DNA of 64,000 bases. Source: Streptantibioticus cattleyicolor NRRL 8057 = DSM 46488. GTDB taxonomy: Bacteria; Actinomycetota; Actinomycetes; Streptomycetales; Streptomycetaceae. The stretch lies in contig NC_017586.1 of the NCBI RefSeq assembly GCF_000240165.1, positions 1,054,001 through 1,118,000 of the forward strand. The letters are read 5' to 3'. A model generated the notes under the pieces. That model was not told where the DNA came from. It saw nothing but the letters and a program-made list of their open reading frames with translations, and ran no database searches. Positions 1 to 64,000 of the stretch are shown here, in pieces. The number at the start of each line of letters is the position of its first letter. The stretch's first letter is position 1. The translations under genes were made by a program, and so were the position numbers.

Positions 1-609
1 ATTGCTGGGCAGCAGGTCCATGCCGGGCACGGCGGTCTTCAGCAGCACCTCGTCGGCCGACATGCCGCGTTCCATCAGGAGGTTGTAGACCGTCAGGTCC
101 AACTCCATGGGGTTGACGCCCAGTCCGACGGAGAGGGCGCCCTGCGGGTCGAAGTCGACCAGCAGCACCCGGCGGCCGTACTCGGCGAGGGCGGCACCCA
201 GGTTGATGGTGGACGTGGTCTTGCCGACGCCGCCCTTCTGGTTGCACATGGCGATGATCTGGGCGGGCCCGTGCTCGCTCAGCGGGGACGGGATCGGAAA
301 GTAGGGCAGCGGGCGGCCGGTCGGACCCACGCGCTCGCGGCGCTGGCGGGCCACGTCCGGGGCGAGGGTGGCCGCGTACTCGGGGTCGGGTTCGTACTCC
401 GCGTCCGGGTCGTAGAACTGACCGTCCGTAAGGTCTTCCTCGTATGGCGACATGGCGTGCGTGGGGTGCGTCTCCGGGTTCGCATCGGGCCGGCGAGCCG
501 CGAAAGTGCGGACCGCGACAGATCCTACGGCCGCGAGCCGCGTCGGGCTCGGACCCTGAACGGTCGTTCCTGGCTGACCACCCCCGGGAGCAAATGTCGA
601 CTCATTCAC
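1..609 (-). CDS. ParA-family ATPase, N-terminal 203 residues (cut by window edge)
   Basis: ParA/Soj-type P-loop ATPase, expected to act in chromosome or cargo positioning. The deviant Walker A KGGVGKTT lies at residues 125-132, followed by the LLVDFDPQG strand. The gene runs off the left edge, so the C-terminal half is missing. I place the start at GTG 609 because AAGGAGGT stands 10 nt upstream, and because the resulting N-terminus (VNESTF...AVGSVAVRTFA) resembles what I remember of Streptomyces ParA proteins found beside scpA-scpB. The ATG at 453 would remove 52 residues and lacks such a site. The first ~110 residues are a Pro/acidic extension, so this is not a minimal Soj. In streptomycetes this gene is usually followed by scpAB; that is family knowledge, as those genes lie outside the window. 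Confidence 0.9.
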   Translation of the reverse strand, partial: MNESTFAPGGGQPGTTVQGPSPTRLAAVGSVAVRTFAARRPDANPETHPTHAMSPYEEDLTDGQFYDPDAEYEPDPEYAATLAPDVARQRRERVGPTGRPLPYFPIPSPLSEHGPAQIIAMCNQKGGVGKTTSTINLGAALAEYGRRVLLVDFDPQGALSVGLGVNPMELDLTVYNLLMERGMSADEVLLKTAVPGMDLLPSN

Positions 610-928
610 AAGTCGTCTTACCTCCTTGGTGACCAGGAAACTTCTAGATAGGTCAGCGTGACACCATGCCGACGGTTGGCGACTCTATGGCGTGTCGGCG
701 GTCTGCAGCAACACAATCCACCGGAGACGGCGCGATGTGTCGGCAACGGAACACCGCTCTGTCAAGGGTCCAACCACCCCAACCGCGAAGTTTCGCCGCG
801 GTGCGAATAGGCGGAATCCAGCCGAAGGTCACCGCAAGCGCACCGGCCGGGTCTTGACGGACAAGACCCGGCCGGTGCGGCGGTGTTGGCACAAGGTGAC
901 GCAAAGTACGTCACCCGCCGTCCAGTTG
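610..928. other. intergenic region between parA and ald
   Basis: This 319-base gap holds the ald terminator hairpin (839-879) and, on the minus strand, the leader and presumably the promoter of parA. A strong Shine-Dalgarno AAGGAGGT sits just upstream of the GTG at 609. I could not pick out a convincing -35/-10 pair. The short frames here do not show Streptomyces codon bias. Confidence 0.6.
839..879 (-). terminator. intrinsic terminator downstream of ald
   Basis: A GC-rich hairpin with a perfect 18-bp stem: the left arm at 839-856 pairs with 862-879 across a 5-nt loop (ACGGA). It begins about 50 nt past the ald stop on the minus strand. There is no long T tract, which is normal for Streptomyces terminators. 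Confidence 0.8.
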
Positions 929-2044
929 TCAGCCCAGCAGGCTGTTGAGGTCGGTCACCGGCAGGCCGTGCGCCTCGCCGACCTCGGGGTAGACGATCTG
1001 ACCGTCGTGCACGTTGAGCCCCTTGGCCAGCGCGGCGTCCCGGCGCAGCGCCTCCCGCCAGCCGTTGTTGGCCAGCGAGACGATGTACGGCAGGGTCGCG
1101 TTGGTCAGCGCGTTGGTGGAGGTGTTGGCCACCGCGCCGGGCATGTTGGCCACGCAGTAGAAGATCGAGCCGTGCACCGGGAAGGTGGGCTCGGCGTGCG
1201 TGGTGGGGCGCGAGTCCTCGAAGCAGCCGCCCTGGTCGATGGCGATGTCGACCAGGACCGAGCCCGGCTTCATGCGCGAGACCAGCTCGTTGGTGACGAG
1301 CTTGGGGGCCTTGGCGCCCGGGATGAGGACGGCGCCGATCACCAGGTCGGCCTCGAGGACCGCCTTCTCCAGCTCGAAGGCGTTGGAGACCACGGTCTTG
1401 ACCTTGGTGCCGAAGATCCGGTCGGCGTCGCGCAGCTTGTTGATGTCGCGGTCGAGCAGGGTCACCTCGAAGCCCATGCCGACGGCGATCTGGGTGGCGT
1501 TCCAGCCGGAGACGCCGCCGCCGATGACGACCGCCTTGGCGGGGGCCACCCCGGGGACGCCGCCCGGCAGCACGCCACGGCCGCCGGCCGAGCGCATCAG
1601 GTGGTAGGCGCCCACCTGCGGGGCGAGGCGGCCGGCCACCTCGGACATCGGGGCCAGCAGCGGCAGCGCGCGGTTGGCCAGCTCGACGGTCTCGTAGGCG
1701 ATGGCGGTGGTGCCGGACTCGATCAGCGCGTCGGTGCACTCCCGCGAGGCGGCCAGGTGCAGGTAGGTGAAGAGGGTCTGGTCCTTGCGCAGCCGGTGGT
1801 ACTCCTCCGCGATCGGCTCCTTGACCTTCAGCAGCAGATCGGCGGTGGCCCAGACCTCGTCGGCGGTGCCCAGGATCTGCGCACCGGCCGAGGTGTACTC
1901 GTCGTCCGTGATCGAGGAGCCGCGGCCGGCCCCCTGCTCCACGAAGACCTGGTGCCCGTTGCGCACGAGCTCGTGCACACCGGCCGGGGTGATGGCGACG
2001 CGGAACTCGTTGTTCTTGACCTCGCGGGGGATACCGACCTTCAC
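929..2044 (-). CDS. ald: alanine dehydrogenase
   Basis: NAD-dependent L-alanine dehydrogenase, converting L-alanine reversibly to pyruvate and ammonium in the cytoplasm. The 371 residues match the usual length. The N-terminus KVGIPREVKNNEFRVA is the family signature. The Rossmann motif GGGVSGWNATQIAVGMGFEV and the later DIAIDQGGC segment are intact. The frame extends 23 codons further upstream, but GTG 2044 gives the family N-terminus and has AAGGA 11 nt upstream; a nearer GTG 9 nt upstream is too close to that site. It is a single gene with its own terminator (839-879). Three GACAT-type repeats just upstream (2087-2113) may be regulatory. Confidence 0.95.
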   Translation of the reverse strand: MKVGIPREVKNNEFRVAITPAGVHELVRNGHQVFVEQGAGRGSSITDDEYTSAGAQILGTADEVWATADLLLKVKEPIAEEYHRLRKDQTLFTYLHLAASRECTDALIESGTTAIAYETVELANRALPLLAPMSEVAGRLAPQVGAYHLMRSAGGRGVLPGGVPGVAPAKAVVIGGGVSGWNATQIAVGMGFEVTLLDRDINKLRDADRIFGTKVKTVVSNAFELEKAVLEADLVIGAVLIPGAKAPKLVTNELVSRMKPGSVLVDIAIDQGGCFEDSRPTTHAEPTFPVHGSIFYCVANMPGAVANTSTNALTNATLPYIVSLANNGWREALRRDAALAKGLNVHDGQIVYPEVGEAHGLPVTDLNSLLG

Positions 2045-2086
2045 GTGGATCACGGTCCTTGTTGAGAAGAGTGCAGATACACGTCC

Positions 2087-2113
2087 GGACATGCCAGGAC
2101 ATATGAGTGACAT
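2087..2113 (-). promoter_or_regulatory. phased GACAT direct repeats upstream of ald
   Basis: Three copies of GACAT start at 2088, 2098 and 2109 on the plus strand, 10 and 11 bp apart, so on the same DNA face. They lie 43-69 bp upstream of the ald start codon. In other bacteria ald is often controlled by an Lrp- or AdeR-type activator; linking these repeats to such a factor is inference. Confidence 0.35.
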
Positions 2114-2292
2114 GTGGGCGCACGCCCGGAACCGACCGCGTTGACTGCGGCTGAGCCAAGTCTAATGAAGGGAGACGCGCTGTCTAGCCTTACAAAGTGA
2201 ATAGTTTCGCGGAAGGCATTGGCAGATTCGTAGGCTGTCCCTCCGGATGGCGTCTTGTTGTCCCAGGGTGAGGGGCGGGCGGCGGCGCAGGA

Positions 2293-4797
2293 TCAGGCGG
2301 GTGGGGCGCCGTGCGGCTGGAGGAGGCGGCCGGCCGCCTCGCGCTGGATGCGCGCCCCGGCCGGATCGCCGAGCCGGTCCAGGACGTCGGCCATGCGCAG
2401 CAGGATCGTCCCCTCGGTACGGGTGTCGCCGGCCTGCCGTGCCCAGTGCAGCGCCTCCTGGCCGGTGCGCAGCGCCTCCTCCGGCTGCCCGGACCGCTCC
2501 TGCACCACGGCGGTGGCGGCCAGCGCCCGGGCGACGCCGGACGGATCGCCGGCGCGCCGGGCCACGGCGGCGGCGGACCGCCACTCGCGCAGCGCGACCG
2601 CGGTTCGCCCCGCCGAGGTGGCCAGCGCGCCGAGCCGGCCGTGCAGCCGTACCTGGGCGGCGAGGTCGCCCCGGCCCAGCCGTAGGGTGAGCGCCCGGCC
2701 GTACCAGTCCGCGGCCCGTTCCGCGTCGCCCAGCTCGCGGTAGCCGTCGCCGAGCGCTTCGAGCGCCCGGCCCTGCGCGAGCGGGTCGTTGCCGGCCCGG
2801 GCGGCGTCCAGGGCGGCCCGGTAGCCGCGCAGCGCCTCGGCGCTCCGGCCGCGCCGCGCGTCGAGGTCGGCCAGTTCCAGCAGCGCCGCCGCCTGCTGCC
2901 GGGGCTCGGCGTGCCGCTTCGCCACGGTGAGCAGCAGTCCGTGCAGCTCGTACAGCTCCGGTACCCGGTCGGCGGCCTGCCGGTGGGCCTCCAGCGCCCG
3001 CAGCAGCGCGACGGCCAGCCGGCGGGCCAGGGTGTCCAGCTCGCCGTCGGCCACCGCGATCCGGGCCGCCGCCAGCAGCACCGGGAACCGCTCGCGCAGC
3101 CAGCGGTCGGCCGCCTCGGCGGAGGGGAAGCGCACCTCCTTGGGCAACTCCGCGGCGGCCTTGCGGGCCGGTGACCCCAGCGGCTCCGCGTAGCCCCGGC
3201 ACGACCGCAGCAACCGCACCGCCCGCTCCAGCATGCGGGCCCGGGCCACGGTCACGTCGGCGGGACGCTCCCGCGCGGCAAGCTCGGCGGCGAGCAGCGG
3301 CTGAAGGCTGCCGAGGACGAGGCGGGTGCCGTCCGGGCCGGGGCGCACCACGCCGTGGGTCAGCAACTCGTCGAGCATCCGCCCCGCCGCGGCCGGCGCG
3401 CACCCGGCCAGCGCGGAGGCGAACTGGTCGTCCACGGTGGCGTCCGGGGCGATCGCCAGCAACCGGGCGAGCCGGGCGGCCGGCCCCGGCAGCGCCGCGT
3501 ACACCACCCGGAACGCCCGCGCCACCGGCGAGACGTCCGTCTCCGCCTCGGCGACCCGGCTCACCTCGGCCAGCGCGTCGCCGACCGTCCGCCCCGGACG
3601 GGCCGCCATCCAGCCCGCCAGCAGCCTCAGCGCGGTGGGGTTGCCCTCGCACTGCCGCGCCAACGCCTCCGCGGCGGCCGGATCACACGTCACCCGGGTC
3701 GCCCCGGCCACCTCCGTGATCAACTCCACCGCGGCCCCCGCGTCGAGCCCCCCGAGCGCGCACGGCCGCACATCGGCGACCCCCGCCAACGGCCCCCTCG
3801 ACGTCGCCACCACCAACGCCTGCGGCCCCCCGGGCAACACCTCCGCGACCTGCCCGCCCTCGGCCACGTCGTCCAACACCACCAGCACCCGCCGCCCCTC
3901 GACCGCCGCCCGCAGCACCCCCACCGGATCCCCCACGACATCCCCGCCTCCGGCGAACGGAGCACGCGCCGGCGCGCCGGACGAAACGGACGCGCCGCCT
4001 ACGCCGGGCGCCCCGGCAGACGCCGTACCCGTCGGCCCACCCGGCCTCCCGGGCGGAACGGCAGGCGCCGCGCCCGGCGACGCGCCGGGCCTCCCCGACG
4101 AAGCCGCCGCCCCGGCAGGCATCGACACGCCGGACACCCTCGACGGAGCGGCGTGCTCCGCGCTGGGCGAAGCGGAGCGATCGGCGCGCGCAGTAGGCGC
4201 CCCGGTAGAAGTGGACGGATCAGCGGGCGCGGTACGCGCGCGGGCTGAAGCCGCCGCCCCGCGAGGCGCGGCACCCGACGAGGCGGACAGCCCGGCGGAC
4301 GCGTCCCCCGCCCCGGACGACGGCGCCGGACCCGAGGGGGCCGATACGGAGGTGGTCGTGGGGGCCGGGACCGCGCGGGCCGGGGGCACGGCGGCGACCG
4401 GCCGGGACGCTTCGGCGGGGGCGCCGGCGGCCTGGGCCGGCAGGCCGGGCACCGGCGCGGGGCGGGGCGGCAACCGCCAGGAACGCAGCAGGTCGCGGGC
4501 GATCCGGGCGGCCGGCAGCGGGGTGCCGTCGGCCCCGGTGAGCCGGGCGAAGAGGAGGCCGTCCGGGTAGCGGGCGGCGAGTTCGGCGGCGAGGCGCAGC
4601 GCCAGGGTGGTGCGGCCGGAGCCGGGGCGGCCGGCGATCAGCAGGACCCGGGCGGCGGCCGGGGCGCTGCCGCGCAACGCGGCCAGCCCGGGGCGGTCGA
4701 TCTCGGCGTGGAGTTCGGCCAGCTCACGGCGGCGGCCGACGAAGACGGCGGAGCCGGCCGCCGCCGAAGCCCCGGCACCCAGCTCGTGATCGGCCAC
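2293..4797 (-). CDS. STAND-type P-loop NTPase with C-terminal tetratricopeptide repeats
   Basis: Large protein (834 residues) of the AfsR/NB-ARC type without an obvious DNA-binding domain. The FVGRRREL entry motif is at residues 19-26, and the P-loop GRPGSGRTT at 56-64 has Arg where Lys is usual. A low-complexity Ala/Pro/Ser/Gly stretch of about 165 residues (roughly 112-275) follows. The Walker B LVVLDDV comes near residue 303, then a helical domain and at least four to five TPR-like helical pairs ending in LLQPHGAPPA. GTG 4797 is preferred because GGGAG lies 7 nt upstream; GTG 4803 is too close to it. It follows the NUDIX gene on the same strand. Such proteins are usually signalling or regulatory scaffolds; no partner can be named. 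Confidence 0.8.
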   Translation of the reverse strand: MADHELGAGASAAAGSAVFVGRRRELAELHAEIDRPGLAALRGSAPAAARVLLIAGRPGSGRTTLALRLAAELAARYPDGLLFARLTGADGTPLPAARIARDLLRSWRLPPRPAPVPGLPAQAAGAPAEASRPVAAVPPARAVPAPTTTSVSAPSGPAPSSGAGDASAGLSASSGAAPRGAAASARARTAPADPSTSTGAPTARADRSASPSAEHAAPSRVSGVSMPAGAAASSGRPGASPGAAPAVPPGRPGGPTGTASAGAPGVGGASVSSGAPARAPFAGGGDVVGDPVGVLRAAVEGRRVLVVLDDVAEGGQVAEVLPGGPQALVVATSRGPLAGVADVRPCALGGLDAGAAVELITEVAGATRVTCDPAAAEALARQCEGNPTALRLLAGWMAARPGRTVGDALAEVSRVAEAETDVSPVARAFRVVYAALPGPAARLARLLAIAPDATVDDQFASALAGCAPAAAGRMLDELLTHGVVRPGPDGTRLVLGSLQPLLAAELAARERPADVTVARARMLERAVRLLRSCRGYAEPLGSPARKAAAELPKEVRFPSAEAADRWLRERFPVLLAAARIAVADGELDTLARRLAVALLRALEAHRQAADRVPELYELHGLLLTVAKRHAEPRQQAAALLELADLDARRGRSAEALRGYRAALDAARAGNDPLAQGRALEALGDGYRELGDAERAADWYGRALTLRLGRGDLAAQVRLHGRLGALATSAGRTAVALREWRSAAAVARRAGDPSGVARALAATAVVQERSGQPEEALRTGQEALHWARQAGDTRTEGTILLRMADVLDRLGDPAGARIQREAAGRLLQPHGAPPA

Positions 4798-4950
4798 CGG
4801 CACACTCCCGTCGTGACTGCTGCGTCCCTGCGCGCACGAGCGTAGTTCACCGGGTGCGCCATGATCGGCAGCCGGCGGCGGACACACCAGAAGGTGATCA
4901 CCCCGACGGATCAGCCGATCAACCGATGAATTGATCGGCCGCCGAATCCG

Positions 4951-5589
4951 TCAGGGCTGGAACGGGCGCGCCGGCCAGGGGGCGTCGGCGGGGCGCAGCG
5001 CGTCCGGGCCGTCCCCGGTGAGCACCGCCTGGAGGGCGAGGACGCCCACCGCGAGGCACGCGTTGTGCAGCTCACCGGCGAGCACCTGACCGACCAGCTC
5101 GGCCACCGGCACCCGGTCGAACTCGAACTCGGCCTCCTCCTCGGCGGCCTCGAAGCGCTCCCCCTCGGCCGGGGCGAGACCGCGCGCGAGGTAGACCCGG
5201 ATCGCCTCGTCGGAGCCGCCGGGGGTGCTGTAGATGTCCACCAGCACCCGCCAGTCGTCGGCCTTGAGGTGGGCCTCCTCGTACAGCTCGCGCTGGGCGG
5301 CGCGCAGCGGGTGCTCGCCGGGGACGTCCAGCAGCCCGGCCGGCAGTTCCCACAGCCGGTGGCGCACCGGGTGGCGGTACTGGCGCAGCACCAGCACCCG
5401 TTCCTCGTCGTCGAGGGCGACCACGGCGACCGACCCGGGGTGGGTCTGGTAGTCGCGGCGGGCGGTACTGCCGTCGGGCATCCGCACGACATCGGTACGC
5501 ACTCCGGTGACCTTGCCGGAGAACGGCGTCTCGGTGGCCGTGACCGGCCATTCCTCGGGGGTGTCGTACGGCAGCGCGTGGTCGGCCAT
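4951..5589 (-). CDS. NUDIX hydrolase, ADP-ribose pyrophosphatase-like
   Basis: Probable nucleoside-diphosphate-sugar hydrolase, most like ADP-ribose pyrophosphatases, 212 residues. The N-terminal part carries the family pattern (GSVAVVALDDEERVLVLRQY, then ELPAGLLD). The Nudix box begins at GLLDVPGE and ends REL-Y-EE-A-H-L, so the usual last Gly is His while the metal-binding REXXEE core is intact. GGSDEAIRVYLARGL follows, as in ADP-ribose pyrophosphatases. ATG 5589 has GAGGAG only 2 nt upstream, so the start is not certain. It lies downstream of pyrG on the same strand, but hairpins at 5653-5725 separate the two. Substrate is inferred. Confidence 0.85.
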   Translation of the reverse strand: MADHALPYDTPEEWPVTATETPFSGKVTGVRTDVVRMPDGSTARRDYQTHPGSVAVVALDDEERVLVLRQYRHPVRHRLWELPAGLLDVPGEHPLRAAQRELYEEAHLKADDWRVLVDIYSTPGGSDEAIRVYLARGLAPAEGERFEAAEEEAEFEFDRVPVAELVGQVLAGELHNACLAVGVLALQAVLTGDGPDALRPADAPWPARPFQP

Positions 5590-5652
5590 GGCTCCTCGGT
5601 TCCTTCGTGCCGGACGGAACGGCGGTGTCCGTGACGGTTTCGTGCTGACGTG

Positions 5653-5725
5653 ACGCCGGTTACCCGGCGTGGCCGGGGTCGAACGCGACGACCGGGCCGG
5701 GCGGCGTGCGGCGGCCCGGCCCGGT
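5653..5725 (-). terminator. double hairpin terminator downstream of pyrG
   Basis: A 12-bp perfect stem pairs 5691-5702 with 5714-5725 (ACCGGGCCGGGC and its complement), starting 9 nt past the pyrG stop. A second short stem, ACGCCGG/CCGGCGT at 5653-5659 and 5664-5670, follows. Together they would end pyrG transcription before the NUDIX gene. Confidence 0.7.
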
Positions 5726-5733
5726 GCGGCGGC

Positions 5734-7479
5734 TCAGCCCTCGGCGGACCCGGCGGAGTCGGCGGACCCGGCCGGGGCGGCGGCCGGCACCGCCCCGGCC
5801 GGGTCCTCGGTCTGCCGGCGCACCGCCGCGGCCACCAGGCCGGCGAAGAGCGGGTGCGGCCGGGTCGGCCGGGACTTCAGCTCCGGGTGGGCCTGGGTGG
5901 CCACCAGGTAGGGGTGGACCTCCCGCGGGTACTCCACGTACTCCACCAGCTTGTTGTCCGGGGAGGTGCCGGAGAAGACGATGCCCGCCTTCTTCTCCAG
6001 CTCGGCGCGGTAGGCGTTGTTGACCTCGTAGCGGTGGCGGTGGCGCTCCTCGACGTAGGGCTCGCCGCCGTAGACCTCGCGGACGATGGAGCCCTCGGCG
6101 AGCTTGGCCGGGTAGAGGCCGAGCCGCATGGTGCCGCCCAGGTCGCCCTTGCCCTCGACGATGTCGAGCTGCTCGGCCATGGTGGAGATCACCGGGTGCG
6201 CGGTGGCCGGGTCGAACTCGGTGGAGTTGGCGTCGGTGATCCCGGCGAGCACCCGGGCCGCCTCGATCACGATGCACTGCAGGCCCAGGCAGAGCCCGAG
6301 CAGCGGCACCTTGTTCTCCCGGGCGAAGGTGATCGCCTGGACCTTGCCCTCGACACCGCGCTCGCCGAAGCCGCCGGGGATGCAGATGGCGTCCACGTCG
6401 CCGAGCTGCTCCCGGGCGCCGGCCGGGGTGCGGCAGTCGTCGGAGGTGACCCACTTGATGGAGACGCGGGCGTTGTTGGCGAAGCCGCCGGCGCGCAGCG
6501 CCTCGGTGACCGACAGGTAGGCGTCGGGCAGGTCGATGTACTTGCCGACCAGGGCGACGGTGACCTCGTGGGCCGGCTCGTGGACCCGCTTGAGCAGGTC
6601 GTCCCACTGGGTCCAGTCCACGTCGCGGAAGGGCAGGTCGAGGCGGCGGACCACGTAGGCGTCGAGGCCCTCGCCGTGCAGCACCTTGGGGATGTCGTAG
6701 ATCGACTTGGCGTCGATGGCGGCGACCACCGCGTCCTCGTCCACGTCGCACATCAGCGAGATCTTGCGCTTGATGGCGGTGGGCACCTCGCGGTCGGCGC
6801 GCAGCACGATGGCGTCCGGCTGGATGCCGATGTTGCGCAGCGCGGCCACCGAGTGCTGAGTCGGCTTGGTCTTCAGCTCGCCGGAGGGGCCGATGTAGGG
6901 CAGCAGCGAGACGTGCACGAAGAAGACGTTGTCCCGGCCGACCTCGTGGCGGACCTGGCGCACCGACTCCAGGAACGGCAGCGACTCGATGTCGCCGACG
7001 GTGCCGCCCACCTCGGTGATGACCACGTCCACGTCCTCGGTCGCCATCCGGCGGATCCGGGACTTGATCTCATTGGTGATGTGGGGAATGACCTGGACGG
7101 TGTCGCCCAGGTACTCGCCCCGCCGCTCCTTGGCGATCACCGTCGAGTACACCTGGCCGGTGGTGACGTTCGCGGAGCCGTCCAGGTCGACGTCGAGGAA
7201 GCGCTCGTAGTGGCCGATGTCCAGGTCGGTCTCGGCGCCGTCGTTGGTGACGAAGACCTCGCCGTGCTGGAACGGGTTCATCGTGCCCGGGTCAACGTTG
7301 AGGTACGGGTCCAGCTTCTGCATGGTGACCCGCAGTCCGCGCGCCTTCAGCAGCGCGCCGAGGCTGGAGGCCGTGAGCCCCTTGCCGAGCGACGACGCCA
7401 CACCCCCGGTGACGAAGATGTGCTTGGTCGTGCCGGCACTTCGGATGGACGCAGCTTTGCCAGGGTGAGGCAGTGCCAA
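5734..7479 (-). CDS. pyrG: CTP synthase
   Basis: Makes CTP from UTP, ATP and glutamine. The 581 residues comprise an amidoligase domain and a C-terminal class-I glutamine amidotransferase. Visible are [22 protein letters not shown] (P-loop region, residues 20-41), the [21 protein letters not shown] block, the nucleophile loop LLGLCLGLQ, and the downstream HPEL. A short Ala/Pro tail ([19 protein letters not shown]) follows the core. The start is TTG 7479; no in-frame ATG or GTG precedes the conserved core, and GGGAG stands 7 nt upstream. It is divergent from the GH15 gene. A hairpin at 7513-7538 lies in the leader. Confidence 0.97.
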
Positions 7480-8033
7480 GAGGGGGCTCCCGTGGTCGCT
7501 AGGTGGAGGGCGGACGGCTCGGTGCGGAGGGAGCCGTCGCGGCGGTTCAGTGGTTCAGCCCACCGGCCCACGGGCTACCAGGGTATCAGCGGCTCACCGC
7601 CGACGCGCCCGACGGCACCCCGCGCGGCGGTCACCGGAGGCCGCCGCGCCTCACCCGTGTGAAGGACATCACCACGCCGTGGCCTGCGCAGGCGGCGCAC
7701 GCGGTATTACGGTCGGCCTTCGCTCACCCGACCGGCGCACCCCGGCTCGGCCAGGACTCGCACACCGCCCGCCCTCCCGTCGTATTCTGCTCGGACACTC
7801 CCTCCTGTCGCCGACGAAGGCGTGGGTGGGGGCCCACTGCGAGCCGGCCGGCACGGCACCATCCCCGCCGCCTCCTTGAGCCGCGGTCCCCGTTCGGCGC
7901 GTACGACACAGCGGCGGACGGTCCACGGTCACCAGGGGGCACCGGAGCCGGGTTCGTCGAAATCCGCCAGACCTGGAAATCAACCGTCCTTCGGATCGGT
8001 TCTACAAGTTCGACTGTTCGACTGGAGATGCAC
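7480..8033. other. divergent intergenic region pyrG / GH15
   Basis: This 554-base gap must hold the leftward pyrG promoter and the rightward GH15 promoter. A hairpin lies at 7513-7538, close to pyrG. The GH15 side ends with CTGGAG at 8022-8027, the ribosome binding site that selects GTG 8034. Short frames here have poor third-position GC and look non-coding. No clear promoter hexamers were recognised. Confidence 0.55.
7513..7538 (-). promoter_or_regulatory. leader hairpin upstream of pyrG
   Basis: GACGGCTC (7513-7520) pairs with GAGCCGTC (7531-7538) across a 10-nt loop, 34 nt upstream of the pyrG TTG start. It could be a leader structure or a chance GC-rich palindrome. Firmicute pyrG genes have CTP-dependent leaders, but nothing here matches that mechanism directly. 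Confidence 0.3.
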
Positions 8034-9854
8034 GTGGCCGGGCGCATCGAGGACTACGCACTCATCGGTGACATGCAGACCGCCGCCCTGGTCTGCCGGG
8101 ACGGCACGGTGGACTGGCTCTGCCTGCCCCGGTTCGACTCCCCCGCGGTCTTCGCCGGGCTGCTGGGCACCGAGGAGCACGGCTACTGGCGGCTGGGCCC
8201 GGCCCACAACCCCGCCGACGGTCCGGCGCCGGCCACCCGGCGGCGCTACCGCGGTGACTCGCTGGTGCTGGAGTCGGAGTGGGACACCCCGCGCGGCACC
8301 GTGCGCGTGGTGGACTTCATGCCGCCGCGGGACGGCGCCCCGCAGCTGATCCGCATCGTGGAAGGGGTCAGCGGCCGGGTGCCGATGCGCTCCGCGCTGC
8401 GGATGCGTTTCTCGTACGGCTGGGTGGTGCCGTGGGTGCACAAGGTGAACGACGCGCAGACGCCGGAGGGGCGCACGGTGGCCGTGGCGGGCCCCGACTC
8501 GGTGTGGTTCGACACCGAGTGCCCCACCTACGGCAAGGACCTGACCACCTACGCCGACTTCACGGTGGCCCCGGGCGAGCGGGTGGCGTTCACCATCAGC
8601 TGGCAGCCCTCCCACCACGAGCCGCCGGCGCTGCCGGATCCGGCCGGGTCGCTCCAGGCCACCGAGGAGTTCTGGCGCGATTGGGTCGAGCAGTGCACGT
8701 ACCACGGCCCCTACCGGGACGCGGTGGTGCGGTCGTTGATCACCCTCAAGGCGCTGACGTACGGCCCGACCGGCGGCATCGTGGCGGCGCCGACGACCTC
8801 GCTGCCGGAGGACATCGGCGGGGTGCGCAACTGGGACTACCGGTTCACCTGGCTGCGGGACGCGGCGATCACCCTGTCGTCGCTGCTGCGCACCGGCTAC
8901 CGCGAGGAGGCCCGGGCGTGGCGCGAGTGGCTGCTGCGCGCGGTCGCCGGCGACCCGGAGAACCTCCAGATCATGTACGGCATCGCCGGTGAGCGCGAGC
9001 TGGGCGAGACCGAGCTGTCCTGGCTGCCCGGGTACGAGGGCTCGCAGCCGGTCCGGGTCGGCAACGGCGCCGCCCACCAGCTCCAGCTGGACGTCTACGG
9101 CGAGGTCAGCGAGGCGCTGCACCTGGCCCACATGACCGGGCTGGCCCGCAACGACTACGCCAGCCTGCTCCAGCTCAAGCTCATCCAGTACCTGGAGGAC
9201 CACTGGCAGGAGCCGGACGAGGGCATCTGGGAGGTGCGCGGCCCGCGCCGGCACTTCGTGCACTCCAAGGTGATGGCCTGGGTCGCCGTGGACCGCACGG
9301 TCAAGCTGATCGAGTCCGGCGAGGTGGACGGCCCGCTGGAGCGCTGGCAGGACCTGCGCGACGAGATCCACCGGGACGTGTGCGACAAGGGGTACGACAA
9401 GGAACGCAACACCTTCACCCAGTCCTACGGCTCCAAGGAGCTGGACGCCTCGCTGCTGCTCATCCCGCAGGTGGGCTTCCTGCCGCCGGACGACAAGCGG
9501 GTGATCGGCACCATCGAGGCGATCCAGCGGGAGCTGACGGTGGAGGGTGGCTTCGTGCTGCGCTATCCGACCGAGGGCACCGACGAGGGCGTCGACGGCC
9601 TCCCCGGTGACGAGGGCGCCTTCCTGGCCTGCTCGTTCTGGCTCGCCGACGACCTGGCGATGATCGGCCGGGTGGACGAGGCGCGGGCCCTGTTCGAAAA
9701 GCTGCTGTCGCTCCGCAACGATCTCGGGCTGCTCGCCGAGGAGTGGGACCCCCGCCTCCAGCGCCAGGTGGGCAACTTCCCGCAGGCCTTCAGCCACGTG
9801 CCCCTGATCGACACCGCGCTGCGGCTGACCGCCAGCGGCGCGTACGGCGGCTAG
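8034..9854 (+). CDS. glycoside hydrolase family 15 protein (copy 1)
   Basis: Predicted cytoplasmic GH15 enzyme (glucoamylase/trehalase fold), 606 residues, no signal peptide. The N-terminal beta domain begins AGRIEDYALIGDMQTAALV. The (alpha/alpha)6 barrel carries NWDYRFTWLRDAA near residue 266. The catalytic glutamates are probably E400 (DEGIWEVRG) and E527 (GDEGAFLACSFW). In mycobacteria a member of this group is a trehalase; the substrate here is unproven. GTG 8034 is chosen because GGAG sits 6 nt upstream, while the ATG at 8028 directly abuts it. The copy at 61459 begins the same way. It converges on the glycosyltransferase with only 6 bp between stop codons. Confidence 0.88.
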   Translation: MAGRIEDYALIGDMQTAALVCRDGTVDWLCLPRFDSPAVFAGLLGTEEHGYWRLGPAHNPADGPAPATRRRYRGDSLVLESEWDTPRGTVRVVDFMPPRDGAPQLIRIVEGVSGRVPMRSALRMRFSYGWVVPWVHKVNDAQTPEGRTVAVAGPDSVWFDTECPTYGKDLTTYADFTVAPGERVAFTISWQPSHHEPPALPDPAGSLQATEEFWRDWVEQCTYHGPYRDAVVRSLITLKALTYGPTGGIVAAPTTSLPEDIGGVRNWDYRFTWLRDAAITLSSLLRTGYREEARAWREWLLRAVAGDPENLQIMYGIAGERELGETELSWLPGYEGSQPVRVGNGAAHQLQLDVYGEVSEALHLAHMTGLARNDYASLLQLKLIQYLEDHWQEPDEGIWEVRGPRRHFVHSKVMAWVAVDRTVKLIESGEVDGPLERWQDLRDEIHRDVCDKGYDKERNTFTQSYGSKELDASLLLIPQVGFLPPDDKRVIGTIEAIQRELTVEGGFVLRYPTEGTDEGVDGLPGDEGAFLACSFWLADDLAMIGRVDEARALFEKLLSLRNDLGLLAEEWDPRLQRQVGNFPQAFSHVPLIDTALRLTASGAYGG

Positions 9855-9860
9855 GCCCGG

Positions 9861-11015
9861 TCACCAGGCCGCCGGGCCGGGCAGCGTCAACTCGTCGTAG
9901 AGGCTGAGGACTTGGGCGACCGTGTCGTCCTCGGTGGGCCAGGTGGCGGCCTGGGCCGGGCCGGCGGTGGCGAGGCGGGCCCGGGCCCGGGGGTCGGTGA
10001 GGAGCGCGGTGACGGCCCGGGCCAGGGTGCGCGGTTCGCCGTAGGGCACCAGCACCGCGGCGTCGCCGACCAGTTCGGGGACGCCGCCGACCGCGGTGGC
10101 CACCAGCGGCACCCCGGCGCGCAGGGTGTGCTGGACGACGTGCGGATGGCTCTCCCGGCGGCCGGGCTGCACCACGAGGTCGGCGGCGGACAGCAGCCAC
10201 GGCAGGTCGTCGCGGTCGCCGACGAGCCGCACCGGCAGGTCCTCGGCGTCGATCCGGCGCTGGAGCGGGCCCCGGCGGCTGCCCTCGCCGGCCACCACGA
10301 CCAGCGGCCGGGGGTCGAGCGCCCGCCAGCTCACGGCGGCGTCCAGCAGCAGGTCGTACCCCTTGTGCTCCTCCAGGCGTCCGGCGGAGAGCACCAACGG
10401 GCGTTCCACCGCGCCGAGTTCGGCCCGGGTCTTCTGGCGGAGCAGCTCGGCCTCGGCGGCGGGCACCTCGTCACCGGGCGGCGGGGGCGCGACGGGGGCG
10501 AGCCGGACGTCCCGGGCGCCGAGCCGCCGTACCCGGTCGACCTGTTCGTAGGAGGCGGCGAGCACCACCGCGGCGGACCGGGCCGCGCGGCGCTCCATCA
10601 GCCGCAGCAGCCGTCCGCCGCCGTGCGGGGCGCCCCCGTGCCAGCTCACCACCAGCGGCTTGCGCCCGGCCACCGCCAGTGAGGCGAGGAACGCGGCCCG
10701 CGGCCCGTGCGCGTGGACCACCCCGGCACCGGCCAGCGCCGGACGCAGCGCGGCGACGGCCAACGCGTCGCCCCACGGCCCGGGCTGACGGGCCGTCTCC
10801 ACGTGGGCGAAGCGGGCACCGGCCCGTACGCAGTGGTGCATCACCGCGGCGTCGGCCGGGCCGCACACCGTCACCTCCACCCCACGCGCCGTCAGCCCGC
10901 CGGCCAGCGAGCCGACGTGGTCACCGAGCACCCCGGCCGCGGTGCCCCGTGGCGCGCCGGCGAACACCTGGACGGCACGCAGCGGTCCGCGCGACGGGAT
11001 CGATGCACTGCTCAC
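9861..11015 (-). CDS. glycosyltransferase family 4 protein
   Basis: GT-B-fold glycosyltransferase, 384 residues. The N-terminal acceptor domain starts LRAVQVFAGAPRGTAAGVLGDHV, with VVHAHGPRAAFLASLA further in. The C-terminal nucleotide-sugar domain has LVLSAGRLEEHKGYDLLLDA and ESHPHVVQHTLRAGVPLVATAVGGVPEL. The second Glu of the usual EX7E pair appears as His (E-SHPHVVQ-H), which could alter donor handling. The start is GTG 11015 with AGGAG 9 nt upstream. It converges on the GH15 gene, and this GT4-GH15 pairing suggests, but does not show, a shared glucan or glycoside pathway. Acceptor unknown. Confidence 0.85.
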   Translation of the reverse strand: MSSASIPSRGPLRAVQVFAGAPRGTAAGVLGDHVGSLAGGLTARGVEVTVCGPADAAVMHHCVRAGARFAHVETARQPGPWGDALAVAALRPALAGAGVVHAHGPRAAFLASLAVAGRKPLVVSWHGGAPHGGGRLLRLMERRAARSAAVVLAASYEQVDRVRRLGARDVRLAPVAPPPPGDEVPAAEAELLRQKTRAELGAVERPLVLSAGRLEEHKGYDLLLDAAVSWRALDPRPLVVVAGEGSRRGPLQRRIDAEDLPVRLVGDRDDLPWLLSAADLVVQPGRRESHPHVVQHTLRAGVPLVATAVGGVPELVGDAAVLVPYGEPRTLARAVTALLTDPRARARLATAGPAQAATWPTEDDTVAQVLSLYDELTLPGPAAW

Positions 11016-11297
11016 AAAGGTCGGCTCCTGTGTCGGTCACGGTGAACGGCCTTGGGCGGACAGGTGGTTCGGCTCCAGGATGCCAGCCGGATACGACAAC
11101 CACAGTCCCACTCGCCCGGCGCACCGCGTCACCCCCGCGCCCGGACGCTCCCGTGTCACCCGTACGAGTGGCGTTACCGGAAGGGCGCCGGGTCGGGTAC
11201 GACGGCGTTGGGCGGCCACGACGGCGCGGAGCGTCAACCCCCGGCGTCCCCGGCGGCCACGGTCGCCGGTACCCCGGCTGACGTGGCCGCCGGTGAC

Positions 11298-13028
11298 TCA
11301 GCGTGACGCGCGGGCCGCCGCCAGGAGTTCCTCGGCGTGCGCCCGGGCGGTGTCGGAGTCCTCCAGGCCGGCGAGCATCCGGGACAGCTCCCGGACCCGT
11401 TCCTCACCGTCCAGCGCCCGTACGCCGCTGCGGGTGACCGAGCCGTCGCTGGTCTTCTCCACCAGCAGCTGGCGGTCGGCGAACGCGGCCACCTGCGGCA
11501 GGTGGGTGACCACCACGACCTGGGCGGACTTCGCCAGCCGGGCGAGCCGGCGGCCCACCTCGACCGCGGCCTTGCCGCCCACCCCCGCGTCCACCTCGTC
11601 GAACAGGTAGGTCGGCACCGGATCGGAACCGGCGAAGACCACCTCCACCGCCAGCATCACCCGGGAGAGCTCACCGCCCGAGGCGCCCTTGGCGATCGGC
11701 CGGGGGGCGGCCCCGGGGTGCGGGGCCAGGTGGAGTTCGACCTCGTCCGCGCCGCTCGGACCGTAGGCCACGGTGCGCCCGTTCACCTCGATGCCCTCGG
11801 GGTCGTCGCTCTGCCCGATCGCCACGGTGATGCGGGCGTGCGGCATGGCCAGTTCGCCCAGTTCCGCGGTGACGGCGGCGGCGAACCGGTCGGCCGCCGC
11901 GGTACGCGCGTCGGTCACCGCCTGGGCCAGTTCGCCCAGTTCGGCGCGGAGCGCGTCGCGTTCGGCGGTCAGCGCCTCGATGCGCTCGTCGTCGCCCTCC
12001 AGTTCGGCGAGGCGGCCGGCGTTCTGCTCGGCCCAGGCCAGCACCGCGTCGATGTCGGCGCCGTACTTGCGGGTGAGCTGGGCGAGCACGGCACGCCGTT
12101 CCTCCACCGCGGCCAGCCGCAGCGGGTCGGCGTCCAGGTGGTCGGCGTAACCGGCGAGTTCACCGGCGACGTCGGTGAGCAGGATGCCGATCTCGCCGAG
12201 CCGGTCGGCCAGCGAGGCGAGCGCCGGGTCGTGCGCCCGTACCGCCTCCAGCGCGCGGGTGGCCCCGGCGACCAGGGTGGTCGCGTCCACCCCCTCCGGG
12301 TCCTCGGGGTCACCGGCGAGCGCGGTGTGCGCGGCGGCGGCGGCGGAGGCGAGCGCCTCGGCGTGGCCCAACCGCTCGGCCTCGGCGGCCAGTTCCACGT
12401 CCTCCCCCGGACGCGGCTCGGCGGCGCCGATCTCGCCCAGCCCGAACCGCAGCAGATCGGCCTCCTGGGCGCGCTCACGGGCCCGGGTGGTCAGCTCCTC
12501 CAGCTCCGCGGAGACCTCCCGCAGCCGCTGGTAGGCGGAGGCGTACTTGGCCAGCGGCACGGCGACCGCGTCCCCGGCGTACCGGTCGAGCGCCTTGCGC
12601 TGCCGGGCCGGGCGCAGCAGCCCCTGCTGGTCGGTCTGGCCGTGCACGGCGACCAGGTCGTCGGCGAGCTCCCCGAGCAGCGAGACGGGGACGGAACGGC
12701 CGCCGAGGTGGGCCCGGGAGCGCCCCTCGGCGGAGATGGTGCGGCTGACCAGCAGGGCGCCGTCGTCCAGCTCGGCACCGGCCTCCTCGGCCCGTACCGC
12801 CGCCGGGGAGTCGGCGCCGACCACGATCCGTCCCTCGACCACCGCCGACCTGGCCCCGTTGCGGACCAGCGTCGCGTCCGCCCGTCCGCCGAGCAGCAGC
12901 CCGAGGCTCGTGACGACCATGGTCTTGCCCGCGCCGGTCTCACCGGTCACCGCCGTGAACCCCGGGGACAGCTCGACCACTGCGTCCTCGATGACGCCCA
13001 AGGACCGTATCCGCATCTCCTCCAGCAC
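11298..13028 (-). CDS. recN: DNA repair protein RecN
   Basis: SMC-like ATPase of double-strand-break repair, 576 residues. The Walker A GETGAGKT is at residues 29-36. Long alpha-helical coiled coils occupy the middle. The signature GASGGELSRVMLAVE and the Walker B LFDEVDAGVGGKAAVEVG lie in the C-terminal lobe, followed by VVVVTHLPQVAAFADRQL. I choose GTG 13028 (VLEEMRIRSLGVIED), the N-terminus I recall for Streptomyces RecN. The ATG at 13016 directly follows GGAGGAG with no spacing. It lies 77 bp downstream of the NAD kinase, in the leftward tlyA-nadK-recN order common in actinobacteria. Confidence 0.95.
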   Translation of the reverse strand: MLEEMRIRSLGVIEDAVVELSPGFTAVTGETGAGKTMVVTSLGLLLGGRADATLVRNGARSAVVEGRIVVGADSPAAVRAEEAGAELDDGALLVSRTISAEGRSRAHLGGRSVPVSLLGELADDLVAVHGQTDQQGLLRPARQRKALDRYAGDAVAVPLAKYASAYQRLREVSAELEELTTRARERAQEADLLRFGLGEIGAAEPRPGEDVELAAEAERLGHAEALASAAAAAHTALAGDPEDPEGVDATTLVAGATRALEAVRAHDPALASLADRLGEIGILLTDVAGELAGYADHLDADPLRLAAVEERRAVLAQLTRKYGADIDAVLAWAEQNAGRLAELEGDDERIEALTAERDALRAELGELAQAVTDARTAAADRFAAAVTAELGELAMPHARITVAIGQSDDPEGIEVNGRTVAYGPSGADEVELHLAPHPGAAPRPIAKGASGGELSRVMLAVEVVFAGSDPVPTYLFDEVDAGVGGKAAVEVGRRLARLAKSAQVVVVTHLPQVAAFADRQLLVEKTSDGSVTRSGVRALDGEERVRELSRMLAGLEDSDTARAHAEELLAAARASR

Positions 13029-13105
13029 GCCCCCGACGATAGCGGGTGCGGTGCGCCCGGGTTGCGCTGCGCCTTGGGTCACCGCCCGGACGGCGTCCCG
13101 GCGCG

Positions 13106-14017
13106 CTACCGGGGCGCGCCGCGCCAGCCGGCGACCGGCAGCGCGAACTTGGCCACCAGCCGGTCGGTGAACGAGGCGTGGTGCAGCCGGGCCAGCCGCA
13201 CGGGGACCGCCCCGCGGCGCACCTCCACCCGGGCCCCGGCGGGCAACGGCACCGTACGGCGCCCGTCGCACCACAGCACACCGTGCGGCGTCTTGGGCTG
13301 CACCTCGACGGCGAGCACCGAGTTCGGGGAGGTCACCAGCGGCTTGGCGAAGAGCGCGTGGGCGCTGATCGGCACCATCAGCAGCGCCTCGACCTCCGGC
13401 CACACCACCGGGCCGCCCGCCGAGAAGGCGTACGCGGTGGAGCCGGTGGGGGTCGCGCAGACCACCCCGTCGCCGCCGAAGCCGGAGACCGGACGGCCGT
13501 CCACCTCGGTGACCACCTCCAGCATCCGCTCCCGGGCGGCCTTCTCCACCGACGCCTCGTTGAGCGCCCAGTCGGTGTGCACCACCCGTCCGTCCTCGCG
13601 GACCAGGACGTCGAGGGTCATCCGTTCCTCGACCTCGTAGGCGCGGGTGACCACCCGGTCGACCACCTTGTCCAGGTCGTCCCGCTCGGCCTCGGCGAGG
13701 AAGCCGACCCGCCCGAGGTTGACGCCGAGCATCGGCACCCCGGAGGCCCGGGCGAACTCGGCGCCGCGCAGCAGCGTCCCGTCGCCGCCGAGCACCACCA
13801 GCAGCTCGCAGCCGTCCACCACGTCCGGCCGCGGCTGGACCACGTCCACCGAGGCCGGCAACGTCAGGTCGACCGCCTCCTCGGCGAGGATGCGCACCCC
13901 TATCCCGCAGCGCAGCAGCCCCTGGACGACCCGTTCGGCGCTGCGCACCGCCGCCGCCCGGCCGGTGTGCGTCAGCAGGAAGACGGTGCGCTCACCGGCC
14001 GCCCCGCCCCTCGTCAC
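13106..14017 (-). CDS. nadK: NAD kinase
   Basis: ATP- or polyphosphate-dependent NAD kinase making NADP. Key motifs are LLVVLGGDGTLLRGAEFA (GGDGT), NLGRVGFLAE, and FGGDGVVCATPTGSTAYAFSAGGPVV. GTG 14017 gives VTRGGAAGERTVFLLTHTGR (303 residues), close to the length I expect in streptomycetes. A TTG at 14056 is a serious alternative: it overlaps the tlyA stop codon (TTGA) and has GGAGG 7 nt upstream, giving 316 residues and translational coupling. The gene lies between tlyA and recN on the same strand. Confidence 0.93.
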   Translation of the reverse strand: MTRGGAAGERTVFLLTHTGRAAAVRSAERVVQGLLRCGIGVRILAEEAVDLTLPASVDVVQPRPDVVDGCELLVVLGGDGTLLRGAEFARASGVPMLGVNLGRVGFLAEAERDDLDKVVDRVVTRAYEVEERMTLDVLVREDGRVVHTDWALNEASVEKAARERMLEVVTEVDGRPVSGFGGDGVVCATPTGSTAYAFSAGGPVVWPEVEALLMVPISAHALFAKPLVTSPNSVLAVEVQPKTPHGVLWCDGRRTVPLPAGARVEVRRGAVPVRLARLHHASFTDRLVAKFALPVAGWRGAPR

Positions 14018-14052
14018 ATCCCGCGTCCCACCCGACGTACCACTCGATCCGC

Positions 14053-14859
14053 TCAACGGGGCCCCTCCGCTACGGCACGGTCGACATCCTCCGGGTCGAG
14101 TTCCGGCGCCCCGGCGCGCAGCCACAGAAAGTACTCGACGTTGCCCGACGGTCCGGGCAGCGGGCTGGCGGTCACCCCGAGGGCGCCCAGCCCCAGCTCC
14201 GCGGCCTGCGCCGCGACGTGGCGCACCGCCTCGGCACGCAACTGCGCGCTGCGCACCACGCCGCCGCTGCCCAGCCGTTCCTTGCCCACCTCGAACTGCG
14301 GCTTGACCATCAGCACCAGATCGGCGTCGGGGGCCGCGCACCGCACCAGCGCCGGCAGCACCAGCCCGAGCGAGATGAACGACAGGTCGCCCACCACCAG
14401 GTCGACCGGCTCGCCGCCGATCTGCTCCAAGGTCAGCTCGCGGACGTTGGTGCGGTCCTTGACCACCACCCGTTCGTCCTTCTGCAACGACCAGGCGAGC
14501 TGGCCGTAGCCGACGTCCACGGCCACCACGCGGGCGGCCCCGGCCCGCAGCAGCACGTCGGTGAAGCCGCCGGTGGAGGCGCCGGCGTCCAGGCAGAGCC
14601 GGCCCTGCACGGTCAGCCCCAGCGGCTCGAAGGCGGCGAGCGCGCCCGCCAGCTTGTGACCGCCGCGGGAGACGTAGTCCGGGTCGGTGTCGTCGGCCGC
14701 GACCACCAGCGCGGCGCTGGTCTCCACCTGGGTGGCGGCCTTGCCGGCCACGCCACCGCCTACGGTCACCCGGCCGGCCGCGATCAGTTGTGCGGCGTGC
14801 TCGCGGGAGCGGGCGAGTCCACGGCGGACCAGCTCCGCGTCGAGCCGTCGTCGTGCCAC
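14053..14859 (-). CDS. tlyA: TlyA-family rRNA (cytidine-2'-O)-methyltransferase
   Basis: S4 RNA-binding domain (residues ~3-60, RRRLDAELVRRGLARSREHA) fused to a Rossmann methyltransferase with the SAM motif LCLDAGASTGGFTDVLL. The downstream segments VDVGYGQLAWSL and DLSFISL are typical of TlyA/FtsJ-like enzymes that 2'-O-methylate 16S and 23S rRNA. Length is 268 residues. The start is GTG 14859 with GAGGAG 11 nt upstream. It begins 15 nt after the repeat-rich hypothetical gene ends and runs into nadK, so the four genes are probably co-transcribed. Confidence 0.93.
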   Translation of the reverse strand: MARRRLDAELVRRGLARSREHAAQLIAAGRVTVGGGVAGKAATQVETSAALVVAADDTDPDYVSRGGHKLAGALAAFEPLGLTVQGRLCLDAGASTGGFTDVLLRAGAARVVAVDVGYGQLAWSLQKDERVVVKDRTNVRELTLEQIGGEPVDLVVGDLSFISLGLVLPALVRCAAPDADLVLMVKPQFEVGKERLGSGGVVRSAQLRAEAVRHVAAQAAELGLGALGVTASPLPGPSGNVEYFLWLRAGAPELDPEDVDRAVAEGPR

Positions 14860-14874
14860 GTGCGGTTCAGCTCC

Positions 14875-15522
14875 TCATCGTTCGTGCGGGGTCCGGGCCG
14901 GTACGGGTGGCCCGGGTCGTCGGTCGAGGGCCGTCAGGCGTTCCCGCAGCCCCTGGTGGACATCCTCGTACACCGCCAGGTGCGCCTCGGTGGGCAGGGC
15001 GTCCGTCTCGGCCAGCCGGTCCAGCAACGCGTCCACCGCCGCCTCCCCGGTACGCGGCAGCGGTCCCGCGCTCCGCGCGGCCCTCTCCGGCCCACCAGGT
15101 GGCGCGGCTGCGCCGGGGACGGATCCGGCAGCCGGCGCGGACTCGTCCCGGAGCGCGGCCTCGGACGCCGCCGCCTTGACCGAGCCGACGGCCGCCACGG
15201 GCTCCCCCCGCGGCACGCCCGCACCGGGCCCGGCGGCAGACGGCACCGCAGGCCGAACTTCCCCACCGGCGGAACCGGCGACCGGCACGGACTCGTCCGG
15301 AAGCGCGGCCTCGGACGCCACCACCCCGGGCGGACCCCCGCCGACAGCCGAACCGACGGCCGCCACCGACTCCCCCCGCGGCACGCCCGCGCCGGGCCCG
15401 GCGGCAGACACCACCGCAGACCGAACGTCCCCACCGGCGGAACCGGCAACCGGCACGGACTCGTCCTGGAGCGCGGCGCCGGACGCCGTCGGCGCAACCG
15501 CTCCGGGCACCGGGTCACGCAC
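14875..15522 (-). CDS. hypothetical protein with internal tandem repeats, upstream of tlyA
   Basis: Unrecognised protein of 215 residues. The N-terminal 145 or so residues are low-complexity Ala/Gly/Pro/Val/Ser, made of about 2.3 copies of a 56-residue unit containing DESVPVAGSAGG and AGPGAGVPRGE. The C-terminal ~45 residues look conserved and helical (AVDALLDRLAETDALPTEAH). The start is GTG 15522 with GGGAGG 8 nt upstream. Its first 8 nt overlap the end of the Lys/Ala-tailed gene, indicating translational coupling. Only the C-terminal helix pair looks like a functional module; the repeats may be a spacer. Confidence 0.7.
   Translation of the reverse strand: MRDPVPGAVAPTASGAALQDESVPVAGSAGGDVRSAVVSAAGPGAGVPRGESVAAVGSAVGGGPPGVVASEAALPDESVPVAGSAGGEVRPAVPSAAGPGAGVPRGEPVAAVGSVKAAASEAALRDESAPAAGSVPGAAAPPGGPERAARSAGPLPRTGEAAVDALLDRLAETDALPTEAHLAVYEDVHQGLRERLTALDRRPGPPVPARTPHER
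15145..15500. repeat. in-frame tandem repeat, period 168 bp
   Basis: Segments beginning CCGACGGC at 15185 and 15353 repeat with a 168-bp (56-codon) period, with scattered substitutions. A partial third copy (GCGCGGCCTCGGACGCC-like) lies around 15150-15175. The period is a multiple of three, so expansion or contraction keeps the frame open. Confidence 0.75.
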
Positions 15523-16354
15523 CGGTGTCGCCTCCCGTCTTCTTACGGGGGGCGCGCTGTGCCTTCTTGGGCGGCGGGGCCGCGGTCAGGGGGGTGACCT
15601 TGCTGGTGGTGTGGCGGACGGTGGTCTTCTTGGCGGTGGTCTTCTTGGCCGTCGCCGGGGTCTTCTCGGCGGGAGCCGGGGTCGCGGCGGTGCCGGTGGC
15701 GGCCTTCTTCGCCGCCTTCTTCGCGACGGCGGCCTTCTTCGCCGGGGCGGCCTTCTTCTGCGGTGCCGTGGACTTCCGGGCGGCGGCGCGGGCCGCGGGG
15801 GCGAGGCCGCCCGGAGTGGCGGCGGTGTGCGTCTGCCGGGCGGCGGCGACCTTCTTGGCCGCGGTGGCCTTCTTGGCGGGGGCCGGTTTCCGTTCGGCCG
15901 GAGGCTCGGCCGCCGGCGGCGGCGTCTCGCGCGGCGCGGCGGGTTCCTCCCGCACCGGGACGCGTTCGCGCCGGGCGGCGGGCTCCTCGGCCGGCCGGGG
16001 CGGCTCGGGCGGCGGCTCGTCCTCCAGGCTGCGTACCCGGCGTTCCAGCGCCTCCAGCACCACCCCGACCTTGGTCACCTCGTCGGCGAGCCGGGAGACC
16101 CGGCCCATCGTCTTGTCGACCTCCTCGCGGATCAGGCCGACCAGCAGATCGCGGTTGGCCCGTCCGGAGGCGATCAGCTCGTCGGCGAGCACCTGCACCT
16201 CGGGCGGGATCCGCTCGCCGATCCTGCGCTGGACCTCGTGCACGGCGGGCCCGGCCTGGTCCGCCAGTTCCCGGGCGACCGTCGCGGCCCGCCGCCGGGT
16301 GGCCTCGGTCAGCCCGCCCGCGATCTGCAGACAGGTGCGCAACGCGTCACGCAA
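15515..16354 (-). CDS. coiled-coil protein with histone H1-like Lys/Ala/Pro tail
   Basis: 279-residue protein with two parts. The N-terminal ~110 residues are helical (LRTCLQIAGGLTEATRR ... ADEVTKVGVVLEALERRVRSLE), with a terminal coiled coil. The C-terminal ~165 residues are dominated by KK, AAAKK, TTAKK and PAKKA runs, like histone H1 or the tail of PhaF. Likely binds nucleic acid through the tail; function otherwise unknown. TTG 16354 is preferred: GAGGAG stands 8 nt upstream, while GTG 16363 directly abuts it. Its end overlaps the start of the repeat-rich gene by 8 nt. It is divergent from the SCP2 gene. Confidence 0.75.
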   Translation of the reverse strand: MRDALRTCLQIAGGLTEATRRRAATVARELADQAGPAVHEVQRRIGERIPPEVQVLADELIASGRANRDLLVGLIREEVDKTMGRVSRLADEVTKVGVVLEALERRVRSLEDEPPPEPPRPAEEPAARRERVPVREEPAAPRETPPPAAEPPAERKPAPAKKATAAKKVAAARQTHTAATPGGLAPAARAAARKSTAPQKKAAPAKKAAVAKKAAKKAATGTAATPAPAEKTPATAKKTTAKKTTVRHTTSKVTPLTAAPPPKKAQRAPRKKTGGDTGA

Positions 16355-16587
16355 TGCCCTCACTCCTCGCCTAGCCGTATCCGCCGTGTTACCGACGCTA
16401 CCGCGTGCCCCCACCACGCGTTCGTACTCCGCCCCTGGCCGTCTGCCGGTGCCCACCGGGGCCCGGTGTACGGTCGAGCGGTGTCCGCGCGAGCGGTACG
16501 CGTCCCAGCGCTACGTACCGCGCGGGCCGACCGGGTACGCACCGGCGCGAGCGACGTACGCACCACGGAACAGGAGCAGCCCCACCG

Positions 16588-16935
16588 ATGGCGTCCATCG
16601 AGGAGTGCCGCAGCGCGCTCGACCGGTTGTCGCAGAACCTCACCCGGGCGCAGGGCCCGGCCCGCGACGCGGCGGCCCTGGACCGCTCGCTGAGCTGCCG
16701 GATCACCGATCTGGACGTCACCTTCACCGGGCGCCTGGCGGCCGGGCGCGTCACCGGGGTCGAGGTGGTCCCCGGCCCGCCGGACGAACGCGCCCAGATC
16801 CGCCTGACCATGTCCGGCGACGACCTGGTGGACCTGGTGGACGGGCGGCTCGACTTCGCCAGGGCGTGGGCCACCGGACGGGTCAAGCTGGAGGCGGGCT
16901 TCCGCGACCTGATCCGGCTGCGCACGCTGTTGTGA
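16588..16935 (+). CDS. SCP2 sterol-binding domain-like small protein
   Basis: Small cytoplasmic protein, 115 residues, with an SCP2-type alpha/beta sandwich pattern: LSCRITDLDVTFTGRL, then IRLTMSGDDLVDLVDGRLDFARAWATGRVKLEAGFRDLIRLRTLL. The G-R-V-K-L-E-G ending of the lipid-binding domain is recognisable. The start is ATG 16588 with AGGAG 11 nt upstream. It stands alone between a divergent neighbour and a convergent HAD gene 36 bp away. The ligand is unknown; Streptomyces usually lack sterols, so lipid binding is inference. Confidence 0.8.
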   Translation: MASIEECRSALDRLSQNLTRAQGPARDAAALDRSLSCRITDLDVTFTGRLAAGRVTGVEVVPGPPDERAQIRLTMSGDDLVDLVDGRLDFARAWATGRVKLEAGFRDLIRLRTLL

Positions 16936-16971
16936 CGCGACGGCGCATGTTGTGTTGTGACCGCTGGCCCG

Positions 16972-17997
16972 TCACCACCCCAGCCGGGCCAGCGCCTTCT
17001 CCCCGTCCAGCCGCCCGGGCCCATCCCCGGCGGCCGTCCAGGCGGCGGCACACAGCGCCCTGAGCCCGTCGCAGGGGTCGCCGTCGCCCTCGACGCGCAG
17101 CGCGCCGCCGTCCGCGCCGGCCGACCAGCCGCCGCACCGGAAGCCGTCGCCGTGCGGGGTGACCGGCGGGTGCCCGGTGAGCAGTCCGCGCAGGTCGGCG
17201 GCGAGGTAGGTGGGCCGGTGCCGCGGCTCGGCGGCCAGCAGGTGCGCCGGGGTGGTGACCCCGGTCAGCACCAGCAGCGAGTCGACCTCGCCCACGTGGG
17301 CGCCCTCGATGTCGGTGTCGAGGCGGTCGCCGACCACCAGCGGACGCCGGGCGCCGGTGCGCAGGATGGTCTCACGGTGCATCGGCGGCTGCGGCTTGCC
17401 CGCCACCTGCGGATCGCCGCCGCCGGCCGCGATCCGGACCACCTCGACGGCCGCGCCGTTGCCCGGGGCGATGCCGCGCGGCCCGGGGATCGTCAGGTCG
17501 GTGTTGGAGGCGTACCAGGGCACCCCGCGGGCGACCGCGTACCCCGCCTCGGCCAGCCGCTCCCACGGCATCTTCGGGCCGCCGTAGCCCTGCACCACCG
17601 CCACCGGGTCGTCGTCCGCCGAGTCCACCGGCTCCAGGCCCTGCTCGCGCAGCGCGACCCGCAGCCCCTCACCGCCGATCGCCAGCACCAGCGAGCCGGG
17701 CGCCACCTGCTCCGCGATGAGCCGGGCCACCGCCTGCGCCGAGGTGACCACGTCCGACGCGTCGGCCGGCACGCCCAGCTCGGTCAGGTGCGCGGCGACC
17801 GCGTCCGGGGTGCGCAGCGCGTTGTTGGTGACGTACGCCAGCCGCATCCCCCCCTCCCGGGCCGCCCCGAGCGAGGACACGGCGTGCTCGATCGCCCGGC
17901 CGCCCGCGTACACCACCCCGTCCAGGTCGAGCAACGCCGTGTCGTACGCCTCGTGCAGCGGTTCCTCGCTGCCGCCCGGCCGGGTCCGCGCGTTCAT
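16972..17997 (-). CDS. HAD-IIA family (NagD-like) phosphatase
   Basis: HAD hydrolase of subfamily IIA, 341 residues. Motif I is LLDLDGVVYAGG, motif II VTNN, and motif IV VVGDRLDTDIEGAHVGEVDSLLVLTGVTT. The cap domain between them has DDDPVAVVQGYG and ASNTDLTIPGPRGIAPGNGA. A ~75-residue C-terminal extension (after LLTGHPP) is common in Streptomyces homologues. The start is ATG 17997 with GGGAG 10 nt upstream. Substrates of this group include nucleotides, p-nitrophenyl phosphate and glycerol 2-phosphate; the physiological one cannot be told. It is divergent from the DUF1015 gene. Confidence 0.88.
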   Translation of the reverse strand: MNARTRPGGSEEPLHEAYDTALLDLDGVVYAGGRAIEHAVSSLGAAREGGMRLAYVTNNALRTPDAVAAHLTELGVPADASDVVTSAQAVARLIAEQVAPGSLVLAIGGEGLRVALREQGLEPVDSADDDPVAVVQGYGGPKMPWERLAEAGYAVARGVPWYASNTDLTIPGPRGIAPGNGAAVEVVRIAAGGGDPQVAGKPQPPMHRETILRTGARRPLVVGDRLDTDIEGAHVGEVDSLLVLTGVTTPAHLLAAEPRHRPTYLAADLRGLLTGHPPVTPHGDGFRCGGWSAGADGGALRVEGDGDPCDGLRALCAAAWTAAGDGPGRLDGEKALARLGW

Positions 17998-18146
17998 CGC
18001 CGTACCGCTCCCATCGTCCGCCTCGCGTTCACCGCGCGAGCACTGTCACGTTCACTGCCGATACGCCCGAAAACACCGGGGACTTGGGCCGCTTCGGCCG
18101 TCGTCCCGGTGGCCGGACACCCCCACCGGACACATAGCATGCTCCG

Positions 18147-19457
18147 ATGAGCACTCCAGGAGCCTCCCCCTGGCCATCCCAAGGGGACCCCCGGCAAGCG
18201 CGCGGCCTGCGGCTCGCGCCCTTCCGTGGACTGCGCTACGTCCCCGACCGGGTCGGCAGCCTGTCCGCGGTCACCTCGCCACCGTACGACGTCGTGGTCC
18301 GCCCCGACGGACTGGTACGGCTGGAGGACGCCGATCCGCACAACATCGTGCGGCTGATCCTCCCGCAGGACGGCGACCCGGCGGCCAGCCACGCCCGGGC
18401 CGCCCGCACCCTGCGCGACTGGCGGGAACGGGGCGTCCTCGCCCCCGACCCGGAGCCCGCGCTCTACGTGTACGAGCAGCGCGACGCGGCCGGCCTGGTG
18501 CAGCGCGGACTGATCGGCGCGCTGCGGCTGACCACCGCGGACGAGGGCGTGGTCCTCCCCCACGAGGACGTGATGCCGGCGCCGGTGGCCGACCGGGCCG
18601 GCCTGATGCGCGCCACCCGGGCCAACCTGGAACCGCTGCTGCTCGCCTACCGGGGAGACAGCCGGGGCGCCGCCGCCCGCACCGTGGAGGCGGCCGGCGA
18701 CCAACCGCCGCTGCTCGCCACGACCACCGAGGACGGCACCCGCCACCGGCTGTGGGCGGTCACCGACCCGGCGCGGATCGCCGCCGTCGGCGCCGACCTG
18801 GCCACGCGCCAGGCGCTGATCGCCGACGGCCACCACCGCTGGGCCACCTACCTGCTGCTCCGCGCCGAGCAGCCCGCGCCCGGCCCGTGGGACCAGGGCC
18901 TGGTGCTGCTCGTGGACACCGCCCGCTACCCGCTGCGGGTCCGCGCCATCCACCGGGTGCTGCGCCGCCTCCCGGTGGCCGACGCGCTCGCCGCCCTGGG
19001 GGACGCCTGCCGGGTACGGCGGCTCGACGTGCCGCTGCCGGACGCGCTGGCCACGCTGGCCGAGGCGGCATCCGGCCCCGGCAACGCCTACCTGCTCGCC
19101 GGGGACGGCGCCTTCCACCTGGTCACCGAGGTCGCCGAGCGCCTCGTCGACGCGTGCGTGCGCCACGACCGCCCGGAACCGTGGCGCCGGCTCGACGCCA
19201 CGGTCCTCCACCACGTGCTCATCGACCACCTGTGGCGGGTTCCGGACGCCCCCGAGCACGTCGGCTACGTCCACGACGCCCCGGCCGCCGTGGGGCAGGC
19301 CGAACGCCTGGGCGGCACCGCCGTGTTGATGCACCCGGTGCCGGAGGCGACGGTGCTCGAACTGGCCCGGCAGGGCGTGATGATGCCGCACAAGTCGACG
19401 TCGTTCGGCCCGAAGCCGGCGTCGGGGCTGGTGCTGCGCAGCCTGGATCTGGAGTGA
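18147..19457 (+). CDS. DUF1015 domain-containing protein
   Basis: Conserved protein of unknown function, 436 residues. Hallmarks are APFRGLRYVPDRVGSLSAVTSPPYDVV near the N-terminus, HNIVRLILP, and the strongly conserved ADGHHRWATYLLLRAEQ. The C-terminus has AVLMHPVPEATVLELARQGVMMPHKSTSFGPKPASGLVLRSLD, also typical of the family. Such proteins are sometimes called SpoOJ/ParA/ParB/repB-like; I would not rely on that. The start is ATG 18147; no strong ribosome site is visible. A 13-bp terminator hairpin follows at 19472-19502. Confidence 0.88.
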   Translation: MSTPGASPWPSQGDPRQARGLRLAPFRGLRYVPDRVGSLSAVTSPPYDVVVRPDGLVRLEDADPHNIVRLILPQDGDPAASHARAARTLRDWRERGVLAPDPEPALYVYEQRDAAGLVQRGLIGALRLTTADEGVVLPHEDVMPAPVADRAGLMRATRANLEPLLLAYRGDSRGAAARTVEAAGDQPPLLATTTEDGTRHRLWAVTDPARIAAVGADLATRQALIADGHHRWATYLLLRAEQPAPGPWDQGLVLLVDTARYPLRVRAIHRVLRRLPVADALAALGDACRVRRLDVPLPDALATLAEAASGPGNAYLLAGDGAFHLVTEVAERLVDACVRHDRPEPWRRLDATVLHHVLIDHLWRVPDAPEHVGYVHDAPAAVGQAERLGGTAVLMHPVPEATVLELARQGVMMPHKSTSFGPKPASGLVLRSLDLE

Positions 19458-19471
19458 GTCCGCGCTGACGG

Positions 19472-19502
19472 GTACGGCCCCGCCGGGGTGGCGGGGCCGT
19501 AC
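19472..19502. terminator. bidirectional terminator between DUF1015 and TPR genes
   Basis: GTACGGCCCCGCC (19472-19484) pairs perfectly with 19490-19502 around a 5-nt loop. It sits 14 nt past the DUF1015 stop and 9 nt past the stop of the convergent TPR gene, so it can serve both. Confidence 0.8.
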
Positions 19503-19511
19503 GGTCGGCCG

Positions 19512-21125
19512 TCAGGCGTTGTCGGGACGGTTGTCGTCCTCTTCGGAGCGCTTGTCCGCGGGACGGTCGTCCTCGGGCCGTTCGTCTTCCGGCTTGGCGT
19601 CGTCGGCGGGGGCCGGCTCCTTGAACGGGTTGTCGAGGAACGCGGAGGGGTCGATCGGCTGCGCGGGGGCGGCCTCGGTGCCGGACTCCTCGGAGCCGGA
19701 CTCCTCGGAGCCGGACTCCTCGGGGCGGGCGTCCTCGGCGAGGTCTTCCGCGTCCTCGGCGTCCTCCGCGTCCTCGGCCTCCGGGTCGAGGGCGTCCACG
19801 AAGTGCACGCCCTCCAGCTCGGCCAGCCGGTCGGAGGCGTCGGTGGCGCCGTTCTGGTCGGCCTCCAGCGCCTTGGCGAACCAGTCCCGCGCCTCGTCCT
19901 CGCGGCCCACCGCGACCAGCGCGTCGGCGTACGCGTAACGCAGCCGCGCGGTCCACGGGTGGACGGCGCTGGACGCCAGCTCCGGGCTCTGCAGGGTGAC
20001 CACGGCCGCGTCGGCCTGACCCATGTCCCGCCGCGCGCCGGCCGCCACGAGCCGCATCTCCACCTGCCCGGCCCGGTCCAGCTTCTGCACCTCGGGCTCG
20101 CCGGCCATGGCCAGCGCCCGCTCCGGACGGCCCAGCCCGCGCTCGCAGTCGGCCATCACCGGCCACAACTCCACCGAACCGGTCATCCGCCGCGCCGCGC
20201 GGAACTCCGCCAGCGCCTCCGCGTACCGCTCGGTGGAGTACGCCGCGAAGCCCACCGCCTCACGCACCGCCGCCACCCGCGAAGCGAGCCGGAAGGCCAC
20301 CTTGGCGTACGCGTACGCCTGCTCGGCCTCGGTGTCCAGCAGCCGCGCCACCATCACCAGGTTGCGGGCCACGTCCTCGGCGAGCGTCTTCGGCAGCGAC
20401 TGCAACTCCTGCCGGACGCTCTTGTCCAGCTCCTGGCCGGTCACGTCCTCCGGGATCGGCAGCCGCTTGACCGGCTCGCGCTGCTCCTCACGCGCATCCT
20501 CCCGGCCACCCCGCCCCCGACCACGGTCGCGGTCCCGGTCGCGGCTCTCGAACCGCCCCCGCCCCGGCCCGGCCGGACGACGGTCCCCCCGGCCCCGGTC
20601 GTCACGGCGGTCGTCACGCGGGCGGTCTTCGCGCGGACGGTCGTAACGGGGACGCTCATCCCGGCGGTCATCGCGCCGGAAGCCACCCCGTTCGTCGTCC
20701 CGACGCGGACGGTCGTAACGCGGCCGGTCGTCCCGGCGGAAGCCGCCCCGGTCGTCCCGACGGTCGTCACGCGGCCGGTCATCACGGGGACGGTCGTGGC
20801 GCGGACGGTCGTCACGCCGGTCGTCCCGACGGAAGCCACCACGGTCATCACGCCGGTCATCGCGGGGACGGTCGTAACGGGGACGCTCGTCGCGGCGGAA
20901 ACCACCACGGTCATCCCGACGGTCATCACGCGGGCGCTCGTCGCGGCGGTCTTCGCGGGGACGGTCGTAATGGGGACGCTCGTCACGCCGGTCGTCCCGG
21001 CGGAAGCCGCCCCGGTCGTCGTTGCGACGGGGGCCACCGGTACGGAAATCGCGGCGCCCGCCGACGCCGGCGTTCCGGTCCCTGCGCTCGGGCCTATCCG
21101 AGCGGCCCTCGGACGAGTTGGACAT
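19512..21125 (-). CDS. TPR-type protein with Arg/Asp/Gly-rich repeat region and acidic tail
   Basis: 537 residues in three parts. Residues ~1-215 are a low-complexity, charge-patterned region of repeated DRPRDDRRDD and RGGFRRD units. Residues ~220-440 form a helical TPR-like core (LPIPEDVTGQELDKSVRQEL ... AYAYADALVAVGREDEARDW). The last ~95 residues are Asp/Glu/Ser-rich (AEDAEDAED, GSEESGSEESG). The start is ATG 21125 with AAGGAG 8 nt upstream. It lies just downstream of the rRNA operon terminator on the same strand. Homologues are common in Streptomyces as tetratricopeptide proteins; the RGG-like region suggests RNA contact, which is inference. In vivo role unknown. Confidence 0.82.
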   Translation of the reverse strand: MSNSSEGRSDRPERRDRNAGVGGRRDFRTGGPRRNDDRGGFRRDDRRDERPHYDRPREDRRDERPRDDRRDDRGGFRRDERPRYDRPRDDRRDDRGGFRRDDRRDDRPRHDRPRDDRPRDDRRDDRGGFRRDDRPRYDRPRRDDERGGFRRDDRRDERPRYDRPREDRPRDDRRDDRGRGDRRPAGPGRGRFESRDRDRDRGRGRGGREDAREEQREPVKRLPIPEDVTGQELDKSVRQELQSLPKTLAEDVARNLVMVARLLDTEAEQAYAYAKVAFRLASRVAAVREAVGFAAYSTERYAEALAEFRAARRMTGSVELWPVMADCERGLGRPERALAMAGEPEVQKLDRAGQVEMRLVAAGARRDMGQADAAVVTLQSPELASSAVHPWTARLRYAYADALVAVGREDEARDWFAKALEADQNGATDASDRLAELEGVHFVDALDPEAEDAEDAEDAEDLAEDARPEESGSEESGSEESGTEAAPAQPIDPSAFLDNPFKEPAPADDAKPEDERPEDDRPADKRSEEDDNRPDNA

Positions 21126-21215
21126 CGACGTGACTCCTTGGATCGTGCTGCTGTAGTGCCAGTCTCCCGTATTCGTCGGGAGAACGCGCATCGGCGGGGG
21201 GTGGGCAAACGAAAA

Positions 21216-21255
21216 GGACCCTCGGTCCCGGCGCTCAGGCCGGGACCGAGGGTCC
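21216..21255 (-). terminator. rRNA operon terminator
   Basis: A perfect 17-bp stem: 21216-21232 (starting GGACCCTCGG) pairs with 21239-21255, with loop GCTCAG. Read on the minus strand it is followed by TTTTCGTTT, a true U-rich tail, and lies 10 nt past the end of 5S. Among the hairpins here this is the most canonical terminator. Confidence 0.92.
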
Positions 21256-21264
21256 ATAAAGATA

Positions 21265-21383
21265 GTTCGGCGGCGTCCTACTCTCCCACGAGGTCCCCCT
21301 CGCAGTACCATCGGCGCTGAAAGGCTTAGCTTCCGGGTTCGGAATGTGACCGGGCGTTTCCCTAACGCTATAACCACCGAAAC
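21265..21383 (-). rRNA. rrf: 5S ribosomal RNA
   Basis: About 119 nt. The minus strand begins GTTTCGGTGGTTATAGCG and contains the conserved CCGAACCCGGAAGCTAAGCC core, ending GGACGCCGCCGAAC. The ends pair with one another. It lies ~160 nt after the 23S 3' end. Ends are accurate to a few bases. Confidence 0.95.
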
Positions 21384-21542
21384 ACCATCGGGCCGTCCCG
21401 TCGGAACGAGACACAGGCGAGGTGCCAGCGAACGAGCACACTTTTCAGTTGACTGCCGTCCCGGCCAGACCGAGGCGGTTGTAACCGATTCACCGGTGCG
21501 ATGGTTCGCAACCCGGGAACCGCATAGTGGACGCGTGCAGCT

Positions 21543-26464
<4,922 letters not shown>

Positions 26465-26934
26465 ATGCTTCCGGGCTATCCCGGTGACACAGTCACGAGA
26501 GCGGCACGGGCCGGAGGAATAATCCGGTCCGTGCACAGCGTCCTCGCTGTGTTTTCTTCAAAGGAACCTCATCCATCCAGGCCGTCAGGCCCGGCGGACG
26601 GGGTATCAACATATCTGGCGTTGACTTTTGGCACGCTGTTGAGTTCTCAAGGAACGGAAGCTTCCTTCGTTGCCGTTTCCGGCCCCTCCGGGCTTTCCCT
26701 TCGTTGTCCCCAGCTTATCAGATCCTTTCGGACCCGATTCCCGCTGGCGGGGTTTTGCCTTTTTGGCCTTTCGGCCCTTCCAGCGTGTCCACCACGTTAC
26801 ACCCGAATTTCTCGACAAGGAAATTCGACCCTGTCGGGAGCGAGTTCAGTAGTGGTTATGCCGAGTGACGAGGTGCCTGTGGACGTGGTCCACCGCATGG
26901 CCCTCAGCCCCCAGCGGCTTAGCCACGTTAGGCG
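26465..26934 (-). promoter_or_regulatory. rRNA operon promoter and leader region
   Basis: About 470 gene-free bases upstream of 16S, lower in GC than the rest. A block at 26601-26650 (minus strand, TTGAGAACTCAACAG then GTGCCAAAAGTC) resembles the leader element I know from Streptomyces rrn operons, thought to matter for processing or antitermination. A TGTAAC hexamer at 26796-26801 could be a -10 box, but the TTGTCG at 26813-26818 is only 11 bp away, so the pair is not canonical. Streptomyces rrn operons usually have several tandem promoters; I cannot place them individually. Confidence 0.6.
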
Positions 26935-26973
26935 GTGGACGGGCCGGAGTCAAGTCTCGTCCGGCCCGTCCAC
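26935..26973 (-). terminator. terminator downstream of tyrS
   Basis: A perfect 14-bp stem: GTGGACGGGCCGGA at 26935-26948 pairs with 26960-26973 around an 11-nt loop. It starts 37 nt past the tyrS stop and separates tyrS from the rRNA promoters. Confidence 0.82.
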
Positions 26974-27010
26974 GTTGCCGCAGGTCAGGGCGTTGCTCGG
27001 CGGTGTCGCG

Positions 27011-28291
27011 TCAGTCGCGGACGACCTCGACGGCGGCCAGGTTGCGCTTGCCGCGGCGCAGCACCAGCCACTTGCCGTGCAGCAGGTCGGCCTCGCCCGG
27101 GATCTCGTCCTCGCCGGCGACCTTCGCGTTGTTCACGTAGGCACCGCCCTCCTTGACCGTGCGGCGCCCGGCGGACTTGCTCGGTACCAGGCCGGTCTCG
27201 GCGAGCAGGTCGACGACCGGGGCGAGGGCCGGCACCTTGGCGTAGGGCAGCTCGGCGAGGGCCGCGGCCAGCGTCCGCTCGTCCAGGGCGGCCAGGTCTC
27301 CCTGGCCGAAGAGCGCCTGCGAGGCGGCGATCACCGCGGCGGTCTGGTCGGCGCCGTGCACCAGGGTGGTCAGCTCCTCGGCGAGCGCCCGCTGGGCGGC
27401 CCGGGCCTGCGGGCGCTCGGCGGTGGCCCGCTCCAGCTCCTCGATCTCCTCGCGGTCGCGGAAGCTGAAGGTGCGCAGGTAGCGGGTGACGTCGCGGTCG
27501 TCGGTGTTGAGCCAGAACTGGTAGAAGGCGTAGGGCGTGGTCAGCTCGGGGTCGAGCCAGACCGCGCCGCCCTCGGTCTTGCCGAACTTGGTGCCGTCCG
27601 CCTTGGTCAGCAGGTTCTGGGTGAGGGCGTGCGCCGGGCCGTGCGGCTGGTTGGATCGCATCCGGCGGATCAGGTCGAGGCCGGCGGTGATGTTGCCCCA
27701 CTGGTCGCTGCCGCCGATCTGGAGCGTGCAGCCGTACCGCTGGTACAGCTCCACGTAGTCCAGCGCCTGGAGGATCACGTAGCTGAACTCTGTGTAGCTC
27801 ATGCCCTCGCCGTCGAGGCGGGTCTTGACCGTCTCGCGGGAGAGCATCGAGTTGACGCTGAAGTGCTTGCCGAGGTCGCGCAGGAAGGAGAGCGCGGAGA
27901 TGCCGGCCGTCCACTCGTAGTTGTTGGCCATGATCGCCTGGCCGGGACCCGGGGTGTCGAAGTCCAGGAAGGCGGAGAGCTGGCCGCGCAGCCTGCCGAC
28001 CCACTCCTCGACGGTGGCGGCGGCGTTGAGCTGGCGCTCGGCGCTGGGCTTGGGGTCGCCGATCAGTCCGGTGGCGCCGCCGACCAGGGCGATCGGCCGG
28101 TGCCCGGCGAGCTGGAAGCGGCGCAGCGCGATGATCTGCGTGAGGTGGCCGACGTGCAGGCTGGCCGCGGTGGGGTCGAAGCCGCAATACAGCGTGACGG
28201 GGCCGTCCGCGAGCGCCTTGCGCAGGGCTTCTTCGTCGGTGGTCTGGGCGAGGACTCCCCGCCACCGCAGCTCGTCGACGATGTCCGTCAC
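27011..28291 (-). CDS. tyrS: tyrosyl-tRNA synthetase
   Basis: Class I aminoacyl-tRNA synthetase charging tRNA-Tyr, 426 residues, near the expected length. The HIGH-type motif is LHVGHLTQI, the binding loop [16 protein letters not shown], and the KMSKS-type loop [10 protein letters not shown]-terminal S4 RNA-binding domain ([20 protein letters not shown] ... [16 protein letters not shown]) closes the protein. The start is GTG 28291 ([21 protein letters not shown]); GAGGGAG lies 12 nt upstream. No T-box is apparent in the 112-nt gap to the neighbouring glycosylase gene. It lies upstream of the rRNA operon on the same strand. Confidence 0.96.
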
Positions 28292-28403
28292 GGTGTCTCG
28301 TTTCTCCCTCTTCGGGTACGCCCTCCGCCGCGCCGATCGCGGTGCCGGGCGTACCTCGTCACTACAGACAGCTTGTCCGAGGGTACGCGGTCCGGGCCGG
28401 CGG

Positions 28404-29048
28404 TTACCGCCTGCGGCGGGGCGCGTGGGCACGGTACGGGCTGACGGTGGGGTCGCCGTCGATCCAGAAGCGCCACGGGTGGGCCGCGCCCTCGCCGCCG
28501 ACCCCGGTGCGCGGGCCGTTGCGTACCGCCCCGGGGGACGCCGGGGTTCCGGTGAGCACCCGGAAGGGCGAGTCGGCGGGGGCGGCGGGGCAGACGTCGG
28601 CGCCGTCGAGCGCGCGGTCGATGCCGAGCGCGGTGGCCAGCCGGGCCGGACCCTGGGCGAGGTCGGCGGGGCGGCGGGAGCTGGGGCGGCGCTTGGCGGC
28701 CAGGTCGGCGCCGGCCACGATCTCCCCGGCCCGCAGCAGCACGCCGCCGGCGGTGCCCTCCGGGCAGCACACCAGGTTCATGCAGTGCCACATCCCGTAG
28801 GTGAAGTACACGTAGGCGTGACCGGGCGGGCCGAACATGACGGCGTTGCGCGCGGTGCGGCCTCGGTAGGCGTGCGAGCCGGGGTCCGCGGTGCCGGCGT
28901 ACGCCTCGACCTCGGTGAGCCGTACCTCGACGGGACCGTCGGGGGTGTCGCGGACGAGGACGCGGCCGAGCAGGTCGGGTGCCACGTCGAGCACCGGGCG
29001 GTCGAAGAAGGCACGGGGCAGCGGGGTGCGGTCGGTAGCCGAGGTCAT
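28404..29048 (-). CDS. DNA-3-methyladenine glycosylase (AAG/MPG family)
   Basis: Monofunctional base-excision glycosylase removing alkylated purines, 214 residues. The MPG fold signatures are LARPAFF-like [61 protein letters not shown], and [10 protein letters not shown]. The probable catalytic Glu is in VEAY. The tail [12 protein letters not shown] to [17 protein letters not shown] matches Streptomyces homologues. ATG 29048 gives the natural N-terminus; the frame extends 21 codons upstream without a good ribosome site. It is divergent from the PEBP gene and transcribed toward tyrS. Confidence 0.92.
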
Positions 29049-29159
29049 GTGGTCCGAGCGTACCGGGCGGGCCGATCGCGCACGGTGCCGATCACGTTCC
29101 CGGTCGATCACGTTCTAGGGTGGCGGACGAACCATCAGGCGCGATGAGGAGGCAGCCAG

Positions 29160-29699
29160 GTGACCGAGCGCAAGAGGCGACCGCTCCCCCACGACTTCCA
29201 CCCGCCGGTGCCGTCGTTCACCGTGGTGAGCGACGACGTCCGGGACGGCGGCACGCTGCCGGACGCCCAGGTGTACGCCAAGGGCAACACCTCGCCGCAT
29301 CTGCGGTGGGACGGGTTTCCGGCCGGGACCAGGAGCTTCGCGGTGACGTGCTACGACCCGGACGCGCCGACCGGCAGCGGGTTCTGGCACTGGTCGGTCT
29401 TCGACATCCCGGCCTCGGTGACCGAGTTGCCGGCCGGGGCGGGGTCGGGGGACTTCGCGGGGCTGCCGCGGGGCGCGGTCCAGGTGCGCAACGACTACGG
29501 CACCCAGGACTTCGGCGGTGCGGCGCCGCCGCCCGGTGACGGTCCGCACCGCTACGTCTTCACGGTCTACGCGGTGGACGAGGAGAAGCTGGGGCCGGAC
29601 GCGTCGGCGACGCCCGCGGTGGTCGGGTTCAACCTGCGGTTCCACACGATCGGCCGGGCGCAGCTGATCGCGGAGTACGAGGTGCCCGCCGAGGGCTGA
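29160..29699 (+). CDS. YbhB/YbcL family (PEBP, Raf kinase inhibitor-like) protein
   Basis: 179-residue phosphatidylethanolamine-binding-like protein without signal peptide. Family blocks: ASDDVRDGG-like [53 protein letters not shown], then [23 protein letters not shown]. These line the anion-binding pocket. The start is GTG 29160 with GAGGAGG 7 nt upstream. The biological role of bacterial members is not established; some affect signalling or secreted enzymes. Confidence 0.92.
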
Positions 29700-29889
29700 G
29701 CGCCTCGGCCGGGCCGCGGTGCGGCCGTGCGGGCCGGTACGCCTCCGTCGGGCGGAAAACGCGTTGCGCGGGGGGTGTTGGGGCCGCACAGTGGTGGTGG
29801 CCGGCGGCCTTCCTGGTCACCGGCGACCGGCACCGCAGTGGCGGGGACGGCCCGGCGTGCTTGCCGTGGCCTTCCGCCGGAGCCTTGGC

Positions 29890-30051
29890 ATGGTCCGGGT
29901 GACCGCGCCGGTCGCCGGATGCCCCGGGTGTCTCGCTGTATGGACGGGGGACGAGCACCCGGGGCGTTGTCATGTCTGCCTGCGCAACCTCCCGATCGCC
30001 AATCCCCGTGCCCAGCGGGCTCGTTGGGCGAAATTGCGTTGTCGCGCGTGA
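29890..30051 (+). CDS. possible small zinc-ribbon protein
   Basis: A 53-residue frame starting MVRVTAPVAGCPGCLAVW. It has two CxxC pairs (CPGC and, 13 residues later, CHVC), then a basic tail ending in a fifth Cys. ATG 29890 has GGAG 7 nt upstream. Third-position GC is near 70 percent, below its neighbours, so the gene could be a relic or recently acquired, or the frame could be fortuitous. It lies 62 bp upstream of the HNH gene on the same strand. No function is assigned. Confidence 0.5.
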   Translation: MVRVTAPVAGCPGCLAVWTGDEHPGRCHVCLRNLPIANPRAQRARWAKLRCRA

Positions 30052-30113
30052 TCGGCACGGTCACAGTGGTGCCACCCCGCCACGGGGGCGGGGCGGACCC
30101 GGAGGTGGGCGCG

Positions 30114-30578
30114 ATGCGCGAGGCGTTGGTGCTGAACGCGAGTTACGAGCCGTTGTCGACGGTCTCGCCGCGGCGTGCGGTGGTGCTGGTGATGCAGGGC
30201 AAGGCCGTGGTGGAGCAGGCGCATCCGGGGTTGCGGCTGCGGTCGGCGGCGGTCGAGGTGGAGGTGCCCCGGGTGATCAGACTGAGCCGTTACGTCCGGG
30301 TGCCGTTCCGACAACGGGCGCCGTGGTCGCGGCGCGGGGTGCTGGCCAGGGACCGGCACCGGTGCGCGTACTGCGGGCGCCGGGCGACCACGGTGGACCA
30401 CGTGGTGCCGAGGTCGCGGGGCGGCCAGGACACCTGGCTGAACACGGTGGCGGCTTGCGCGGCCGATAATCACCGTAAAGCGGACCGCACCCCGGAGCAG
30501 GCCGGGATGCGGTTGCTGATCAGGCCGTTCGAGCCGACGCCGGCGGACGCGCTGCTGCTGGCGGTGGGCCGGGGCTGA
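30114..30578 (+). CDS. HNH endonuclease family protein
   Basis: 154-residue protein of the widespread actinobacterial HNH group whose N-terminus reads VLNASYEPLSTVSPRRAVVLVMQGKAVV. The HNH core is CAYCGRRATTVDHVVPRSRGGQDTWLN, then ACAADNHRKADRTPEQAG. The first structural pair C84/C87 is present, but the second pair is C115 followed by D118 instead of Cys, so one zinc ligand seems replaced. The codons for this segment (GAT AAT CAC CGT AAA) are also unusually AT-rich. ATG 30114 has GGAGG 8 nt upstream. Function is inferred only from fold. Confidence 0.85.
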   Translation: MREALVLNASYEPLSTVSPRRAVVLVMQGKAVVEQAHPGLRLRSAAVEVEVPRVIRLSRYVRVPFRQRAPWSRRGVLARDRHRCAYCGRRATTVDHVVPRSRGGQDTWLNTVAACAADNHRKADRTPEQAGMRLLIRPFEPTPADALLLAVGRG

Positions 30579-30595
30579 GGTGCCCGGGGCGGGCG

Positions 30596-31549
30596 TCAGT
30601 CCTTGTCGAGGCTGGGGCTCTCGCGGCGCGGGGCGACCACGGTGCCGTTGCCGCCACCGCTGTTGCCGCCGGTGGGCGGGGCGAAGTTGCCGATGGCGCC
30701 GCCGAGTCCCTTGAGGGCGTCGCCGAGTTCGCTGGGGACGATCCACAGCTTGTTGGCGTCGCCCTCGGCGATCTTGGGGAGCATCTGGAGGTACTGGTAG
30801 GCGAGGAGCTTCTGGTCCGGGTCGCCGGCGTGGATGGACTCGAAGACGGTGCGGATGGCCTGGGCCTCGCCCTCCGCCTTGAGCGCGGCGGCCTTGGCCT
30901 CACCTTCGGCGCGCAGGATGGCGGAGGCCTTCTCACCTTCGGCGGTGAGGATCTGGGACTGCCGGATGCCTTCGGCGGTGAGGATGGCGGCGCGCTTGTC
31001 ACGGTCGGCGCGCATCTGCTTCTCCATCGAGTCCTGGATGGAGGTGGGCGGTTCGATCGCCTTCAGCTCGACGCGGTTGACGCGGATGCCCCACTTGCCG
31101 GTGGCCTCGTCCAGCACGCCGCGCAGCGCCGCGTTGATCTCCTCACGGGAGGTCAGGGTGCGTTCCAGGTCCATGCCGCCGATGATGTTGCGCAGGGTGG
31201 TGACGGTGAGCTGCTCGATCGCCTGGATGTAGCTGGCGACCTCGTAGGTGGCGGCCCGGGCGTCGGTGACCTGGTAGTAGATGACGGTGTCGATGTTGAC
31301 CACCAGGTTGTCCTGGGTGATCACCGGCTGCGGCGGGAAGGGGACGACCTGTTCGCGCAGGTCGATGCGGTTTCGGATGCGGTCGATGAAGGGCACCACG
31401 ATGTTCAGGCCGGCGCTGAGGGTGCGCGTGTAGCGGCCGAACCGCTCCACGATGGCCGCGCTGGCCTGCGGGATGACCTGCACCGTCCTGATGAGTGCGA
31501 TGAAGACCAGCACCACCAGGATGACCAGCACGATGATGATGGGTGTCAC
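30596..31549 (-). CDS. SPFH/band-7 (stomatin-like) membrane protein
   Basis: 317 residues with one N-terminal membrane helix (IIIVLVILVVLVFIALI), the SPFH domain (VIPQASAAIVERFGRYTRTLSAGLNIVVPFID), a coiled-coil flotillin-like region (repeated ILTAEGI, ILRAEGEAKAAALKAEGEAQA), and a Gly/Asn-rich tail. It probably forms large oligomers on the inner membrane face. GTG 31549 is preferred over GTG 31555 because GGGGA is 6 nt upstream of the former and abuts the latter. It lies 120 bp downstream of the NfeD gene on the same strand; SPFH-NfeD pairs are a classic partnership. Confidence 0.92.
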   Translation of the reverse strand: MTPIIIVLVILVVLVFIALIRTVQVIPQASAAIVERFGRYTRTLSAGLNIVVPFIDRIRNRIDLREQVVPFPPQPVITQDNLVVNIDTVIYYQVTDARAATYEVASYIQAIEQLTVTTLRNIIGGMDLERTLTSREEINAALRGVLDEATGKWGIRVNRVELKAIEPPTSIQDSMEKQMRADRDKRAAILTAEGIRQSQILTAEGEKASAILRAEGEAKAAALKAEGEAQAIRTVFESIHAGDPDQKLLAYQYLQMLPKIAEGDANKLWIVPSELGDALKGLGGAIGNFAPPTGGNSGGGNGTVVAPRRESPSLDKD

Positions 31550-31669
31550 GACCACTCCCCGGACGACGCGCGGCTTTCCGACTGTTCGATGATCAAGTCT
31601 GGCAGAGTCCCGACCCGGCGTGCGGCGGGTTGCGGGGATTGCTCCGCCCCGGCCGCCCGGGTGTGCCGG

Positions 31670-32092
31670 TCACATCACGACCGCGGTCGCCCCCTCGATG
31701 TCGACCACGTCCACCTCTTCGCCGGCCTCGTAGACCCGACCGGTGTCCAGGGCGCGGGCCGACCAGATCTCGCCGGCCAGCTTGATGCGTCCGGCGTGCT
31801 GGTCGACGCGTTCCACCACCAGGGCCGAACGCCCCTTGAGCGCGTCGATTCCGGTGCGCAGCCGGGGCGGGGTGGCGCGGTGGCGCAGCGCGATGCCGCG
31901 GACCACGCCGACCAGGGCGACGGAGACGGCGAGGAAGACCACGGTCTGCAGGACGACTCCGCCGCCGAGGCCGGAGGTGGCCGCGGCGGCGGCTCCGCCG
32001 ATGGCGAGCATGCCGAGTTCGGGCAACGTCGTGATCACCATGGCGATGCCCAGCGCCGCGGCGGCGACCAGCCACCACATCCATGCCTCCAC
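31670..32092 (-). CDS. NfeD-family membrane protein
   Basis: 140-residue protein with three or so N-terminal transmembrane helices (WWLVAAAALGIAMVITTLP, GGAAAAATSGLGGGVVLQTVVFLAVSVALVGVV) and a C-terminal OB-fold of NfeD type (GIDALKGRSALVVERVDQHAGRIKLAGEIWSARALD ... VDVVDIEGATAVVM). It is the short NfeD1b form without protease. Start GTG 32092 gives the N-terminus VEAWMWW, which I recall from homologues; ATG 32080 has a better placed GGAGG (5 nt) and is the alternative. It likely binds the SPFH protein encoded downstream. It lies 59 bp after the ABC ATPase gene. Confidence 0.88.
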   Translation of the reverse strand: MEAWMWWLVAAAALGIAMVITTLPELGMLAIGGAAAAATSGLGGGVVLQTVVFLAVSVALVGVVRGIALRHRATPPRLRTGIDALKGRSALVVERVDQHAGRIKLAGEIWSARALDTGRVYEAGEEVDVVDIEGATAVVM

Positions 32093-32151
32093 ACCGCCAT
32101 CGTAGGGGCGCGGGGCCCGGCAGCACAGGGGCGCACGGATGTGGCGTCGGG

Positions 32152-32943
<792 letters not shown>

Positions 32944-32969
32944 GAGCGCGTTGTCTCCCCATGCGTTTT

Positions 32970-32991
32970 CGGTCGGTACTCGGTCGGTACT
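32970..32991 (-). repeat. 11-bp direct repeat in the ABC ATPase upstream region
   Basis: CGGTCGGTACT occurs twice back to back (32970-32980, 32981-32991), about 30-50 bp upstream of the ABC ATPase start. It could be a repressor or activator site, or a short slipped repeat. Confidence 0.4.
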
Positions 32992-33091
32992 CGTGCGTAC
33001 GTGGCGTTCGGCGCGACGCGGGTAGGTCGCGGAAGCGCACCAGGGAAAACCTACGCCACGCGCCGAGCGGCTCACTCCATAGGCTGGGGGG

Positions 33092-33910
33092 ATGCTTCGA
33101 GAACCTCGTTCAGGACGCCTGGCGGCGTGGGGAAATGCCCTGCTTGGAGGATTTGTCGCACCTGATGACGCGGTGCAGGAGATCACCGGGGGTGACGCGG
33201 TTCACCGGATCACCGGGCTGCCCGGGGAGCCGGACGCGGTGGGGCTGGCGTACGGGCTCGGCCGGTTGCGGGCGCTGGGGGTGACGGGGCTGCGGGTGGC
33301 CCTGCCGACGCCGGGGCATCCGCTGGGGCTCAGCGGGCCGCCGGAGTTCAACGAGGTGGCGCTGGCGGCGGGTGAGGCGGTGCTCACCGAGGTGGCCCGG
33401 GGTCCGGGGGCGGCGGCGCCGCTGGGTCTGGTGCCTTCGGTCACCGAGGCCGGCCCGGCCCCGGACGACCTGCACGTGGAGGTGGTCTGGCGCTGCTCCC
33501 CGGTGCGGGACGCGCCGCCGGCCGACGTGCCGTCGCTGGGCGAGGCGGAACAGGAGTTGGCGGAGGCGATGCGGGAGGCCACGGCGGCGCTCGCCCGGCT
33601 GGACGTGGCGGGGGCGGGGCCGGCCGCGCGGGCGGCGCTGGAGGCGTACCGGGCCCGGGCCGGACGCGGCCGGGAGGTGCTGGCCCCCGGGTACCCGCCG
33701 CGGGCCATCCGGGTGCTCGAACTCGCCCAGCGGGTGGCCGCGTTGACGCAGATCGCGCGGGGCGACGAGGCGGACGCGGAGCACGGTGCCGCCGTCAGCG
33801 CCTCGGAGATCGCGGCCCGGGCCGCCGTGCTGCGTCCGGTGGAGCGCACCGCCCGCCGCGCCCAGGTGGCCGCGTACAACGCCTACGTGGAGCACTCCGC
33901 CCGGCGCTGA
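33092..33910 (+). CDS. conserved hypothetical protein, helical
   Basis: 272-residue cytoplasmic protein without signal or membrane helices. The first half mixes strands and Gly-rich loops (ALGVTGLRVALPTPGHPLGLSGPPEFNEVALAAGEAVL). The second half is Ala-rich and helical (LGEAEQELAEAMREATAALARLD ... AALEAYRARAGRGREVLAPGYPPRAIRVLELAQRVAAL). I recall similar unnamed proteins in Streptomyces, but I do not know a function. The start is ATG 33092, preceded by a G run. It is divergent from the ABC ATPase gene and ends in a terminator shared with the first chaplin. Confidence 0.8.
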   Translation: MLREPRSGRLAAWGNALLGGFVAPDDAVQEITGGDAVHRITGLPGEPDAVGLAYGLGRLRALGVTGLRVALPTPGHPLGLSGPPEFNEVALAAGEAVLTEVARGPGAAAPLGLVPSVTEAGPAPDDLHVEVVWRCSPVRDAPPADVPSLGEAEQELAEAMREATAALARLDVAGAGPAARAALEAYRARAGRGREVLAPGYPPRAIRVLELAQRVAALTQIARGDEADAEHGAAVSASEIAARAAVLRPVERTARRAQVAAYNAYVEHSARR

Positions 33911-33942
33911 GCCGGTGGCGCGGTCCCGGACCCGGACACGGC

Positions 33943-33975
33943 AAGGCCCCGCGGGCGGTGCGCTCGCGGGGCCTT
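33943..33975. terminator. bidirectional terminator
   Basis: AAGGCCCCGCG (33943-33953) pairs with CGCGGGGCCTT (33965-33975), an 11-bp stem and 11-nt loop. It lies between the convergent hypothetical gene and the first chaplin gene. Confidence 0.8.
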
Positions 33976-33991
33976 GGCGACGCCGCAGGTG

Positions 33992-34399
33992 TCAGTCGTC
34001 CCAGCCGCCACGGCCGTGCCCGTATCCACCGCGCTCGTGGTGCTCGCTCACGTGGTCGTAACCGCGCTCGCGGTCCTCTTCGCGGACGATCGGGCCGTTG
34101 ACGCAGTTGTTGCCGAACGCCGGGTTGAGGATGCCGATGATGTCCACGGTCAGGCCGCAGGCGTTGATCGGGATGTCGATCGGGACCTGGACGACGTTGC
34201 CGGAGATCACGCCCGGGGAGTTGACCGCCGCGCCCTTGGCGATGGAGCCGCTCTCCACCTTGGTGCGGTGGCTGCTGTAGTAGTGGTGGTGGTGGACGTG
34301 GTGGTGTTCCTCTTCGTGCGCGAAGGCGTTGCCGGCGGTGGTGCCCGCCGCGAACCCGGCCGCAACGAGGACCAGGGCGGCCTTCTTGGCAGTGTTCAT
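33992..34399 (-). CDS. chaplin with histidine-rich extensions
   Basis: Secreted chaplin of 135 residues, far longer than the ~80 of ordinary short chaplins. The signal peptide ends at AFA (27). HEEEHHHVHHHHYYSSHR (28-45) follows, with 9 His, then a chaplin domain from ~52 (VNSPGVISGNVVQVPIDIPINACG ... ILNPAFGNNCVNG). The Cys pair is C81/C99, spaced 18. The charged Gly/His tail has four more His (116, 120, 121, 128). Chaplins self-assemble into surface amyloid on aerial hyphae. The His stretch suggests metal or pH response, which is inference. ATG 34399 has GAGGAG 8 nt upstream. No sorting signal is present. Confidence 0.9.
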   Translation of the reverse strand: MNTAKKAALVLVAAGFAAGTTAGNAFAHEEEHHHVHHHHYYSSHRTKVESGSIAKGAAVNSPGVISGNVVQVPIDIPINACGLTVDIIGILNPAFGNNCVNGPIVREEDRERGYDHVSEHHERGGYGHGRGGWDD

Positions 34400-34423
34400 G
34401 GGAAGTGCTCCTCTTGTGATCCG

Positions 34424-34445
34424 GTGACCCCTGCCGCGGGGTCAC
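34424..34445. promoter_or_regulatory. inverted repeat in the leader of the His-rich chaplin
   Basis: GTGACCCC (34424-34431) and GGGGTCAC (34438-34445) form an 8-bp inverted repeat with a 6-nt spacer, starting 24 bp upstream of the chaplin ATG. It may be a 5'-UTR hairpin or an operator. Confidence 0.4.
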
Positions 34446-34560
34446 ACGGTGCCAACGCCCGATCGCGTCCGATGACACGGCAATCAGCCGCGATACCTCC
34501 GGACGGCGCAATGCCGGGGTACGCGGTGGTGTGACACCGGTGAGGAAGCCGACCCAAGGG

Positions 34561-34593
34561 GGCCGGCCCCGGATGTGGTCTCCGGGGCCGGCC
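34561..34593 (-). terminator. terminator downstream of the short chaplin
   Basis: A 12-bp stem, GGCCGGCCCCGG (34561-34572) pairing with 34582-34593, loop of 9 nt, about 66 nt past the stop of the short chaplin gene on the minus strand. Confidence 0.7.
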
Positions 34594-34659
34594 GGCTACG
34601 GGCACGCCGCGCGGGTACGGACCGCGCGATGCGCCCGCGGCAAAGGCCCGGCCGACGGC

Positions 34660-34902
34660 TCAGTCGTTGTGGCAGACGTTGCCGAAGGCGGGGTTGAGGA
34701 TGCCGACGACGCTGATGCTGTCGCCGCAGACGTTGACCGGCACGTGGACCGGCACCTGCACGGTGTTGCCCGAGGCGACGCCCGGCGACTGCACGGCCTT
34801 GCCCCGCGCGTCGGCGTCGTGGGCGGAGGCCACGCCGGCACCGGCGGCGGCGATACCGGCCGACAGGGCGGTGACGACGAGGGCCTTCTTCAGGTTCTTC
34901 AC
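34660..34902 (-). CDS. short chaplin (ChpE-position)
   Basis: 80-residue secreted chaplin. The signal peptide KNLKKALVVTALSAGIAAAG runs to ASA (27). The chaplin domain is GKAVQSPGVASGNTVQVPVHVPVNVC ... ILNPAFGNVCHND. The start is GTG 34902 with AGGAGG 9 nt upstream. It carries the C59/C77 pair (spacing 18). In S. coelicolor the chaplin beside this two-component operon is, as I remember, ChpE, which lacks cysteines; if so, this copy differs and the name is unsafe. It lies downstream of the sensor kinase/regulator pair. Confidence 0.92.
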   Translation of the reverse strand: MKNLKKALVVTALSAGIAAAGAGVASAHDADARGKAVQSPGVASGNTVQVPVHVPVNVCGDSISVVGILNPAFGNVCHND

Positions 34903-35073
34903 TTCTTCGATCCTCCTAGCGACGCGCTCCGCGGCACGTCGCCGCGGGCACGCCATGGAGAACGTCCGACGATCGGCCCGGTTGCGCCGATCGGGCGACA
35001 TACACCCGACGGTATGAATCTCACTCCGGAAGAAGACGTTCCGCTTCGGCTCCGGACCCCTTGGCCCCCCGCG

Positions 35074-35721
35074 TCAGCCGCCGACCCCGTGGCGTACCGC
35101 CCACAGCGCGGCCTGGGTGCGGTCGGCCAGGTCGAGCTTCATGAGGATGTTGGAGACGTGGGTCTTGACGGTCTTCTCGGAGAGCACCAGGGCGCGGGCG
35201 ATCTCCCGGTTGGAGCGGCCGTCGGCGATGAGGCCGAGCACCTCGCGCTCGCGGTCGGTGAGGGCGCCGCCGCGGCCGGTGCCGCCGCCGGTCTCCTCCC
35301 GGGTCAGCAACGCCTCGGCCACCTCGGGCTGGAGGACGACGTGGCCGGCGTGGACCGAACGGATCGCCCCGGCCAGCGCGTCGGGGTCGACGTCCTTGTA
35401 GACGTACCCGGCGGCCCCGGCCCGCATCGCCGGGACCACGGTGCGCTGCTCGGTGAAGCTGGTGACCACCAGCACCCGCGACGCGCTGCCCAGCTCCCGC
35501 AGCTTGCGCAGCGCCGTGATGCCGTCGGTGCCGGGCATCTTGACGTCCATCAGGACGACGTCGGGGCGCAACTCCTGGGCCAGGCGCACCCCTTCGTCGC
35601 CGTCCGACGCCTCGCCGGCCACCTCGATGTCGTCCTGGACCTCCAGGAACGTCCGCAGGCCGCGGCGGACCACCTGGTGGTCGTCGACCAGCAGCACCCG
35701 GATCTTGTGTCCCTCAGCCAC
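35074..35721 (-). CDS. NarL/LuxR-family response regulator
   Basis: 215-residue DNA-binding response regulator. Receiver domain: DDHQVVRRGL, the phospho-acceptor Asp in VVLMDVKMPGTDG, and the Thr/Lys switch residues (VVTSFTEQ, YVYKDVDPD). LuxR-type HTH: LTDREREVLGLIADGRSNREIARALVLSEKTVKTHVSNIL. The start is GTG 35721 with GGAGG 6 nt upstream; the GTGGCTGA sequence overlaps the kinase stop by 8 nt, so the two are translationally coupled. Partner is the adjacent kinase. Its location beside two chaplin genes suggests a developmental role, which is inference. Confidence 0.95.
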   Translation of the reverse strand: MAEGHKIRVLLVDDHQVVRRGLRTFLEVQDDIEVAGEASDGDEGVRLAQELRPDVVLMDVKMPGTDGITALRKLRELGSASRVLVVTSFTEQRTVVPAMRAGAAGYVYKDVDPDALAGAIRSVHAGHVVLQPEVAEALLTREETGGGTGRGGALTDREREVLGLIADGRSNREIARALVLSEKTVKTHVSNILMKLDLADRTQAALWAVRHGVGG

Positions 35722-36889
35722 CGGGCACCTCCATTTCGACGACGGTGCCCTTGCCGGGCTCGGACTCCACGACGAGGCCGCCGCCCACCCCGGCCGCCCG
35801 GTCGCGCATGGACACCAGGCCCAGGTGGCGGCCGGCCCGGCGCACCGCCGAGGGGTCGAAGCCCCGGCCGTCGTCGGATATCCGCAGGCGGGCGCCCTTG
35901 CCGTGGCCTTCGAGCAGCACCTCGACGGTGGTGGCGTCGGCGTGCCGCAGCGCGTTGTGCAGCGCCTCCTGGAAGACCCGCAGCACCGCCTCCTCCTGGG
36001 CCGGCGGCAGCGCCCGTACCCCGCGGGAGGTGAAGGCGATGGTGGCGGGGTGGGCGCGGCCGAGCACCTGGGCCTGGGTGCGCAAGGTGGCCACCAGGCC
36101 GTGCTCCTCCAGGGCGGCCGGGCGCAACTCGACGACCACGTCCCGCAGTTCGTCGGTGGCCTCGGCGGCGAGCCGGGCCACCTGGCGCATCTCCTCCTTG
36201 GCGCGGGCCGGGTCGCGGTCGACGAGGGCGGCGGCGGCCTGGGCGGTGAGCCGCAGCGAGAAGAGCTTCTGGTTGACCGCGTCGTGCAACTCGTGGGCGA
36301 TACGGGCCCGTTCGGCGGCGATGGTCAGCTCCCGGCCGCGTTCGTAGAGCCGGGCGTTGGTCAGGGCGATGGCGGCGTGGGCGGCGAGGATGCGCAGCAC
36401 CGCCTCGTCCTCCTCGTCGAAGGCGCAGCCGCCGCCGGGCGCCGGGCAGTTCTTGTTGGCCAGGAAGATCGCGCCGAGCACCTCGTCGCCGTCGACGATG
36501 GGCACGCCGAGGAAGTCGGCCAGCTCGGGGTGGGCGGCGGGCCAGCCGCCGAAGCGGGGGTCGCGGCGGACGTCGGCGAGGCGCTGCGTGGTGGCCTCCT
36601 GGAGCATCACCGCGAGGATGCCGTGCTGCCGGGGCAGCGGGCCGATCGCCTTCCACTGCTCGTCGCTGACGCCGTCGACCACGAACTGCGCGAAGCCCCC
36701 GTGGTCGTCGGGGACGCCGAGTGCCGCGTAGCGCACGTCGAGCAGCCGGCGGGCGGAGGCGACGATGGTCTGGAGGACCTCGCGCACCTCCAGGTGGCGG
36801 CTCATCGCGAGCACCGCCGCGCTGACCGCCTCGATACCGGCTCGCCCGGAGTACGCGCCGGGCGGCGCCGGGTGGGACCCGTTGGACAT
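35714..36889 (-). CDS. GAF-domain sensor histidine kinase (NarL type)
   Basis: 391-residue soluble kinase. A GAF sensor domain (residues ~20-180; RRLLDVRYAALGVPDDHGGFAQFVVDGVSDEQ ... DFLGVPIVDGDEVLGAIFLANK) precedes the HisKA_3 phospho-acceptor in RIAHELHDAVNQKLFSLRL. The HATPase_c domain has QEALHNALRHADA and DDGRGFDPS. No transmembrane segment is visible, so it senses a cytoplasmic signal, possibly redox, ligand or gas. ATG 36889 gives MSNGSHPAPPG; the open frame extends further but without a ribosome site. It overlaps its regulator gene by 8 nt. Confidence 0.94.
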   Translation of the reverse strand: MSNGSHPAPPGAYSGRAGIEAVSAAVLAMSRHLEVREVLQTIVASARRLLDVRYAALGVPDDHGGFAQFVVDGVSDEQWKAIGPLPRQHGILAVMLQEATTQRLADVRRDPRFGGWPAAHPELADFLGVPIVDGDEVLGAIFLANKNCPAPGGGCAFDEEDEAVLRILAAHAAIALTNARLYERGRELTIAAERARIAHELHDAVNQKLFSLRLTAQAAAALVDRDPARAKEEMRQVARLAAEATDELRDVVVELRPAALEEHGLVATLRTQAQVLGRAHPATIAFTSRGVRALPPAQEEAVLRVFQEALHNALRHADATTVEVLLEGHGKGARLRISDDGRGFDPSAVRRAGRHLGLVSMRDRAAGVGGGLVVESEPGKGTVVEMEVPGG

Positions 36890-37083
36890 GTGTTCACGGT
36901 AGCCGGGCGGTACGACACCCGGCATCCGCCCGGGGTCGGGGGCCACCCGGGACCGGGGGTTTAGGCCCAAGTGCCCACCGGGTCCCAGGTCCGCGGGCCG
37001 AGGCGGGGCGGAGCGGGGCGTTCCTACGGTGGGGGCCGTGCGCCGGGCGACGGGCCCGGCGACGGCGGTGCGAGGAGGCCGAC

Positions 37084-37782
37084 ATGCCGGTGGCGATCGT
37101 CACGGGGGCGTCCAGGGGGCTGGGGCTGGCGCTGGCCGCGGGGCTGGCGGCGCGGGGCTGGGAGGTGGTGGCCGACGCCCGTTCGGGGCCGGCGCTGCGC
37201 TCGGCGGTGGCCCGGCTGCCCGGGCCGGGCCGGGTACGGGCGGTGCCGGGGGACGTCACCGACGCCGGGCACCGGTCCCGGCTGGTGGCCGCGGCCATGG
37301 CGGCGGGCGGGGTGGACCTGCTGGTGAACAACGCGAGCGTGCTGGGCGCCGAGCCGCTGGTGCCGCTGGCCGACCATCCGCTGACCGGGCTGCGGGCGGC
37401 GCTGGAGACCAACGCGGTGGCGCCGCTGGCCCTGGTGCAGGAGGCGCTGCCGCATCTGCGGGCGGCCGGCGGCGCGGTGCTCTCGGTCACCTCGGACGCG
37501 GCCGTGGAGGCGTACCCCACCTGGGGCGGCTACGGGGCGAGCAAGGCGGCGCTGGAGCGGCTGTGCGCGGTGCTGGCGGTGGAGGAGCCGGCCGTCCGGG
37601 TGTGGTGGGTCGATCCGGGCGACATGCGGACGGCGATGTACGAGGCGGCGGTGCCGGGGGATCCGGACGCGGCGGCGCGTCCGGATCCGGCCGGTGTGGT
37701 GCCGGCGCTGCTGCGGCTGGTGGCGGAGCGGCCGGCCAGCGGCCGTTACCTGGCCGGCGCGCTCCTGGAGGCGGCGCGGTGA
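37084..37782 (+). CDS. SDR-family oxidoreductase coupled to a QueA-like gene
   Basis: 232-residue short-chain dehydrogenase. The cofactor motif TGASRGLGLA is at residues 7-16, NNAS further on, and the active-site Ser and YGASK follow (SVTSDAAVEAYPTWGGYGASKAALERL). The NAD(P) preference cannot be read with confidence. The start is ATG 37084 with GAGGAGG 5 nt upstream. Its stop TGA overlaps the GTG start of the QueA-like gene by 4 nt, so the two are co-translated. Substrate unknown. Confidence 0.88.
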   Translation: MPVAIVTGASRGLGLALAAGLAARGWEVVADARSGPALRSAVARLPGPGRVRAVPGDVTDAGHRSRLVAAAMAAGGVDLLVNNASVLGAEPLVPLADHPLTGLRAALETNAVAPLALVQEALPHLRAAGGAVLSVTSDAAVEAYPTWGGYGASKAALERLCAVLAVEEPAVRVWWVDPGDMRTAMYEAAVPGDPDAAARPDPAGVVPALLRLVAERPASGRYLAGALLEAAR

Positions 37783-38822
37783 CCGCGTCGGCGGTGCGGA
37801 CGGTACGGGTGCCGCCGGAGCTGTCGGCGCGGGTGCCGCCGGCCCGGCGGGACGCGGTGCGGCTGATCACCGGCCGGCGGAGCACCGGTGAGGTGAGCCA
37901 CCACGCGTTCCGGGCGCTGCCACGGCTGCTGTGCGCCGGGGACGTGCTGGTGGTCAACACCTCGCCGACGCTGCCGGCGGCGGTGGACGGGGTGCTCGCC
38001 GGGGAGGCGGTGGTGGTCCACTTCTCGACCCGGCGGGACGACGGGCGGTGGGCGGTGGAGCTGCGGACCCCGGACGGGCGGGGCACCACCCGGGCGCGGC
38101 CGGGCGGTCCGGCGGGGGCGGTGGTGGCGCTGGCCGGCGGCGGGCGGCTGGTGCTGGACGCGCCGCTGGCGGCCGGGTCGGACCGGCTGTGGCTGGCCAC
38201 GGTGGCGCCCGCGGACACGGTGGCGTACCTGCGCCGCAACGGGCGGCCGATCCGGTACGGCTACACCGAGCGGGACCAGCCACTGGCGGCGTACCGCACG
38301 GTGTTCTCGGTGCCGTCGGCGGACGGCCTGGGGTCGGCGGAGATGCCCGGCGCGGGGCGGCCGTTCACCGCGGGCATGGTGGCGGCGCTGGTGAGCCGGG
38401 GGGTGCAGGTGGCGCCGCTGACGCTGCACACCGGGGTGGCGTCCGCTCAGGCCCACGAGCCGCCGTACCCGGAGCGGTTCGCGGTGCCGGAGAGCACGGC
38501 GCGGCTGGTGAACGCGGCGCGGGCCGGCGGCGGCCGGGTGATCGCGGTGGGGACGACGGCGGTGCGGGCGCTGGAGTCGGCGGCGGACGAGGGCGGCCGG
38601 GTGCGCGCGGCGCGGGGATGGACGGATCTGGTGGTCACCCCGGAGCGCGGGACGCGGGTGGTGGACGGGCTGCTGACCGGGTTGCACGAGCCGGAGGCGT
38701 CCCATCTGCTGATGCTGGCCGCGGTGGCGGGCGTCGAGCTGCTGGACCGGGTGTACGCGGAGGCGGTGCGGGAGCGGTACCGGTGGCACGAGTTCGGGGA
38801 CGTCAACCTGCTGCTGCCGTAG
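37779..38822 (+). CDS. QueA-like protein (SAM:tRNA ribosyltransferase-isomerase family)
   Basis: 347-residue member of the QueA family. Typical blocks include VNTSPTLPAAV, YGYTERDQPLAAYRTVFSVPS, VGTTAVRALESA, GWTDLVVTPERGTRVVDGLLTG and FGDVNLLLP. The canonical GSVAAPTAGLHFT segment appears as GSAEMPGAGRPFT (residues 185-197), a large change in the active-site region. I recall many actinobacterial relatives with this form, annotated as QueA although queuosine synthesis is often absent. The start is GTG 37779, overlapping the SDR stop, with GGAGG 7 nt upstream. Whether it modifies tRNA at all is open. A 16-bp terminator follows. Confidence 0.85.
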   Translation: MTASAVRTVRVPPELSARVPPARRDAVRLITGRRSTGEVSHHAFRALPRLLCAGDVLVVNTSPTLPAAVDGVLAGEAVVVHFSTRRDDGRWAVELRTPDGRGTTRARPGGPAGAVVALAGGGRLVLDAPLAAGSDRLWLATVAPADTVAYLRRNGRPIRYGYTERDQPLAAYRTVFSVPSADGLGSAEMPGAGRPFTAGMVAALVSRGVQVAPLTLHTGVASAQAHEPPYPERFAVPESTARLVNAARAGGGRVIAVGTTAVRALESAADEGGRVRAARGWTDLVVTPERGTRVVDGLLTGLHEPEASHLLMLAAVAGVELLDRVYAEAVRERYRWHEFGDVNLLLP

Positions 38823-38829
38823 GAACGCG

Positions 38830-38865
38830 GACGGCGGCGCCCCGGGGTTCCGGGGCGCCGCCGTC
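38830..38865. terminator. bidirectional terminator after the QueA-like gene
   Basis: A perfect 16-bp stem (38830-38845 pairing with 38850-38865) with a 4-nt loop GGTT, 8 nt past the QueA-like stop and 17 nt past the end of the convergent FHA-ABC gene. Confidence 0.85.
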
Positions 38866-38882
38866 GGGCCGGGCAGGGGCGG

Positions 38883-41333
38883 TCAGCCGCCGCGCATGAC
38901 CTCGGGTTCGTGCCGGCGCAGCAGCCGGGCGACGGCGAAGCCGCAGGCGACGCCGAGGGAGAGCAGGACGGCCAGGTCGAGGCACCAGATCCCGGCGCTG
39001 TGCTTCCACAGCGTGTCGGGGTGGGCGGGGTCGTACGGCATGAGGATGTTGAGCTGGGCGGTGGTGGCCAGGCCGGCCAGCGCCCAGCGGGACGGCATCA
39101 GCCAGGCGACCTGTTCCAGGCCGGGCTTGTCGTAGAGCTGGAAGAGGATGCCGGTGAAGACCACCTGGACGATGGCGAACATCACCAGCAGCGGCATGGT
39201 CTTCTCGGCGGTCTTGACCAGCGAGGAGATGACCAGGCCGATCATCATCGAGGTGAAGCCGATGCCGATGACGACGAGGGTCATCTCGACGGCCGGTTCG
39301 TTGTGCAGCAGGACGCCTTCGGCGGGCATGGCGCGCGGGGCGAAGCCGATGGCGCAGATGATCACGCCCTGGACGGCGGTGATCAGGCCGAGCACGACGA
39401 CCTTGGACATCAGGTAGGCGCTGCGGGACAGGCCCACGGCGCGTTCGCGTTCGTAGATGACGCGTTCCTTGATGAGTTCGCGTACCGAGTTGGCGGCGCC
39501 GGAGAAGCACATGCCGACGGTGAGGATCATCAGGATGGTGCCGGCGTCCTTGTTCCACAGGCGCACCCGGGCCGGGCCGAAGCCGAGGCCGCTGTCGGCC
39601 GGGATGACCACGCTGACCACGCCGAGGACGGCGGGCAGGACGAGCATCAGCCCCATGAAGCCGCGGTCGGAGGCGATCACCGACAGGTAGCGGGCGATCA
39701 GGGTGCGCAGTTGGGAGCCCCAGCTGCGGGCCATGCGCGGTTCGGCCTGCGGCGGGGCCACCGGGGCGGGCGGGGTGGGGACGGTCGCGGCGGCGTCCAG
39801 GTCGGCGGCGTAGGTGCGGTAGTGGTGGGAGCCGTGCCAGCGGCCGGCCCAGTCGTAGTCGCGGTAGTTCTCGAACGCCTGGAAGACGTCGGCCCAGGTG
39901 TCGTAGCCGAAGAAGGCGAGCGCCTCGTCGGGCGGCCCGAAGTAGGCCACCGAGCCGCCCGGTGCCATCACCAACAGCCGGTCGCACAGGGCGAGTTCGG
40001 CCACCGAGTGGGTGACCACCAGCACCGTGCGGCCGTCGTCGGCGAGGCCGCGCAGCAGTTGCATCACGTCGCGGTCCATGCCCGGGTCGAGGCCCGAGGT
40101 GGGTTCGTCGAGGAAGATCAGCGACGGTTTGGTGAGCAGTTCCAGGGCGACCGAGACGCGTTTGCGCTGGCCGCCGGAGAGCGCGGTGATGCGTTTGTCG
40201 GCGTGGACGTCGAGCTTGAGCTCGCGCAGCACCTCGTCGATGCGGGCCTGGCGTTCGGCGGCGGCGGTGTCGTCGGGGAAGCGCAGTTTGGCGGCGTACT
40301 TCAGGGCCCGGCGGATCGTCAGTTCCTTGTGCAGGATGTCGTCCTGCGGCACCAGTCCGATGCGCTGGCGCAGTTCGGCGAAGTGCTGGTAGAGGTCGCG
40401 GTTGTCGTAGAGGACCTGGCCGTGGTCGGCGGGGCGGTAGCCGGTGAGCGCGCGCAGCAGGGTGGACTTGCCGGATCCGGAGGGGCCGATGACGCCGATC
40501 AGGGACTTCTCCGGTACGCCGAAGGAGACGTCCTTGAGGATGGTCTTGGTGGTGTTGCCGTGCGGCACCTGGACGGTCAGGCGGCGGGCGGAGAAGGTGA
40601 CTTCGCCGGTGTCGACGAACTCCTCCAGCCGGTCGCCGACGAGCCGGAAGGTGGAGTGGCCGACGCCGACGGTGTCGCCGGGGCCGATCAGGGCGCGGCG
40701 CACCGGCTTGCCGTTGACGTAGGTGCGGTTGTGGCTGCCGAGGTCGACGATCTCGTAGCGGCCGTCGGGGTGGATGCGCAGTTCGGCGTGGCGGCGGGAG
40801 ACCTGGAGGTCGGCGACGACCAGGTCGTTCTCCAGGGCGCGGCCGATGCTCAGTACCCGGCCGACGGCGAGCTGGTGGAAGCTGGTCGGGTTGCGTCCGC
40901 CGGCCGGCGCGGGGTGGGGTTGCGGCCACTCGGATGCCGGTGCGGAGTGCTGGGGTGCGGGGTGGCCGGGGTGCGGTGCGGTGGCCGGGTGTTCCGGGGC
41001 GGCGTAGGCGGGGGCGGCGTGGACGGGGACGGGGGCGGCGAAGTCCAGCCGCGGGCCGTCGGTGGCGTTGCCGAGGTGGACGGTGCTGCCCGGGCCTATC
41101 GGTATCTCGTGGACGCGCTGTCCGTGCGCCCAGGTGCCGTTGGTGCTGCCCAGGTCCTCCAGGGTCCAGCCGTGCCCGTTCCACCGCAGGATCGCGTGCC
41201 GCCAGGAGACCCGGGCGTCGTCGAGCCCGATGTCCCCCTGCGGGTCGCGGCCCACGGTGTACGACCTGGCCGGGTCAAGTGACCAGGTTTGTCCGTTCAG
41301 TTGCAGTACGAGTTCCGGCACTCCATGCCCCAC
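38883..41333 (-). CDS. FHA-domain ABC exporter (ATPase-permease fusion)
   Basis: 816-residue ABC-2 type half-transporter. Two N-terminal FHA domains bind phosphopeptides: VGRDPQGDIGLDDARVSWRHAILR (~residues 27-95) and IGRALENDLVVADLQVSRRHAELR (~155-230). The ATPase follows with GPSGSGKSTLLRAL, LSGGQRKRV and LIFLDEPTSGLD. A C-terminal membrane domain has at least five or six helices (MLVLPAVLGVVSVVIP ... LVMFAIVQVVFTGIL). It probably works under Ser/Thr kinase control. The start is GTG 41333, with GGGGGA 7 nt upstream. It is divergent from the streptophobe gene. Cargo unknown. Confidence 0.92.
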   Translation of the reverse strand: MGHGVPELVLQLNGQTWSLDPARSYTVGRDPQGDIGLDDARVSWRHAILRWNGHGWTLEDLGSTNGTWAHGQRVHEIPIGPGSTVHLGNATDGPRLDFAAPVPVHAAPAYAAPEHPATAPHPGHPAPQHSAPASEWPQPHPAPAGGRNPTSFHQLAVGRVLSIGRALENDLVVADLQVSRRHAELRIHPDGRYEIVDLGSHNRTYVNGKPVRRALIGPGDTVGVGHSTFRLVGDRLEEFVDTGEVTFSARRLTVQVPHGNTTKTILKDVSFGVPEKSLIGVIGPSGSGKSTLLRALTGYRPADHGQVLYDNRDLYQHFAELRQRIGLVPQDDILHKELTIRRALKYAAKLRFPDDTAAAERQARIDEVLRELKLDVHADKRITALSGGQRKRVSVALELLTKPSLIFLDEPTSGLDPGMDRDVMQLLRGLADDGRTVLVVTHSVAELALCDRLLVMAPGGSVAYFGPPDEALAFFGYDTWADVFQAFENYRDYDWAGRWHGSHHYRTYAADLDAAATVPTPPAPVAPPQAEPRMARSWGSQLRTLIARYLSVIASDRGFMGLMLVLPAVLGVVSVVIPADSGLGFGPARVRLWNKDAGTILMILTVGMCFSGAANSVRELIKERVIYERERAVGLSRSAYLMSKVVVLGLITAVQGVIICAIGFAPRAMPAEGVLLHNEPAVEMTLVVIGIGFTSMMIGLVISSLVKTAEKTMPLLVMFAIVQVVFTGILFQLYDKPGLEQVAWLMPSRWALAGLATTAQLNILMPYDPAHPDTLWKHSAGIWCLDLAVLLSLGVACGFAVARLLRRHEPEVMRGG

Positions 41334-41551
41334 AAGGTTGTCCCCCGGTTTACCCCCATGCCGGGAAGTCCGGGATGGCGAACGTCGGGAGCACTATTCC
41401 AGGCTCCCGTCCGTTACGGAAAGTCGCCCTCTGGCGGGGGCTTGGGGCCGAAACGCCCTCGGACGGTGGTAGGGAGGAAGTAGGCGGCGGTATGCCGGAT
41501 GATCCCGGCATACGGCGGTGTACGGCTTTCCTCCGCGGAACAGGGGCGACC

Positions 41552-42919
41552 ATGGCCAGCGGTCCGGAGCAGTCACACGGTGCTCGCGCGGTGCCGTGGG
41601 GACGGGCGGTGCTCGCCGCGGTGGCCGCCGTCGGCTGGGCGTTCGCGGCGATGGCGGCGGTGGCGGCGCTCGGCCTCCATCTGCTGGGCGCCGACACCCG
41701 AGGGGCGCTCGGCCCGATGACCGCCGCCGTGGTGATCATGGCGGTGGGCGGCCAGGTCTCCCCCTCCGGTGACGTGACGGTCTTCGGGATCGGCGGGGCG
41801 CAGGCGGTCGGGGCGGTGGACATCATGCCGCTGGGCGTCGCGCTGGCCGGGGCGCTGCCGCTCGGCTGGGTCTTCGCCCGCTCCACGCGCCGGGCCGGCG
41901 TGGTGGCCGGCGGCGCGGAGTTCGCCGTCCGCACGGTCGCGGTGATCGTGGTCTTCCTGGCCGTGCTGGCCGGGCTGACCTGGGCCGGCCACGAGACGAT
42001 CACCATCAGCGGGGCGTCGCCGGGGTCCGCCGCGCCCGGCCTCGGTGACCTGGGCGACCTCGGTGACCTGGGCGGTCTTGGCGGGCGGCTCGCCGACAGC
42101 CTGGGCCGGCTGGCGCACGAACGCGCCTCGGTGGGCTTCCGGGTCGACGCGGGCGCCTCGGTCGGCGCGGGGCTGCTGTGGGTGCTGGCGGTGCTGGCGC
42201 TGGCACTGCTGGTCAACCGGCGCGCGCCGCTGCCGGCCGCCTGGCACGTGGTGCACCGTGCCGTACGGCCGGCCGCCTCGGCGCTGTGCACGGCGCTGCT
42301 GCTGGCGGTGGCGGCCGGGTTCGTGGTCGCGCTGTGCCACGCGGTGGCGGACGACCATCCGGGCCGGGTGGTCGGCGCGGCCCTGGTCGGCACCCCGAAC
42401 GCGGTATGGCTGGCGGCGACGCTGGGGTTGTTCGTCCCGTGGCACGGACGGGCGTACGGCCCGCTGGCGTACGTACTGCCGCACCCGCTGGACCAGTTGC
42501 TCAAGGGCGGCGCCGACCATCCGGTGACGGTGGCGGGGCTGGCCGGGTACGACGGGTGGGTGTGGCTGCTGCCGGTGGCCGCGGTGGTGACGATGCTGCT
42601 GGCCGGGGTGGTGCTCGCGGCGCGCACGCCGCCGGGCGCGTCGACGGCCGCCTGCGCGCTGCGGCTGGCCGTCGCCGCCGCGCTCGCCTTCGCGTTGCTG
42701 ACCGCGTTGACCACGCTGTCGGTCAACGCCGATCTGTCGCTGTTCGGCTTCGACGCCCTGGGGTCCGGGATCGACCTGGCGGGCAGTGTTCCGCTCGCCT
42801 TCCTGCTGGGTGCCGGGTGGGGGCTGGTCTGCGGTGCGGTGGGGGCCGCCCTCGCCACGGCGACCGGGGCGCGCGGCACCCGGGTGGCGGGGCCCGCCGG
42901 GCTTTCCGGACGCCCCTGA
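41552..42919 (+). CDS. streptophobe-family multi-spanning membrane protein
   Basis: 455-residue integral membrane protein of the Streptomyces-restricted streptophobe family, about ten hydrophobic helices (AVLAAVAAVGWAFAAMAAVAALGLHLLGAD; VVIVVFLAVLAGLTW; LWVLAVLALALLV; LLPVAAVVTMLLAGVVLAAR, and others). A Gly/Leu/Asp-rich loop repeats GDLGDLGDLG after the first four helices. The start is ATG 41552 with AGGGG 5 nt upstream. The family has no assigned function. It is divergent from the FHA-ABC exporter, which suggests, but does not prove, linkage. Confidence 0.88.
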   Translation: MASGPEQSHGARAVPWGRAVLAAVAAVGWAFAAMAAVAALGLHLLGADTRGALGPMTAAVVIMAVGGQVSPSGDVTVFGIGGAQAVGAVDIMPLGVALAGALPLGWVFARSTRRAGVVAGGAEFAVRTVAVIVVFLAVLAGLTWAGHETITISGASPGSAAPGLGDLGDLGDLGGLGGRLADSLGRLAHERASVGFRVDAGASVGAGLLWVLAVLALALLVNRRAPLPAAWHVVHRAVRPAASALCTALLLAVAAGFVVALCHAVADDHPGRVVGAALVGTPNAVWLAATLGLFVPWHGRAYGPLAYVLPHPLDQLLKGGADHPVTVAGLAGYDGWVWLLPVAAVVTMLLAGVVLAARTPPGASTAACALRLAVAAALAFALLTALTTLSVNADLSLFGFDALGSGIDLAGSVPLAFLLGAGWGLVCGAVGAALATATGARGTRVAGPAGLSGRP

Positions 42920-43020
42920 CCGGGCGCCGCCGGCGCTCGCCGCGCCGTAGGTCCGCGGGGTGCCCGGGATACGGGACGGGTCCGCTGCCGGGGCCGCCGG
43001 GCGGTTACCGTGGTGCCACC

Positions 43021-44268
43021 ATGGACGACGTTTCGCAGCCCGGTCCCGCCCCCGACGTTCCGGTCGGGGCGGCCTCGGGGCCCACGCTTCTGGTCAAGAT
43101 CTTCGGCAAGGACCGGCCGGGCATCACCGCCGGACTCTTCGACACGCTCGCCGCCTACGGCGTGGACGTGGTCGACATCGAGCAGGTGGTCACCCGGGGC
43201 CGGATGGTGCTGTGCACCCTGGTCACCGCACCGGAGGGCGGACCCGCCGCGGAGGGCGGGCTGCGCGCCACCGTTCACAACTGGGCCGAATCCATCAAGA
43301 TGCAGGCGGAGATCATCTCCGGCACCGGTGACAACCGGCCGCGCGGCACCGGACGCTCCCACGTCACCGTGCTCGGCCATCCGCTCACCGCCGAGTCGAC
43401 GGCGGCCATAGCGGCCCGGATCACCGCCGTCGGCGGCAACATCGACCGTATCTTCCGGCTCGCCAAGTACCCGGTCACCGCCGTGGAGTTCGCCGTCTCC
43501 GGCGCGCCCACCGGGGTGCTGCGCACCGCCTTGGCGATGGAGGCGGCCCACCGCGGGGTGGACGTGGCGGTGGTCGCCGCCGGGCTGCACCGGCGGGCGC
43601 AGCGGCTGGTGGTGATGGACGTGGACTCCACCTTGATCCAGGACGAAGTGATCGAGCTCTTCGCCGCCCACGCCGGCTGCGAGGACCAGGTCGCCGAGGT
43701 GACGGCCGCGGCGATGCGCGGGGAGCTGGACTTCGAGCAGTCGCTGCACGCCCGGGTGGCGCTGCTGGCGGGGCTGGACGCCTCGGTGGTCGACAAGGTG
43801 CGCGCCGAGGTCCGGCTGACCCCGGGCGCCCGTACCCTCATCCGTACGCTCAAGCGGCTCGGCTTCCAGGTGGGCGTGGTCTCCGGCGGCTTCACCCAGG
43901 TCACCGACGACCTCAAGGAACGCCTCGGGCTCGACTTCGCCTCCGCCAACACCCTGGAGATCGTCGACGGGCGGCTGACCGGCCGGGTCACCGGTGACGT
44001 GGTGGACCGGGCCGGCAAGGCACGGCTGCTGCGGTCCTTCGCCGAGCAGGCCGGGGTGCCGCTCTCCCAGACCGTGGCGATCGGCGACGGCGCCAACGAC
44101 CTGGACATGCTCAACACCGCCGGGCTCGGCGTCGCCTTCAACGCCAAGCCGGTGGTGCGGCAGGCCGCGGACACCGCGGTCAACGTGCCGTTCCTGGACA
44201 CCGTGCTCTACCTGCTGGGCATCACCCGGGAAGAGGTCGAGGCGGCCGACCTCCACCTGGACGCCTGA
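43021..44268 (+). CDS. serB: phosphoserine phosphatase
   Basis: Last step of serine synthesis, dephosphorylating phosphoserine. 415 residues: an N-terminal tandem ACT region (LLVKIFGKDRPGITAGLFDTLAAYGVDVVDIEQVV and a second copy near residue 120), then a HAD domain with VVMDVDSTLIQDEVIELFA, the SGGFTQVT motif II region, and GDGANDLDMLNTAGLGVAFNAK. This is the long form found in actinobacteria and pseudomonads. The start is ATG 43021, a weak ribosome site. A 9-bp stem follows at 44293-44323, and the SixA-like gene lies convergent. Confidence 0.95.
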   Translation: MDDVSQPGPAPDVPVGAASGPTLLVKIFGKDRPGITAGLFDTLAAYGVDVVDIEQVVTRGRMVLCTLVTAPEGGPAAEGGLRATVHNWAESIKMQAEIISGTGDNRPRGTGRSHVTVLGHPLTAESTAAIAARITAVGGNIDRIFRLAKYPVTAVEFAVSGAPTGVLRTALAMEAAHRGVDVAVVAAGLHRRAQRLVVMDVDSTLIQDEVIELFAAHAGCEDQVAEVTAAAMRGELDFEQSLHARVALLAGLDASVVDKVRAEVRLTPGARTLIRTLKRLGFQVGVVSGGFTQVTDDLKERLGLDFASANTLEIVDGRLTGRVTGDVVDRAGKARLLRSFAEQAGVPLSQTVAIGDGANDLDMLNTAGLGVAFNAKPVVRQAADTAVNVPFLDTVLYLLGITREEVEAADLHLDA

Positions 44269-44292
44269 GACCCGGGCGCGCCCGGCGCGGGT

Positions 44293-44323
44293 GCGCCTCC
44301 CGGCCGGGGCGGCGGGGAGGCGC
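44293..44323. terminator. terminator between serB and sixA-like gene
   Basis: GCGCCTCCC (44293-44301) pairs with GGGAGGCGC (44315-44323) around a 13-nt loop, 24 nt past the serB stop and close to the end of the convergent gene. Confidence 0.6.
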
Positions 44324-44349
44324 GTTCGCGTGAGTGACGGGCGGGGGCT

Positions 44350-44871
44350 TCAGGCCTTGTGCGGGACCCAGTAGTCGGCCAGCGTCCCGACCCCGTGCTC
44401 GACCGACTTCCACGAGCCGTCGAAGGTGATCACGGCGATGGCGCAGGTGGGGAAGGCACTGCGGTTCATCCGGGCCGCCAGATCGCCCTCGGCGCGGCCG
44501 GTGAGCGCGTCGGCCAGCGCGTGCATGCCCGGGTTGTGGCCGACCAGCATCAGGTCGGCGACCTCGTCGGAGGTCTCGTTGATCAGCGCGAGGAGTTCGC
44601 CGAGGGATGCCTCGTAGAGCCGCTCCTCGTAGACGGTCTTGGGGCGCTGCGGCAGTTCGTGGGCGACGAGCTTCCAGGTTTCGCGGGTGCGCTGCGCCGT
44701 CGAGCAGAGGGTCAGTTCGGGGAGGAAGCCCTTCCAGGCGAGCCATTGTCCGGCGACGGGGGCGTCCTTGCGACCACGGTCGCTCAGCGGCCGTTCGTGG
44801 TCGGATTCCTGCGCCCAGTCGGCCTTGGCGTGCCTGAGGAGGACGATCCTGCGGGGCGTTGCGTCGCTCAT
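44350..44871 (-). CDS. SixA-like histidine phosphatase
   Basis: 173-residue member of the histidine phosphatase clan. The RHG motif is LLRHAKADW (His14 likely phospho-acceptor), with the second His in MLVGHNPGMH. ERPLSDRGRKDAPVAGQWLAW and STAQRTRETW match SixA/phosphoglycerate-mutase-like proteins. In E. coli SixA acts on ArcB or PtsO; the target here is unknown. The start is ATG 44871, with GGAAG 9 nt upstream. It is convergent with serB. Confidence 0.92.
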   Translation of the reverse strand: MSDATPRRIVLLRHAKADWAQESDHERPLSDRGRKDAPVAGQWLAWKGFLPELTLCSTAQRTRETWKLVAHELPQRPKTVYEERLYEASLGELLALINETSDEVADLMLVGHNPGMHALADALTGRAEGDLAARMNRSAFPTCAIAVITFDGSWKSVEHGVGTLADYWVPHKA

Positions 44872-44977
44872 GTCCTTCAGCTTCCCAGAAAACGCCGCAC
44901 GAGGCGCGGGGTGCGCGGGCGTTGTGCGGGTGCTGGACGCGGTACGCGGCGGGCGCGCGACCGGGTCCGCCGCGCCG

Positions 44978-45229
44978 TTACGACACGTGCCCGACGAGGG
45001 CCGCGAGGAGCGCGGTGACCTTGGAGAAGAGCGCGGCGAGCGGCTGCGCGGCGGCGGGCGGACCGGCCTGCGCGGTGCCCGCGACGAACGTCAGCAGCGC
45101 GCCGAAAGCCACCGCGGGCAGCGCCACCGCCCACCACCGCAGCCGTCCCGCCGGTCGCTCCGCCCCGCCGGGCGGCGCCGCCTCCGCGGCCTTCGCACGG
45201 GTCGGCCAGGCGGTACTGCACACAGGCAT
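44978..45229 (-). CDS. small single-pass membrane protein, unknown
   Basis: 83-residue protein with one central hydrophobic helix (WWAVALPAVAFGALLTFVAGTAQA) between a short charged N-terminus and a second amphipathic segment (LAALFSKVTALLAALVGHV). ATG 45229 is chosen because GGAGG stands 8 nt upstream; the frame extends 48 codons further but with weaker codon bias. No family is recognised. It is separated from the SixA-like gene by 106 bp and from the 39-residue gene by 169 bp, all on the minus strand. Confidence 0.6.
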   Translation of the reverse strand: MPVCSTAWPTRAKAAEAAPPGGAERPAGRLRWWAVALPAVAFGALLTFVAGTAQAGPPAAAQPLAALFSKVTALLAALVGHVS

Positions 45230-45398
45230 GGGGCTCGCCTCCGGGTCGGGGTCGCCGCCGCGCGGCGGCGTCGTTTCGTACGCCACCGACGCTACGGCCG
45301 CCTTCCGGGCCGGACCATCCGGAAGACCACCCAGTCGACCCTGATCCACACCCCCTAGGGGACCGGGGGACAACCCCCTCCCCCGGTGTGCGAGGCGC

Positions 45399-45518
45399 TC
45401 AATAATGTGCCGCGATCGAGGCCACGATCGCCACCACCGCCGGTACGCCCAGCATCATGCAGAGCATCAGCAGCAGCTTCTTCTGCGGTTTCGGAGGGTT
45501 CGGCTCGAGCACGGGCAT
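45399..45518 (-). CDS. SGM_5486-family transporter-associated small protein
   Basis: 39-residue single-span membrane protein beginning MPVLEPNPPKPQKK and ending SIAAHY, with a hydrophobic core LLLMLCMMLGVPAVVAIV. I recognise this as the Streptomyces SGM_5486-type protein, typically encoded next to the MFS exporter/GntR locus, as here. The start is ATG 45518 with GGGAG 9 nt upstream. It lies 117 bp beyond the stop of the MFS gene on the same strand and may be its partner subunit. Function is inferred from context only. Confidence 0.85.
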   Translation of the reverse strand: MPVLEPNPPKPQKKLLLMLCMMLGVPAVVAIVASIAAHY

Positions 45519-45635
45519 GCGCCCAGTCTCCCACCCCCGCCCCGCGCCCCGTCCCGGGGGTGGCCCCGCCGCGCCGGTGGCGTGTCGTACCCCGGAACGG
45601 GACCGGGGTGGCGGACCCGGCGGCGGCGCCGCGGC

Positions 45636-46976
45636 TCAGATCTCGTCCTCCACGTGGCGTTTGCGGCCGGCCAGGATGCCGGCGGCCATCTGGGGGAGCA
45701 TGAGGGCGGCCATGAGGGCGATGGGCAGGTGCCAGCCGCCGGTGCTCTGGTAGAGGGCGCCGACGAGGATGGGGCCGGGGATGGACAGCAGGTAGCCGGT
45801 GCTCTGGGCGAAGGCGGAGAGCTGGGCGACCCCGGCACCGGTGCGGGAGCGCATGCCGATCATGGTCAGCGCCAGCGGGAAGGCGCAGTTGGAGACGCCC
45901 ATCAGCAGGGCCCAGGCGACCGGGGCGGCGGCGGGCGCGAGCCAGAGCCCGGCGTAGCCGGCGAGGCCGAAGGCGCCGAGCGCGGCAACCAGCCAGCCCT
46001 GGTGGCTCACCCGGGCGGCGAGCGCGGGCAGGACGAAGGAGAGCGGGACGCCGAGCACCATGGTGACCGCCAGCAGCACGCCCGCGGTGGCGGCCGACAC
46101 GCCCGCGTCCCGGAAGATCTGCGGCAGCCACCCCATGGTGATGTACGCGCCGGTGGCCTGGAGGCCGAAGAAGACGGCGAGCGCCCAGGCGGTCCGGCTG
46201 CGGGTGATCCGGACGCGCGGCGCGGAGCCGGCGGCCGGGGCGCCGGCGGCGGCACCCCGGCCGGTACGGGCCACCGCGAGCCACGGCACCACGGCGACCA
46301 CGGCGAGCGCCGCCCAGACCCCCAGGCCCAGCCGCCAGCCGCCGCCCATCGCCCGGGTCAGCGGCACCGTACTGGCCGCGGCGACCGCGGTGCCCAGGGA
46401 GAGCGCCATCGAGTACAGCCCCGTCATGGCGCCGACCCGGTCGGGGAAGTACCGCTTGACGACCACCGGCAGGAGCACGTTGCTGACGGCTATGCCGGCC
46501 AGCCCCAGCGCGCTGGCGGCGAGGAAGACCGCGGTGCCCTGGGCGAACGGGCGCAGCAGCAGCCCGCCGGCGATGGCGGCCATGCCGGCGCAGACCACCG
46601 CGCCGGGGCCGAACCGGCGGGCCAGCCGGGGCGCGGCGGTGCCGAAGACGGCGAAGCACACGGCGGGTACGGAGGTGAGCAGCCCGGCCACCGTGCCGTT
46701 CATGTGCAGCCCGGTGCGCACCTCGGCCATGAGCGCCCCGAGGCTGGTGATCGCCGGACGCAGGTTGACCGCGGCGATCACCAGCGCGACGGCGACCAGC
46801 CGCCGGGTGAGGGGGGTCAGGGGTGTCCCGGGGGCGGCTCCGGCGCCGGGGGGCGGCGGAGCCGAGGCGGCCGGCACGGCACCATGGGGTGCGTCGGCGG
46901 CGTCGGTGGCCGGCACGGCAGCGGGTACGGCGGGTCCCCGGTGGTCTTCGGACAGCACGGTCTCGTCGTCTCGCAT
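45636..46976 (-). CDS. MFS transporter, CynX/NimT-like
   Basis: 446-residue major facilitator with about 12 membrane helices. A Pro/Ala-rich 45-residue N-terminal extension precedes LVAVALVIAAVNLRPAITSLGALMAEVRTGL, the CynX/NimT hallmark. The central loop (GRGAAAGAPAAGSAP) separates two six-helix halves. ATG 46976 is the likely start; no strong ribosome site is seen. It is divergent from a GntR regulator over 76 bp containing ATGGG/CCCAT half-sites, so it is probably regulated by it. Related proteins transport cyanate, nitroimidazole or amino-acid-like compounds; cargo unknown. Confidence 0.9.
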   Translation of the reverse strand: MRDDETVLSEDHRGPAVPAAVPATDAADAPHGAVPAASAPPPPGAGAAPGTPLTPLTRRLVAVALVIAAVNLRPAITSLGALMAEVRTGLHMNGTVAGLLTSVPAVCFAVFGTAAPRLARRFGPGAVVCAGMAAIAGGLLLRPFAQGTAVFLAASALGLAGIAVSNVLLPVVVKRYFPDRVGAMTGLYSMALSLGTAVAAASTVPLTRAMGGGWRLGLGVWAALAVVAVVPWLAVARTGRGAAAGAPAAGSAPRVRITRSRTAWALAVFFGLQATGAYITMGWLPQIFRDAGVSAATAGVLLAVTMVLGVPLSFVLPALAARVSHQGWLVAALGAFGLAGYAGLWLAPAAAPVAWALLMGVSNCAFPLALTMIGMRSRTGAGVAQLSAFAQSTGYLLSIPGPILVGALYQSTGGWHLPIALMAALMLPQMAAGILAGRKRHVEDEI

Positions 46977-46999
46977 GGGGCCCATCATAGAATCATGGG
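46975..46999. promoter_or_regulatory. candidate operator for the GntR regulator
   Basis: ATGGG at 46975, CCCAT at 46981 and ATGGG at 46995 form two overlapping inverted repeats, ATGGG-G-CCCAT and CCCAT-9-ATGGG. They sit at the start codon of the MFS gene and 54-78 bp upstream of the regulator gene, where an autorepressing GntR factor would bind. A further CATCA/TGATG inverted pair spans to about 47009. Confidence 0.45.
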
Positions 47000-47052
47000 A
47001 TGACTGATGGACCCCTTCACGCCGCCGTAATCCAGTAAGGAACGAGGAGACC

Positions 47053-47739
47053 ATGCCGCTGAGCTCGCCCCGTCGTTCGGTCCTCGCGGACCAGGTGATC
47101 AACCAGTTGCGCACCCAGATCACCTCGGGTGAGTGGCCGGTCGGCTCGCGCATCCCGACCGAGCCGGAGCTGGTCGAGCAGCTCGGGGTGGCCCGCAACA
47201 CGGTGCGCGAGGCGGTGCGCGCGCTCGCCCACAACGGCCTGCTCGACATCCGCCAGGGGTCCGGCACCTACGTGGTCGCCACCAGCGAGCTGGCCGGGGT
47301 GATGCACCGCCGGTTCGCCGACGCCGACCAGGGCGACGTGGCCGAGGTGCGCAGCGTGCTGGAGGCGTCCGCGGCCCGGCTCGCCGCCCTCCGGCGCACC
47401 GAGCGCGACCTGCGCCACCTGGACAAGGTGCTGGCCCGGCGGGAGGAGGCGTGGCACTCCGGGGACGCCGAGGCGTTCGTGGACGCCGACGCCGCGCTCC
47501 ACCTCGCGGTGGTCGGCGCCGCCCACAACGAGGTGCTCACCGAGATGTACGCCGACCTCGGCCAGGTGCTGCGGGAGTTCCTGCGCGCCGATGTCGGCGG
47601 GGAGCTGCGCCCGGAGGGGTACGTGGACCACGCGCGGCTGGTGGAGGCGATCCGGGCCGGGGACGGCGCGTCGGCGGCGGCGGAGGCGGGAGGCCACGCG
47701 CGGTCGTGCCGGGCCCGGGACACGGCCGCCGACCGCTGA
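47053..47739 (+). CDS. FadR/GntR-family transcriptional regulator
   Basis: 228-residue regulator. The N-terminal winged HTH is VLADQVINQLRTQITSGEWPVGSRIPTEPELVEQLGVARNTVREAVRALAHNGLLDIRQGSGTYVV. The C-terminal FCD-type helical effector domain has [40 protein letters not shown] and a metal-ligand-like Asp/His series (D..H..H). The ligand is unknown. The start is ATG 47053 with GAGGAG 3 nt away. It is divergent from the MFS exporter, a common repressor-exporter pairing. Confidence 0.94.
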   Translation: MPLSSPRRSVLADQVINQLRTQITSGEWPVGSRIPTEPELVEQLGVARNTVREAVRALAHNGLLDIRQGSGTYVVATSELAGVMHRRFADADQGDVAEVRSVLEASAARLAALRRTERDLRHLDKVLARREEAWHSGDAEAFVDADAALHLAVVGAAHNEVLTEMYADLGQVLREFLRADVGGELRPEGYVDHARLVEAIRAGDGASAAAEAGGHARSCRARDTAADR

Positions 47740-47757
47740 CCGCGGCCCGCGCGGCGC

Positions 47758-48108
47758 TCAGCGCACCGTGACCCAGGCCGCGCGGATCTCCTTCCAGCAG
47801 TGGCCGCCCAGGGTGACCGTGGCGGCCGGCAGGATCTGGGCGTGGCCGGTGTCCACCGCCGGGTCCCACCAGCGGCGGCAGGCGATGTGCAACTGGGCGC
47901 GGACGGTCTCCGGGTCGGGGTTGTGGCACACCGCCCGGGCGCTGCTGCCGCGTACCCGGGTGAAGCACTCGGTGCCGGCCGGTGCGGGCGCCGGGGGCTC
48001 GGCCGCCGACACGGCGGTGGGGGCCACCGCCAGCACCGCCACGGCGAGCGCCACCGCGGTGGGCCAGTCACGCGTGCGGGCGGGGCGCGGCCGGGTACCG
48101 GTACGCAT
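47758..48108 (-). CDS. small secreted protein with four cysteines
   Basis: 116-residue protein with a signal peptide (VALAVAVLAVAPTAVSAAEP after an Arg/Thr-rich n-region; likely cleavage after VSA or AAE). The mature part holds four Cys (TECFTRV, RAVCHNP, HIACRRW, GHCWKE), suggesting two disulfides. The start ATG 48108 follows GAGGAGGT by 6 nt. The family is not recognised. It is convergent with the GntR gene, only 18 bp from its stop. It could be a secreted factor or surface protein. Confidence 0.72.
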   Translation of the reverse strand: MRTGTRPRPARTRDWPTAVALAVAVLAVAPTAVSAAEPPAPAPAGTECFTRVRGSSARAVCHNPDPETVRAQLHIACRRWWDPAVDTGHAQILPAATVTLGGHCWKEIRAAWVTVR

Positions 48109-48411
48109 GGCTGGACCTCCTCGATGGCGTCGGCCGGCCGCCGGGGCAGCACGGGGTCGCGCCGGCACGCGGGCGCCGGCGTACGGAAGTGGCATCGGTG
48201 GGCGGCCCGCCACGCGCGCCGCCGTTTCGTCCCCGGGGCCGGTGGGACGGCCCCGCCGCGGCAGGGGGCGGTCGTCCGGCGTGGTGCGGCCCGGGGGTCC
48301 ATCGTGCCGTCATCCGCCCGCCGGGCGCCCGTCCGGTGCGGCCGTCCGGGGCACGCGCGAGCCCCGGCCCGCGCGTGGCGGACCGGGGCTCGGCGGAAAA
48401 CGGTGTACGGG
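48109..48411. other. intergenic region upstream of the secreted protein and downstream of fabI
   Basis: 303 bases with no credible gene. It should hold the promoter of the small secreted protein, whose Shine-Dalgarno GAGGAGGT is at the left end, and contains the fabI terminator at 48359-48391. Otherwise GC-rich with nothing distinctive. Confidence 0.6.
48359..48391 (-). terminator. terminator downstream of fabI
   Basis: GAGCCCCGG (48359-48367) pairs with CCGGGGCTC (48383-48391) around a 15-nt loop, 20 nt past the fabI stop on the minus strand. Confidence 0.65.
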
Positions 48412-49191
48412 TCAGGCGCCCATCATGTGCACGCCGCCGTCGACGTGCACGATCTCACCGGTGGTCTTGGGGAACCAGTCGGACAGCAGGGCCACCACAC
48501 CACGGCCGGCCGGCTCGGGGTCGGTGAGGTCCCAGCCGATCGGGGCGCGGGTGTTCCACACGTCGGCCAGCTCCTCGAAGCCCGGGATGGACTTGGCGGC
48601 CATGGACTTGATCGGGCCGGCCGAGACCAGGTTGACCCGGATGTTCTTGTGGCCCAGGTCGCGGGCGAGGTAGCGGGAGGTGGACTCCAGCGCCGCCTTG
48701 GCCACGCCCATCCAGTCGTACTTCGGCCAGGCCACCTGCGCGTCGAAGTCCATGCCGACCACCGAGCCGCCGCGCTGTTCGAGCAGCGGCAGCAGGGCCA
48801 TGGTCAGCGACTTGAGCGAGTAGGCGGAGACCTGGACGGCGGTGGCCACCGACTCCCAGCCGGTGTTGAGGAAGTTGCCGCCGAGCGCGTCCTGCGGGGC
48901 GAAGCCGATGGAGTGGACCACACCGTCGAGGCCGACGCCCTCGCCGAGGTGTTCGGCGACCTTGGCGGCGAGGCCGTCTAGGTGCTCCTGGTTCTGCACG
49001 TCCAGCTCGATGACCGGGGCGGGCTTGGGCAGCCGCTTGGCGATCCGCTCGACGAGGCTCAGCCGGCCGAAGCCGGTGAGGACGACCTCGGCGCCCTCCT
49101 CCTGGGCGAGCCTGGCGGTGTGGAAGGCGATCGAGGCGTCGGTGAGAACGCCCGTCACCAGAATGCGCTTGCCTGCGAGGATTCCACTCAT
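48412..49191 (-). CDS. fabI: enoyl-[acyl-carrier-protein] reductase (NADH)
   Basis: 259-residue SDR-type enoyl reductase of fatty acid elongation, InhA-like. N-terminal GKRILVTGVLTDASIAFHTARLAQEEGAEVVLTG binds NADH. The active site is the spaced YDWMGVAK (Y-x6-K), characteristic of FabI/InhA, and a Tyr earlier in AYSLKSL may be the second. The start is ATG 49191. It begins 5 nt after the fabG stop, so the two are an operon, as in mycobacterial mabA-inhA. A hairpin terminates it. Confidence 0.95.
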   Translation of the reverse strand: MSGILAGKRILVTGVLTDASIAFHTARLAQEEGAEVVLTGFGRLSLVERIAKRLPKPAPVIELDVQNQEHLDGLAAKVAEHLGEGVGLDGVVHSIGFAPQDALGGNFLNTGWESVATAVQVSAYSLKSLTMALLPLLEQRGGSVVGMDFDAQVAWPKYDWMGVAKAALESTSRYLARDLGHKNIRVNLVSAGPIKSMAAKSIPGFEELADVWNTRAPIGWDLTDPEPAGRGVVALLSDWFPKTTGEIVHVDGGVHMMGA

Positions 49192-49196
49192 CGTGC

Positions 49197-49934
<738 letters not shown>

Positions 49935-50121
49935 CTATGCAAACTATCGGCCCGCGGCCCGTGCCGAGGAATCGGCCCGTGACAGGGGCGCAGGTCGGCC
50001 ACTGTGGACTCCCTACAGATTCCGCCGGGCGCGGGGGTTGTCATAGGGGCATGATTCACTGCCGGTGAGTGTGCGGAGCGTACTGCCACAGGAACGTACT
50101 GCCTGAGGAAGGGGAGGGGCC

Positions 50122-51644
<1,523 letters not shown>

Positions 51645-51645
<1 letters not shown>

Positions 51646-53033
51646 TGGGCAGGTCGGCACCGCACGAGATCGTCGAACGCGCCCTGGAGCTGTCCCGGGC
51701 GGACGGCTGCGTGGTCATCGCGGACGAGGAGTCCAGCGCCAATCTGCGCTGGGCGCGCAACGCGCTCACCACCAACGGCGTCACCCGGGGGCGCACCCTC
51801 ACCGTGATCGCCACGGTGGACGGCGCCCGGGGCACCGCGGCCGGGGTGGTCTCCCAGGGCGCGGTCACCGCCGCCGAGCTGGAGCCGCTGGTGCGGGCGG
51901 CGGAGGCGGCGGCCCGCCAGGCCGAACCGGCCGAGGACGCCGAGCCGCTGGTCGCCGGGGTGGCCCCGGACGCGGCCTTCACCGCGCCGCCCGCCGAGAC
52001 CTCCGCCGAGGTCTTCGGCGCCTTCGCACCGGCGCTCGGCGAGGCGTTCGCCGCCGCCCGCTCCGGCGGCCGGGAGCTGTACGGCTTCGCCCAGCACACC
52101 CTGGTCTCCCACTACCTGGGCACCTCGACCGGGCTGCGGCTCCGCCACGACCAGCCCACCGGCACGCTGGAGCTGAACGCCAAGTCGCCGGACGGCACCC
52201 GTTCGGCCTGGTCGGGGGCGGCCACCCGCGACTTCACCGACGTCGATCCGCTGGCCCTGGACGGGGAGCTGGCGCGGCGGCTGGGCTGGGCCGAGCGCCG
52301 GATCGAGCTGCCCGCCGGACGGTACGAGACGCTGCTGCCGCCGTCGGCCGTGGCCGATCTGCTGATCTACCAGTACTGGCAGTCCACCGCCCGGGAGGCG
52401 GCCGAGGGGCGGACGGTCTTCAGCGCCCCCGGCGGCGGCACCCGGATCGGTGAGCGGCTCAGCCCGCTGCCGGTCAGCCTGCGCAGCGATCCGCGGGAGC
52501 CCGGCCTGGAGGCGGCGCCGTTCGCGCTGGCGCACGCCTCCGGCGACGGCTCCTCGGTCTTCGACAACGGGCTGCCGCTGGAGCCGGTGGAGTGGATCCG
52601 CGACGGCGTGCTGGAGCGGCTGGTCACCACCCGGCACACCGCGCGCCTGACCGGTCTGCCGTCCGCGCCCATGGTGGACAACCTGGTGCTGGACGCGGGC
52701 GGCACCCGCTCGGTCGAGGAGCTGGTGGCCGACACCGAGCGCGGGCTGCTGCTGACCTGCCTGTGGTACATCCGCGAGGTGGACCCGGCCACCTTGCTGC
52801 TGACCGGGCTGACCCGGGACGGGGTCTACCTGGTGGAGCACGGCGAGGTGACGGGGGCGGTCAACAACTTCCGGTTCAACGAGTCCCCGGTCGCCCTGCT
52901 GGCCCGGGCCACCGAGGCGGGGCGCACCGAGCGGACACTGCCGCGGGAGTGGAACGACTGGTTCACCCGTACCGCGGCCCCGGCGCTGCGGATACCGGAC
53001 TTCAACATGAGTTCGGTGAGCCCCGGGGTGTGA
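51645..53033 (+). CDS. pmbA: TldE/PmbA protease subunit
   Basis: 462-residue non-catalytic partner of TldD. It lacks HExxxH but shares the fold. [71 protein letters not shown] and [31 protein letters not shown] are family blocks. The ATG shares its A with the tldD stop; GGGAGG lies 10 nt upstream. With tldD it forms a complete two-subunit protease, probably cytoplasmic. The physiological substrate in streptomycetes is unknown. Confidence 0.93.
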
Positions 53034-53175
53034 CCGGGGGTGCCGTGCCGTGCGATGCGCCGGGGCGCCGGGGCGCGCGGTGCCCCCGCTCTCGTCGCCC
53101 CGGCCCCGGCGGCGTACCGTGTGAAGTGCCAGGACAGGGGTGTTACCGGGCACATCGAGCAGGTGGTGGAGCGTG

Positions 53176-53586
53176 ATGCGGAAACACGGCGGCGCGGAGG
53201 TGTTCCGGATCACCGGGGCCCGGGCCGGGCTGAGTGAGGACGTCAAGGGGCGCCAGCGCCGGTACGTCATCTCGATGTCGATCCGTACGGTCTGCTTCCT
53301 GCTGGCGATCGCGCTGTGGCATGTGCAGGTCGTGCTGGCGGCGGTGGCGCTGGTGGCCGGCGGGGTGCTGCCGTATATCGCGGTGGTGATCGCGAATGCC
53401 GGGCGGGAGAACAACCCGGTCGCCCCGACCTCGTTCGTCCCCGCGCCCACCCGTGGCGAGCTGGGGGCGGGCGCCGTGGAGCGCGGCGGGCAGGCCGCCG
53501 AGCCCGGCGCGGCGCCCGGGCGGGCGCCCGGTGAGGGGTACCAGACCGGGGACGGCGGCGAATCCCGGGCCGACCGTCCGCACTGA
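53176..53586 (+). CDS. DUF3099 domain-containing membrane protein
   Basis: 136-residue protein with two adjacent transmembrane helices (SIRTVCFLLAIALWHVQVVLAAVALVAGGVLPYIAVVIANAG). The N-terminal EVFRITGARAGLSEDVKGRQRRYVISM is the DUF3099 signature. The C-terminal Gly/Ala/Pro tail is disordered. ATG 53176 has GGAG 4 nt upstream; GTG 53173 is too close. It lies 142 bp after pmbA. Actinobacterial family with no assigned function. Confidence 0.88.
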   Translation: MRKHGGAEVFRITGARAGLSEDVKGRQRRYVISMSIRTVCFLLAIALWHVQVVLAAVALVAGGVLPYIAVVIANAGRENNPVAPTSFVPAPTRGELGAGAVERGGQAAEPGAAPGRAPGEGYQTGDGGESRADRPH

Positions 53587-53708
53587 CCTGGGCAGTTGGC
53601 GCAAGCTCAAGAAAACCTCAGATCAATCCCGCCGTTCGGCTGCCAAGCCGGGGCATCCGCGTGACATACTTCGTACGCGCTCCGCATCCCCCGTCGGAGC
53701 GACGGACC

Positions 53709-53744
53709 GACGCCGGGCGGCTCCCCCCGTGGCTGCCCGGCGTC
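53709..53744 (+). terminator. terminator-like hairpin
   Basis: GACGCCGGGC (53709-53718) pairs with GCCCGGCGTC (53735-53744), followed on the plus strand by GCCCTTTTCT, a short T-rich tail. It would terminate DUF3099 transcription before the next small gene, or act in that gene's leader. Confidence 0.6.
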
Positions 53745-53789
53745 GCCCTTTTCTGCTCCGTACCGCTGTTGTGTCGAGGGTTCGTTTCC

Positions 53790-54032
53790 ATGGAGTTCGT
53801 CGCGGCCGAGAAGCCCATCTGCTCGGCCAAGGGCTGCCGGGCCGACGCCGAGTGGGTCCTGGTGTGGAACAACCCCAAGGTGCACACCCCCGAGCGGCGC
53901 AAGACGTGGCTCGCCTGCGGTGACCACCGCGAGCAGTTGTCGTCCTTCCTGGGCGTGCGCGGCTTCCTCAAGGACGTGGTGGCGATCGCCGACTGGGACT
54001 TCGACGCGGCGGACGAGCGCCCCGCCCCCTGA
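53790..54032 (+). CDS. small putative zinc-binding protein
   Basis: 80-residue soluble protein. MEFVAAEKPICSAKGCRADAEWVLVWNNPKVH is followed by TWLACGDHREQLSSFLGVRGFL. The spacing CxxxxC ... CxxH resembles a single zinc site. The start is ATG 53790 with GAGGG 9 nt upstream. I have seen such proteins annotated as acetone carboxylase subunit in Streptomyces, but I do not think that name is justified. It is convergent with moaA, 34 bp apart. Confidence 0.8.
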   Translation: MEFVAAEKPICSAKGCRADAEWVLVWNNPKVHTPERRKTWLACGDHREQLSSFLGVRGFLKDVVAIADWDFDAADERPAP

Positions 54033-54066
54033 CCGGCACGGTCCTCGGCGGCGCGGGCGCCGGTCG

Positions 54067-55056
54067 TCAGCCGCCGATCGCGGACATCGGGCGCTGCGGC
54101 TGGAGGAACGACGGGTCGTCCAGCCCGGAGCCGGCCTTCTTGCCCCACATCGCGGCCCGCCACAGCTCGGCCACGCGTTCGTCGGAGGCGCCGGAGCGCA
54201 GCGCGGTGCGCAGGTCGGACTCCTCGCGGGCGAACAGGCAGTTGCGCACCTGGCCGTCGGCGGTCAGCCGGGTGCGGTCGCAGGCGCGGCAGAACGGGCG
54301 GGTGACCGAGGCGATCACCCCGACCCGGGCCGGGCCGCCGTCGACCAGCCACCGTTCGGCCGGGGCCGAGCCGCGGTCGTCGGAGGCCTCGGGGGTGAGG
54401 GAGAAGCGGGCGGTGAGCCGGGCCAGGATCTCCTCGGCGGTGACCATGTCGGAGCGCTGCCAGCCGTGCTGCGCGTCGAGCGGCATCTGCTCGATGAACC
54501 GCAGCTCGTAGTCCTCCGCCAGCGCCCAGGCGAGCAGGTCGGCGGCCTCGTCGTCGTTGACGCCGCGCATCAGCACCGCGTTGACCTTGACCGGGGTGAG
54601 GCCGACGGCGCGGGCGGCGGCCAGCCCGGCGAGGACGTCGTGGTGGCGCTTGCGGCGGGTGAGGGTGGCGAAGACGTCGGGGCGCAGGGTGTCCAGCGAG
54701 ACGTTGACCCGGTCGAGCCCGGCGTCGCGCAGCGCCTCGGCGGTGCGGGCGAGCCCGATGCCGTTGGTGGTCAGCGATATCCGGGGGCGGGGCGCCAGCG
54801 CGGCGCAGCGGGCGACGATGTCCACCAGGCCGGGGCGGAGCAGCGGTTCGCCACCGGTGAAGCGGACCTCGGTGACCCCGAGCCGGGTGACCGCGACGCC
54901 CACCAGCCGGACGATCTCGTCGTCGGTGAGCAGGTCGGGCTTGGCGAGCCACTGCAGACCCTCCTCGGGCATGCAGTAGGTGCAGCGCAGGTTGCACCGG
55001 TCGGTGAGCGAGACCCGCAGGTCGGTGGCGACCCGGCCGTAGGTGTCGAGCAGCAC
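54067..55056 (-). CDS. moaA: GTP 3',8-cyclase (molybdenum cofactor biosynthesis MoaA)
   Basis: Radical SAM enzyme that starts molybdopterin synthesis from GTP. 329 residues. The N-terminal 4Fe-4S motif CNLRCTYC supplies C21, C25 and C28. The C-terminal cluster is [19 protein letters not shown] (around C256, C259, C273), binding GTP. The protein ends in GG, the functionally important terminal pair. The start is GTG 55056 with GGGGAGG 8 nt upstream. No other moa genes adjoin, so Moco genes are scattered here. Confidence 0.95.
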
Positions 55057-55683
55057 GGGCGACGCCTCCCCTCGGGGCGCGGGGTGCGCCCGATCGCTTA
55101 CAGCCTAGATCCACGGTCCGACAACCCGGCCGGGCCCGGCGGTCCGCGCGGCCCGCACCGGTGGTGATCGCCCCGCGTACCGCCGCAGCGTACGCGATGG
55201 ACCCCGGCTTGCAACAGATTGTTTAATTCCGCGCGGGCTCCCCCGCCGCCGCGCGCCGCCGCGTCCCCGGCGGGCCCACGGTGACCGGGTGAAACGGCGT
55301 GGACGGCGATACCGCGGCGGTGCGGTGTCGTTTACCGGTCGTGAGTTCCGTGCCCGCCTCGCCTCCCCCCGTTCCGGGCAAGCGGCCGTACGGCACGGTG
55401 CGGCTGACGGCCGCGGTGCCCGCGGTGAGCACGGCCCGCAAGGCGGTGGCGGCGCCGTGCGGGCAGTGGCACGGGCTGCGGGCGGCGATACCGGTGCTCA
55501 GCTTCCGCAGCCTGCGCGGCGGTTGACGTCCGGTCCGAACCGGTCCCGTTTCTTGCGCCGTTCCAGGGGTTTGAAGCCCGATCCGTTGATGGGGGAAGCG
55601 CGCGGACGCTAGCTTCCTTCGTCATGTGCCCGTCCGGCGGCAGCCGTGCCGTGGCCGGGTTTACGGACGAATGGAGATCCCGT
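55057..55683. other. intergenic region moaA / subtilase
   Basis: A 627-base gap, the largest gene-free stretch outside the rRNA leader. It holds the moaA upstream region and the promoter of the rightward serine protease. Several short frames (for example 55299-55526) have no good ribosome site and inconsistent codon bias. No tRNA, terminator or repeat stood out. The stretch near 55205-55230 is locally AT-rich (CAACAGATTGTTTAATTCC) and could contain a promoter. Confidence 0.5.
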
Positions 55684-57210
55684 ATGGCTCATCTCCCCAC
55701 CCGTCGGCGCCTGCCGGCGCTCGCCCTCGGGGTGGCCGCCGCTGCCGCGCTCGCCTTCCTGCCCGGCGTCCCGGCCGCCGCCGAGCACCCCGCCGGTGCC
55801 GTCCCGGTGATGTCCTACCTGGTCAACACGGCGCCGGGGCACGGCGCCGTCCAGCACGCGGAGCACGCGGTACGCGCCCTGGGCGGCACCGTGGTCACCG
55901 GCTACGAGCAGATCGGCGTGGTCGTGGCGCGCTCCGCCGACCGTTCCTTCGCCCGCCGGATGCGCGCCGTGCCCGGGGTGGTCTCGGCGGGGGCGACCCG
56001 TACCGCGCCGCTGGTCTCCGCGGCGGCCACCGACACCGGCAACCCCAAGGCGCTCAGCGCGGGGCAGCTGGCCGCCGCGCTGCCCAGGGGCGTGGCGGCC
56101 GAGGCCGGCCAGGATCCGCTGGAGCCGTTGCAGTGGGACATCCGGGCCATCCACGCCGACCAGGCGCAGCACGTCACCACCGGCAGCCGGGAGGTGAAGG
56201 TCGGCGTGGTGGACACCGGGGTGGACGACACCCACCCGGACCTGGCGCCCAACTTCGACCGGGCCGACTCGGTCAGCTGCGTGGGCGGCAGGGCCGACAC
56301 CTCCGAGGGCGCCTGGCGTCCGTACGCAGGCGGCGGCAACCCGCACGGTACGCACACCGCCGGGGAGATCGCCGCGGCCCGCAACGGCATCGGGGTGGTC
56401 GGGGTGGCCCCCGGGGTGCGGATCGCCTCGATCAAGGTGGACGAGCCGGGGAACGCGATGTTCTACCCGGAGGCCGTGGTCTGCGCCTTCGTCTGGGCCG
56501 GCGAACACGGCATCTCGGTCACCAACAACAGCTATTACGTGGACCCCTGGTACTTCAACTGCCTCACCGACCCCGATCAGCGGGCGCTGGTGGACGCCGT
56601 CGCCCGTGCGACCCGTTACGCCGAGCGCCGCGGGACGGTGAACGTGGCCTCGGCGGGCAACTCCAAGTGGGATCTGAGCGCGTCGTCGATCCTGGACACC
56701 AGCAGCCCGGACGACGGCCCGGCGCGTCCGCGCCGGATCGACCCGCACCGCTGCCTGGACCTGCCGACGCAGCTGCCCGGCGTGGTCTCGGTCTCGGCCA
56801 CCGGCGCCAAGGCGCTCAAGGCGTCGTACTCCAACTACGGCTACGGGGTGATCGACGTGGCCGGGCCGGGCGGGGACAACACCGCGTACCAGCCGCCGCA
56901 GGCGCCGGCCACCTCGGGGCTGATCCTGTCGACGCTGCCCGGCGGCAAGTACGGCTACATGGCGGGCACCTCGATGGCCGGGCCGCACGTGGTCGGGGTG
57001 CTGGCGCTGCTGAAGAGCACCCATCCGCAGGCCGGTCCGGCCGAGTTGAAGCGCCTGCTGTACAAGGAGGCCGACGCCACGCCCTGCCCGCGTCCGTACG
57101 ACATCGACGGGGACGGCAAGCCGGACGCGGTGTGCCACGGCACGCCGGCGTACAACGGCTTCTACGGGCACGGCATCGTCAACGCGCTGAAGGCGGTGAC
57201 GATGCCGTAG
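55684..57210 (+). CDS. secreted S8-family (subtilisin-like) serine peptidase
   Basis: 508 residues. Signal peptide with twin basic n-region (PTRRRLPALALGVAAAAALAFLPGVPAAAEH). An inhibitor I9-like propeptide follows (YLVNTAPGHGAVQHAEHAVRALGGTVV). The catalytic triad is D177 (VGVVDTGVDDTHPDL), H221 (GNPHGTHTAGEIAA) and S430 (GTSMAGPHVVG). The oxyanion Asn is in VASAGNSKW. The start is ATG 55684 with GGAG 7 nt upstream. There is no C-terminal anchor, so it is secreted to the medium or cell wall. Its last 32 bp overlap the end of the convergent YhhN gene. Confidence 0.94.
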   Translation: MAHLPTRRRLPALALGVAAAAALAFLPGVPAAAEHPAGAVPVMSYLVNTAPGHGAVQHAEHAVRALGGTVVTGYEQIGVVVARSADRSFARRMRAVPGVVSAGATRTAPLVSAAATDTGNPKALSAGQLAAALPRGVAAEAGQDPLEPLQWDIRAIHADQAQHVTTGSREVKVGVVDTGVDDTHPDLAPNFDRADSVSCVGGRADTSEGAWRPYAGGGNPHGTHTAGEIAAARNGIGVVGVAPGVRIASIKVDEPGNAMFYPEAVVCAFVWAGEHGISVTNNSYYVDPWYFNCLTDPDQRALVDAVARATRYAERRGTVNVASAGNSKWDLSASSILDTSSPDDGPARPRRIDPHRCLDLPTQLPGVVSVSATGAKALKASYSNYGYGVIDVAGPGGDNTAYQPPQAPATSGLILSTLPGGKYGYMAGTSMAGPHVVGVLALLKSTHPQAGPAELKRLLYKEADATPCPRPYDIDGDGKPDAVCHGTPAYNGFYGHGIVNALKAVTMP

Positions 57211-57916
57211 ACCGGGCCGCCGGACGGCCGCGGGGCGGAGTGGCGGCGGCGTCGAGCACCCCGGTGGTCAGCAGGTACTGGGCGGCCAGATAGGTCAGCA
57301 TGATCCAGAACTGGTGACCGGGGAGCCGCGGCCAGTGGGCGAGGCCGGTGGCGATGAGGCCGTCGGAGAGGACGAAGAGGGCGCCGCCGGTGCCGGTCCG
57401 CGGACCGGGTCCGGCGGCGCCGAGGGCCATCGCCGCCAGCAGCAGGCCGTACCCGGTCAGCGGCGCACGCAGCGCGCCCACGTCCGCTCCGAGCACCAGG
57501 GCGCTCACCGCCCACACCGCCGCATAGCACGCGGCGAGCACGTACGTTCTGCGCCGGGCGCGGCTGAAACCACCCATGCGGGTGAAGAGCACCAGGTAGG
57601 CGATGTGTCCGGCGGCGAAGCACCCCATCCCGGCCAGGAACGCCGTGTCGCCGTCGAGTTGGAGCAGCGTGTCGCCGGCGCAGCCGCACAGCAGCGCCAC
57701 CACCAGCGTCCACGGTCCGCGCCGGGCCGCGGTGTAGCCGGCCAGGGCGAGGGCGAGCGCCGGTTTGGTGGCGTGGGCCACGGCCGTGCCCGCGGGGGCG
57801 GCGGCGAGTCCGGCGAGGTGGACGGCGGCCAGGGCGAGGAAGAGCAGGAGCACGGCGCGCGCCGGGGGCGTGCGGGGCCGGCCAAGGGCGCCGTGGTCCG
57901 CCGGAGAGGTCGTCAC
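57179..57916 (-). CDS. YhhN-family (TMEM86-like) lysoplasmalogenase
   Basis: 245-residue membrane protein with about eight helices. VLLLFLALAAVHLAGLAA, ATKPALALALAGYTAARRGPWTLVVALLCGCAGDTLLQLDGD and FAAGHIAYLVLFTRMG are family signatures, including the conserved GDTLL and GH. In mammals TMEM86 hydrolyses lysoplasmalogens. The start GTG 57916 overlaps the sterol-desaturase stop (GTGA), so the two are translationally coupled. It ends inside the 3' end of the peptidase gene on the other strand. Confidence 0.88.
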   Translation of the reverse strand: MTTSPADHGALGRPRTPPARAVLLLFLALAAVHLAGLAAAPAGTAVAHATKPALALALAGYTAARRGPWTLVVALLCGCAGDTLLQLDGDTAFLAGMGCFAAGHIAYLVLFTRMGGFSRARRRTYVLAACYAAVWAVSALVLGADVGALRAPLTGYGLLLAAMALGAAGPGPRTGTGGALFVLSDGLIATGLAHWPRLPGHQFWIMLTYLAAQYLLTTGVLDAAATPPRGRPAARSTASSPPSAR

Positions 57917-58824
57917 GCGGCGCGCTCCGTCGCCGTGACCCCGCCGCGCGCGTCCGTCCCCGGCGCCGGGCCGGTCGCGGTGACGGCCGGGGCCGGCGAC
58001 CAGCCCGGGCCGCGCAGGATCCGGCCGGCCCGCTCGCGCCAGTCACGGGCGGACTTCAGGTCGCGGGCGATGGCGGCGTACTCGTGGGTGGCCACCCGCA
58101 GCGGGTTGTAGGTGCCGATGTTCTTCGTCAGGCCGTAGACCGGGCGTTCGCCCTCGGGGACGAAGGAGCCGAAGAGCCGGTCCCAGACGATGAGGATGCC
58201 GCCGAAGTTGCGGTCCAGGTAACCGCCTTGGGAGGCGTGGTGCACCCGGTGGTGGGAGGGGGTGTTGAGGACGAACTCCAGCGGCCGGGGCAGCTTGCCG
58301 ACCCGTTCGGTGTGCACCCAGAACTGGTAGACGAGGTTGGCCGAGGTGCAGAAGGCGAGCGCCGCCGGATGCACGCCTAGGGCGACCATCGGCAGGTAGA
58401 ACGGCCACACCGTCAGCGAGGTCCACGGCTGCCGCAGGGCGGTGGAGAAGTTGAAGTTCCGGCTGGAGTGGTGGACGACGTGACAGGCCCACAGGATCCG
58501 CACCACGTGGTGGCCGCGGTGCGACCAGTAGTAGAAGAAGTCCTGGACCAGCAGCATCAGCGGGATGGTCCACCACAGCACCGGCACCCGCAGCGGGGTC
58601 AGTTCGTACACCGCGGTGTAGACGGCGACGATCGGGATCTTCCACAGGGCGTCGAAGACCAGGCTGCCCAGGCCCATGGTGATGCTGGTGGCGGTGTCCT
58701 TGACCGTGTAGCCGGCGGCGTCCTCGTCGGGGTGGAGGCGGTAGCCGACCACCTCCAGGACGGTGAGCAGGACGAAGGCGGGTATGGACCACAGCACGAC
58801 GTCGGGCAGTTGGGTTGCGGACAT
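57913..58824 (-). CDS. sterol desaturase / fatty acid hydroxylase superfamily protein
   Basis: 303-residue membrane di-iron enzyme. The His boxes are DFFYYWSHRGHH (HxxxH-type), HVVHHSSRNFNFS and NTPSHHRVHHAS, with YLDRNFGGILIVWDRLFGSF following. The arrangement resembles alkylglycerol monooxygenase-type (TMEM195) and fatty-acid hydroxylase members. Several N-terminal membrane helices are present. The start is ATG 58824. It leads a two-gene operon with the YhhN gene and has a palindrome (58867-58894) in its promoter. The substrate is probably a lipid; specifics are inference. Confidence 0.9.
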   Translation of the reverse strand: MSATQLPDVVLWSIPAFVLLTVLEVVGYRLHPDEDAAGYTVKDTATSITMGLGSLVFDALWKIPIVAVYTAVYELTPLRVPVLWWTIPLMLLVQDFFYYWSHRGHHVVRILWACHVVHHSSRNFNFSTALRQPWTSLTVWPFYLPMVALGVHPAALAFCTSANLVYQFWVHTERVGKLPRPLEFVLNTPSHHRVHHASQGGYLDRNFGGILIVWDRLFGSFVPEGERPVYGLTKNIGTYNPLRVATHEYAAIARDLKSARDWRERAGRILRGPGWSPAPAVTATGPAPGTDARGGVTATERAA

Positions 58825-58866
58825 GGGCGCACTGTAGGAGCGCCCGAGCCCGTTGCGCCAGAGGTT

Positions 58867-58894
58867 GTTACCGACTGGTACTACCAGAGGTAAC
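58867..58894. promoter_or_regulatory. nested palindromic operator candidate
   Basis: GTTACC (58867-58872) and GGTAAC (58889-58894) flank CTGGTA-C-TACCAG (58875-58887), a perfect 13-bp palindrome. The whole is a nested inverted repeat, one base off perfect symmetry. It starts 42 bp upstream of the sterol desaturase ATG and 96 bp before the exonuclease gene on the other side. Its form is typical of TetR- or MarR-type operators; no such regulator gene lies in the window. Confidence 0.55.
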
Positions 58895-58990
58895 GATCCG
58901 GCCCGGAGCGATCATTCCTGACATACCGTCAGGTCCGCGGCAGGTCACGGCGTACGGAGGTGTCGGTGGCGGCCCGTATCCTCATGAACC

Positions 58991-60049
58991 ATGCTGGACG
59001 ATCGCACCGAGCCCCCCTCACCGCAGCCACCACGCGCCACCGGGGCGCAGCCCGAGCTCCCGGCCCCGTGGCCGGAGGGCTACCCCGCCGGGTACGCCGT
59101 GGTGGACGTGGAGACCACCGGGCTCGGCCGGGACGACCGCATCGTCTCGGCGGCCGTCTACCGGCTCGACCGGTACGGCACGGTCGAGGACCACTGGTAC
59201 TCGCCGGTCAACCCGCAGCGCGACCCGGGCCCGGTGTGGATCCACGGACTGACCACCGAGGTGCTGCGTGACGCGCCGCTCTTCGCCCAGGTCGCCGAGG
59301 AGTTGACGGGGCGGCTGGCGGGCCGGGTGCTCGTCGCCCACAACGCGGTCTTCGACTGGTCCATGCTGGCGCGGGAGTTCGCCCGGGCCGGGCGCAGCGC
59401 CCCGGTGGAGCACCGGCTGTGCACCATCGTGCTCGCCAAGGAGCTGGGGCTGCCGCTGCCCAACCACAAGCTGGAGTCGCTGGCGGCCCACTACGGCGTG
59501 GTGCAGCGCCGGGCGCACCACGCGCTGGACGACGCCCGGGTGCTGGCCGAGGCGTTCCGGCCGAGCCTCCAGCGGGCCGCGGCGGCCGGGCTGCGGCTGC
59601 CGCTGCACGCCTGCCGGCCGCTGACCGAGTGGTCCTCGGGCCCCGCCATCGGACGGCAGCGTTCCGTGGCGCCGGGCGGACGCGGCCCGTACCCGCAGCG
59701 CGGCTGGCGGCCCTCCCGCAAGCGCCCGCCGTGCCCGTACCCCAACCCGGGCCGGCTCCAGCCGGGCGGGCCGCTGGTGCAGGGGATGCGGGTGGCCTTC
59801 TCCGGGGACACCGGGACCGAGCGCGAGCTGCTGGAGGACCGGGCCACCGAGGCCGGGCTCCACGTGGCCACCAGCGTCTCCCGGCTGACCAGCCTGCTGG
59901 TGACCAACGACCCGGAGGGCGCCACCGGCAAGGTGGCCAACGCCCGCCGGTACGGCACCCCGGTGGTGGACGAGGCGACGTTCCAGCGGCTGCTGGCCGG
60001 CGTCGTCCCGGCCGAGGGCACCGGACCGGGGGCGCGGCCGGCCGAGTAG
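58991..60049 (+). CDS. DEDDh 3'-5' exonuclease with C-terminal BRCT-like domain
   Basis: 352 residues. The exonuclease domain (residues ~25-195) begins VVDVETTGLGRDDRIVS (D39, E41), has GLTTEVLRDAP, LVAHNAVFDWSMLAREF (second Asp), and the HHALDDA tail motif of the DEDDh class. A 50-residue basic Pro/Arg linker follows. The C-terminal part (VQGMRVAFSGDTGTERELLEDRATEAGLHVATSVSRLTSLLVTNDPEGATGKVANARRYGTPVVDEATF) looks like a BRCT domain. It resembles DNA polymerase III epsilon-type proofreading or repair exonucleases of actinobacteria. The start is ATG 58991; no strong ribosome site. Confidence 0.88.
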   Translation: MLDDRTEPPSPQPPRATGAQPELPAPWPEGYPAGYAVVDVETTGLGRDDRIVSAAVYRLDRYGTVEDHWYSPVNPQRDPGPVWIHGLTTEVLRDAPLFAQVAEELTGRLAGRVLVAHNAVFDWSMLAREFARAGRSAPVEHRLCTIVLAKELGLPLPNHKLESLAAHYGVVQRRAHHALDDARVLAEAFRPSLQRAAAAGLRLPLHACRPLTEWSSGPAIGRQRSVAPGGRGPYPQRGWRPSRKRPPCPYPNPGRLQPGGPLVQGMRVAFSGDTGTERELLEDRATEAGLHVATSVSRLTSLLVTNDPEGATGKVANARRYGTPVVDEATFQRLLAGVVPAEGTGPGARPAE

Positions 60050-60147
60050 TCCGCACGGCGCAGCACGGATGGGCCGGGCGGGCGGAGTCGGCCCGCGCCG
60101 GGCCGTCGCGCGTTGCCGACCGCCGGTGCCGCCCGCACGCTGGGCAC

Positions 60148-60396
60148 ATGGCACGATGTGAGGTCTGCGGAAACGACTACGAGATGGCATTCGAGGTGCG
60201 CGCGCAGGGCGTGGTGCACACCTTCGACTGCTTCGAGTGCGCCATCCACCGCATGGCGCCGATCTGCGAGCACTGCCGGGTGCAGATCGTCGGGCACGGG
60301 GTGGCGGTGGACGGCCGCTTCTACTGCTGCGCGCACTGCGCCAACGCGGAGGGGGACGCCGGGATCGTCGACCGGGTGGAGACGATGATGGCCTGA
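60148..60396 (+). CDS. small cysteine-rich (metallothionein-like or zinc-ribbon) protein
   Basis: 82-residue protein with nine cysteines: CEVCGND, DCFEC, ICEHC, YCCAHC. The pairs in CxxC spacing suggest two zinc knuckles or ribbon sites, or a small prokaryotic metallothionein. His and Glu residues lie between. The start is ATG 60148, without a clear ribosome site. It lies 98 bp after the exonuclease gene and 118 bp before the SURF1 gene, all rightward. Name and function uncertain. Confidence 0.8.
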   Translation: MARCEVCGNDYEMAFEVRAQGVVHTFDCFECAIHRMAPICEHCRVQIVGHGVAVDGRFYCCAHCANAEGDAGIVDRVETMMA

Positions 60397-60514
60397 CGAC
60401 GACACCCTCACGACCGCCGCGGGCGGGGCCGGGCCGCCGGCTCCGTCCGCACTCCCCCGTCCGGGGGTGCCCCCTGCGGCCGGACCGGAAGGGGACGAGT
60501 TGTACCGTCGTGGG

Positions 60515-61399
60515 GTGTACCGCTTCCTGCTGTCGAGGCAATGGGTGATCCTCACCCTGATCTGCCTGATCCTGATGCCCACCATGGTGGAGCTCGGCCT
60601 GTGGCAACTCCACCGGCACGAGCGCCAGGCCGCGGACAACAGCCTGATCGCGCGCAGTCTGCGGGCCCCGCGGGTCCCGGTGGAGGAGCTGGCCTCCCCG
60701 CACCGCGCGGTGGCGGCGGACGACAACTTCCGGGCGGTGACCGCCACCGGCCACTACGACCCGGCGCACCAGGTGGTCATCCGGCACCGCACCTCCGCGG
60801 ACAACTCCCGGCTCGGCTACTACCTGGTCACCCCGCTGGTCATGGCCGACGGCAAGGCGGTGCTGGTCAACCGGGGCTGGATCGCGCCCCCCGCCTCGGG
60901 TGACTCGATCTCCTTCCCGCCGGTGCCGGCCACCCCGTCCGGCGAGGTCACCGTCACCGGACGGATCCGGCCCGACGAGACCACCGCGAGCACCAGCATC
61001 GCGGACAAGACCGGGCTGCCGCCGCACGAGTACATGCTGATCAACAGCGGCAAGCTGGCCGGCGAGGTGCCCCGGCCGCTGCTGGGCGGCTACATCGAGC
61101 TGACCGACACCACGCCGAGGCCCGCCGGCGCCCAGCCGGAGCTGGTCCCCAAGCCCACGCCCGGCGACAGCGGCGGCTGGTACAGCCCGCCGCACCTGGC
61201 GTACGCCTGGCAGTGGTGGCTCTTCGTACTGATGGTCCCGGTCGGCTGGTTCATCCTCTTCCGGCGCGAGCGCCGGGACCGGATCGCCGCGCTCGCCGCC
61301 GAGCGGGAAGGGCAGGCCGGGCAGAACGGGCCGGACGCCGCCGACGAGCCCGCCGCCTCCCGCGCCCAGGCCGCCGCCGGAGCCGAAGCCGCCGAATAG
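60515..61399 (+). CDS. SURF1 family protein
   Basis: 294-residue membrane protein with one helix at each end (WVILTLICLILMPTMVELGLWQLHRHE near the N-terminus; WWLFVLMVPVGWFILFRRERR near the C-terminus), as in SURF1/Shy1, which assist cytochrome c oxidase assembly. The periplasmic body includes FRAVTATGHYDP, GYYLVTPLVMADGKAVLVNRGWI and VTVTGRIRPDE. GTG 60515 (VYRFLLSRQW) is chosen by resemblance to homologues; TTG 60500 with GGAAGGGG 5 nt upstream is a good alternative, adding five residues. A disordered Ala tail follows. It lies 59 bp before the second GH15 gene. Confidence 0.87.
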   Translation: MYRFLLSRQWVILTLICLILMPTMVELGLWQLHRHERQAADNSLIARSLRAPRVPVEELASPHRAVAADDNFRAVTATGHYDPAHQVVIRHRTSADNSRLGYYLVTPLVMADGKAVLVNRGWIAPPASGDSISFPPVPATPSGEVTVTGRIRPDETTASTSIADKTGLPPHEYMLINSGKLAGEVPRPLLGGYIELTDTTPRPAGAQPELVPKPTPGDSGGWYSPPHLAYAWQWWLFVLMVPVGWFILFRRERRDRIAALAAEREGQAGQNGPDAADEPAASRAQAAAGAEAAE

Positions 61400-61458
61400 C
61401 GGGTACCCGTCCCGGGCAGGCGCGAGGGCGACAGCGCCACACGAGGAAAGGCGGGACG

Positions 61459-63270
61459 GTGGCAGGACGCATCGAGGACTACGCCCTCATCGGGGATCTC
61501 CAGACGGCCGCGCTGGTGGGCCGGGACGGATCGATCGACTGGCTGTGCCTGCCACGGTTCGACAGCGGGGCCGCCTTCGCCGCCCTCCTCGGTGACGAGG
61601 GCAACGGCCACTGGCGGCTCGCCCCGGCCGGCGCGGGGGCCTGCACCCGGCGTGCCTACCGGGGCGAGACCCTGGTGCTGGAGTCGGAGTGGGACACCCC
61701 CACCGGCACGGTGCGGATCACCGACTTCATGCCCGCCCGCGACCAGGCGCCCGACGTGGTCCGGATCGTCGAGGGCGTCTCCGGGCGCGTGGATGTCCGC
61801 GGTGAGCTGCGGCTGCGCTTCGACTACGGGCACGTGGTGCCGTGGGTGCGGCGGATCGACGGGCACCGGGTGGCGATCGCCGGCCCGGACTCGGTGTGGT
61901 TCCGCAGCGAGCCGCAGGTGCGCACCTTCGGCAAGGACTACTGCACGCACTCGGAGTTCACCGTCGCCCAGGGCGAGCGGGTGGCGTTCGTGCTCACCTG
62001 GCACCCCTCCCACCAGCCCCGGCCCGACCGGGTGGACCCGTACACGGCGCTGGAGCAGACCGTGCGGGATTGGGAGGAGTGGTCGGCCCGGTGCCGTTAC
62101 CAGGGGCCGTGGCGGGACGCGGTGATGCGGTCGCTGATCACCTTGAAGGCGCTCACCTTCGCGCCCAGCGGCGGCATCGTGGCGGCGGCGACCACCTCGC
62201 TCCCGGAGAAGCTGGGCGGGGTGCGCAACTGGGACTACCGGTTCTGCTGGCTGCGGGACGCCACGCTGACCCTGGGCGCGCTGGTGGAGAGCGGCTACCT
62301 GAAGGAGGCGGAGGCCTGGCGGGACTGGCTGCTGCGCGCGGTCGCCGGCGACCCGGCCGACCTCCAGATCATGTACGGCCTCGCCGGTGAGCGGCGGTTG
62401 CCCGAGTTCGAGGTGGAGTGGCTGCCCGGGTACGCCGGCTCGGCGCCGGTGCGGGTCGGCAACGCCGCCGTCGACCAGCTCCAGCTCGACGTGTACGGCG
62501 AGGTGATGGACTCGCTCTACCTGGCCCGCGAGTGCGGTCTGCCGTACAAGCCGCACGCCTGGGACATCCAGCGCTCGCTGATGGACTTCCTGGAGTCCAA
62601 CTGGCGTGATCCCGACGAGGGGTTGTGGGAGATCCGCGGGCCGCGGCGGCACTTCGTGCACTCCAAGGTGATGGCCTGGGTCGCCGCCGACCGCACGGTG
62701 CGCACCATGGAGGCCCACCCGGGGCTGCGCGGGGACGTCGACCGGTGGCGGGCGATGCGCGCGGACGTCCACCGCGAGGTGTGCGAGAAGGGCTTCGACA
62801 CCGAACGCAACACCTTCACCCAGTACTACGGCTCCCGGGAGCTGGACGCGGCCACGCTGCTGATACCCCGGGTGGGGTTCCTGCCGCCGGACGACCCCCG
62901 GGTGATCGGCACCGTGGACGCCGTCCAGGCCGGGCTGGACCACGGCGGCTTCGTGCGCCGGTACACCATCGAGGAGCAGTCGGTGGACGGGCTCCCCGGT
63001 GACGAGGGGGCCTTCCTGGCGTGTTCGTTCTGGCTGGCCGACGCGCTCGCCGCGATCGGCCGCCACACCCAGGCCCGGGCGCTCTTCGAACGGCTGCTGT
63101 CGCTCCGCAACGACGTGGGGCTGCTGGCCGAGGAGTGGGACCCCGACGCGCGCCGTCAGATCGGCAACTTCCCGCAGGCGTTCAGCCACGTCGGCCTGGT
63201 CAACACCGCGCTGGGGCTGGCGCAGGGGGCCTCCGTTCCCGTACCGGCCTCGAATCCGGTGCCGCGCTGA
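61459..63270 (+). CDS. glycoside hydrolase family 15 protein (copy 2)
   Basis: 603-residue paralogue of the enzyme at 8034. It begins AGRIEDYALIGDLQTAALV and keeps NWDYRFCWLRDA (near residue 257). The predicted catalytic glutamates are E391 (DEGLWEIRG) and E516 (GDEGAFLACSFW). The two copies share most motifs, with the glutamate spacing 127 versus 125 residues. The substrate is unproven; trehalase or other alpha-glucosidase activity is possible. The start is GTG 61459 with AAAGG 7 nt upstream. It lies downstream of the SURF1 gene and 14 bp before the SDR gene. Confidence 0.88.
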   Translation: MAGRIEDYALIGDLQTAALVGRDGSIDWLCLPRFDSGAAFAALLGDEGNGHWRLAPAGAGACTRRAYRGETLVLESEWDTPTGTVRITDFMPARDQAPDVVRIVEGVSGRVDVRGELRLRFDYGHVVPWVRRIDGHRVAIAGPDSVWFRSEPQVRTFGKDYCTHSEFTVAQGERVAFVLTWHPSHQPRPDRVDPYTALEQTVRDWEEWSARCRYQGPWRDAVMRSLITLKALTFAPSGGIVAAATTSLPEKLGGVRNWDYRFCWLRDATLTLGALVESGYLKEAEAWRDWLLRAVAGDPADLQIMYGLAGERRLPEFEVEWLPGYAGSAPVRVGNAAVDQLQLDVYGEVMDSLYLARECGLPYKPHAWDIQRSLMDFLESNWRDPDEGLWEIRGPRRHFVHSKVMAWVAADRTVRTMEAHPGLRGDVDRWRAMRADVHREVCEKGFDTERNTFTQYYGSRELDAATLLIPRVGFLPPDDPRVIGTVDAVQAGLDHGGFVRRYTIEEQSVDGLPGDEGAFLACSFWLADALAAIGRHTQARALFERLLSLRNDVGLLAEEWDPDARRQIGNFPQAFSHVGLVNTALGLAQGASVPVPASNPVPR

Positions 63271-63284
63271 GGCACCATGTGGGC

Positions 63285-64000
63285 ATGGATCTTGGGCTGA
63301 AGGACAGGGTGTACGTGCTCACCGGGGCGACCCGGGGGCTCGGCCTGGCCACCGCGCGCGAGCTGGTGGCCGACGGGGCGCGGGTGGTGGTCAGCGGGCG
63401 CCGTGAGGAGTCCGTGGCCAGGGCGGCCGAAGCGCTGGGCGGCCCGGCGCAGGCGGTGGGGGCGGCCGCCGACAACGCCGACCCGGCCGCCGCCGAGCGG
63501 CTGATCGCGGCGGCCGGTGCCGCCTTCGGCCGCTTCGACGGGGTGCTGATCAGCGTGGGCGGCCCGCCGGCCGGCGCCACCGACGCGATGGGCGACACCC
63601 AGTGGCGGGACGCCTTCGAGACGGTCTTCCTCGGCGCGGCCCGGATGGCCCGGACGGCGGCGGAGCGGCTCGGCGAGGGCGGGGTGATCGCCTTCGTGCT
63701 CTCCGCCTCGGTGCACGAACCCATCCCGGGGCTGGCGATCTCCAACGGACTGCGTCCGGGGCTGGCCGGGCTCGCCAAGACCATGGCCAACGAGCTGGGC
63801 CCGCGCGGGATCCGGGTGGTCGGCCTGCTCCCGTCCCGTATCGACACCGACCGGGTACGGGAGCTGGACGCCATCGGCGGCGACCCGGAGGCGGCCCGGG
63901 AACGCAACAGCGCGGCGATCCCGCTGCGCCGCTACGGCACCCCGGAGGAGTTCGGCCGCACGGCCGCGTTCCTGCTCTCGCCGGCCGCGTCCTACCTGAC
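63285..64000 (+). CDS. SDR-family oxidoreductase with degenerate active site (cut by window edge)
   Basis: First 238 residues of a short-chain dehydrogenase. The cofactor motif TGATRGLGLA is intact, and VSGRREESVARAAE suggests a basic pocket favouring NADP. The expected catalytic residues are S140, S153 (in place of Tyr) and R157 (in place of Lys), from the segment VLSASVHEPIPGLAISNGLR. Canonical Y-x3-K is therefore missing. The start is ATG 63285, 14 bp after the GH15 stop. The last stretch ASYL lies at the right edge, so the C-terminus is not seen. It may act as a non-catalytic or altered SDR. Confidence 0.85.
   Translation, partial: MDLGLKDRVYVLTGATRGLGLATARELVADGARVVVSGRREESVARAAEALGGPAQAVGAAADNADPAAAERLIAAAGAAFGRFDGVLISVGGPPAGATDAMGDTQWRDAFETVFLGAARMARTAAERLGEGGVIAFVLSASVHEPIPGLAISNGLRPGLAGLAKTMANELGPRGIRVVGLLPSRIDTDRVRELDAIGGDPEAARERNSAAIPLRRYGTPEEFGRTAAFLLSPAASYL

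Follow-up and report, generated by a model that had tools for sequence, protein, structure and literature searches.

The closest known counterparts of the protein reported here include mycobacterial ones. According to the accessible part of PMC3072309, the gene order in M. tuberculosis is Rv1691-Rv1692-Rv1693-tlyA-ppnK-recN, and in rapidly growing mycobacteria rrnB lies downstream of tyrS (PMC6089878, consulted in excerpt). The available portion of PMC7092591 labels MSMEG_3754 of M. smegmatis a TPR-repeat-containing protein and includes it, with high confidence, among the proteins that came down with cross-linked RNA polymerase β. The tagged protein was itself assayed for DNA, and none was recovered; the authors suggest there that it may simply be RNA-associated, or that DNA is bound in amounts too small to see. 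MSMEG_3754 is also one row in the ClpC1 interactome (PMC10433963, data list). The family to which these proteins belong, a TPR family linked to ribosomal RNA operons, is little-studied. The literature searched, in which few subscription papers were covered, contained no paper assigning a function to the gene, no RNA-binding measurement for any family member, and no description of a phylum-wide junction between 5S rRNA and a TPR gene.

Charged low-complexity segments have been described in other settings. As far as the accessible text of each paper goes, arginine enrichment in bacteria marks the low-complexity regions of proteins that bind or process RNA (PMC6821194), and acidic disordered segments are reported to suppress the non-specific RNA binding of adjoining domains (PMC8348266). 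In eukaryotes, arginine-rich mixed-charge domains (R-MCDs) phase-separate and so gather in nuclear speckles; extra basic residues promote the entry of mixed-charge domains into organelles (PMC9324279, in part). In the same sections of that paper, alternating (DR)12 peptides showed no phase separation, alone or with NPM1, and lost affinity for their neighbours. (D4R4)3 peptides also failed to phase-separate, while a peptide with blocky charge formed droplets that absorbed RNA. The (DR)12 and (D4R4)3 peptides had 24 residues and contained no Gly, Phe or Tyr.

The window analysed here is a stretch of 64,000 nucleotides from Streptantibioticus cattleyicolor. Directly behind its rRNA operon, on the same strand, it carries a gene for a streptomycete member of an actinobacterial TPR family with an arginine-rich, disordered N-terminal tail. 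Gene order and the published papers make it a putative member of the Rv1691/MSMEG_3754 family: it shares the TPR label and, as judged by family models, lies between tyrS(-rrn) and HAD-tlyA-nadK-recN. The reading we tentatively favour, at somewhat under an even chance, is that of an RNA-facing TPR adaptor working near transcription or rRNA. Should the protein turn out to act on rRNA or on RNA polymerase, it would count as a lineage-wide factor in transcription or ribosome biogenesis, one that soil producers share with mycobacteria, as far as gene order shows. Otherwise it offers a clear case of rRNA linkage as pure inheritance.

The coding sequence (19512-21125, minus strand) specifies 537 amino acids and a stop; in the list of open reading frames the ATG is at 21125 and the stop ends at 19512. 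A likely ribosome-binding site, AAGGAG (21134-21139), lies 8 nt before the ATG. Over the first 41-45 codons, mismatches to five relatives fall at codon positions 1/2/3 as 1/4/11, 3/4/13, 1/5/13, 4/7/22 and 2/6/20. This concentration at third positions is the pattern of a translated frame, and together with the conserved core it rules out a spurious low-complexity open reading frame. Third-position GC is 0.76 in the tail and 0.97 in the core of the window gene, as against 0.70 and 0.94 in the family loci, with the tail lower in 61 of 61 measured. These 61 tails are those, among 80 family loci, in which the start pattern found a tail of sufficient length. The tail codons (20466-21125) are rich in CGT and GAT. 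The coordinates, strand, tail lengths and 90-bp distance of the initial annotation were all correct on re-check.

The gene belongs to a larger conserved block, which is found whole or in part in the longer loci, also outside the class, in the order tyrS-16S-23S-5S-TPR-(DUF1015)-HAD-tlyA-nadK-recN. In the window, tyrS (27011-28432, minus; TIGR00234 above cut-off) forms the upstream end, followed on the minus strand by the 16S (24940-26465), 23S (21543-24665) and 5S (21265-21381) rRNA calls. A convergent DUF1015 gene (18147-19457, plus; PF06245) sits between the TPR gene and the gene for a HAD-IIA hydrolase with a GNAT-like C-terminal domain (16972-17997, minus; PF13344, PF13242 and PF18407 above cut-off). 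Beyond these lie, also on the minus strand, a TlyA-family rRNA methyltransferase (14053-14859; TIGR00478 above cut-off, equivalog NF049952 below), NAD kinase (13106-14341 as listed; NF002892 above cut-off) and RecN (11298-13403 as listed; TIGR00634 above cut-off). The last two are matched only from residues 116 and 126 of their frames, and their true starts are probably further in. Within the same block, a 313-aa open reading frame (15515-16456, minus) has a C-terminal half rich in lysine, alanine and proline, histone H1-like; it has only a sub-threshold Pfam match and no NCBIfam match.

The presence of a TlyA-family rRNA methyltransferase and tyrS in the block speaks for the RNA-facing reading. 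The block is also old, and this favours the main rival, in which the protein is a TPR adaptor of the usual peptide-binding kind, without any RNA role, its tail a solubility aid or spacer, and its place behind 5S a frozen ancestral gene order. We regard this rival as a serious contender, at roughly one chance in three. The adjacency can be inherited gene order, since the terminator and promoter-like motif make the rRNA operon and the TPR gene separate units and tyrS, HAD, tlyA, nadK and recN often stay in place too. Upstream, tyrS was found in 12 of 20 long loci (matches below 60 bits ignored), a figure not comparable with that for the TPR-5S junction because these loci were chosen knowing that 5S was adjacent. 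Downstream, the gap between the TPR and DUF1015 genes widens to about 5.6 kb in one locus (L081) and 2.8 kb in another (L078), so that the genes downstream drift apart where the junction with rRNA is retained. DUF1015 lies downstream in only 8 of 40 loci from the rest of the phylum, as opposed to an rRNA junction kept in most of the checkable distant genomes; this counts against the rival, although short flanks and lower sensitivity make it no fair contest.

On its own, the core sequence finds 57 of 61 relatives, and loci were found with it in Streptomyces, Streptantibioticus, Actinacidiphila, Kitasatospora and one Streptomycetaceae MAG. A profile built from 18 cores (threshold E 0.001) finds matches in 243 of 256 class genomes sampled, a breadth that favours an RNA-facing role, and, with the class counted in, in 174 of the 396 phylum genomes. 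The 13 class genomes with no match to this profile count against that role; 6 of them fall in one family of small genomes (f99), in which 21 of 27 have a match. In the own genome, the one examined for this, the next-best match scored 12.5 bits, compared with 58-140 bits for the distant loci used, so it is unlikely that the distant matches are generic TPR proteins. Some genomes depart from the single gene. One (G253) has two copies (L168 and L169), identical at 401 of 408 residues and each behind 5S and 23S, and three others of its genus (G505, G585, G627) also have two matches each. In L182 (genome G304) the TPR frame extends by some 350 residues to take in a HAD hydrolase domain, making a TPR-HAD fusion, and G310 and G406, of the same genus, have open frames of similar length.

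The placement behind 5S, whose conservation the initial annotation had proposed to check, recurs far beyond the family. Adjacency was scored where a 5S on the same strand lay upstream and no more than 300 bp from the open frame, with one row per genome. Removal of five loci with cores identical to others (L057, L058, L059, L060, L127) reduced 230 rows to 225, and 51 of these end at a contig edge before 5S would be visible and are left out of the checkable totals. The loci taken from the class and phylum match lists represent about one per genus, with large contigs preferred, and were picked after many matches had been seen near contig ends. Within the own family, 82 of 87 checkable genomes have the 5S: 28/30 in a first set (51 rows, 21 contig edges) and 54/57 in a second (75 rows, 18 contig edges; 58/61 before duplicate removal). 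The corresponding values are 43/51 for the rest of the class (59 rows, 8 contig edges) and 26/36 for the rest of the phylum (40 rows, 4 contig edges). One genome (G247) is scored as a contig edge through L163, though its other locus, L176, shows 5S. To our knowledge, it is unusual for a protein gene to be kept directly behind 5S in most checkable genomes of a phylum-wide sample. This recurrence hints, from gene order, at a role near ribosomal RNA.

The misses are of several kinds. Among the five in the own family, L030 has a run of N in the tail, L111 has 23S directly upstream with no 5S found, and L034, L073 and L078 have 5S 0.5-1.1 kb before the open frame, probably as a result of frame breaks in the tail. 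Seven loci outside it (L173, L182, L185, L205, L217, L220, L236) have 5S 0.3-2.5 kb before the open frame and were scored as misses. In a further eleven the TPR gene has no upstream 5S (L165, L175, L181, L186, L207, L208, L210, L211, L232, L235, L240), and lineages that keep the gene in this way count against an RNA-facing role. Rfam models applied to 20 loci, 19 of them lacking a blast 5S match, showed an LSU but no 5S in L111, an SSU ahead of the gene in L207 and L210, and, in the one locus with a blast match (L220), 5S about 2.5 kb away; no rRNA was found in the remaining 16. In the distant loci L208 and L211, tyrS precedes the TPR gene with no rRNA found between them. L207 has its TPR gene directly behind 16S, with no 23S or 5S found, and the 16S match there covers 1960 bases of sequence for a model of 1533 positions, which suggests an insertion in the 16S gene.

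The junction itself does not look like that of a simple operon. In the window, an intrinsic terminator with a predicted 17-bp stem (21216-21255, minus) follows 5S, and 90 bases separate the stem from the ATG of the TPR gene, as first described. A strong hairpin followed by a T-run lies behind 5S in 87 of 93 distinct 5S-to-gene intervals, most of them from the own family. Behind the terminator, an element resembling TGcgNGAGAAT occurs in 49 of the 93, compared with 2.2% in base shuffles, this motif having been chosen after looking at the data; 25 placements are 42-43 bp before the ATG. The other 44 intervals, the window's included, do not match the motif as searched. A sigma-70 consensus scan of the window interval gave no site either, and by comparison with the relatives the promoter-like -10 there would be the variant GAGACT (21161-21166, minus). 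With a terminator, and a promoter-like motif in about half of the intervals, read-through from the rRNA operon need not drive the gene, and it was set aside as the sole means of expression. These elements suggest that the TPR gene is transcribed from a promoter of its own that follows the rRNA terminator; if it is, the neighbours probably do not form a simple operon. Separate expression of this kind suits an adaptor with no RNA role and an inherited position.

The core (residues 221-445; 19791-20465) is predicted to be helical throughout and to form a solenoid (AlphaFold2 mean pLDDT 94.6). The best structural match is OGT (Z 16.5, 3.6 Å over 198 residues), followed by TTC0263 (Z 16.4, 2.8 Å over 179 residues), with many near ties; the 50 matches listed range from Z 16.5 to 14.2 over 168-214 residues at 9-20% identity. 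The predicted structure thus has the helix-pair solenoid of the TPR superfamily, and the TPR core named in the initial annotation stands on its fold, though the protein stays below the Pfam gathering cut-offs (TPR_12, 23.3 bits against 30.1; TPR_19, 23.1 against 25). Its repeats are divergent. A profile search against sequences of solved structures gave nothing better than E 0.098. OGT, TTC0263, LGN and Rap share the predicted fold of the core, but at only 9-20% identity, and the core has a family signature of its own, VREAxGxxAY...ADCxRG. R288, E289, Y296, D326, R329, E356, D367, R394 and R433 are among the positions kept in at least 82% of 39 class and 38 other phylum cores. Several of the top matches are peptide complexes by title, such as LGN and Rap/NprR, and they favour a plain peptide-binding adaptor. 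The fold, as predicted, points to no function.

The N-terminal tail (residues 1-220; 20466-21125) is 37% R, 23% D, 11% G and 8% P, with 82 Arg, 51 Asp and 25 Gly; its only Lys is residue 220. There are 14 copies of RDDR, whereas shuffling the same residues 2000 times gave 1.5 on average and never more than 7, and the repeat rich in Arg, Asp and Gly that was first remarked on is clearly present. In the full-length AlphaFold2 prediction the pLDDT block means are 32-45 across the tail, which, like the C-terminal tail, reads as disordered. RGG/RG boxes are defined by closely spaced di- or tri-RGG. The tail shares the Arg and Gly content of such RNA-binding regions, but has no closely spaced RGG cluster: its six RGG are 17-56 residues apart, Asp outnumbers Gly, and the main unit is R-D. 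The RGG label of the initial annotation was therefore loose. The tail has instead the composition of an R-MCD, low in complexity and built mainly of alternating R and D. This likeness to the R-MCDs of nuclear speckle proteins (PMC9324279, in part) is one of composition alone; unlike them, the tail is attached to a bacterial TPR protein, and no homology is claimed.

The DNA repeats in the rows that cover the N-terminal tail match at only 61-81%, and its 14 RDDR are written by 9 different DNA encodings. It thus does not look like recent tandem duplication, and slippage was rejected on the same encodings and on the lower third-position GC of the tails. Tail paralogues were ruled out in the own genome, where no second match was found at E 1e-5.

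Charge patterning differs in frequency between the family and more distant relatives. R and D are mixed more evenly in the window tail than in shuffles (z -3.7), and the tail is slightly positive overall. All 61 family tails are evenly mixed at z below -2, as are 18 of the 34 tails from the class and 3 of the 19 others, the latter two groups restricted to tails of at least 60 aa. Every one of these 114 tails (61, 34 and 19) carries a net positive charge, and the median R/(R+K) is 0.99, 0.98 and 0.89 in the same order. Among tails of at least 15 aa, with cut tails and rows having more than 250 aa after the core excluded, an Arg content of 15% or more is reached by 35 of the 36 from the class and 28 of the 31 from elsewhere in the phylum (median 21%, compared with 11-12% in the core). 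Outside the own family the tail is mostly shorter and less regular, with Arg still high and Lys rare. As even mixing fades from family to class to phylum, the regular R/D repeat seems a derived trait, built on an older tail that was already rich in Arg.

These properties bear on both leading readings. The recurrence of positive tails with Arg over Lys across classes favours an RNA-facing protein and counts against the adaptor with no RNA role. Evenly mixed charge predicts an expanded, weakly self-interacting chain, as would suit a spacer. The inferred tail lengths also vary from 1 to 599 residues across loci, which fits a spacer as well, although these lengths are approximate because the start codons of the relatives are themselves inferred. 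The initial annotation had named orthologues that lack the repeat but keep core and synteny as a case against its reading. Three loci (L214, L219, L221) come partway to this: their tails of 15-23 residues still stand behind 5S, so the synteny does not hinge on the long repeat, yet these tails remain 20-30% Arg.

The C-terminal tail (residues 446-537 and stop; 19512-19790) comprises 92 residues with a net charge of -28, in agreement with the acidic end described at first. Its pLDDT block means are 42-63 past residue 450 and peak around a short motif, PSAFLDNPFKEP (residues 493-504; 19614-19649), which is common to some close relatives; the block mean in the motif region is 63, with a predicted 4-residue helix. 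PFx[EA]P was found in the C-terminal tail of only 6 of 80 family loci. Longer N-terminal tails go with more acidic C-terminal tails in the class (Spearman -0.71, n 36), but outside the class the coefficient is -0.10 (n 34) and for both sets together -0.44 (n 70), all uncorrected for relatedness. A coupling between the two tails is no more than hinted at by these values. The suppression of non-specific RNA binding by acidic segments reported in the accessible text of PMC8348266 would suit this end of the protein.

The MSMEG_3754 data, the tail properties and the acidic C-terminal tail together lead us to favour the RNA-facing adaptor, with the plain peptide-binding adaptor close behind. In the favoured mechanism, the gene would be expressed from its own promoter behind the rRNA terminator. 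The N-terminal tail may bind nascent RNA or ribosomal particles weakly and at many points, while the TPR groove would hold a protein partner. In long-tailed lineages, the interspersed aspartates and the acidic C-terminal tail could damp non-specific binding. The site of action would likely be near transcription or early ribosome assembly. Against this mechanism, alternating R and D neutralise charge, and peptides of this type lost affinity for their neighbours (PMC9324279, available sections). The behaviour of (DR)12 in those sections suggests a weak, tuned interactor in place of a strong RNA binder or droplet former. The slight positive charge of the window tail and its Gly, Phe and Tyr, by analogy, leave room for stronger binding or droplets.

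A bolder form of the same idea makes the protein a cis-encoded organiser of the rRNA operon, which would bind nascent pre-rRNA and RNA polymerase and recruit assembly factors. It would then be a bacterial counterpart of a nucleolar scaffold, its link to rrn formed early in the phylum. We consider this improbable.

A condensate former, whose tail would cause phase separation at rRNA genes or in RNA-degradation bodies, is also unlikely. The initial annotation had seen a likeness to eukaryotic condensate-forming sequences, and this holds for composition: Arg and Asp are the residues of nuclear-speckle R-MCDs, basic residues aid organelle entry, and the tail is slightly positive (PMC9324279, in part). 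The low AlphaFold2 confidence along the tail is in keeping with this reading. The patterning does not follow, for charges are mixed more evenly than chance in every family tail measured. In addition, neither (DR)12 nor (D4R4)3 phase-separated in the accessible sections of PMC9324279, though those peptides were short and had no Gly, Phe or Tyr, and tails of 15-23 residues behind 5S leave little to phase-separate.

Equally improbable is an adaptor or substrate of Clp protease or of the neighbouring HAD phosphatase, with a role in protein turnover or metabolism: MSMEG_3754 is listed in the ClpC1 interactome (PMC10433963, data list) and the TPR frame runs into a HAD domain in L182, but such lists are broad, the fusion was read in a single genome, and DUF1015 separates the TPR and HAD genes in the window.

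Elsewhere in the window, ARAGORN places a tRNA-Pro (cgg) at 41425-41521, which at 97 bases is longer than usual.
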